32,893 nt of DNA from Phycisphaerales bacterium (GTDB lineage: Bacteria; Bacteroidota; Bacteroidia; Chitinophagales; Chitinophagaceae), in the NCBI GenBank assembly GCA_030054025.1, contig JASGCQ010000020.1:1-32893 (forward strand), written 5' to 3'. The notes below the pieces were generated by a model. The model searched no databases. It was not told the origin of the DNA and was given only the letters and a program-made list of their open reading frames with translations. A program made the position numbers and the translations under genes. Positions within the stretch are counted from its first letter, which is position 1. Every line of letters starts with the position of its first letter. Positions 1 through 32,893 of this stretch are shown here, in pieces.

Positions 1-49
1 CAAAGCGAATAAAATCAATACTTTCTTCGTGAGACCTAAACGCCTATAC

Positions 50-187
50 CTAATAGTTTTTATACAGAATAGCAGATAGTATAAAACCACCTGAGAGACC
101 AAATTTATAACCTACCCTTCCTGAAAAAATATCAATATCTAATAATGACAACGCTGTATCTTGAAAAATAAATTTATCAGTATTCAT
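50..187 (-). CDS. Small 45-residue protein overlapping the upstream metalloprotease gene
   Basis: An ATG at 185-187 on the minus strand overlaps the TGA (177-179) of the metalloprotease gene by 11 nt and opens a 45-codon frame ending at a TAG at 50-52. The product begins MNTDKFIFQ and ends GLSGGFILSAILYKNY. The overlap is typical of translational coupling in an operon, so it may be real despite its size. The C-terminal GLSGG followed by a hydrophobic stretch faintly recalls the GLxxGxxG pattern of LanC-type cyclases, which would fit the locus, but the match is too short to assign. It could equally be the 5' part of a longer gene interrupted at the TAG. No function is claimed. Confidence 0.35.
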   Translation of the reverse strand: MNTDKFIFQDTALSLLDIDIFSGRVGYKFGLSGGFILSAILYKNY

Positions 188-1310
188 GTATTTTTAATAT
201 TAAATATTGATGAAACTGTGTTGTGGGTACACCCAACAACATAGGTAATTGTATTTCTAGTTGATCTAAAGGAATTTTTAGAAAATCAACTAAGCCCTTC
301 CTACCTCTTTGTTCATAAACAAGTTTAGCTAGAAGCCCGCCTATTGCATATAAAGTAGATACATCATTATCGATTTTTATGTTTGAAGTAAGTAGTGTTT
401 TTAAGTCGTAATCATTGTTTTTTTTTAAAAACGCACTAAGTATTTTTAAGTGATAGGTAAGTGGTTTCTCTGAACTTCCTCCCAAAAGAGTAGCGATGCC
501 TTCTGAAGCTAAATTTGATAAATTATCATAATCATTCAAATACAGATGTACAAGCTCGTGCGGGTAATATTCACTATTATTAGCCGCATAAATGATATTT
601 TCAAGATTTTGACCTCCCCTTCTAGCATAGCCACCATTTCTTGCCAAAAACATATTGTAAACAAAATCAAAACCTTGAAGATTCATTAATTCAATAGGAT
701 TTGTACAAGAAAAATAAGTTATTTTTTTGGAGCTTACACCAAAGAAATGAGCTATACTATCATTAAAATGATTTAGTCTTTCTGCATTTTTTTTTGAAAA
801 ATTTTCAGAAGATTGCTTATAGTAAACAATATTGCCGATTTTTGTTGTGTACCAGTTTTTGATGTATAAATCAGTGTACTTTTCGAATGTAAAATTATTT
901 TGAATAGAATCATAATTAGCAACAAGATTGTAAATAGCTCGTATAGAATTGTGTATTGAATCGTCATTTGATGTATATGCAATCTTCAATAAATATTTTT
1001 TTTCGGGTACAAAATCAATAACACCTAAAACAGTAGGCTCGAAAAAACGTATTCCATCAATATATTCAATTTGGTAAAGGTCATAAACCAACTCTCCTCC
1101 CCATTTTTGTTTAGATTCGGATGTGAAAAAATTATATGCTTTAGAGGTGTCATTTTTTTCCTTTAAAAAAATATCTAATTGTTTTAACAACTCTTGTTTG
1201 TGCTTGACAGTATTGTTATTAATTTTGTTAAAAATGTTTAAGTACAAGTCTTGCGCAGTCAAATCAAAACTATTGATAAACAATACTATAAAAAATGAAA
1301 TTTTTTTCAT
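177..1310 (-). CDS. Secreted gluzincin-like HExxH metalloprotease of the RiPP-like locus
   Basis: Starting at the ATG at 1308-1310 the product has 377 residues and opens with a signal peptide (MKKISFFIVLFINSF, then LTAQ). The frame runs back to 1349, but that extension lies inside a hairpin and would spoil the signal peptide, so the internal start is chosen. Residues 251-255 read HELVH, a zinc-binding HExxH, and a glutamate (ASEG, about residue 270) follows 14 residues after the second His, as expected for the third ligand of gluzincins. No named family is recognised and the rest is unassigned. It lies 3' of a Gly-Gly leader peptide gene on the same strand and a small ORF overlaps its end. 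A periplasmic or cell-envelope peptidase acting on the peptide product, or in immunity, is an inference from position only. Confidence 0.7.
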   Translation of the reverse strand: MKKISFFIVLFINSFDLTAQDLYLNIFNKINNNTVKHKQELLKQLDIFLKEKNDTSKAYNFFTSESKQKWGGELVYDLYQIEYIDGIRFFEPTVLGVIDFVPEKKYLLKIAYTSNDDSIHNSIRAIYNLVANYDSIQNNFTFEKYTDLYIKNWYTTKIGNIVYYKQSSENFSKKNAERLNHFNDSIAHFFGVSSKKITYFSCTNPIELMNLQGFDFVYNMFLARNGGYARRGGQNLENIIYAANNSEYYPHELVHLYLNDYDNLSNLASEGIATLLGGSSEKPLTYHLKILSAFLKKNNDYDLKTLLTSNIKIDNDVSTLYAIGGLLAKLVYEQRGRKGLVDFLKIPLDQLEIQLPMLLGVPTTQFHQYLILKIHEY

Positions 1311-1323
1311 AATTATTTTTTTA

Positions 1324-1359
1324 AAAGCGGGGGCAAACAAATGTTGCAAACCCCGCTTT
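1324..1359 (-). terminator. GC-rich hairpin between the precursor peptide and the metalloprotease
   Basis: AAAGCGGGG (1324-1332) pairs perfectly with CCCCGCTTT (1351-1359) around an 18-nt loop. On the minus strand it starts about 20 nt after the stop of the small peptide gene and is followed by TTTT then an A-run. This fits an intrinsic terminator or an attenuator that makes the peptide mRNA more abundant than the downstream protease mRNA. Confidence 0.55.
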
Positions 1360-1379
1360 GAATTTGCTAAAAATCTAAC

Positions 1380-1592
1380 CTAACCACCAATTGGACGAGG
1401 AGGAACGCCTATTGGATTAACCCTTGTTGGGCAAGCCGCAGGGCTAGTACAAACAACAGTTCCGTTATTCGAGGTCAAATTATCACACGAACCAACTCCT
1501 CCGTTTATATTTCCTAACTCTTCTTTGGTCAAATTTGCAATTTTTTCTTTATTCAACTGCAATTTAGCAGTATCCAATTTTATTTTTTTCAT
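1380..1592 (-). CDS. RiPP / class I lanthipeptide-like precursor peptide 1 (Gly-Gly leader)
   Basis: A 70-residue peptide. The leader begins MKKIKLDTAKLQLNKEKI, carries an acidic TKEEL segment and ends in NINGG at residues 31-32. This is the Bacteroidota natural-product-precursor leader type (KLxLNKExIxxL...GG) used by class I lanthipeptide-like and related peptides. The 38-residue core holds three Cys (36, 48, 54), seven Ser/Thr (35, 40, 41, 45, 49, 50, 56) and a Pro/Gly-rich tail (VPPRPIGG), so thioether or disulfide rings are possible. The start has a GAGAGGG purine tract about 8 nt upstream, unusual for this phylum. It lies between a LanB-like fragment and a secreted metalloprotease. It is paralogous to the peptide at 4495-4695, with a near-identical leader and a different core. 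The precursor nature is well supported; the modification type is inferred. Confidence 0.75.
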   Translation of the reverse strand: MKKIKLDTAKLQLNKEKIANLTKEELGNINGGVGSCDNLTSNNGTVVCTSPAACPTRVNPIGVPPRPIGG

Positions 1593-1596
1593 TTTT

Positions 1597-1623
1597 CTTA
1601 CCCTCTCGGGATTTTGTTTTATT
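1597..1623 (-). promoter_or_regulatory. Conserved 27-nt upstream element, copy 1
   Basis: This 27-nt block directly upstream of precursor 1 is identical to 4700-4726 upstream of precursor 2. It contains TCCCGAGAGGG, whose GAGAGGG can serve as a ribosome binding site about 8 nt before the ATG; the first half of it (CCC...GGG) could also form a small hairpin. Identity ends abruptly on the upstream side, so the duplicated unit seems to be this block plus the leader-coding region. Confidence 0.65.
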
Positions 1624-1912
1624 TTCCCTTCCTCTCTAACGCCGTGGTCGGGGTGGTTAATTCAGCGTCCCATTTATCCTCATTGCGAATGCGAGGTTTC
1701 CAGTTTTGTATCGTTCTTACAACGAGATGGTCTGTGTTTGCTTCACCATTGTTTTCCGTTATTGTTTTTTTGCTTTGTTCCCAAGTTATTGGTGAAGAAA
1801 GATAAATTCCCTCATCGACCAATTTCGGTAATGGCTCATTAAAAGAAAACGCTTTTTTAAGACTTTGAACTGGCAGTCGAATAATAGCTTTAGAATATGT
1901 GTTTAAGCCCAT
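1619..1912 (-). pseudogene. Truncated lantibiotic dehydratase (LanB) N-terminal remnant
   Basis: A 97-codon frame whose ATG (1910-1912) lies 2 nt after the TAA of the S41 protease gene, so the two were probably translated together. The first ~48 residues (AIIRLPVQSL, then EGIYLSSPITWEQ) match the pattern at the N-terminus of class I lanthipeptide dehydratases in Bacteroidota, where an (I/V)RTP motif is followed by an EAIYLASPxLYE segment. A complete LanB is roughly 700-1000 residues. Here the resemblance stops near residue 48 and the rest runs into an unrelated GC-richer segment, so nearly all of the enzyme is missing. I read it as a deletion remnant; a short independent protein is the alternative. 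The assignment rests on motif recall, not an alignment. Confidence 0.5.
1624..1770 (-). repeat. Higher-GC segment at the LanB truncation, possible interspersed repeat
   Basis: Between the part of the upstream frame that resembles LanB and the conserved block before precursor 1 lies about 145 bp with visibly higher GC than its surroundings. It includes CCACCCCGACCACGGCG on the minus strand. It stays open in the LanB-like frame up to about 1619, but its translation (RIRNEDKWDAELTTPTT and flanks) no longer resembles LanB. It may be an inserted extragenic repeat that truncated the gene. No second copy is visible in the window, so the repeat nature is unproven. Confidence 0.3.
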
Positions 1913-1914
1913 TT

Positions 1915-4173
1915 TTACTGTTTTTCAATCAGTTGTATTGCTTTTTCAATCAATTCATCCCTTCCTTCGGCAATGCCTTTTATAGTTGGCTCTACCTCAA
2001 TATCAATTTTCACTCCCGCTCTTTGGGTTTCAGTACCGTCAGGGTACAAAATATTGATGCTGGTCATCAAAGATTTAATGCCTCCTGGCAAAAAAATGTC
2101 GGTTACATTACCATCGGCACCTGATGTTTGGCTGCCGATAATGAGGGCTTTGGGTGCAGTTCTTAAGGCCATTGCAGTAAATTCAGACTGGCTCTGTGTG
2201 GCTTCATTAACCAAAATGATAACTTTTCCTTTATAATAATCAGGATTGTTTTCTCCATTTGTATAACTATCTCCATAATAAAAATTTCCGGGTTTATTGG
2301 GATGTGAGTACGCAAAAGATACAAATTTTGACGGGGCATTTTTTAGCCAGCGTCCATACACAAAAGGTATAAATGTTGCTGGATACGAACGGAGGTCTAT
2401 AATTAATCCATTTGTTTTATTAAATTGATTAAAAAGAGTAGTTGTATCGCCATCTTTAAGCAATGCAGGATAAATATATCCGATGTTGTTGGCCAGTATT
2501 TTAAACCCCTTTCCTTCTGAAAATTTGATTAATGATTTTTCAAAATTTAGACTATAAAAATCGCATTTGCCGAGTGTTATCGTTTTTATTATCTCATTCG
2601 AGCGAATGGTTAGTAAAGTTTCCTTCTTCTTTCCCCTTAATAAAAAGCCAGAGTACGATGACATTAATTTTAACATCCTTGGGCGATTCGACGCTTCAAT
2701 AAATTGTTCGTTTTTGGCTACAATTTTAGCTACCGCTACACCGTCTATTGCTTCAATAATATCACCAATTTTTAATTGTGCCTTCGCACCAGAGTCATCA
2801 TTTAAAAAACCCGTAACCACAAGTTTATTTTCAATAAAGGAGGTTTTTATTGGCAAGCAAAGATTTCCTTTTAAAGAATCGACGCCTGATGAATAACTCA
2901 ATACAGATGCATGACTATCGTGTACTCGTGCAAGCGTTTTCAAGCAAGCAGCAGCATACTGTTCTTCATTTTTTGCATTTACAAAATCTGGGATAAGTGT
3001 GGGCAATACTGCGTTCCAGTCTTCTCCTATAAGGTGCTTGTAAGGGAAATAATACTGTATAATATTCCAATATCGAAATAAGGCCAACAGGCGCATTCCC
3101 GCATCTGGGTAGGGGCAGGTTTCGTATAGGTTTTCGTGCTTAAAAATAGTATAACCTTTAATCCGTCCAAAGCCCTGATAATAATGGTTTGGAATTCGGG
3201 AATATTGATTGATCAGTTTTTGTATTTGTTTCTTTACTTCTGGTGGATAATGTTTTTCATTCAAAAGAAAAGTAAAGTCCGCTTCGTTTTTGATGCGGAA
3301 AGTATCCCTGATTTCTGCTCTTTTAGGAAAAGAGTCTGAGCCAAGACTGAACATCCATTTTTGCAATATCTTGTCCGTTTCTGCATCATTATTTGCCGCC
3401 AACACGTTTGGCAACAACCTAAACAATGAAGCATCCATATTGATATTGCCTGCACCAACAGCAGGATGGTAATATTTAAGGAAACCCCACAATACGCCCA
3501 ACTTCTGCAACTGCGCCACCTTTTGCGGGTTCAATGCAATTTCTGCAATGCCCGAGCCAATATTAAAACCCGAATCTTGATCTGCTGGGTACATATTGGG
3601 GCGCAACGGTTGCAGGTTTTCTATTGGCTCACCATCCACGGAAAAACTTAGCTCGTCAACCCACACTGAACCTTTACCCCTCAAAAAGCCACCAAAAACT
3701 ATTTGTTCACCAAATTGTAAATCGTTAGGAATGTTGGCAGATACTTTTATCCACCCCTTTTTAGCCGAGTCAAAATTTCCCTTTTTGAAATCACCGACAA
3801 GATATTGCTCATCTATATCGTTCAATCGTATAAAAATACCTGCTTCACTATTGGTGTTTAATTCGGCTTTTACATAACCCGTAACTTCTAAGTTTTTACC
3901 AAAATAAATATTGGGAATGGTGTATGTACACACTGGCGTTCCTTTTGGCGTATCAAGGTTGCGGCTGATTCGTAAACAGTTCCCTCCTTTGAATTTTATT
4001 GCAGAGTCAATATTTAGGGTTGCCGCATTACTATCTGGCGTCCAAAATTCCCAATCTACAGGAGCTTTATGCTTCGCCAATTTCTCAAAACCAAGTATTG
4101 CTTTAGTATCCCTTTGGGCAAAAGAAAAAAAAGGCAGGATGACAAAAATTATTGTTTTAAAAAGTGTTTTCAT
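1915..4173 (-). CDS. Secreted S41 family (C-terminal processing/tricorn-like) peptidase
   Basis: 752 residues with a signal peptide (MKTLFKTIIFVILPFFSFA, cut before Q20). Residues ~50-185 look like a jelly-roll carbohydrate-binding-like domain (FKGGNCLRIS ... WVDELSFSVDG). A helical part with LWGFLKYYHPAVG and a second FRYWNIIQYYFPY motif follows, then DSHA (His421), a PDZ-like segment (~430-530) and the S41 catalytic core (~560-745). NEATQSQSE (656-664) holds the predicted nucleophile Ser661. The Lys of Ctp-type enzymes is not evident in GSQTSGADG, pointing to the tricorn/Ser-His-Glu type. This architecture occurs in many Bacteroidota S41 proteases. It sits between two leader-peptide genes and directly before the LanB-like fragment, so a role in leader removal or peptide turnover outside the cytoplasm is possible but inferred. 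The start follows from the signal peptide. Confidence 0.85.
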   Translation of the reverse strand: MKTLFKTIIFVILPFFSFAQRDTKAILGFEKLAKHKAPVDWEFWTPDSNAATLNIDSAIKFKGGNCLRISRNLDTPKGTPVCTYTIPNIYFGKNLEVTGYVKAELNTNSEAGIFIRLNDIDEQYLVGDFKKGNFDSAKKGWIKVSANIPNDLQFGEQIVFGGFLRGKGSVWVDELSFSVDGEPIENLQPLRPNMYPADQDSGFNIGSGIAEIALNPQKVAQLQKLGVLWGFLKYYHPAVGAGNINMDASLFRLLPNVLAANNDAETDKILQKWMFSLGSDSFPKRAEIRDTFRIKNEADFTFLLNEKHYPPEVKKQIQKLINQYSRIPNHYYQGFGRIKGYTIFKHENLYETCPYPDAGMRLLALFRYWNIIQYYFPYKHLIGEDWNAVLPTLIPDFVNAKNEEQYAAACLKTLARVHDSHASVLSYSSGVDSLKGNLCLPIKTSFIENKLVVTGFLNDDSGAKAQLKIGDIIEAIDGVAVAKIVAKNEQFIEASNRPRMLKLMSSYSGFLLRGKKKETLLTIRSNEIIKTITLGKCDFYSLNFEKSLIKFSEGKGFKILANNIGYIYPALLKDGDTTTLFNQFNKTNGLIIDLRSYPATFIPFVYGRWLKNAPSKFVSFAYSHPNKPGNFYYGDSYTNGENNPDYYKGKVIILVNEATQSQSEFTAMALRTAPKALIIGSQTSGADGNVTDIFLPGGIKSLMTSINILYPDGTETQRAGVKIDIEVEPTIKGIAEGRDELIEKAIQLIEKQ

Positions 4174-4494
4174 TTGAATCGTTGTCCTATAAAAGTTAAG
4201 CGTTAATTCATAATATTATTTGCTTTATTACAGATTGCGTGGTTAAATTGCAATTTATTGATTATAAAAATTAAGAACTAATATTTTATAGTGCGTAGCA
4301 TTAATTTTTTTCAGGCCAGGGGGCTGTAAAGCAATACAGTATTAATTTTACAGAGGTCTAAAAAGTAAAAAATAAATATATTGAGTAATGTATATTTATA
4401 AGTATAGATAAGAAACAGATGTAAAAACCGCTTAATCAGCTTTTACACCTGTTCCTTAATTTGAAAACCTTATTGCTTTCAGATGATATCGCTA
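4174..4494. other. Intergenic region between precursor 2 and the S41 gene
   Basis: About 320 bp of AT-rich sequence without a gene. Besides the terminator-like hairpin at 4412-4455 it contains two mutually exclusive small stems: CTGTAAA (4324-4330) can pair with TTTACAG (4347-4353), or CTGTA with TACAG (4335-4339). The promoter of the S41 gene should lie here on the minus strand, but I see no clear TTG/TAnnTTTG pair; TAACTTTT near 4190 is the closest -7-like match. Confidence 0.4.
4412..4455 (-). terminator. Hairpin terminator downstream of precursor peptide 2
   Basis: 4412-4428 and 4439-4455 form a 17-bp stem with a 10-nt loop. Three positions are A/C mismatches on the plus strand but G-U pairs on the minus strand, so the helix is complete only in minus-strand RNA, the direction of the peptide gene that ends 40 nt upstream. 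A U-rich but interrupted tract (UUUCUUAUCU) follows. Confidence 0.6.
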
Positions 4495-4695
4495 TCACTT
4501 TGGTCGTTGTGGCGTAGGTCCTCCTGTAGTATCAATACACCAAGCAGATTTTGGAAGATTAATAACAATAACAGTGTCGGGACGTCCAACCGAATTTCCA
4601 CCGCCTAATACCCTAGATAGTTGTCCTGAAGACAAATCTTTTACCTTTTCTTTGTTCAACTGCAATTTAGCAGCATTCAATTTGATTTTTTTCAT
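4495..4695 (-). CDS. RiPP / class I lanthipeptide-like precursor peptide 2 (Gly-Gly leader)
   Basis: A 66-residue peptide with leader MKKIKLNAAKLQLNKEKV, then a segment ending LGGG (31-33). The first 17 residues differ from precursor 1 at only two positions, and the coding DNA includes an identical 18-nt stretch. The core (34-66) is unlike precursor 1: it has a single Cys (53), Ser/Thr at 35, 41, 50, 56, 57 and 61, a hydrophobic VIVINL stretch and a Pro-rich basic tail (GGPTPQRPK). One Cys allows at most one thioether ring, so a different modification or a degenerate core is possible. The same 27-nt block precedes the start. It is followed by its own hairpin terminator and is transcribed away from the broken regulator at 5224. 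Conserved leader plus divergent core is the hallmark of RiPP precursor families. Confidence 0.72.
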   Translation of the reverse strand: MKKIKLNAAKLQLNKEKVKDLSSGQLSRVLGGGNSVGRPDTVIVINLPKSAWCIDTTGGPTPQRPK

Positions 4696-4699
4696 TGTA

Positions 4700-4726
4700 C
4701 TTACCCTCTCGGGATTTTGTTTTATT
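4700..4726 (-). promoter_or_regulatory. Conserved 27-nt upstream element, copy 2
   Basis: Identical to 1597-1623. It lies 4 nt upstream of the ATG of precursor 2 and includes the GAGAGGG ribosome-binding-like tract. Only the 4 nt between block and ATG differ (GTAC-type versus A-rich), which marks the block as selected or recently copied. Confidence 0.65.
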
Positions 4727-5223
4727 AAACTTTTAAAAAATAGTACTGCCGCACTTATATCCGCCCCATGCAGTTAGCGGTTTTGAGGCCTTTTCTTTTG
4801 GGGTAAACCTCCGTTTGCCCGCCACAAAACCATTTCATCAAGTAGAGTGTTTGCAGCTACACTATTGATGTATTTGCATTGTCCGCCCTATCATACTACC
4901 TTTACTGCCGTCACAGCGTAGCGGTGTATAATAGTAACAATGTTGTACATCCGGTTTGGTCATCCGGCCATTTCGCAACGAGTAGTATTAGTGAGCGAGG
5001 TGTATTTTGGTAGGCATTATCGTTTGCCATTTTATCACCTTGATCCTGTGCTACTTCACTCTTTGCACCCGCTCGATTAACAATGTAAAATTATAGTTGT
5101 TTTTTTTAGTAGTTAAAAATATAAATTAATTGTCAATACAAAGTTTATTATAAAAACATCAATCAAATCAATAGCCTTGTTGTATCTTACCAACCGTTTT
5201 CTATAACACTATAATTACCCAAT
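4727..5223. other. Gene-free block of higher GC, possible repeat or decayed element
   Basis: About 500 bp without a convincing gene. From roughly 4740 to 5085 the base composition is visibly less AT-rich than the flanks. Minus-strand reading gives only short frames, for example one starting MKWFCGGQTEVYPKRKG and ending CMGRI near 4755-4840, which I do not call a gene. Beyond 5085 the sequence returns to very AT-rich DNA that must carry the promoter of the regulator at 5224. The block could be an interspersed repeat or mobile-element remnant; no inverted or direct repeat ends were found by eye. Confidence 0.35.
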
Positions 5224-5591
5224 ATGGCAGACATTGGCAAAAACATTTCGAGAATCAGGCTGTTCAAAAAGATTGGGCAAAAAGACATGGCAGATTATCT
5301 CAAAATCAGCCAACAAGAATATTCGCGCATAGAACAGAAAAAAGGATTGACGAGGCACTATTAGAAACGATTGCCAAAAAATTAGATTGCCCCGTAGAGG
5401 TCATCAAATCATTGGAGCAGTTTGATTTTACAATCCAAACTTTTAATCAAAACAATCGAGATAATAGTATTGGAGTAAATTTTAATTCCACAGAAAAACT
5501 AAGTGAAATATATGAACGACTACTCAAAGAAAAGGATGAAATGATACGATTGTATCAAGAACAGATAGCGCAATTAAAATCAAAAAAATAA
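5224..5591 (+). pseudogene. XRE-family helix-turn-helix regulator, frameshifted
   Basis: From the ATG at 5224 the frame encodes an XRE-type helix-turn-helix (IGKNISRIRLFKKIGQKD, then MADYLKISQQEYSRIEQKK) and stops at a TAG after about 46 codons. In another frame the expected continuation follows at once: RIDEALLETIAKKLDCPVEV, then an NNRDNSIG linker and a predicted coiled coil (EKLSEIYERLLKEKDEM to QIAQLKSKK) ending at 5589-5591. The break maps to the A6 run at 5338-5343. One more A would join the two parts into a 122-residue protein of normal length for small Bacteroidota XRE regulators. It is divergent from precursor peptide 2 and may have regulated it. A sequencing error or slippage-tolerant expression are the alternatives to a true pseudogene. 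Confidence 0.75.
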
Positions 5592-5921
5592 ACTTATAGG
5601 TGGTTTTTGTTTGCAAAACAACAGCCTATGTCAGGTAAATCTTTCTTTGCAGCAAATGCTTTTTGTTTAGATACTAACTCCTTCGGGAGCACGATCTAGG
5701 AATGAGTTTATTGCCTTTACCAATATTCACTACCAAAATGGTATAAAAAACTAACTGGGTTTTGCTCCCACCAAGCTAAACAGGGTAGGTTCAAAACCTA
5801 AGCAAGATAGCTTGGGCAACGAGTATTTGCTGTTGGTGGGAAAGCACTTTTATAGAATTTGAACAGTCAACAAACCGTATGACAACAAAATACTTTATTT
5901 TGCAGTCAAAATAATATAGCT
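5592..5921. other. Intergenic region upstream of lpxD
   Basis: 330 bp with no gene. It contains a short CTCC-TTCG-GGAG tetraloop hairpin (5678-5689), a TACCA-AAA-TGGTA hairpin (5731-5743) and the larger nested structure at 5761-5846. No clear -33/-7 promoter pair for lpxD was found; TATTTTG at 5896-5902 is the best -7-like match. Confidence 0.4.
5761..5846. ncRNA. Candidate structured RNA or nested inverted repeat upstream of lpxD
   Basis: An outer helix TCCCACCAA (5766-5774) / TTGGTGGGA (5833-5841) can be extended by TGCT/AGCA after a small bulge. Inside it CAAGCTA (5772-5778) can pair with TAGCTTG (5808-5814), sharing a few bases with the outer helix. This encloses a hairpin TAGGTT (5786-5791) - CAA - AACCTA (5795-5800). 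A further GCAA (5816-5819) / TTGC (5827-5830) hairpin would complete a three-way junction. It ends about 75 nt before the lpxD start. It could be a cis-regulatory RNA, a small RNA, or the footprint of a repeat element. Pairing was found by eye only. Confidence 0.35.
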
Positions 5922-6959
5922 ATGGAATTTAGCGCACAGCAGCTCGCCGATTTGTTGCAAGGACGTATAGAAGGTGATGCCTCGATAAAAGTCAATCAAC
6001 TATCGAGAATAGAAGAAGGGTTACTGGGTTCTGTTTCCTTTTTGTCCAACCCGCTTTATACCCAATACATCTATACTACCAAAGCTTCTTTGGTCATCGT
6101 GAATGATAGTCTTGAACTCACGGCTCCAGTATCCTGTACGCTCTTGCGTGTAGCTAGTGCAGAGCAGGCATTTTCCAAATTGCTTGAGCTATACAATCAA
6201 ATCAAGCTCAACAAAAGCGGTATCGCCGCACAGGCTTATATATCGCAATCTGCCAGCCTAGGCGAAAATGTGTATGTGGGCGCATTTGCCGTCATCAGCG
6301 ATGGAGCCAAAATTGGCAAAAATGTAAAAATATACCCTCAGGTATTCATCGGCGACAATGTAGTTGTGGGCGACAATACCACACTATTTGCAGGAGTAAA
6401 AATCTATGCTGATTGCGTAGTGGGTAAAGACTGTATCTTCCACTCTGGCACGGTAATCGGCAGCGATGGCTTTCGCTTTGCACCACAAAACGAGGGCACA
6501 AAAAAAATACCTCAAATTGGCAATGTGGTGATAGAAGATGATGTAGAAATAGGTGCTAATTGTGCCATAGACCGCGCTACACTGGGCTCTACCATTATTC
6601 GAAAAGGAGTAAAATTTGATAATTTCATCCACATAGCCCACAATGTAGAGGTAGGCGAAAACTGTTATTTTGCAGCCCATACTGTGGTAGCAGGCTCTAC
6701 TAAAATCGGCAAAAATTGTATGACGAGCGGACAAGTAGGCATTGTGGGGCATTTACAAATTGCCGATGGTACAATTGTAACGGCCCAATCGGGTGTCTCG
6801 AAAAGCATTAGCAAAAGTGGCGAAGTGCTTATGGGCTCACCTGCATTTGATGCCAATAAATACCGTAAAGCCTTTGTGCATTTCCGCAATTTGGATACTT
6901 TGGCGCAACGCATCGCCGCTCTTGAAAAACAATTGAAGGAGCAAAATGGCGGGCAATAA
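5922..6959 (+). CDS. lpxD: UDP-3-O-acylglucosamine N-acyltransferase LpxD
   Basis: 345 residues, the usual LpxD length. LpxD adds the N-linked 3-hydroxyacyl chain from acyl-ACP to UDP-3-O-acylglucosamine, the third step of lipid A synthesis, in the cytoplasm. The N-terminal uridine-binding domain (1-~100: FSAQQLADLLQG, VSFLSNPLY) is followed by a left-handed beta-helix of hexapeptide repeats (~105-300) and a C-terminal helical bundle (FRNLDTLAQRIAALEKQ). NFIHIAHNVEVG carries the catalytic His, His240, equivalent to E. coli His239. The NxxxxD-like SIxxxGxVLMGSPAFD region is typical of the family. Its last 14 nt overlap the next gene (ATG at 6946), so the downstream small membrane proteins are probably translationally coupled. 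The usual neighbours lpxA/lpxC/fabZ are not in the window. Confidence 0.96.
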   Translation: MEFSAQQLADLLQGRIEGDASIKVNQLSRIEEGLLGSVSFLSNPLYTQYIYTTKASLVIVNDSLELTAPVSCTLLRVASAEQAFSKLLELYNQIKLNKSGIAAQAYISQSASLGENVYVGAFAVISDGAKIGKNVKIYPQVFIGDNVVVGDNTTLFAGVKIYADCVVGKDCIFHSGTVIGSDGFRFAPQNEGTKKIPQIGNVVIEDDVEIGANCAIDRATLGSTIIRKGVKFDNFIHIAHNVEVGENCYFAAHTVVAGSTKIGKNCMTSGQVGIVGHLQIADGTIVTAQSGVSKSISKSGEVLMGSPAFDANKYRKAFVHFRNLDTLAQRIAALEKQLKEQNGGQ

Positions 6960-7161
6960 TCAAAACAATAAGGAACTCTTGCAATATGCCGGACTGGCAA
7001 CCCAATGGTTGGTGATGCTTGGTCTGTCTGTATGGGCCGGCATGGCTATAGACAACAGAATGAACGAGCATTCTAGGTTATTTACTATCATATTACCTTT
7101 ACTGGCACTGAGTCTATCGCTCTGGCAACTGATTCGAAAATTCAACAAACCCAAAAAATGA
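6946..7161 (+). CDS. atpZ: AtpZ/AtpI-like F0F1 ATPase-associated small membrane protein
   Basis: 71 residues with two transmembrane helices (YAGLATQWLVMLGLSVWAGM and FTIILPLLALSLSLWQLI) separated by a short polar turn (DNRMNEHSR). This is the pattern of the ATPase gene-1/AtpZ family (PF09527), thought to assist F0 assembly or Mg2+ handling in the membrane. The GxxxG-like spacing around LGLSVWAGMAID is characteristic. The start overlaps lpxD by 14 nt, and the stop overlaps the next ATG (ATGA at 7158-7161). In many Bacteroidota this gene heads the atpB-E-F operon; here the ATP synthase subunits do not follow. Confidence 0.75.
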   Translation: MAGNNQNNKELLQYAGLATQWLVMLGLSVWAGMAIDNRMNEHSRLFTIILPLLALSLSLWQLIRKFNKPKK

Positions 7162-7532
7162 ACAAACTCTATTTCATCTTATTAGGATCTATCTTTAGCG
7201 TACTCTTAGCTGCCATTTATTTCTGGTGCATTCAGCATCCCGAATATGATTTACCGGTTTTGTTAATCGCCAACAGCTTGCTTTGCTTGCTGAGTGTCTT
7301 ATCTTTCTATATGCTCAAAAGCAAGTTGAAAAACGGCCGCCCTCAAGCATTTGTAAATGGTGTGTATGGTGCTACCCTACTCCGCTTGATGACTTGCATG
7401 GCAGGTATCTGCCTCTACCTTTTTATAAATAGAGGGCATCTGCATCAAGCGAGCGTTTTTGCCATGATGGGCTTGTACATCGTTTACACAGCTTACGAAA
7501 CAATCGCATTATCCAAGGTTGCAAAAAAGTAA
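7158..7532 (+). CDS. Small membrane protein, probably AtpI-like
   Basis: 124 residues with four predicted transmembrane helices (about 5-23, 33-53, 68-88, 95-115) and short basic loops (KSKLKNGRPQAFVNG). Position right after AtpZ with a 4-nt ATGA overlap, size and topology suggest the poorly conserved AtpI-like protein that lies between AtpZ and AtpB in Bacteroidota ATP synthase operons. There is no diagnostic motif, so the assignment is positional. The start is fixed by the overlap. The next gene begins 28 nt after its stop and is unrelated. Confidence 0.6.
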   Translation: MNKLYFILLGSIFSVLLAAIYFWCIQHPEYDLPVLLIANSLLCLLSVLSFYMLKSKLKNGRPQAFVNGVYGATLLRLMTCMAGICLYLFINRGHLHQASVFAMMGLYIVYTAYETIALSKVAKK

Positions 7533-7560
7533 ATCCAAACTCACCTCGTATCCTTAATTC

Positions 7561-8178
7561 ATGAAAAAGGAACGCCCTTTTTCCGAACTCATCCCTTTTT
7601 TACCTCCCAACACCTTTGAGGAGGTGGCACAATATTTTCAAAACCACACCATACACCTCACGCTCACCCGCGAGCGCAAGAGTGTGTTGGGCGATTATCG
7701 CAGACCAAGCAAGGAAAGTCCTTATCATCGTATCAGCATCAATGCAACCTTGCATCCATACAGCTTTTTAATCACACTCTTACATGAGTTGGCACACATG
7801 CTAGTCTATCTGCAATACAAAGACCAAGTAATGCCTCATGGCAACGAATGGAAAATGCAGTTTCAAAAAATGTTGATTCCCTATATCAGGAAAAATTTTT
7901 TTCCGAAAGACATAGAAGCTGCATTGGTTCGATACTTGAATAACCCTAAGGCGAGTACATGCACTGATACAAACTTGTACAAAGCCCTTTATCGCTGCAA
8001 AAACAATAAAAATGGCTGGACACTACTCGAAGATGTACCAATCGGTGCACATTTCAAAATAGCAAATGGCGCACAATATGCATTACTCGAAAAACGCCGT
8101 ACACGCTATCGTTGTCAAGATTTGAATAGTGGCAAAATGTACCTTTTTCCCAGCATTTATGAGGTACATCCATTGTAA
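7561..8178 (+). CDS. SprT-like zinc metalloprotein
   Basis: 205 residues. HELAH at 75-79 plus His93 (MPHGNEWK) forms the HExxH...H zinc site of SprT-like domains, which are related to the Spartan/Wss1 protease fold. The N-terminal part (LTRERKSVLGDYRRP, HRISINATLHPYSFLITL) is the usual SprT lead-in. The C-terminal part has only scattered Cys (YRCKNN, YRCQDL), so the zinc ribbon seen in other members is degenerate or absent. Bacterial SprT proteins have no firmly established substrate. It is likely cytoplasmic, with no signal peptide. It lies 28 nt after the AtpI-like gene and is probably read from the same transcript. Confidence 0.88.
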   Translation: MKKERPFSELIPFLPPNTFEEVAQYFQNHTIHLTLTRERKSVLGDYRRPSKESPYHRISINATLHPYSFLITLLHELAHMLVYLQYKDQVMPHGNEWKMQFQKMLIPYIRKNFFPKDIEAALVRYLNNPKASTCTDTNLYKALYRCKNNKNGWTLLEDVPIGAHFKIANGAQYALLEKRRTRYRCQDLNSGKMYLFPSIYEVHPL

Positions 8179-8239
8179 TTATGACTAAAATCATAGCTAG
8201 TATTGATAGTAGAAATGAGTAAAAATTGATTTAAATCTT

Positions 8240-8247
8240 TACCTTTG
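8240..8247 (+). promoter_or_regulatory. Candidate -7 promoter element (TACCTTTG) of the desaturase gene
   Basis: TACCTTTG matches the Bacteroidota -7 consensus TAnnTTTG, but no TTG lies at the usual 19-21 nt spacing upstream. The desaturase ATG is only 7 nt downstream, so the transcript would be leaderless or nearly so if this is used. Confidence 0.35.
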
Positions 8248-8254
8248 TCGGGTT

Positions 8255-9325
8255 ATGGTATTACCTAAATTTCCGAAATCGGCAAACTCTTTTAGTCACG
8301 AACTGAAAGAACGTGTTTACAAATATTTTGAAGATAACAATATTGCCAGCACAGGCAACGCCGAGCTTTATTTCAAAGCAATTTTGCTTCCGCTAATCTA
8401 TATTGGCATCTATATCCACGTTGTGTTTTATACTCCTGCTACCATTTGGGCATTGCTAGAATGTGCTTTTTTGGGCTTAGTAGTGGCCGCAATCGGTTTT
8501 AATGTGATGCACGATGGCGGACATGGCAGTTTCAGTACCAAACCTTGGCTCAACCGTATAGCTTTCTTTTCACTCAATATTTTGGGGGGTAGTGCCTTTA
8601 TGTGGAACATGAAACACAATGTCATCCATCATGCTTATACCAATATTGACGGCTTGGACGACGATATTGATGCAAAACCCTTTTTGCGTATGGCTACCAC
8701 GCAACCTAAATTGGGTATGCACAAATACCAACACATTTATTTTTGGTTTTTGTATTCCTTGCTCTATATGTTTTGGGTATTCTTTACCGATTTCAAAAAA
8801 TATTTTCGCAAAAAAGTAGGAGAAGTAGCCTTGAAAAAAATGAATACACAAGATCAAATCATTTTTTGGGCATCCAAGGCATTTTTCTATTTCTATATTA
8901 TAGGTTTCCCCATCTACAGATTTGGTTTCTTACCTTGGTTAGCAGGCTTTTTGGCTATGGCTATGACTGGAGGATTTGTATTAAGTATTGTATTTCAATT
9001 GGCCCATACCGTAGAAGATGCTAGTTTCCCCATGCCTGATGAGCTAAACCACAAAATGGATGACGAATGGACGGTACACCAATTAAAAACTACGGCAAAT
9101 TTTGCTACCAACAACAAAATTATCTGTTGGTACGTAGGCGGCTTGAATTTTCAAGTGGAGCATCATCTTTTTCCGAAAATTTCACACGTTCATTACCCTG
9201 CAATCAGCAAGATAGTAAAACAAACTTGTGCCGAATTTGGAGTAGGTTATATCGAATATCCTAAAATAGTGAATGCTATTGCATCGCATGTAGCTCATCT
9301 TAGAACAGTAGGGGCGGCGCAGTAA
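8255..9325 (+). CDS. Membrane front-end fatty acid desaturase (acyl-CoA/lipid desaturase)
   Basis: 356 residues. Three histidine boxes of the membrane di-iron desaturases are present: HDGGH (86-90), HNVIHH (121-126) and QVEHH (300-304). The Q in the third box is typical of front-end (delta-5/delta-6 type) enzymes, here without a fused cytochrome b5. Hydrophobic segments at about 43-60, 64-84, 160-177, 205-222 and 226-246 place it in the inner membrane. It introduces a double bond into acyl chains and probably helps adjust membrane fluidity. Other typical signatures are GFNVMHDGGHGSFS and HHAYTNIDGLDDD. The start at 8255 gives a normal short N-terminus (MVLPKFPKSANSF). holB follows after 29 nt, so co-transcription is possible. 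Confidence 0.93.
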   Translation: MVLPKFPKSANSFSHELKERVYKYFEDNNIASTGNAELYFKAILLPLIYIGIYIHVVFYTPATIWALLECAFLGLVVAAIGFNVMHDGGHGSFSTKPWLNRIAFFSLNILGGSAFMWNMKHNVIHHAYTNIDGLDDDIDAKPFLRMATTQPKLGMHKYQHIYFWFLYSLLYMFWVFFTDFKKYFRKKVGEVALKKMNTQDQIIFWASKAFFYFYIIGFPIYRFGFLPWLAGFLAMAMTGGFVLSIVFQLAHTVEDASFPMPDELNHKMDDEWTVHQLKTTANFATNNKIICWYVGGLNFQVEHHLFPKISHVHYPAISKIVKQTCAEFGVGYIEYPKIVNAIASHVAHLRTVGAAQ

Positions 9326-9354
9326 ATGCTCACGATTGCCACCAATTCTTAACT

Positions 9355-10491
9355 ATGCAATTTTCAGATATTGTAGGTCAAAGCTCGGCTAAAAACCACT
9401 TGTTGGGCATGTGGCAACAAAATCACTTGCCTCATGCACTGCTTATTTGTGGTCAGGAAGGCACAGGTGGATTGCCCTTGGCATTTGCGCTCTCACAATA
9501 TTTGCTTTGTAGCAACAAATCGGATACTGATTCTTGCGGAGTTTGCCCTAATTGTCAAAAAATAGCGAAACTGGAACATGCTGATGTTCACCTATCCTTT
9601 CCGAGCATTAAGCCTAACCCCCATAGCAAAGTACTCAGCAGCAACTATTTTAAGGAGTTTCGTACTTATACCCTTGCCAATCCATACGGAACGGCATTTG
9701 ACTGGCTGCAATATATCAACGCCGAAAACAAGCAAGGCAATATCAGCGCTGATGAATGCAGAGCTATCATAGAATCGCTCAGTCTAAAATCTTACGAAGG
9801 CGGCAAAAAGATATTAATCATCTGGCGACCCGAATTTTTGGGCAAAGAAGGTAATATTTTACTGAAACTCATCGAAGAACCCCCCAGCGAAACCCTTATC
9901 ATTTTAGTGGCAGAATCAACAGAAGAAATTTTGCCTACCATCCTTTCTCGGATACAAGCCATAAAGCTGCCGCCGATAAAAGCCTCCGAAATAGCCGAAT
10001 CGTTAATTAAACAATACAATTGCGAACCTCACAGAGCCAATCAAATGGCACGATTAGCCGAAGGCAGCTTTACCGCTGCGCTTCAACTGCTACATGAAGA
10101 GGATAACGACCTCTTCCCCCATGCACGAAATTTATTCAACCTGCTATTTACCAATAACGGCATAGGCTTATCCAAGTTTTCGGAAGAAATGTCAAAATTG
10201 GGACGAGAGCAACAGAAAAATTTCCTACACTACATCATCCATTTACTCCAAACGACACTCAAACAACACTTTACAGGGCAATGCAATCTTGCTAATGAAG
10301 AATTGGTTTTTGTCCAAAAGTTGTCGGCAACAGCACTCCGTTTCGAAACCATCAGTCAATTAATTGATGAAATAGCCAAAACAAGCTATCATATTCAGCG
10401 CAATTCGAGTAGCAAAATGCAGCTTCATGCGCTCTGCATCAAAATGATGTATGCTATTCAGAATAAAAAAGTATCTTCGCTTGTTCAATAA
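9355..10491 (+). CDS. holB: DNA polymerase III subunit delta prime
   Basis: 378 residues. This is a clamp-loader subunit of the AAA+ family that helps load the beta clamp on DNA. FSDIVGQSSAKNHLLG opens the ATPase domain. The Walker A position reads GQEGTGG without the Lys, as expected for delta prime, which does not hydrolyse ATP. A four-Cys zinc module is present (Cys52, 61, 64, 67). Later motifs are KILIIWRPEF, LLKLIEEPPSETL and the sensor-1-like region TILSRIQAIKLP. The C-terminal helical collar domain extends to the end. In Bacteroidota holB is commonly next to the PSP1/RicT gene, as here; the intervening 126 nt may hold a separate promoter. Confidence 0.93.
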   Translation: MQFSDIVGQSSAKNHLLGMWQQNHLPHALLICGQEGTGGLPLAFALSQYLLCSNKSDTDSCGVCPNCQKIAKLEHADVHLSFPSIKPNPHSKVLSSNYFKEFRTYTLANPYGTAFDWLQYINAENKQGNISADECRAIIESLSLKSYEGGKKILIIWRPEFLGKEGNILLKLIEEPPSETLIILVAESTEEILPTILSRIQAIKLPPIKASEIAESLIKQYNCEPHRANQMARLAEGSFTAALQLLHEEDNDLFPHARNLFNLLFTNNGIGLSKFSEEMSKLGREQQKNFLHYIIHLLQTTLKQHFTGQCNLANEELVFVQKLSATALRFETISQLIDEIAKTSYHIQRNSSSKMQLHALCIKMMYAIQNKKVSSLVQ

Positions 10492-10617
10492 TTGTTCAAC
10501 AATTCCGGCAGACTTTATTTTGTGAAGTGAGTACTAATTTGGTTTTTTTAAACAAAAGCATATAGCCCTTATCACCTTCAATATGGTATTGCTGTCATTA
10601 TAAATTTTTTATAGTCA

Positions 10618-11976
10618 ATGGGATGTGGAAACTGTGGCTCTGGTGCCAACGGAAAACCCGCAGGATGCAAAAGCAACGGTGGTTGCAGTTCGGGCGGATG
10701 TAATAAAATGAATGTCTTTGATTGGCTGGGTATTATACCCTTACCGGGTGGTGCAAAGCCATTTCCTATAGTAGAAGTTTCTTTTAACAGCGGTAGCCGT
10801 AAAGAATATTTCAAAAACAATGCATCCTTTAGCCTCATCAAAGGTCAATGGGTTACCGTGGAAGGAGTAGGCGGTTTTGATATGGGAGAAATAAGCCTTA
10901 CTGGCGAACTGGTGAAACTCCAACTCAAAAAGTATGGCATTCAAGACAAAAATGCGTTAAAGAGAATCATGCGCCCCTCTACGCCCGAAGATCTTGAACT
11001 ATACAATACCAATAAGCAGTGCGAACAAGAAATAATGGTGCGCAGCCGCGCCATAGCCAAAGAACTCAAAGTGGATATGAAAATCGGTGAAGTAGAATTA
11101 CAAGCCGACGGCAAAAAAGCGACCTTCTTCTACACCGCCGAACATAGAGTTGATTTTCGGGAGCTCATCAAAGTATTTGCTACCGATTTTAAAATAAAAG
11201 TAGAAATGCGCCAGATAGGTGCAAGGCAAGAAAGTGGCAAAGTAGGAGGCATTGGCTCTTGTGGGCGTGAATTGTGCTGTAGCACTTGGCTTACTGATTT
11301 CAAATCGGTAAACACTACTGCCGCTCGATACCAATCACTTTCCATCAACCAAACAAAACTATCTGGCCAATGTGGTCGTTTAAAATGTTGTCTGAACTAT
11401 GAGCTGGATACTTATATGGACGCTTTGCGTTTATTTCCTAATAATGCAGACCATATACAAACCGCACAAGGCAAGGCAAGCTTGATCAAAAAAGATATTT
11501 TCCGAAATTTGATGTGGTACAGCTTTTCTAGTAGCAGCAAGCAATACCCACTTACTATTGAGCGTGTTACTGAAATTCTAGCCCAAAATAAAGAAGGTAT
11601 TTTTCCTGAAGAACTGCAAGCGGTAGAACTGGAGAGTTCTTCAAAAGAAAAATTAAAGATAGATGTAGGATTTGTGAACGATGTGGGGCAAATTACGCTC
11701 AAGAATCTGGAGAAGAAAAAAGCTAAACATAAAAAGAAATCGAATAAGTCTGCTGCTGCCAGTGGACAAAAACCAAACGCTGCCGCCACAGGACAAAAAG
11801 CCGATACGCCAAGACCGCAAAACACATCGGCACAAAAAAGCAATGCGCCTGCCCCACAAGCAAAAAACAACCCGCCCAAACCGGCCAGCAATCGCCCCAA
11901 TAACAGAAATAAAAAACCAAAGCCTAGCAAAGATGCTAAATCAAATGCGGGAACACCGCCTCCACCAACAGCATAA
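10618..11976 (+). CDS. ricT: PSP1-domain protein, RicT/YaaT family
   Basis: 452 residues. The N-terminal 30 residues are Gly/Cys-rich with five Cys (3, 6, 17, 23, 28), a feature of Bacteroidota members. The PSP1 domain (about 45-270) has GEVELQADGKKATFFYTAEH, IGARQESGKVGG and the paired Cys motifs GRELCC (Cys215, 220, 221) and GRLKCC (Cys252, 257, 258). In Bacillus the RicT/A/F complex binds Fe-S clusters and affects RNase Y processing; the role in Bacteroidota is not established. Beyond residue ~365 there is a low-complexity Lys/Ala/Pro/Asn/Gln tail (KKKAKHKKKSNKS, then PRPQNTSAQKSN), probably disordered and nucleic-acid binding. holB lies upstream, as in related genomes. It ends 18 nt before a strong terminator. 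Confidence 0.9.
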   Translation: MGCGNCGSGANGKPAGCKSNGGCSSGGCNKMNVFDWLGIIPLPGGAKPFPIVEVSFNSGSRKEYFKNNASFSLIKGQWVTVEGVGGFDMGEISLTGELVKLQLKKYGIQDKNALKRIMRPSTPEDLELYNTNKQCEQEIMVRSRAIAKELKVDMKIGEVELQADGKKATFFYTAEHRVDFRELIKVFATDFKIKVEMRQIGARQESGKVGGIGSCGRELCCSTWLTDFKSVNTTAARYQSLSINQTKLSGQCGRLKCCLNYELDTYMDALRLFPNNADHIQTAQGKASLIKKDIFRNLMWYSFSSSSKQYPLTIERVTEILAQNKEGIFPEELQAVELESSSKEKLKIDVGFVNDVGQITLKNLEKKKAKHKKKSNKSAAASGQKPNAAATGQKADTPRPQNTSAQKSNAPAPQAKNNPPKPASNRPNNRNKKPKPSKDAKSNAGTPPPPTA

Positions 11977-11993
11977 GAGTTAGTCATACAATA

Positions 11994-12035
11994 ATAAAGC
12001 GTGGGTCTGAGCAATTGCTTAGACCCACGCTTTAT
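11994..12035. terminator. Bidirectional terminator between convergent ricT and the T9SS protein gene
   Basis: A 21-nt left arm (11994-12014) and 21-nt right arm (12015-12035) are complementary except for one position; the central bases form the loop. The stem begins ATAAAGCGTGGG and has T/A-rich flanks on both sides. It lies 17 nt after the ricT stop and 24 nt from the stop of the convergent gene, so it can serve both. Confidence 0.85.
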
Positions 12036-12059
12036 ATTAAGAATAATATTCTTTAGCAA

Positions 12060-14834
12060 TTATCGAATCAAGGTCACGTTGCCTGTATAAGTTTCACTAA
12101 TACCATTGGCAAAACTCACTTTGATTTGATAAACATAAGTGCCATAAGGTTGTGCTTCGCCTTTAAAAGTACCATCCCATCCTCTTCCATTCACATTATG
12201 CGATTCGAATAACAAGACACCCCAGCGGTCAAAGATACTCATATCAAAAGTAACAATAGAATGACCCAACAAAGAACGTGGTAAGAAATAGGCGTTGGCA
12301 ACATCGTTACCTTCGGGTACAAAGGCATTTGGAATATCTAAGTAGCACCCTTTATGTACCGCAAGGCTATCTGAGGCTACGCAGTTATGTTCTTTTACGC
12401 TAAGCCAATAATCGCCTGCCTGTCTTACTACAATTTGAGCTGTAGTATCGCCTGTATTCCACAAATAAGACAATTTACCTGCACTTACTGTATTACTTTT
12501 TAAGATAAGTGCAGCATTATTAGGGCATATTATAGTATCTCTTCCAATATTTACTTTGGGTACTCCAGTTACTTCTACTGTACTTGTGACACCAATATCA
12601 CCACAAATGGTGTAAGATGCTTTGAAATTGACGGTATAAACCCCTGAAGTAGTAAATGCTTGGCGAGCATTTAATTGATCATAAGTTTTGACATCCCCAT
12701 CACCAAAATCCCATACAAGTTGGTAATAACCATCCGTTGCATTCCCTACGAAATCAATGGCATCGCCTTGACAAATAAGCGAATCGCTCTTGGTAAAAGA
12801 CACCACAGCTTTTTGCGCCACAAATACATCCCTGCTTACACTGTCTGAACAATGATAAATGTTAGAGACTTTGAGCTTAACCGTTTTGACACCAAAACCA
12901 GAATAAGAATGTGCAGGAGAAGGCATTGAAGTAGTATCACCATCTCCAAACCACCACATAGATTGAAAAGGTGCAGTGACACCTCCCAATGTACAGTTGG
13001 AATTATTAGTCACATTAAGCAATTCGGGACCGCATAATGAATCTTTGGCAGGCGCAAACAATGCTTGAATTTTTGAGATATCGACTTTAAGTGTTGCACG
13101 ATTACTCACACATCCATTCACCGTCTGAGAAGGGTAATAACTTGTTGTAGTGCCATTGGTAGGAGGGGTAGGAGCAGTGGGATATTTAGCACCACCAGTT
13201 AAGGCATCATACCATTCTATACTAGTACCAACTGCCGATACCGGAACTGCTGTTGCTCCAAAACAATAAACAGTATCGCGCACTGTTGGAGGTTCTGGTT
13301 TGGCAGTAACAATTACATCTATATAGGCATATTGAGAAAAACAACCGGCAGCATTTTTTTGACGCACATAATAACGTTTAGTACCGGCAGCAGAAGTAGA
13401 TGGCGTAGGTGCTACAGTGGTTTCAACACCACCCATAGTAGTACTCCAAAGTATGGTAGCCCCTGAAGCTCCTCCGGCACTAAGTGCTGTTGCTGTTTCT
13501 GCTTGGCAATATTTGACAGGAGTGGTTACAAACGGCGGAACACTAAAGCTAATCGTATCCACATAAAAAGTGAGGGTAAGTGTATCGCAAATAGATACAC
13601 CTATGGCAGTATAAGTGCGAGGTCCCGTAACCGTAATGTTTACTGAATCACCATAAGCTCCACCTGAAGGAGGTAATGAAGCGGGGCTGATTAAACTATC
13701 GGCTGCAAGACCTATACCCGGAGTCCATGTCCATTTATAGGCGAAGCCGCCTTTAATTTTTAAGGGGAATGATTTGCCTGAGCATACCCTAAAGGTAGTG
13801 TAAGGAGTGTACTCCAAAGTGTCTGATAAAAAGCTGGGGGCAGTTTCTGAAAGTGCCGAATCCAAATCGGCTTGCTTGAGTATATAGGCAAATGACAACT
13901 CCGTCTTTTCGCCTGGAGCCAAATTGCCCACATTAAAAACGATCCCCATGGAGGTATTGGCAGAAGAAAAACCGCCTAAGTTATAAATATAGCCACCTGC
14001 TGCACCATTTTGTCCATACACATTATTGAGCGACGCATCGGGAGTATAAGTATTGGTGATATAACATTTCGCTCTGCAATCTTTACTGCCCAAACCCACA
14101 TAAGCCGTGGGATAATCCTGACCAGTGGCAACCGCCAAGCAATTTTTCGACAATAAGGTAGGCTGAAAAATAATTGTTTTGTCAGAAGAATAATTCCCAG
14201 CAATGGTGGCATCGGGTTCTGGATCTAAACTACGGTTATAAAAAATATTATTCAGTGTTGTAGCTCCTGTATTGGTCAATTCGATGCGGGCAACAAAATA
14301 AACCTTATCCTTTTTTTGAGTAGTTGTTTGCTTAATCGCCAAATTGCCAAATGAGCCTTGCCAAACACCCACTGCCTGTGTTCCCGTGGCGGTATAGCTG
14401 GTATTGAAACCCGTAAGACCACCAGTCATAGAAGTAGCACTGGTACCACGCCACGCCAAACCTCTGGTGCCATTTACTTGTATATCCCAACCTTCTTGAG
14501 GTGTCCCCGGCAAGAAGTAATCTCCAAAATAATTGGGATAACCAGGGGCGCTTACACCCCATCCATCTTTGGCAGGATCTGCCACAAAACCTAAAGAACC
14601 TGAAGTAAGTCCGAAATCTGGACGAGCGTGATAGGTAGAGGGTGCATTACCTCCAGTACCATAAGCACCATTAGGAGCAACACCTTCTTCTACATAATTA
14701 CCTTGTAAAAAAACATCTGTAGCGATTAATTGAGCAAATCCTTTGTTAGGTTGCAACAAAAGCGTGATTAAAATAAATACCGTAAACAGTCTGAAAACAA
14801 ATCGTAACATTGCCACAATAAGATTAAATAACAA
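12060..14834 (-). CDS. Giant T9SS-secreted protein with PKD domains and CHU_C-type C-terminal domain
   Basis: 924 residues. A signal peptide ends at PNKGFAQ (~residue 35); starting at Met9 (MLRFVFRLF) is equally possible. Residues 36-345 form a domain shared with the protein at 28477 (FLQGNYVEEGVAPNG, DPAKDGWGV, GDYFLPGTPQEGWDIQ, GLGSKDCRAKCYI). Ig-like/Ser-Thr-rich repeats follow (~350-590), then two PKD domains with WWFGDGD (~627) and WDFGDGD (~708), an IGRDTIICPNN domain, and a C-terminal gliding-motility-associated domain (832-924: IPNAFVPEGND, FDRWGVLLFES, GWDGTFKGEAQPYGTYVY). That domain is the type B signal for export by T9SS, usually with a PorP/SprF partner. It is probably a surface adhesin or matrix protein. 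No PorP/SprF gene lies beside it, unlike its paralogue. Confidence 0.9.
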   Translation of the reverse strand: MLFNLIVAMLRFVFRLFTVFILITLLLQPNKGFAQLIATDVFLQGNYVEEGVAPNGAYGTGGNAPSTYHARPDFGLTSGSLGFVADPAKDGWGVSAPGYPNYFGDYFLPGTPQEGWDIQVNGTRGLAWRGTSATSMTGGLTGFNTSYTATGTQAVGVWQGSFGNLAIKQTTTQKKDKVYFVARIELTNTGATTLNNIFYNRSLDPEPDATIAGNYSSDKTIIFQPTLLSKNCLAVATGQDYPTAYVGLGSKDCRAKCYITNTYTPDASLNNVYGQNGAAGGYIYNLGGFSSANTSMGIVFNVGNLAPGEKTELSFAYILKQADLDSALSETAPSFLSDTLEYTPYTTFRVCSGKSFPLKIKGGFAYKWTWTPGIGLAADSLISPASLPPSGGAYGDSVNITVTGPRTYTAIGVSICDTLTLTFYVDTISFSVPPFVTTPVKYCQAETATALSAGGASGATILWSTTMGGVETTVAPTPSTSAAGTKRYYVRQKNAAGCFSQYAYIDVIVTAKPEPPTVRDTVYCFGATAVPVSAVGTSIEWYDALTGGAKYPTAPTPPTNGTTTSYYPSQTVNGCVSNRATLKVDISKIQALFAPAKDSLCGPELLNVTNNSNCTLGGVTAPFQSMWWFGDGDTTSMPSPAHSYSGFGVKTVKLKVSNIYHCSDSVSRDVFVAQKAVVSFTKSDSLICQGDAIDFVGNATDGYYQLVWDFGDGDVKTYDQLNARQAFTTSGVYTVNFKASYTICGDIGVTSTVEVTGVPKVNIGRDTIICPNNAALILKSNTVSAGKLSYLWNTGDTTAQIVVRQAGDYWLSVKEHNCVASDSLAVHKGCYLDIPNAFVPEGNDVANAYFLPRSLLGHSIVTFDMSIFDRWGVLLFESHNVNGRGWDGTFKGEAQPYGTYVYQIKVSFANGISETYTGNVTLIR

Positions 14835-14977
14835 GCACTACTGCGAAAGTAATTCATTTTCATAACAAATAAACGCACTATCAAAAATATCACGAGTGCA
14901 TCTAGCTTCAAAAATTACATTTTGTCACATCAAGTTGATGTATTTTTACAAATTGATTTTCATTTTATCATTTGCTC

Positions 14978-16174
14978 ATGAGTCTAAAAGGGATAAAAAT
15001 TGCCTTAGGCGTTACAGGTAGTATTGCTGCTTACAAAACACCTCAATTAGTTCGCCAACTGATTAAAGCGGGAGCAGAGGTAAAAGTTATTTGTACAGAG
15101 ACTGCCACAAAATTTGTAAGTAGCTTGGCCTTGAGTACTGTTTCTAAGCATCCAGTTCTCAACAATATCAGCGATGGTGATAGTTGGAACAATCATGTAG
15201 CATTGGGCCGTTGGGCAGACGCAATGCTCATTGCACCATGTAGTGCCAATACCCTTGCCAAACTTGCTCATGGTCTTTGCGACAATCTATTAGGGGCTGT
15301 TTATCTATCGGCAGTTTGTCCGGTTTTTGTTGCCCCCGCTATGGACGAAGATATGTGGCATCATAAGAGTACTCAACATAATATTCACACGATTAGCAGA
15401 TATGGCAATCGTATTATCCCCGTGGCTTTTGGAGAATTAGCCAGTGGACTTATCGGGGATGGTCGTATGGCTGAACCTGATGATATTGTTCAATATTTGA
15501 TTGGCTTTTTTAGCCAATCTGACTCACTCCCATTGTTGGGCAAAAAAGCTTTAGTAAGCGCAGGGCCAACTTATGAGCGCCTAGACCCTGTTCGTTTTAT
15601 AGGAAATTTTTCCACTGGAAAAATGGGGATTGCCCTAGCCGAAAATCTGGCACAAAAAGGTGCAGATGTCACATTAGTTCTTGGCCCGACACATATACGC
15701 CCTCAAAATCCTGCCATACACTTACAACTTGTAGAAAGTGCATCTGAGATGTACGATGCATGCAACAAAGCATTTACACATTGTGACATCACCATTATGG
15801 CAGCTGCGGTTGCCGATTTCCGACCAAAAGAAATTGCCACCGACAAAATAAAAAAGACGGACACAACGTTAGAGTTGACACTAGAAAAAAACAAAGACAT
15901 TTTAGCCCATTTGGGAAGCATCAAAAAAAACAATCAAATTTTAGTGGGTTTTGCACTTGAAACCAACAACGAAAAAAAACATGCACATCAAAAATTAGTG
16001 CAAAAAAATGCTGACTATATTGTACTGAATTCACTTCGAGATGAGGGTGCAGGATTTGGTGGCGATACCAATAAAGTAAGCATTTTGCAAAAAGATGGGC
16101 AAATCAAAGAATTACCTTTGCTATCCAAAACAGCTACCGCAGAAGCTATTATAGCGTACATTTTACAAGATTAA
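14978..16174 (+). CDS. coaBC: Bifunctional phosphopantothenoylcysteine decarboxylase / phosphopantothenate-cysteine ligase
   Basis: 398 residues from the ATG at 14978; a TTG six nt upstream gives a longer frame but is less likely. The enzyme makes 4'-phosphopantetheine from phosphopantothenate and cysteine in CoA synthesis. The CoaC domain (1-~185) has GVTGSIAAYK, His73 in the HVALGRWADAM motif and APCSANTLAKLAHG. The PxMNxxMW motif reads PAMDEDMW, and the ACGD position of the E. coli active-site Cys reads ASGL. The CoaB domain (~190-398) has GPTYERLDPVRFIGN, FSTGKMG, a Lys-Lys pair before TDTTLEL, GFALETN and KNADYIVLNS. It is followed after 4 nt by the DUF4835 gene, a conserved Bacteroidota order, so an operon is likely. 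Confidence 0.95.
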   Translation: MSLKGIKIALGVTGSIAAYKTPQLVRQLIKAGAEVKVICTETATKFVSSLALSTVSKHPVLNNISDGDSWNNHVALGRWADAMLIAPCSANTLAKLAHGLCDNLLGAVYLSAVCPVFVAPAMDEDMWHHKSTQHNIHTISRYGNRIIPVAFGELASGLIGDGRMAEPDDIVQYLIGFFSQSDSLPLLGKKALVSAGPTYERLDPVRFIGNFSTGKMGIALAENLAQKGADVTLVLGPTHIRPQNPAIHLQLVESASEMYDACNKAFTHCDITIMAAAVADFRPKEIATDKIKKTDTTLELTLEKNKDILAHLGSIKKNNQILVGFALETNNEKKHAHQKLVQKNADYIVLNSLRDEGAGFGGDTNKVSILQKDGQIKELPLLSKTATAEAIIAYILQD

Positions 16175-16178
16175 AACT

Positions 16179-17111
16179 ATGAAACACTTAAAATTGCAGC
16201 TCTTTCTATTATGTAGCATTCTGTGCTTCCATACCAGTTTTGCTCAAGAAATAAATTGCAAAGTCACCATCCGACACGACCGTATTCTTAACGTTGACCA
16301 ACAAGTGTTTACAGATATGGAGCGTGCCATTAGCAGTTTTATCAATACACGCAAATGGACTAACGATGACTATGCCGCTCAAGAAAAAATTGATTGTACC
16401 ATCATGTTCAATCTAACCGCAAAAGTAGATGGTATGCAAGACGGATACGAAGCAACAATGAATATCCAAGCTACCCGACCAATTTATAACACAGGATATA
16501 ACACCTCCTTGATGAATTTTATTGACAAAGAAGTTAATTTTAAGTTCAACCAATTCAGCCCACTCATCTTTGACGACAACAGAGTCAGTGCATCAGGAGA
16601 TGCCATTGCTGATAATCTAACTGCTTCACTTGCTTACTATATCTATTTAGTACTCGCTCTTGATTATGACAGCTACGCCATCAATGGCGGCAACCCTTAT
16701 TACAAAAAAGCACAGAATATTGTAAACAATGCCCCTGAGGGCAAAGGTGTAAGAGGATGGAAAGCAGTAGATGGCACCAAGAATAGATATTGGCTGGCAG
16801 AGCAAATGTTGAATCCAAGATTCATTGATTTCCATAAATATTGGTACTCCATGCACCGCCTTGGTTATGATATGTATTACGACAAACCTGTTGAGGCAAA
16901 ACGAAATATACTGGGCGGCATCAGCATGCTGCAAAAACTCAATCGTGATAATCCTAATGCCATTCTAGTCCAGTTTTTTTTCAATGCCAAAAGTACCGAG
17001 TTATTAAACCTTTTAGGAGACATGCCTGTTGCCGACCGACAACAGTATATTACCCAACTTTCTCAAGCAGATGTTACTAATGCACAGAAATATCAAAGCC
17101 TTTCCAAATAG
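16179..17111 (+). CDS. DUF4835 family protein (PorD-type, T9SS-associated)
   Basis: 310 residues with a signal peptide (MKHLKLQLFLLCSILC, then FHTSFAQ) and mature start EINCKVTIRHDRI. The sequence then shows the typical DUF4835 pattern: QVFTDMERAISSFINTRKW, the ATRPIYNTGYNT segment, FIDKEVNFKFNQF, and LAYYIYLVLALDYDSYA. Members are called PorD in some T9SS literature; the molecular role is not well known. It is periplasmic or outer-membrane associated. It starts 4 nt after coaBC and its 3' end overlaps the next gene. Full length for the family. Confidence 0.88.
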   Translation: MKHLKLQLFLLCSILCFHTSFAQEINCKVTIRHDRILNVDQQVFTDMERAISSFINTRKWTNDDYAAQEKIDCTIMFNLTAKVDGMQDGYEATMNIQATRPIYNTGYNTSLMNFIDKEVNFKFNQFSPLIFDDNRVSASGDAIADNLTASLAYYIYLVLALDYDSYAINGGNPYYKKAQNIVNNAPEGKGVRGWKAVDGTKNRYWLAEQMLNPRFIDFHKYWYSMHRLGYDMYYDKPVEAKRNILGGISMLQKLNRDNPNAILVQFFFNAKSTELLNLLGDMPVADRQQYITQLSQADVTNAQKYQSLSK

Positions 17112-17469
17112 CCTTTTTAGCATTTTTATTGTCTTATGCAGCCTCCTTGTCGCCTGCTATGGCAAAGAACAAGCACCTATTGAGGCTTCACAAATGAAAG
17201 ATATTTTATTAGATGTACATCTTGCAGAGGCTTACAGTAGTTTAATTGTAAAAGATTCTGTTCAAAAAAAAGTATTCAATAAAAATATTGATTCCCTATC
17301 TGTATTCTACAAAATCATTCTGAATAAGCATCATATCACCCTTTCTCAATTTGATAAGGCTTTACAATGGTACAGCTTGCATCCCCAATTGTTAGATACT
17401 GCCTATGCCTCAGTAGTACCTATTTTGGAACGTATGAAATCTGCATCATCAGATACAATAAAAAAATAA
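17080..17469 (+). CDS. DUF4296-like lipoprotein
   Basis: About 129 residues from the ATG at 17080. A basic N-terminus (MHRNIKAF) and hydrophobic stretch end in the lipobox LLVAC, so the mature lipoprotein would begin at Cys26. Longer frames start at 17071 or 17029, but these would bury the signal. The mature part (MKDILLDVHLAEAYSSLIVK, YKIILNKHHITLSQFDKALQWY) matches the DUF4296 pattern: an early 'M..IL.D.HLAEA' helix, and a later 'F..S..WY..HP' motif, seen here as FDKALQWYSLHPQLLDTAY. Function unknown. It overlaps the DUF4835 gene by about 30 nt, so translational coupling is likely. Confidence 0.75.
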   Translation: MHRNIKAFPNSLFSIFIVLCSLLVACYGKEQAPIEASQMKDILLDVHLAEAYSSLIVKDSVQKKVFNKNIDSLSVFYKIILNKHHITLSQFDKALQWYSLHPQLLDTAYASVVPILERMKSASSDTIKK

Positions 17470-17563
17470 TCATAGTCTGTATCCTAAACTTTAATAACGG
17501 GCAAGTTGCCTATTTGAATTCGATTTATTTTTTCCCTTATTTACTACTTAGCAAATTGTCATT

Positions 17564-17571
17564 TACATTTG
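17564..17571 (+). promoter_or_regulatory. Candidate -7 promoter element (TACATTTG) of kmo
   Basis: TACATTTG fits the Bacteroidota -7 consensus and lies 15 nt before the kmo ATG, in the 117-nt gap after the DUF4296 gene. No TTG sits at the expected -33 distance, so support is partial. Confidence 0.35.
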
Positions 17572-17586
17572 TGACCCAATTAAAAA

Positions 17587-18975
17587 ATGACTATGGCAAG
17601 AGCAGTAAGCATACTCGGAGCAGGATTAGTAGGTTCTTTACTCGCTGTAATACTACGCAAACGAGGATATTCCGTTAAAATATACGAACGCCGCCCAGAC
17701 ATGAGGAAAGTCTCAGGCTATGCAGGTCGCTCTATCAACCTAGCGGTTAGCGTGCGTGGTTGGAATGCTTTGGAAATGGCGGGCATCAAACAAGATATAG
17801 AACCCATAGCTATAGCCATGTGCGGCAGAAGCTTGCACATGCCAGATGGCAGTAGTGCCTACCAACAATACGGAAAAAACAATGAAGCCATTTATTCCGT
17901 TAGCCGTGGCGAATTGAACAGAAAACTGATGGACGTAGCAGAACAAAATGGCGTAGAAATTTTCTTCGACCACCGCTGCACTGGTGTAAATGTTACTAAC
18001 AATGAAATCACATTCGACGTAATGGGTGCAGAGAAAAAGGTTCAGGCAGATTTATTATTCGGCGCAGATGGAGCTTTTTCTGCTTTACGAAATAGTTACA
18101 GCTACGCCGACAGAGTAGATACCCAACAATTTTATCTGGCACATGGTTATAAAGAATTGACCATCCCTGCCGCTGCAAACGGAGCATTTCTGATTGAAAA
18201 AGAAGCACTACATATATGGCCTCGCCACAATTACATGCTGATTGCATTACCCAATATTGATGGCAGTTTTACCTGCACTTTATTTTTCCCGTTTGAAGGT
18301 GCTCCTTCTTTTGCATCTTTACAAACTCGTGAAGAAATAACCGCATTTTTCGAAAGTACTTTCCCCGATGCGTTGGCACTCACACCTAGCATGGTGGACG
18401 ATTTCATGCAAAACCCTACCTCTTCTCTGATTACCACAAGAATATTTCCTTGGCATTTTGGCGATAGGAATGCTCTGATTGGAGATGCAGCTCATGCAAT
18501 AGTACCTTTCTACGGTCAAGGCATGAATGCAGGATTTGAAGACTGTACCGTATTGAGCAGCTTAATGGACGAATATGGAGAGGATTGGCATAAAATACTG
18601 AGCGAATATGAGCAGAAACGCAAACCTAATGGCGATGCAGTAGGAGAACTTGCCCTCATGAACTTTGTAGAAATGCGCGATAAAGTTGCCGACCCTAATT
18701 TTTTGGAACGCAAAAAAATCGAGAAAGATTTGGGCAAACTTTTTCCGAATGAATTTATTTCTGTTTACGAAATGGTTTCCTTCAGCCACACCCCTTATGA
18801 TACTGTAATGAAATGTATCGCCGCACAAGACATCCTATTGGGCAAAGTGATGGGGTCAGGAGATTTTGACAAACTAATCAGCACAGAATCATTCCGTAAT
18901 GAACTGAACATTTGGATAAAAGAATATTACGCTTCGGTACAACAATTAGATTTTGGCACTACAACAAATAAATAA
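17587..18975 (+). CDS. kmo: Kynurenine 3-monooxygenase
   Basis: 462 residues. A FAD-dependent aromatic hydroxylase converting L-kynurenine to 3-hydroxykynurenine with NADPH and O2 (tryptophan degradation and de novo NAD synthesis). The Rossmann GAGLVG (11-16) with Glu34 (IYERRPD) binds FAD. The substrate-side motif SGYAGRSINLAVSVRGW is highly typical of KMO. The GD motif is GDAAHAIVPFYGQGMNAGFED (from residue 299). The C-terminal ~80 residues (LERKKIEKDLG, PYDTVMKCIAAQDILLG) replace the membrane anchor of eukaryotic forms. A start two codons later (MARAVSILG) is equally possible. No other kynurenine-pathway genes are in the window. Its end overlaps the putative recJ start. Confidence 0.93.
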   Translation: MTMARAVSILGAGLVGSLLAVILRKRGYSVKIYERRPDMRKVSGYAGRSINLAVSVRGWNALEMAGIKQDIEPIAIAMCGRSLHMPDGSSAYQQYGKNNEAIYSVSRGELNRKLMDVAEQNGVEIFFDHRCTGVNVTNNEITFDVMGAEKKVQADLLFGADGAFSALRNSYSYADRVDTQQFYLAHGYKELTIPAAANGAFLIEKEALHIWPRHNYMLIALPNIDGSFTCTLFFPFEGAPSFASLQTREEITAFFESTFPDALALTPSMVDDFMQNPTSSLITTRIFPWHFGDRNALIGDAAHAIVPFYGQGMNAGFEDCTVLSSLMDEYGEDWHKILSEYEQKRKPNGDAVGELALMNFVEMRDKVADPNFLERKKIEKDLGKLFPNEFISVYEMVSFSHTPYDTVMKCIAAQDILLGKVMGSGDFDKLISTESFRNELNIWIKEYYASVQQLDFGTTTNK

Positions 18976-20671
18976 ACGCTGGGTACTTAAATCCGCCGAC
19001 AATCATCATATCGAAACACTGCGTAGTGCTTTGAACATACATCCTGCTCTATGCAGATTATTGTCTATTCGAGGTATCAATGACTTTGAATCTGCACGAC
19101 AATTTTTTCGACCAGATATGAGTCAATTACATGACCCTTTCTTGATGAAGGGTATGCGTGAAGCTGTAAACAGAATTAGTGAGGCCATAGAATGGAACGA
19201 ACGCATATTGGTATATGGCGACTACGATGTTGATGGAACAACGTCGGTTGCTGTAATGTATTCCTTTTTAAGAGAACGATATAAAGGGCAATTGTCTTTT
19301 TACATCCCGCATCGTTATAGAGAAGGTTATGGTGTTTCCAAACAAGGGATAGACTTTGCTATCGCCAATGGATATACACTGATGATTACTTTGGATTGCG
19401 GCATCAAGTCGGTAGAGCTGATTGGATATGCAAAAGAAAACGGCATTGATGTAATTGTTTGCGACCATCATACTCCCGATGCCATACTACCTGCTGCACT
19501 CGCCATACTCAATCCCAAACAAGACGACTGCCCCTATCCTTTTAAAGAATTGAGTGGTTGTGGCATTGGTTATAAATTGATTTGCGCCCTATCAAAACAT
19601 TGGCAATTGCGAGAAGAGGATACCACTAAATATTTAGATTTGGTAGCTACTAGTATTGCAGCAGACATTGTGCCTGTAGATGGCGAAAACCGCATAATCG
19701 CCTACTTTGGGATAAAAATGGCTAATGAAAATCCTTCCCTACCCATTAAAGTATTAAAAGAGATTTCTGGTTTAATCAACAATATTACTCTTGCAGATTT
19801 AGTATTTGCCATAGGTCCCAAAATCAATGCCGCAGGCAGAATGGACGATGCTAAAAAAGCAGTGGACTTGTTTATAGAAAAAGATGCCGAAAAAATAAAA
19901 GTACTCGCCGGCGAACTGATGTCGGACAATATAGAGCGAAAAGAAGTAGATAAAAACATTACCGAAGAGGCTTTGAGCATGCTGGAAAACGACCCATTAT
20001 TGCACCAAAAAAAATCTACTGTTCTCTATCAAGCACACTGGCACAAAGGAGTAGTCGGTATTGTAGCCAGCAGATTAATTGATTATTGTTATCGCCCGAC
20101 AATTGTATTGGCGCATAGCAACGATAAAATATCAGGATCGGCACGTTCGGTAATTGGCTTCAATGTATATGAAGCGATACACGAATGCCGAGATTTACTA
20201 GAAAATTATGGGGGGCATTTTTATGCCGCAGGTATAACAATGAACCCCAAAAACTACCCTCTCTTTGTCGAAAAATTTGAACAAGTAGTCGCTGCAACAA
20301 TTGAAGCTCAGATGCTTACCCCAGAAATAGAAATTGATGCCGAAATAACACTTGATGATATTAAGCCCGCATTCTACAACATCATCAAACAGTTCGAACC
20401 CTTTGGTCCAAAAAATATGCGTCCGATATTCCGTACCCGCAATGTGTACGACTATCAAGGCAATTCTCGCATTGTCAAAGACCAGCATATCAAATTTGTG
20501 GTGAGTAATGGTTGCGGAACGGTAGTGGACGGTATTGGGTTTAAAATGGCGGATAAATTTAGGTACACCAGCCCTAGCGCTTTTGATGTCGTCTATACAC
20601 TAGACGAGAACGAATTTAACGGGGTTACGAAATTACAAATGAAGGTCATAGACATCAGACCCTCTCAGTAG
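18953..20671 (+). CDS. recJ: Single-stranded-DNA-specific exonuclease RecJ (non-ATG start)
   Basis: 572 residues. A 5'-3' ssDNA exonuclease of DNA repair and recombination. The DHH phosphoesterase core has DYDVDG (90-95), LDCGIKSVE, DHH (171-173), AADIVP and GPKINAAGRMDDA. The DHHA1 domain has HKGVVGIVASRLIDY, SGSARSV and GGHFYAAGITM. The C-terminal OB-like domain includes FGPKNMRPIFRTRNV. No ATG is available before residue 55, although homology starts at NKRWVLK. The frame opens with TTG at 18953 inside kmo, and an ATA at 18968 lies where family members place their start Met. TTG is chosen; the true start is uncertain within 15 nt. Full length, apparently intact. Confidence 0.92.
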   Translation: MALQQINKRWVLKSADNHHIETLRSALNIHPALCRLLSIRGINDFESARQFFRPDMSQLHDPFLMKGMREAVNRISEAIEWNERILVYGDYDVDGTTSVAVMYSFLRERYKGQLSFYIPHRYREGYGVSKQGIDFAIANGYTLMITLDCGIKSVELIGYAKENGIDVIVCDHHTPDAILPAALAILNPKQDDCPYPFKELSGCGIGYKLICALSKHWQLREEDTTKYLDLVATSIAADIVPVDGENRIIAYFGIKMANENPSLPIKVLKEISGLINNITLADLVFAIGPKINAAGRMDDAKKAVDLFIEKDAEKIKVLAGELMSDNIERKEVDKNITEEALSMLENDPLLHQKKSTVLYQAHWHKGVVGIVASRLIDYCYRPTIVLAHSNDKISGSARSVIGFNVYEAIHECRDLLENYGGHFYAAGITMNPKNYPLFVEKFEQVVAATIEAQMLTPEIEIDAEITLDDIKPAFYNIIKQFEPFGPKNMRPIFRTRNVYDYQGNSRIVKDQHIKFVVSNGCGTVVDGIGFKMADKFRYTSPSAFDVVYTLDENEFNGVTKLQMKVIDIRPSQ

Positions 20672-20725
20672 TAATGTATATCACCGCTACTGCTCAATAT
20701 GTCTGTTTGAATTGTAGGGGGGAAA

Positions 20726-21544
20726 TTATTTTTTTCTTTTCTTCTTATTTTCTTCCAAAAATTTATCCAAAGCTGCAGACATAGAAGGTGCTCCAAGCAT
20801 GGGCGCACTCATATCAAGGCGCAAAGATGCATCCTGTATTGCTTTTGCCGTAGCCGGACCAAATGCTCCTATAATGGTGTCGCCCTGTTTAAATTTAGGG
20901 AAATAGTCGAATAAAGTTTGGATACTTAAAGAACTGAAGAACAGCAATAAGTCATACTTCTTTTTCATCAAAACAGTAATATCGTTACTCACCGTACGAT
21001 ATAGTGTAGCCTCTGAAAATGGTATTTTGTTTTTAGTCAAGAAAGCATGTATGTCCGATTTGCCATTATCAGCAGTGGGCAGTATGTATCTTTCTTGGTG
21101 TTTGTGTTTTGCAATTACATCCAATAAACCTTCGGTAGTACCATCTGCACTGTAAAAAACTTTACGTTTACGGTACAAGATATATTTTTGAAGATATAGT
21201 GCTACTGCCTCTGAGATGCAGAAATATTTCATCTCTTGCGAAATTTTTAATTTCGTCTCTTCGCAGATTCTAAAAAAATGCTCTACGGCATTACGGCTCG
21301 TGAATATAATAGCTGTATGTTCGACAATATCGAGACGTTGCTTTTTGAAATCTCTACTTGAGATGCCTTCTACCTTCACAAAAGGAAAGAACTCTACCAA
21401 GATATTATATTTCTTTGCTAGTTCGAAATAAGGAGACTTCTCTGTTTCTGGCTTTGGGAGTGTAACAAGAACCGAATGAACTTCTTTCAATGGCTCTGCT
21501 TTTTTTATTTCTTTAGCCTTGGATGCAACAACTACTTTTGCCAT
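20726..21544 (-). CDS. hemD: Uroporphyrinogen-III synthase
   Basis: 272 residues. It closes and inverts ring D of hydroxymethylbilane to uroporphyrinogen III in tetrapyrrole synthesis. HemD is poorly conserved; the fold is recognisable from VLVTLPKPETEKSPYFELAK, an AIIFTSRNAVEHFF segment, YFCISEAVALYL, SADGTTEGLLDVI, ILPTADNG and LLLFFSSLSIQTLFDYFP with AFGPATAKAI. The N-terminus has about 20 extra Lys/Ala-rich residues and the C-terminus a Lys-rich tail (EENKKKRKK). It follows the DUF4271 gene by 66 nt in the same direction, a conserved pairing in Bacteroidota. Convergent with recJ (54 nt gap, no clear terminator). Confidence 0.88.
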   Translation of the reverse strand: MAKVVVASKAKEIKKAEPLKEVHSVLVTLPKPETEKSPYFELAKKYNILVEFFPFVKVEGISSRDFKKQRLDIVEHTAIIFTSRNAVEHFFRICEETKLKISQEMKYFCISEAVALYLQKYILYRKRKVFYSADGTTEGLLDVIAKHKHQERYILPTADNGKSDIHAFLTKNKIPFSEATLYRTVSNDITVLMKKKYDLLLFFSSLSIQTLFDYFPKFKQGDTIIGAFGPATAKAIQDASLRLDMSAPMLGAPSMSAALDKFLEENKKKRKK

Positions 21545-21610
21545 TTTTATTAGGTAGGACTAAAACTTGTTTTGTGGTGGTGTAAGTGATCTTCTTTTGG
21601 TTTACAAATA

Positions 21611-22468
21611 CTACATTGTTCGTAGTATCACTTTTAATAACATTACCATAGGTAATATCTCGAAGGCGCAAAGGTACATAAAAAAATGAAAACGACTATT
21701 CATAAAGAATTGTGCAAATACATTCCATGATCTAAAATAGCGATTGACTAAAAATACAACCAATAATATAATAGACATAATAGAGAGTACACCCGACCAT
21801 GCTGGGTTGAGAAAAGCAAAGCAAACAATAAAGGGAAGCAAGGCAATACTTAATACTTTATTGACCAAAAAAATATTAAAATTATATTGCTCTGTTGTGT
21901 TGCTGATATCGAAAGCCCAACCTGTAAATTGAACAAAAATATATTTGACGACATACAATAGAATAGCACCTATTGTCAGCAATGAAATAAAAATACTATT
22001 CGGTACACTAGCAAAACGCCAATCCTTATGAATCGTAATGAGGTAATAAACATAAACTCCCAATACAATACAAGAGAATAAGTTCATTAATAAATTCGGA
22101 AAACTTGCTCCTTGAATAAGGTCTTTTAGCTGCCGATTACCTAGAGTAGGATTGATAAAGGCACGCCAAATATCCGTAAAATACTTGGGGTGAGAGGTTC
22201 TGATGATGCCCAATATGGCACACAGACCGAGTAACAAGTAAAAATCAATGGTAGTGTTTTTTACAAAATGAGGCCTACTCAAATAGCTGATTGTTTTTGT
22301 TTGCCTCATTTGATAGGCATTTTGGACAGTACTATCAAACCTGTGTTTTGATGCTAGTTGTACTGACTTTTTATCTATAATCAAGCCATAAGATGCGGTG
22401 TTCACTTTTGCCATAGCAGCAAAAGATGACAGCAAAAATACAGCAAAAAAAAGATGAGAAATACGCAT
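21611..22468 (-). CDS. DUF4271 integral membrane protein
   Basis: 285 residues from the ATG at 22468. A TTG at 22486 would extend it by six codons, but that codon lies inside the -7 promoter element, so it is rejected. The N-terminus is a signal-like hydrophobic segment (FFAVFLLSSFAAMA). After ~60 soluble residues come about seven transmembrane helices (for example DFYLLLGLCAILGIIR, LLMNLFSCIVLGVYVYYL). NPTLGNRQLKDLIQGASFPNL is the characteristic DUF4271 element. Function unknown; a cell-envelope role is assumed from the hemD linkage and its phylum restriction. It has its own good promoter. Confidence 0.85.
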   Translation of the reverse strand: MRISHLFFAVFLLSSFAAMAKVNTASYGLIIDKKSVQLASKHRFDSTVQNAYQMRQTKTISYLSRPHFVKNTTIDFYLLLGLCAILGIIRTSHPKYFTDIWRAFINPTLGNRQLKDLIQGASFPNLLMNLFSCIVLGVYVYYLITIHKDWRFASVPNSIFISLLTIGAILLYVVKYIFVQFTGWAFDISNTTEQYNFNIFLVNKVLSIALLPFIVCFAFLNPAWSGVLSIMSIILLVVFLVNRYFRSWNVFAQFFMNSRFHFFMYLCAFEILPMVMLLKVILRTM

Positions 22469-22483
22469 AGATTTGACCTGCTG

Positions 22484-22515
22484 CAAAGGTAACAGAATTG
22501 TTTACTGAGTTACAA
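22484..22515 (-). promoter_or_regulatory. Bacteroidota promoter of the DUF4271-hemD operon
   Basis: On the minus strand TTG (22513-22515, preceded by A) is separated by 21 nt from TACCTTTG (22484-22491). This matches the phylum consensus TTTG-N19-21-TAnnTTTG. Transcription would start near 22477, leaving a roughly 10-nt leader before the ATG at 22468. Confidence 0.65.
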
Positions 22516-22524
22516 TTTTTTTCT

Positions 22525-24309
22525 CTAAAACAAGGCTACATAACCAAAAGATATTTTGGATTCTCTAAATTTCAAATCATTGAATTCGCTTTTGCCAAAT
22601 GCAAGGGCTATAGAAAAAATACCTGTTTTAGTTTCGAGTGTCGTACCTAGACCAAATCCATTGTAAAAGCCCGCCCTGTCATAATTATTAAATTTAGTTT
22701 GTACCCAAGCATTATCACTAAATAGATACGCATAAGAATTTTGACTAAAAAGGTATCGGAGCTCCACAACAGAAACATGAAACTGATTGGCAAAAATACT
22801 TTGCTCATCAAAACCTCTTAGGAGTTTAAACCCACCAATCTGAAACAACTCATTTTGAAAAACACGAGGTGCAGCTATGTAGGCACCTAAATAGCCGAGC
22901 TTGAGAGTAACACTTTTGCCCAAAGGAATAAATTGGGCAATATCTGCATTGAAATGATAAACATAGCTCGACTTGTTGATGGTATCATAAAGGCTGCCAT
23001 AATTGAAACCAGAACCATCTTTGATACCAGCAATGCCGGAATTGCTCAATATTTTTCTTTGAAGCACCGTTGTACTCAGCTTTGCATACCAACCTTTACG
23101 AGGATTCAAACGATAATTGGTTCTATTCAAATTGAGTTCAAAGCCTAATCCATTAGTGGTCACATCAATATTATTGGGCAATTGCTTTGTAGCTATAATA
23201 CTTGCGGTATCTATGGTGATGATTCTATTGCCCGAAACCTGATAAAACAAACGCAGCATATCGCTCGAGTTGATTTGATATCGAATACCCGTTTGAAAAG
23301 ACACTTTTCTGAATTGGAGGTTATTCATAAAAAAATCAAAATGCGCTTCTACCCCAATGGGCGATTTGAAAACATACGGAACTACTACATCCGCTTTAAA
23401 GCGGGGAGAATGAGCTTGTAGATTCTGAAAACTAGCACTTAGCGATTCTCCATGTCCGAGATAATTTTGCAAAGCAAATTGTACGTCAGCAGTAAGTAGT
23501 AGCTTATTCGACTCAAGATTGTTGGGCATCAGTCCAAGTATTGCATTGAGTTGATTGGCTTTTTTTTCTTTCAGAAAAAGACTCAGGCGTGTATCGCCCG
23601 GTCGAAAATGCAGCATCCATGGAGAAGACATCTGTAGAAATGGCAATTCGAGTATGCGTTGATTAATCATCTTCATTTTCTTTTCGTTATAGACAGAACC
23701 CTGCATGATGTCTAAATAGCGTTGTAAAAATGAATGGGAAATATTCAAATCAGCATTGACGATAATGGTATCTATTTTGCGCAATTCAGCTCTATCAATC
23801 ATTAAGTAAGCATTTATTTTATCGGCAGCAATTTGTTGTACTTGTGCCAGCCAAACTTTAGTAAATGGATAACCGTTTTCTTCAGATTGGAGCAATAGTT
23901 TTTCGCAAATTTTTGCAATGCTGCTAGGAGTCAGGGGTCTGTTACTATATTGAATCTTATTGATACCCGCAGCAATCAGGATAGGCGAAGGAATAGAATC
24001 GAAGCTTAAATTTCCCCAGCGATACTGCTGACCTTGGAAATAATAAATATGGCATTCGTTACCGACGATACGAATACTATCAATGGAAGCTGCTAAGTAT
24101 CCCTGCTCTTGTAAGGCAGGAACGATTTTTCGAATTTGAGCTATGGATCCCTGTGAGTTAGCATAATTATCATTTATGCCCAAAGGTATAGCAGCAGTTC
24201 CGGTATCTATATGATGAGTATAAATTTGTAAATCTTGTCCATAGAGCGGTTTTGCAATTGTGCTTTGCAAAAAAAATAAAATCAAATATGGTAAAAGTCG
24301 CCAAGGCAT
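22525..24309 (-). CDS. BamA/TamA-like (Omp85) outer membrane protein
   Basis: 594 residues. A signal peptide ends near PLYGQ (~25). An N-terminal region with POTRA-like repeats (LPALQEQGYLAASIDSIRI, KICEKLLLQSEENGYPFTKV, RAELRKIDTIIVN) precedes a 16-stranded-barrel-type domain (~290-594) containing FGLGTTLETKTGIFSIALAF and IGGFKLLRGFDE, the latter resembling the (G/V)xRG(F/Y) lid motif of Omp85 proteins. It ends in alternating residues with a C-terminal Phe (ISFGYVALF), the outer-membrane insertion signal. It probably inserts or secretes proteins, or is a Bacteroidota-specific TamA-like protein; no partner is adjacent. DUF4271 follows 56 nt downstream behind its own promoter. Confidence 0.85.
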   Translation of the reverse strand: MPWRLLPYLILFFLQSTIAKPLYGQDLQIYTHHIDTGTAAIPLGINDNYANSQGSIAQIRKIVPALQEQGYLAASIDSIRIVGNECHIYYFQGQQYRWGNLSFDSIPSPILIAAGINKIQYSNRPLTPSSIAKICEKLLLQSEENGYPFTKVWLAQVQQIAADKINAYLMIDRAELRKIDTIIVNADLNISHSFLQRYLDIMQGSVYNEKKMKMINQRILELPFLQMSSPWMLHFRPGDTRLSLFLKEKKANQLNAILGLMPNNLESNKLLLTADVQFALQNYLGHGESLSASFQNLQAHSPRFKADVVVPYVFKSPIGVEAHFDFFMNNLQFRKVSFQTGIRYQINSSDMLRLFYQVSGNRIITIDTASIIATKQLPNNIDVTTNGLGFELNLNRTNYRLNPRKGWYAKLSTTVLQRKILSNSGIAGIKDGSGFNYGSLYDTINKSSYVYHFNADIAQFIPLGKSVTLKLGYLGAYIAAPRVFQNELFQIGGFKLLRGFDEQSIFANQFHVSVVELRYLFSQNSYAYLFSDNAWVQTKFNNYDRAGFYNGFGLGTTLETKTGIFSIALAFGKSEFNDLKFRESKISFGYVALF

Positions 24310-24317
24310 TTGTATTT

Positions 24318-24325
24318 CAAAAGTA
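24318..24325 (-). promoter_or_regulatory. Candidate -7 element (TACTTTTG) of the Omp85-like gene
   Basis: On the minus strand TACTTTTG lies 8 nt before the ATG at 24309. The nearest upstream TTG (24340-24342) is only 14 nt away, shorter than consensus, so this is a partial match. Confidence 0.4.
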
Positions 24326-24469
24326 GAATATTCTTAGGGCAATTAATACATCTACTGTGTATGATTTTTCCAGCAATCACATTATCATTTAGCGAACTGA
24401 CAAGAAGTATAACGAAGCCCGAACACATGAAATTTATGCGCTACCTTGCAAGAGCAATTGTCTCTATCT

Positions 24470-25363
24470 ATGAACAGAAAGACCTTTCTCAAATCAATTC
24501 GTCTATTACCATTTATGTACTCTATCAATAGCCTTCATTCATTAGGCAATTTCGCCAACAACTTTAGCAACACTGATACAATGCCTGTCTTATTTCTTGG
24601 ACATGGAAGCCCCATGAATGCTATTGAAGAAAATGAGTTTGTGAGCGGGTTCAGAAATATATCTAAAAGTATCCCCAAGCCCGCTGCAATTTTGTGCATT
24701 TCTGCACATTGGTTTACACACGGCACAAAAGTTACTGCCATGCAAATGCCGCGTACCATTCACGATTTTGGAGGCTTTCCTCAAGCATTATTTGAAGTAG
24801 AATATCCTGCTAAAGGCAGTCCCGAATTGGCAACTATGACACAAGAAATTTTAAAACCAACCCATGTTGAGCTAGACGACAAATGGGGACTCGACCATGG
24901 CGCATGGACGGTCATCATGCACCTATACCCCAAGGCAGACATTCCCGTGGTACAATTAAGTATAGATTATACCAAGCCCGCTGCTTATCATTATGAACTT
25001 GCCAAACAATTGAGCAGCTTGCGCAAAAAAGGAGTTCTCATTATTGGTAGTGGTAATATTATTCATAATCTAGGGCTTGTAGATTTCAAGAATATGGATA
25101 AAGATAATTATGGCTATGACTGGGCGATAGAAAGCCGTCAGAAAATAAATCAATGGCTTTTAGACGGTAATTTCGAGCCTATTATCCATTTCGAAAAACA
25201 AGGTGCCGCCATTCAATTAGCTGTACCTACTCCTGATCATTATTTACCTTTAATTTATGTACTTGGGCTTAAAGAAAAATCTGAACAACTCTCATTATTC
25301 AACGATAAATTATTGGCAGGATCACTGAGTATGACTTCGGTAAAAATTGCTTACCGAGCATAA
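24470..25363 (+). CDS. ygiD: LigB-type extradiol dioxygenase, 4,5-DOPA dioxygenase-like (YgiD family)
   Basis: 297 residues from the ATG at 24470; an upstream TTG at 24446 is not favoured. The N-terminus MNRKTFLKSIRLL resembles a Tat-type signal (RKxFLK), absent from E. coli YgiD, so export is possible. The catalytic domain begins at MPVLFLGHGSPMNAIEENEF. Predicted metal ligands are the His of GHGSP and of SAHWFTHG, with later conserved His in GSGNIIHNLG and PTPDHYLPL. DHGAWTVIMHLYP is also typical. The E. coli homologue opens the ring of DOPA-type catechols; the substrate here is unknown. Its 3' end overlaps the convergent pseudouridine synthase gene by 13 nt. Confidence 0.88.
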   Translation: MNRKTFLKSIRLLPFMYSINSLHSLGNFANNFSNTDTMPVLFLGHGSPMNAIEENEFVSGFRNISKSIPKPAAILCISAHWFTHGTKVTAMQMPRTIHDFGGFPQALFEVEYPAKGSPELATMTQEILKPTHVELDDKWGLDHGAWTVIMHLYPKADIPVVQLSIDYTKPAAYHYELAKQLSSLRKKGVLIIGSGNIIHNLGLVDFKNMDKDNYGYDWAIESRQKINQWLLDGNFEPIIHFEKQGAAIQLAVPTPDHYLPLIYVLGLKEKSEQLSLFNDKLLAGSLSMTSVKIAYRA

Positions 25364-25956
25364 TCATCAATTTTCAATAGGCGGAAAAAAGTAGCTTCGT
25401 CGAGTTCTAATACCTTACCAGACGCTAATTGCCCGAGTTGAATATCTTCAATGGCAACCCTAATCAACCTTCTGCAACGATGATGCACTGCGGCTACCAT
25501 TTTGCGCACTTGATGATATTTGCCTTCGGTAAGGCCTATGAGCAACCATGTATGTGCTATATCTGGGCGCATGTTGGTTTCGATATGAAAACACTCTTCG
25601 GGATTCGTTACGATGGACACTTGACATGCTCTGGTGTTATAATCGACACCGCCAAATGTTTGAAAGGTAACACCTGTTTGTAAAGTCTTCAATGTTTCTT
25701 CATTCACGGCGTTTTTGACCAATACAAGATAATCGCGCCGATGTGGCACCGCGCCTTGAAACAACAATTTGGTCACTTTTTTATTGGTGGTCAACAACAA
25801 TAAACCTTCCGAATCTTTGTCCAACCTACCTATAGCATGTGTACCCTCTGGAAATCGGAAATCAATATCACCCAATAAGCCTACATCATCGGGGCTGATA
25901 AATTGAGAAACCATATTGGGTGGCTTATGCAAAACAAAATAACGATGTTCGCTCAT
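25351..25956 (-). CDS. rluE: 23S rRNA pseudouridine synthase, RluE-like
   Basis: 201 residues, RsuA/RluE family without an S4 domain, as in E. coli RluE (which modifies U2457 of 23S rRNA). Opening YFVLHKPPNMVSQF is the family motif I. GRLDKDSEGLLLLT holds the catalytic Asp46. KYHQVRKMVAAVHHRCRRLIR is the C-terminal motif. Family membership is clear; the exact target base is inferred from the lack of an S4 domain. It overlaps the MATE gene by 4 nt (ATGA) and follows it in the same operon. Convergent overlap of 13 nt with the dioxygenase gene. Confidence 0.9.
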   Translation of the reverse strand: MSEHRYFVLHKPPNMVSQFISPDDVGLLGDIDFRFPEGTHAIGRLDKDSEGLLLLTTNKKVTKLLFQGAVPHRRDYLVLVKNAVNEETLKTLQTGVTFQTFGGVDYNTRACQVSIVTNPEECFHIETNMRPDIAHTWLLIGLTEGKYHQVRKMVAAVHHRCRRLIRVAIEDIQLGQLASGKVLELDEATFFRLLKIDDYAR

Positions 25957-27293
25957 TTTGTTTGTTGTTGTAGTTTGACCAATTTAAGAAAACGAGAGCT
26001 CAAGAATATAGAGGAAAAACTAAGCCCGATAATAAAGCCCAACCATATACCTGATGCTCCAAGATGAAATGGGAATGCCAATACATATCCTGCCGGAATA
26101 CCCAATACCCAGTAGGCAATAAAAATCAAAACTGTTGGCATTTTCACATCTTTAATACCACGCAACAATCCAGATCCTATAGCTTGTGTAGCATCCGACA
26201 TCTGGAAGATTGCCGCCAATACAAATAAGGTAGATGCCATTGCGATCACCTCGGGTTTCTTGTTGAACAATAAGGGTAGGTCATTTCTAAAAAGCACAAA
26301 AACCAAAGCACAAAAAACACCATAGCCCAATGCCGTCCATAAAGTACTTTTTCCGATGGCTGCTATCTTGGTAAAATTATTCGTTCCAAAGGCATTGCTC
26401 ACCCTGATAGAGCTTGCTTGCGCCAATCCCATCGAAGCCATAAATGTAAATGCAGCACAACTCAGAGCTATCTGATGTGCCGCTTGCTCCACCGCACCTA
26501 TTGTACCGATAATAATGCCCGATACTACAAAGGCTCCAGCTTCCATACCTATCTGCAAACCACTAGGAAAACCAATTTTCAATAATTCTTTAAAGGTTTG
26601 AACATCGAAGTGCCATTGACTTTTGCGTACAGCTATATACTTGCGGAATAATTTGTGCCTCAAGACGACAATGCCTAATGCTATAAAAATAACACTTCGC
26701 GTAATCAATGTTCCGTAGGCAGCACCCATCATCTCCATTCTCGGGAAGCCCCAATTACCATAAATCAACAACCAATTGATAAACACATTTAGCGGCAAAG
26801 ACAATATACTCAAAAGCATTGCGGTACGCGTATGTTGTAGTCCATCGGTAAATTGCTTGAGTGCCATAAAGAGCAGCATAGGAACCAATGAAATGCTCAT
26901 TACTTGTAAAAAAGGAATTGCCAAGCTCGCCACTTCAGGGTCTTGGTGCAAATACAAAATCACATTTCTACCCATGAATAAACTCAAAGCAATGATGAGC
27001 GAAAAAATAGCGCACATCCAAAAACCGTTGAATAAATAATGGGATACTTTTTTATGGTCATGCTGACCTTGAGCCATGGATACCGTTTGCGCAATAGACA
27101 TTGTCATCCCTATACCCAATACAAATGGAATACCCAACACATTAAACACAAGCGAGGCTGCTGCCAGTTGTACATGACTGGTAGCTCCAATCATTGCGGT
27201 ATCCAATAAATGTAAAGCCATCTGTGCCAGCTCCCCAAAGATGATAGGCAAAGCTAACTGCACAGTTTGTTTGGCTTCTATTCTCAATTCCAT
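25953..27293 (-). CDS. MATE family multidrug/metabolite efflux transporter
   Basis: 446 residues with 12 predicted transmembrane helices, the MATE norm. MATE proteins export organic cations or other compounds with H+ or Na+ in the inner membrane. Signatures are the first half opening with IIFGELAQMALHLLDTAMIG, VLGIPFVLGIGMTMSIAQTV and YHLYHQ-like loop residues, and the second half KIGFPSGLQIGMEAGAFVVS, ALSCAAFTFMASMGLAQASS and SDATQAIGSGLLRGIKDVKMP. The substrate cannot be predicted. It is translationally coupled to rluE through a 4-nt overlap. A promoter-like pair lies 25-55 nt upstream. Confidence 0.94.
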   Translation of the reverse strand: MELRIEAKQTVQLALPIIFGELAQMALHLLDTAMIGATSHVQLAAASLVFNVLGIPFVLGIGMTMSIAQTVSMAQGQHDHKKVSHYLFNGFWMCAIFSLIIALSLFMGRNVILYLHQDPEVASLAIPFLQVMSISLVPMLLFMALKQFTDGLQHTRTAMLLSILSLPLNVFINWLLIYGNWGFPRMEMMGAAYGTLITRSVIFIALGIVVLRHKLFRKYIAVRKSQWHFDVQTFKELLKIGFPSGLQIGMEAGAFVVSGIIIGTIGAVEQAAHQIALSCAAFTFMASMGLAQASSIRVSNAFGTNNFTKIAAIGKSTLWTALGYGVFCALVFVLFRNDLPLLFNKKPEVIAMASTLFVLAAIFQMSDATQAIGSGLLRGIKDVKMPTVLIFIAYWVLGIPAGYVLAFPFHLGASGIWLGFIIGLSFSSIFLSSRFLKLVKLQQQTK

Positions 27294-27317
27294 AAATGCA
27301 TCAATTATTCGAACTTG

Positions 27318-27348
27318 CGAAGATAGGTTTTCAAAATCCCTTTTTCAA
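27318..27348 (-). promoter_or_regulatory. Candidate promoter of the MATE-rluE operon
   Basis: On the minus strand TTG (27346-27348) is 20 nt from TATCTTCG (27318-27325), one mismatch from TAnnTTTG. It lies 24 nt before the MATE ATG. Confidence 0.45.
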
Positions 27349-27382
27349 TTTATCATTGGATATTAAACATTAATTTTGCAAC

Positions 27383-28171
27383 ATGTTATCACTCGACTTA
27401 ACTGGAAAGAATGCACTAATTGCGGGCAGCACCCAAGGTATAGGATTAGCTACGGCAAAAGCATTAGCTTCTTTAGGAGCCAATTGTACACTAATAGCAC
27501 GCAATGAAACAGGCTTACAACAAGCTATTCAATCATTGAGTACCGAACAAGGACAGGTTCACCAATATCTGGTAGCTGATTATGCTCATCCCGAACAAGT
27601 AGGCAGTGTAGTGAGTGATTTTGTGGCGCATAATCAGATTCATATCCTCATCAATAATTCAGGTGGGCCTGCGGCAGGGCCTGCAAATACAGCTTCTACC
27701 GATGCTTTTGTTCAAGCCTTCAACCAACATTTGATTTGCAATCATATTGTAACAGGGCTCGTGTTGCCATCCATGAAAGAAGCCCATTATGGCCGTGTTA
27801 TTAATATAATTTCTACCTCTGTCAAGATTCCCTTAAAAGGCTTAGGTGTATCTAACACCATCCGTGGGGCTGTAGCTTCTTGGGCCAAAACTATGGCAAA
27901 TGAGCTAGCATCTTTTGGTATTACTGTCAATAATGTATTGCCTGGAGCTACTTCTACCGGACGCCTGAGTGCTATTATCGAAAACAAATCTGCCAAAACT
28001 GGCATAGAAAAAGACGAGGTAACAAAAGAAATGCTTGCCGAAATCCCCGCAGGACGGTTCGGACTACCCGAAGAAATTGCCTCGGTAATTGCCTTTCTTG
28101 CTACTCCTGCGGCTGCTTATATCAACGGAACGAGCATTCCTGTAGATGGGGGCAGAACGGGTAGCATCTAA
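27383..28171 (+). CDS. SDR family oxidoreductase with non-canonical catalytic residues (KR-like)
   Basis: 262 residues, a short-chain dehydrogenase fold close to 3-oxoacyl-ACP reductase. Nucleotide binding: AGSTQGIG with G15, G19 and G21; then NNSGGPAAGP. Catalytic Ser144 (ISTS) is present, but Ser157 and Arg161 (VSNTIRG) stand where Tyr and Lys of YxxxK belong. The C-terminal AAAYINGTSIPVDGG is typical. Such substitutions are known in a BKR-like SDR subgroup with an imperfect tetrad, so this is probably a family trait rather than a mutation; the reaction is unknown. TAATTTTG at 27371-27378 may be its -7 element, right before the ATG. Divergent from the MATE gene. Confidence 0.88.
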   Translation: MLSLDLTGKNALIAGSTQGIGLATAKALASLGANCTLIARNETGLQQAIQSLSTEQGQVHQYLVADYAHPEQVGSVVSDFVAHNQIHILINNSGGPAAGPANTASTDAFVQAFNQHLICNHIVTGLVLPSMKEAHYGRVINIISTSVKIPLKGLGVSNTIRGAVASWAKTMANELASFGITVNNVLPGATSTGRLSAIIENKSAKTGIEKDEVTKEMLAEIPAGRFGLPEEIASVIAFLATPAAAYINGTSIPVDGGRTGSI

Positions 28172-28476
28172 AATCTAATTACTCTATTAAAATGCTATAA
28201 TTTTTGTTGCTCCTATTTTCAGCCTTTAGGGCATCATCAAGAAATCTTAATCAAACAGGTAGATATTGCATGAGTATGTCGTATTAACAAGGGAAAATAG
28301 CCGTAAGCATAATATGGAAGATATTTTTGGAACCACTTACCCAACGAAAGTAGCAGTATGGTTCACTACTACAGACAGAATAGCCGCCCTTATAAATAAC
28401 TGAATATATTTTATTAAACGGATATTTTACCCTATATTGTGCTTCAATTTCAAAGCCTGCTTGAAAATTCTATTTT
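28172..28476. other. Intergenic region before the giant T9SS gene
   Basis: 305 bp, AT-rich, with no convincing gene, no clear hairpin and no good promoter pair. TATATTG near 28433 is the closest -7-like string. Nothing else is recognised. Confidence 0.4.
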
Positions 28477-31400
28477 ATGAAAAATATATTACGCTCATTT
28501 TGTTTATTAACATTTTGTTCGACTGTTTTTATGGGGCAGCAATCTCAAGCCCAACTAGTGGGCACCGAAAACTTTTTGCAAGGTAATTTTGTAGAGGTGG
28601 GTATAGCTACTAATGGGGCCTTTGGTTCGGGTACAGATGCGCCTGCAGGATATCATCCGCGTGGCGATGGTAATCGTTTAGGCTTTGTTTCGGATCCAGC
28701 TAAAGACGGTTGGACAGTAGGCACGCCCAATTATATAGGAGATTATTTTTTACCCGGTATACCACAAGAAGGTTGGGATATTCAATACAATAACGTTTGG
28801 GCAAAAGCATGGAGACGCGGGGGATCGTCCTCCTTCACTGGTGGTTTGACAGGCTCCTGTACTGGATATAGTACCTCAGGCAGCAAAGTAACTGGAACTT
28901 GGGAAGGAAGTACTGGACCTTTATCCATCAAGCAAGTGACAACATTGCGTACAGATAAATTATATTTTGTCACCAAGGTAACCATCAAAAATACAAGCTC
29001 CACAACTGTAAATCGTATTTACTATGAGCGAACAGTAGATCCTGACAATGAAGTAGCCACACTGGTAGGAGGATCTCATACTACAATCAACAAATTGGAG
29101 TTCAGGCTTCCTAACAAAAAAACAAAAACTTTAGTATCTGGTACCGGTAGAACACTTGGTGCTTATTTGGGATTAGGAACAAAAGATTGTAGAGCTAAAC
29201 CTTATATTGTCAAATCAGATCTTAATCCATCAGATTCTTTGAGCGTGATGTTTAACGATACGGCGAAAGAATCTACAACAGCAATATTTAGATTTGACGA
29301 ACCTGATACAGCATTTATAAGTGATGTTGGTATTGGTGTCATATTCAATATTGGAGAATTATTGCCAGGAGACAGCACCAATCTTTTTTATGCTTATATA
29401 TTGAGTGCCTCCGATTTGGATTCTGCCTTTGCAGACGTATCTCCCGTATGGAATTATGACGGCGTGCAATATGAATCCGGAGATACCGTAAAACTATGTA
29501 GAGACAAGGGCTCGCCCGATGAAACTAAAATTTTAAATATTGACTACGGATCGGGCTATACTTGGACATGGAGTCCTCGGCCAGGACTCAAAAATTTAAC
29601 CGGTACTGACAATGAATGTATTTTAACTGACGGAACAGTCACCTATGTGGCTCGCCCATCAGAATCTTTTGGATGTATAGACTCCATGGTACTGACAATT
29701 CAACCTTTCATTAATCCGGACTCTCCTACAGTTACATCGCCTGTTACCTATTGTAGGTTCGGCTCCGCTGTGCCCTTAAAAGCCTTCGGTATGCCAGGTG
29801 CTACGTTTAAATATTACACCATGGCTACCGGAGGTGTAGGTGTTGCGTCGTTAATACCCAATACAAATGGAGCAGGTACATTTACTTACTATGCCTCACA
29901 GATTAATGGCGTGTGCGAAAGTCCGAGAACACGTATAACCGTTATTGTGAATCCAGTTCCAGCTTTGGGTTCATTTACCAAATTGAATCCAATTTCTTGT
30001 GTTTCCTACGATGGATGGATACAATTTAAAGCAGATAAAAGCAATGAGACCTATACGGTTTACTACGACAAAAATGGCTTTGCCAGTCCAACAGTAACTT
30101 TAACCTCCGACAGTAAAGGGTTTATTAAAATATCTGGATTGGGAGTAGGCAGCTATACCGCAATTTATATTGTCAATAAATTCGGTTGTGTAAGCAATAC
30201 TTATTATGGACCTATTGTCCTAAAAGGTCCTCTTAACATCACCCCTTCTGCAAACAACAATGGTCCTTTATGCGAAGGTGATATTGCTAAATTATTCACA
30301 ACCGAGCTTGATAGTACTACTTATTTATGGACTGGTCCAGGTGGATTTAGTTCTACCAATGCAAACCCTGTATTCACCAGCACTTCAACTTCTGATGGTG
30401 TCTATACATTGGTCATTACTGACACCAAAACCGGATGTTTTTCACTACCTGCGAATACAACTTTGGTGGTGAATTTAGCTCCTGAAAATCCCAAACTTCA
30501 AGACCAAGCCCTATGCGAAAGAGGCGACCTATATGCTTATGTATTCCCAGAAACCAATACAATATATACATGGACAGGCGGTACGGACGCTTTCGCCAGC
30601 ATTACATCCACCTTATCTCGTAAAAAGGTGACTTTAAATATGGCAGGCAGGTACATTCTTTTTGCGTTAAACGAAAAAGGCTGTAAAATGTTCGACACCA
30701 TTAATGTAACAATAGACCCTAAAGTGCAATTAAATATGATTGCCGATACTTCGATTTGTTACAAAGATTCTATTATGCTGTGGGCGAGTACCAATACCAA
30801 TACCATAATATGGTCGCCTTCTACGGGTATGAATGATAGTACGTTAAGATCGCCTAAAGTAAGCCCAGGCACTACCACGGTCTATAACGTAACCGCAAAA
30901 AGCGATTACAACACCTGCCCCGACAGTATCGGCAAAGTAAAAGTGACCGTGATGCCTTTACCCACCGTAGTAGGTTACGACACCCTAGTTCGCATGAACA
31001 TACCCTACACCATCCTACCCCAGTATGGCAACAACATCATCAAATGGAAATGGATGCCTAGCGAAAGCCTCAGCTGTAGCAACTGCCCCAACCCCGTATT
31101 CAATTCCAGCAAGATGATGCAATACATCGTGTACGGCACCGATGGCAGCGGCTGTAACGGCTTCGACACCGTAACCGTAAAAGTATTCTGCGACGGAGCC
31201 AACGTCACCATGCCCAACGCCTTTACCCCCAACGGAGATGATAAAAATGACATCTTCTACGTACGCGGACAAGGCTTTAGGGTAAAGAGCTTCAGCATTT
31301 ACAACCGGTTAGGACAACAAATATTCAGCAAAGAAAATTTTGCCGCCAATGACCCCCAATACGGATGGGACGGAACCTTCAACGGACAAAGCATCAGCGA

Positions 31401-31494
31401 TGCCGCAGGATTTGTCTATATAGTTGAAGCCATCTGCCTCAATAGCGACAACGCACCACTCCTCATCAAAGGCACCGTACTCATGATTAAGTAA
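28477..31494 (+). CDS. Giant T9SS-secreted protein with CHU_C-type C-terminal domain
   Basis: 1005 residues. A signal peptide ends at QQSQAQ (~26). Residues 27-330 form a domain shared with the protein at 12060-14834 (FLQGNFVEVGIATNGAFG, DPAKDGWTVGTPNY, GDYFLPGIPQEGWDIQ, LGTKDCRAKPYI, AYILSASDLDSAF). Residues ~340-900 are Ig-like/adhesin repeats (SPVTYCRFGSAVPLKA, DTSICYKDSIMLWAS). The C-terminal gliding-motility-associated domain (~910-1005) has MPNAFTPNGDDKNDIF, IYNRLGQQIFS, GWDGTFNGQ and AGFVYIVEA, the type B T9SS export signal. The next gene encodes PorP/SprF, the usual partner. Codon use switches sharply near codon ~800: ten of ten Thr codons in 30901-31230 are ACC, against five of fourteen in 30301-30480. 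Probably a surface adhesin. Confidence 0.9.
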   Translation: MKNILRSFCLLTFCSTVFMGQQSQAQLVGTENFLQGNFVEVGIATNGAFGSGTDAPAGYHPRGDGNRLGFVSDPAKDGWTVGTPNYIGDYFLPGIPQEGWDIQYNNVWAKAWRRGGSSSFTGGLTGSCTGYSTSGSKVTGTWEGSTGPLSIKQVTTLRTDKLYFVTKVTIKNTSSTTVNRIYYERTVDPDNEVATLVGGSHTTINKLEFRLPNKKTKTLVSGTGRTLGAYLGLGTKDCRAKPYIVKSDLNPSDSLSVMFNDTAKESTTAIFRFDEPDTAFISDVGIGVIFNIGELLPGDSTNLFYAYILSASDLDSAFADVSPVWNYDGVQYESGDTVKLCRDKGSPDETKILNIDYGSGYTWTWSPRPGLKNLTGTDNECILTDGTVTYVARPSESFGCIDSMVLTIQPFINPDSPTVTSPVTYCRFGSAVPLKAFGMPGATFKYYTMATGGVGVASLIPNTNGAGTFTYYASQINGVCESPRTRITVIVNPVPALGSFTKLNPISCVSYDGWIQFKADKSNETYTVYYDKNGFASPTVTLTSDSKGFIKISGLGVGSYTAIYIVNKFGCVSNTYYGPIVLKGPLNITPSANNNGPLCEGDIAKLFTTELDSTTYLWTGPGGFSSTNANPVFTSTSTSDGVYTLVITDTKTGCFSLPANTTLVVNLAPENPKLQDQALCERGDLYAYVFPETNTIYTWTGGTDAFASITSTLSRKKVTLNMAGRYILFALNEKGCKMFDTINVTIDPKVQLNMIADTSICYKDSIMLWASTNTNTIIWSPSTGMNDSTLRSPKVSPGTTTVYNVTAKSDYNTCPDSIGKVKVTVMPLPTVVGYDTLVRMNIPYTILPQYGNNIIKWKWMPSESLSCSNCPNPVFNSSKMMQYIVYGTDGSGCNGFDTVTVKVFCDGANVTMPNAFTPNGDDKNDIFYVRGQGFRVKSFSIYNRLGQQIFSKENFAANDPQYGWDGTFNGQSISDAAGFVYIVEAICLNSDNAPLLIKGTVLMIK

Positions 31495-31502
31495 TCATCA
31501 TA

Positions 31503-31541
31503 GAGCAATAGGGATTTGCCCATCCGCAAGCCCTATTGCTC
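31503..31541 (+). terminator. Intercistronic hairpin between the CHU_C gene and PorP/SprF
   Basis: GAGCAATAGGG (31503-31513) pairs perfectly with CCCTATTGCTC (31531-31541), with a 17-nt loop, 9 nt after the stop. There is no U-tract, so partial termination or mRNA stabilisation is as likely as full termination. Confidence 0.5.
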
Positions 31542-31581
31542 CCTACCATAAAGAACGACCCCATTTCAATCCATCCTAAAG

Positions 31582-32625
31582 ATGAATTTTATGAAAAAAT
31601 ACCTTGCATTATTCGGTCTTTTGTCCCTGCACAGTATCGGACTACAAGCACAAGACGCCCACTATTCCCAATACTTTGTAGCCCCCCTCTCCATCAACCC
31701 CGCCCTAAGTGGCTTTATGGACGGTACCGCCAGAGTCATGCTCAACTACCGCAGCCAATGGTCAAGCATCAACAACGCCTTTAATACCATCACCGCATCA
31801 GCCGATGGCATTATCCTCCAAAGCAAAATACCCACAGGCGACCGATTGGGCGTTGGTTTCATGGCCATGAGCGACCAAGTAGCCAACGGACTCATGAGCA
31901 ACAACTACTATAGCCTCAGCACCGCCTACCACAAATCACTCGACAAAGAAGGGAACTATTCCATCGGTATCGGGCTTCAAGGCTCCTACGCAACTAGAGG
32001 CATAGATGGCAGCAAACTACAACTCAACGACCAATTAGACCTCTACGGTCAATTTTCACAAACCTCCAACGATGCTGCAAGAGGAAAATCTGGATTGCAA
32101 CGCAACTATTTCGATGCCTCCGCAGGTATCCTCTTCAAAGCCAAGCTCAATGACAACAACCAATTTTATATCGGTGTATCCACCTATCACCTTGCCGCAC
32201 CCAAAGTAACCTTTATGGATAATGTGGATCTGAGTGTACCCCTGCGTGTTAGTGTCAACGGTGTGTATGAAGCCAAACTAGGCGATATGCTGAGCCTGAG
32301 CCTACTCGGACTCTACACCAAGCAAGAACAAGCCTCCGAAGGCGTGTTCGGAGCCATCGCCACCATCGGACGCAGCTACCGAGAGTACGACCCTACCCCT
32401 ATATTTTATGCGGGAGTACTCTACCGTACCCAAGATGCCTTTATCCCTTATGTGGGCATAGAGCATTGGGATATCCGCTTTGGTATTTCTTACGACTACA
32501 ACAGCTCGGCACTCAATGCAGCTACTAAAGGTCAAGGGGCGGTGGAAACTTCACTGGTCTATCTGCTCCGTATCCCCCCTAACAAAAAGATTCAATATCT
32601 ATGCCCTAATAATCCGAAATTCTAA
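31582..32625 (+). CDS. PorP/SprF family type IX secretion membrane protein
   Basis: 347 residues with signal peptide MKKYLALFGLLSLHSIG then LQAQ (the ATG at 31591 is an alternative start three codons in). The mature start QDAHYSQYFVAPLSINPALSG is the hallmark of PorP/SprF. The remainder is an outer-membrane beta-barrel (FMAMSDQVANGLMSNNYY, YHKSLDKEGNYSIGIGLQGS, DASAGILFKAKLNDNNQFYIG, GIEHWDIRFGISYDYNSSAL). SprF-type proteins are needed to secrete or anchor the type B CTD protein encoded next to them, so this is inferred to serve the 28477 cargo. Its 5' half shares the C-ending codon preference of the cargo's 3' end. Followed by a strong hairpin. Confidence 0.92.
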   Translation: MNFMKKYLALFGLLSLHSIGLQAQDAHYSQYFVAPLSINPALSGFMDGTARVMLNYRSQWSSINNAFNTITASADGIILQSKIPTGDRLGVGFMAMSDQVANGLMSNNYYSLSTAYHKSLDKEGNYSIGIGLQGSYATRGIDGSKLQLNDQLDLYGQFSQTSNDAARGKSGLQRNYFDASAGILFKAKLNDNNQFYIGVSTYHLAAPKVTFMDNVDLSVPLRVSVNGVYEAKLGDMLSLSLLGLYTKQEQASEGVFGAIATIGRSYREYDPTPIFYAGVLYRTQDAFIPYVGIEHWDIRFGISYDYNSSALNAATKGQGAVETSLVYLLRIPPNKKIQYLCPNNPKF

Positions 32626-32638
32626 AATAAAATGAGTA

Positions 32639-32686
32639 TTCAAACAGAGCGACCACCTAAATGTATAGTTGGTCGCTCTGTTTGAA
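32639..32686 (+). terminator. Terminator after PorP/SprF
   Basis: A perfect 17-bp stem, TTCAAACAGAGCGACCA (32639-32655) with its complement (32670-32686), and a 14-nt loop, starting 13 nt after the stop. It lacks a clear U-tract, but size and place fit a transcription terminator. Confidence 0.75.
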
Positions 32687-32893
32687 CCAAATCGCTAAGT
32701 TGTCTTCCTCCTTACTTTAAAGTAAATTAAGAAAGAGAGAGACCCATTTTAATAGCAACTATGATGCTATTGATTATAAACCGCTGATTAAAATCGCCTC
32801 TTTTAAAGAATCAATTGATACTTAGTCAAGCCTTAAAAACGATACTGTCCAAAAAAGTGTGTAAAGCCAAAAAGTCTGAATTTTGTGTTTGAG
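32687..32893. mobile_element. Gene-free right edge, possible end of an IS256-like element
   Basis: No gene is seen. At 32841-32868 GATACTGTCC followed by an A-run and GTGTGTAAAG resembles terminal inverted repeats of IS256-family elements, which often carry a GTGTAAA motif. If correct, the element begins here and its transposase lies beyond the window. A small AATAGCA/TGCTATT hairpin lies near 32750-32771. The assignment is from memory of motif appearance, and the second end is not available. Confidence 0.25.

Follow-up and report, generated by a model that had tools for sequence, protein, structure and literature searches.

A shared 27-nt upstream block links predicted peptide precursors of two kinds in one genome and at some of them lies beside a diverged relative of a candidate pseudoknot RNA

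The window, by which we mean the whole 32,893-nt stretch of DNA analyzed here, carries on its minus strand, in order of reading, a predicted peptide precursor (precursor 2), an S41-family peptidase gene, a 97-aa open reading frame (ORF), a further precursor (precursor 1) and an ORF with a HELVH motif, together with the following upstream elements:

177..1349, minus strand: 390-aa ORF downstream of precursor 1, with the HELVH motif recognized by eye
1380..1592, minus strand: precursor 1, 70 aa, with an L1a leader ending in Gly-Gly (31-32) and a core with three Cys
1593..1777, minus strand: type B upstream region, sharing 97% identity with the sequence that precedes the grasp-with-spasm candidate on contig C63
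1597..1623, minus strand: first copy of the 27-nt block, 4 nt before the ATG of precursor 1
1619..1912, minus strand: 97-aa ORF, a predicted LanB relic (about 46 LanB-like residues at 1766-1903) followed by the type B region
1621..1670, minus strand: diverged relative of a pseudoknot RNA family, scored by model R3 at 23.5 bits (E 6.2e-05, 75 kb searched)
1915..4173, minus strand: S41-family peptidase between both precursors (PF03572, 53.5 bits, cut-off 24)
4495..4695, minus strand: precursor 2, 66 aa, with an L1a leader ending in Gly-Gly (31-32) and a core with one Cys
4664..5098, minus strand: type A upstream region, extending into the leader, 94% identical to C115:22843-23276 and 93% to C89:1-223
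4700..4726, minus strand: second copy of the 27-nt block, 4 nt before the ATG of precursor 2

An earlier note on this DNA had described two RiPP precursors with almost the same leader, Gly-Gly at the same position and cores of three versus one Cys, and both ORFs proved to be real and to have these properties. Each leader is 32 residues long, and the RiPP character claimed for it is borne out by a search of RiPP precursor models, in which precursor 1 (35.8 bits) and precursor 2 (24.9 bits) both passed the curated cut-off of 22 for NF038153 (lant_leader_L1a). The leaders contain LQLNKEKIANL and LQLNKEKVKDL, respectively, and thus the LxLxKx5L pattern reported for class I LanA peptides of Bacteroidetes, which GG sites and C39 proteases frequently accompany (PMC7268733). 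A GG/GA cleavage site and a core with Ser/Thr and Cys are present in both precursors, that of precursor 2 with its single Cys. The two loci share a 94-nt repeat of 87% identity, which includes the block and the start as well as most of the leader, and the cores beyond it are dissimilar. All 10 relatives of precursor 1 (1380-1592, minus strand) retrieved by protein search carry the precomputed domain PF28317.1; hmmscan of precursor 1 against the Pfam copy used found no domain.

Scans with NCBI models and Pfam found no family for the 390-aa ORF at 177..1349, whose HELVH fits HExxH, which we take to be a zinc-peptidase motif. A helix-turn-helix gene, in two pieces in different frames (5224-5364 and 5412-5591, plus strand), diverges from precursor 2, and another (L011, 9188-9550, plus strand) diverges from the C63 candidate; their matches, to PF12844 and NF041951 respectively, lie below the curated cut-offs, and it is possible that these genes are regulators of the peptide genes.

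The block reads CTTACCCTCTCGGGATTTTGTTTTATT on the plus strand and is identical at both window sites, its distance of 4 nt from the ATG being the same in both genes, much as first described. Further copies, which the earlier note had suggested seeking, exist in the source genome (2,493,715 bases in 127 contigs), where the 24-nt core of the block occurs at five sites with at most three mismatches (four exact, one with a single mismatch) and a backwards-pattern control at 0 sites. All five blocks stand 4 nt upstream of the ATG of a short ORF. Three of these ORFs have L1a leaders (both window genes and a third precursor at C89:174, with 31.9 bits to NF038153) and two, on contigs C63 and C115, are grasp-with-spasm candidates. 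As the block precedes two ORFs with unlike leaders as well, it is more than the trace of an L1a gene duplication. The core motif of the C89 precursor (L012, 174-374), KKSxxNSxGCVCCP, recurs in proteins P0005 and P0006 from other sources, and the core of this precursor at least is therefore conserved.

The C63 and C115 candidates each lie upstream of an ATP-grasp enzyme and a SPASM maturase that score above the cut-offs of TIGR04192 and TIGR04193, the C63 SPASM protein barely so (176.2 vs 175), and neither candidate matched a precursor model. Contig C63 also holds one complete C39 peptidase exporter with an HlyD protein, and a second C39 exporter begins on C115, where it is cut by the contig end. 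Two short C39 peptidase pieces (G000:C61:1705-1803 and C63:9546-9638), one a 41-aa frame above the cut-off, the other falling below it and containing one TGA, are likely remains of further exporter genes. Grasp-with-spasm systems form graspetide branch 5 according to PMC8939145. The window genes resemble them in that the genome has two such clusters with candidate precursors behind the same block, but they differ in having another kind of leader and no such enzymes adjoining, no ATP-grasp or SPASM maturase being found among the window ORFs (1-7000, all frames). In a Chitinophagaceae MAG, an ATP-grasp gene (L093, 361-1371) is 97% identical to that at L013, 14706-15731, over a 73-aa C-terminal query; by eye its N-terminal half is different, and it is possibly a gene mosaic.

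Upstream of the block, the sequence differs between the two window genes, and each version has its own copies elsewhere in the genome. Type B measures 185 nt and is found in two copies, with 172 nt unchanged relative to the C63 region, ending at ATGAAAAAA, beyond which the proteins are dissimilar. Type A (~434 nt) is found in three copies. Both types terminate in the identical block, and because each of them fronts an L1a gene and a grasp-with-spasm candidate, the leader has been shared across the two kinds of precursor twice, in two versions. Inspection by eye also allows a separate H-type pseudoknot to be drawn for type A at 4696-4830 (minus strand), with CCGC/GCGG and ACTGC/GCAGT.

The window's genome gave no match in the LanC family search (PF05147), in which one control genome matched, and the LanB search (PF04738) returned nothing in this genome and nothing in any control genome either. 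Residues 4-49 of the 97-aa ORF share 35% identity with the beginning of a 1069-aa frame in the relative Taibaiella helva (G006; E 0.0012), which is by far its best match outside its own genome; matches at E <= 1 were obtained in 19 of 59 genomes (its own included), mostly noise, and one of them, at E 0.77, was to the first part of a 1037-aa frame in G031. Both long frames are LanB by PF04738 (E 6.9e-141 in G006 and 3.1e-135 in G031), both adjoin L1a precursors (L059, L060), that of G031 together with LanC, and in both genomes C39-like and HlyD-like genes follow, as read by eye. The reverse search, with the whole G006 LanB against the window's genome, found a single site, window 1766-1903 (E 0.021). 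Pfam and PDB searches of the 97-aa ORF returned nothing. From these weak matches (35% over 46 residues), the start of the ORF is likely the relic of a LanB N-terminus. This predicted relic passes directly into type B sequence; the dehydratase gene was therefore probably truncated as the type B leader and precursor 1 arrived there, a conclusion to be read with the assembly in mind, since its 127 contigs break at these repeats and a misjoin at the type B repeat is possible.

The proposal that both peptides are exposed to one processing system is thus only partly right: the leaders are of the RiPP type, but no LanC and only a 46-residue LanB relic accompany the window precursors, and the block also fronts grasp-with-spasm ORFs. 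We therefore regard a shared processing system as doubtful; a common 5' leader fits a shared module more than a common modification system, and this is the better supported view. The earlier note had also considered that no relative might carry such a leader near LanB or LanC; relatives do carry L1a precursors beside LanB, in one case with LanC. The likeness to class I LanA peptides of Bacteroidetes lies in the NF038153 score, LxLxKx5L and Gly-Gly at 31-32, the difference in a genome with no LanB or LanC beside the precursors other than the predicted N-terminal relic. The two genes could still be ordinary class I lanthipeptides whose LanB and LanC are unassembled or lie elsewhere, with the block as the preserved 5' end of recent duplicates, and this would agree with leaders above the cut-off, with L1a precursors beside LanB in relatives and with contigs that break at the repeats. 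It is unlikely, however, in a genome rated 100% complete that has no LanC and a mere relic of LanB, and in which the block also precedes two ORFs with unlike leaders. The 4.8-Mb genome of T. helva yields 46 L1a leader matches, and LanB lies alongside in one of the nine stretches inspected.

Nine of these 46 T. helva leader matches are preceded by a shared upstream element, and about 36 are without it. Its consensus is CGCUGAACAACCNCUCCAU-GGCG-(n)-AAAGACAGGAGNGG, in which CGCU pairs with GGCG (stem 1) and a C-rich loop pairs with a G-rich stretch directly after GACA. The resulting predicted H-type pseudoknot of ~45 nt lies 8-26 nt before peptide genes in Chitinophagaceae and Chryseobacterium. 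An unrestricted pseudoknot search of the T. helva leaders failed to tell the elements apart from other leaders, and covariance models were therefore used instead: R1 was built from three T. helva elements, R2 from six sequences, and R3 without any sequence of the window's genome. Applied to the other T. helva elements, R1 placed four at E 1e-5, 1.7e-5, 0.015 and 0.53 (this last lying within the range of chance matches) and failed to find two. Rfam 15 had no credible match at the element, either in relatives or in either leader type, and even at E <= 10 offered nothing plausible for two elements and the window copy; no description of this RNA was found in the literature searched or in Rfam 15. 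Other T. helva precursors (L032, L040, L044, L050, L051, L075, L087) have an ACTGCA..TGCAGT-like dyad ~50 nt upstream of the ATG, in many cases with a TAnnTTTG-like promoter motif after it, and this dyad is possibly a second shared control in that genome.

Over 394 Chitinophagaceae genomes, R2 matched 51 at E <= 0.01, at 85 places, all of which were examined. At E <= 1e-5 there were 29 places, of which 28 had a pseudoknot helix of 4 bp or more, 28 a small ORF and 26 a GG leader; when the seven places of the T. helva starting set are removed, a GG leader is found in 19 of 22. The next steps yielded seven places up to 1e-4 (helix four, small ORF five, GG leader four), 13 up to 1e-3 (four, nine and four, respectively) and 36 up to 1e-2 (nine, 12 and three). 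For comparison, an ORF of the GG type was met at 228 of 20000 random positions in 40 loci of relatives. The 36 places between 1e-3 and 1e-2 were rejected as members, with a GG ORF in three of 36 and, in many, little beyond the GACAGGGGAG tail, and most of the weak places look like noise. The strong places cluster in one genus (G006, G128, G250). Among 395 phylum-wide genomes three matched at E <= 0.001, which is a lower bound, as this search missed the window genome's own copies; both samples were filtered strictly enough to do so.

The pairing of both helices is supported by covariation. In A10, which has 43 distinct sequences, we counted 40 both-side changes against 15.2 +- 3.8 in shuffles (reached in 0 of 500), and 88.7% of positions pair, falling to 35-57% when partners are slid by 1-3 columns. 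The R models contain stem 1 only and so cannot favor the pseudoknot helix. Ten elements outside all models (six belong to Chryseobacterium herbae and C. sp. Bi04) gave 15 both-side changes against 5.7 +- 1.9 (0 of 500 shuffles). For further pair types, shuffles reached the observed number in 144 of 500 cases in the 10-element set and in 453 of 500 for the first six. In an anchored swap test that uses no model alignment, own partners pair at 79.6% and swapped ones at 65.5% (sd 1.7, maximum 72.9; 0 of 5000), with 51 of 53 elements parsed and several visibly misparsed rows kept in the count. It should be noted that related sequences inflate the covariation shuffles and that A10 and R3 have 46 rows for the 43 distinct sequences, the overlap of L136 and L168 giving three places twice (the swap test drops L168). 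The slid controls agree with the covariation, as does the set with the Chryseobacterium elements, which is separate from the models. Of the new results of this work, the RNA family in relatives is the most firmly supported.

The genes that the RNA precedes, assigned to kinds by reading of their leaders unless otherwise stated, are varied. L1a-like precursors follow it in G006, G128 and G250, with shorter ones in G352 and G376, and grasp-with-spasm precursors follow it in one T. helva cluster (L100) and as three in tandem in each of two Chryseobacterium clusters. A search of 40 grasp-with-spasm loci with R3 found the element in three (L094, L095 and L100, the last of which is inside the model). 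Additionally, it stands before look-alike leaders (G304, G250), bacteriocin-like ORFs with M..L.LNQME..GG leaders (G302, G241, G146, G099) and Sec-type starts (G304:C5, G059, G152 and, twice, G169). The common factor would seem to be exported peptides, not one enzyme class.

In the window, R3 ranks the copy before precursor 1 and its C63 twin first in 75 kb, the next match having E 0.96; the earlier models performed differently, R1 giving no match and R2 an E of 0.42, which is chance level. Aligned with the T. helva leader L049, type B scores 56, above all 200 shuffles (maximum 55). Stem 1 and the loop motif are kept, and the pseudoknot helix is absent at its usual place. A script identified GGGT, within the 27-nt block, as a 4-bp partner for the loop; GAGA stands before it in place of the GACA of the family. 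It may be, and this is a guess that rests on four pairs, that the block took over the 3' strand of the RNA. As the pseudoknot helix is not intact, the window copy is called a diverged relative and not a full family member. Type A, before precursor 2, was rejected as a member, with an alignment score reached by 38 of 200 shuffles and no R3 match. The RNA link to the window is therefore significant but partial, covering one of the two genes.

The block and the upstream repeats could also mark the border of mobile or recombining repeat DNA with no regulatory role. In favor of this are the two long repeats in two and three copies and the confinement of the block to its own genome, the sole carrier among the 59 searched (own included). 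On the other side, the 4-nt distance to the ATG is constant in five of five blocks, both repeat types terminate in the same block, an RNA element related to type B occupies the corresponding position in other genera, and neither the block in viral contigs (exact 20-mer search) nor type A in plasmids was found, all of which makes a repeat of this sort quite improbable. That the L1a peptides are modified by the genome's own grasp-with-spasm ATP-grasp and SPASM enzymes, serving both leader kinds, is very unlikely, for although these are the sole RiPP maturases found in genome searches that covered the LanB, LanC and grasp-with-spasm families, and the shared block suggests common control, the L1a leaders are unlike those of the two candidates and the ATP-grasp enzymes of both clusters share just 39% identity.

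Taken together, we lean toward a reading in which the two window ORFs are double-glycine precursors whose own dehydratase has been lost except for a relic, and in which the five blocks belong to a shared 5' leader that controls translation. All five ORFs are likely to be translated from transcripts whose leaders end alike. In relatives, the pseudoknot would sequester the G-rich strand near the start codon, where an initiating ribosome could reach it, and the leader RNA may set translation of the peptides; the conserved unpaired letters GAACAA and AAAGACA suggest a bound ligand or protein. The leaders were presumably copied from gene to gene by recombination. The C39 exporters of the grasp-with-spasm clusters would cut at Gly-Gly and secrete all five peptides, and the L1a peptides would now exit the cell without lanthionine rings. 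PreQ1-I and SAM-II are small H-type pseudoknot riboswitches, and the element resembles them in its ~45 nt, its two helices in H-type order, its conserved unpaired loop letters and a G-rich 3' strand just upstream of the start codon; in contrast, it matches neither these nor any other plausible Rfam 15 family, precedes peptide genes and is not known to bind a ligand. We give even weight for and against the wider proposal that an orphan riboswitch candidate gates the translation of secreted peptides across classes, one signal switching many RiPPs, and that in this genome it was remodelled, with the block as its new 3' strand, and copied onto unrelated precursors to give a five-peptide regulon of two RiPP kinds.

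RiPPs are classified by their modifying enzymes, and a cis-regulatory RNA that acts across classes would show that their producers control them as one group. Such a shared RNA would supply a motif for peptide genes that have no maturase neighbors and would allow its ligand or factor to be sought directly. The window would represent the evolutionary side of this, where precursors seem to outlive their dehydratase and to share a leader with peptides of another class.
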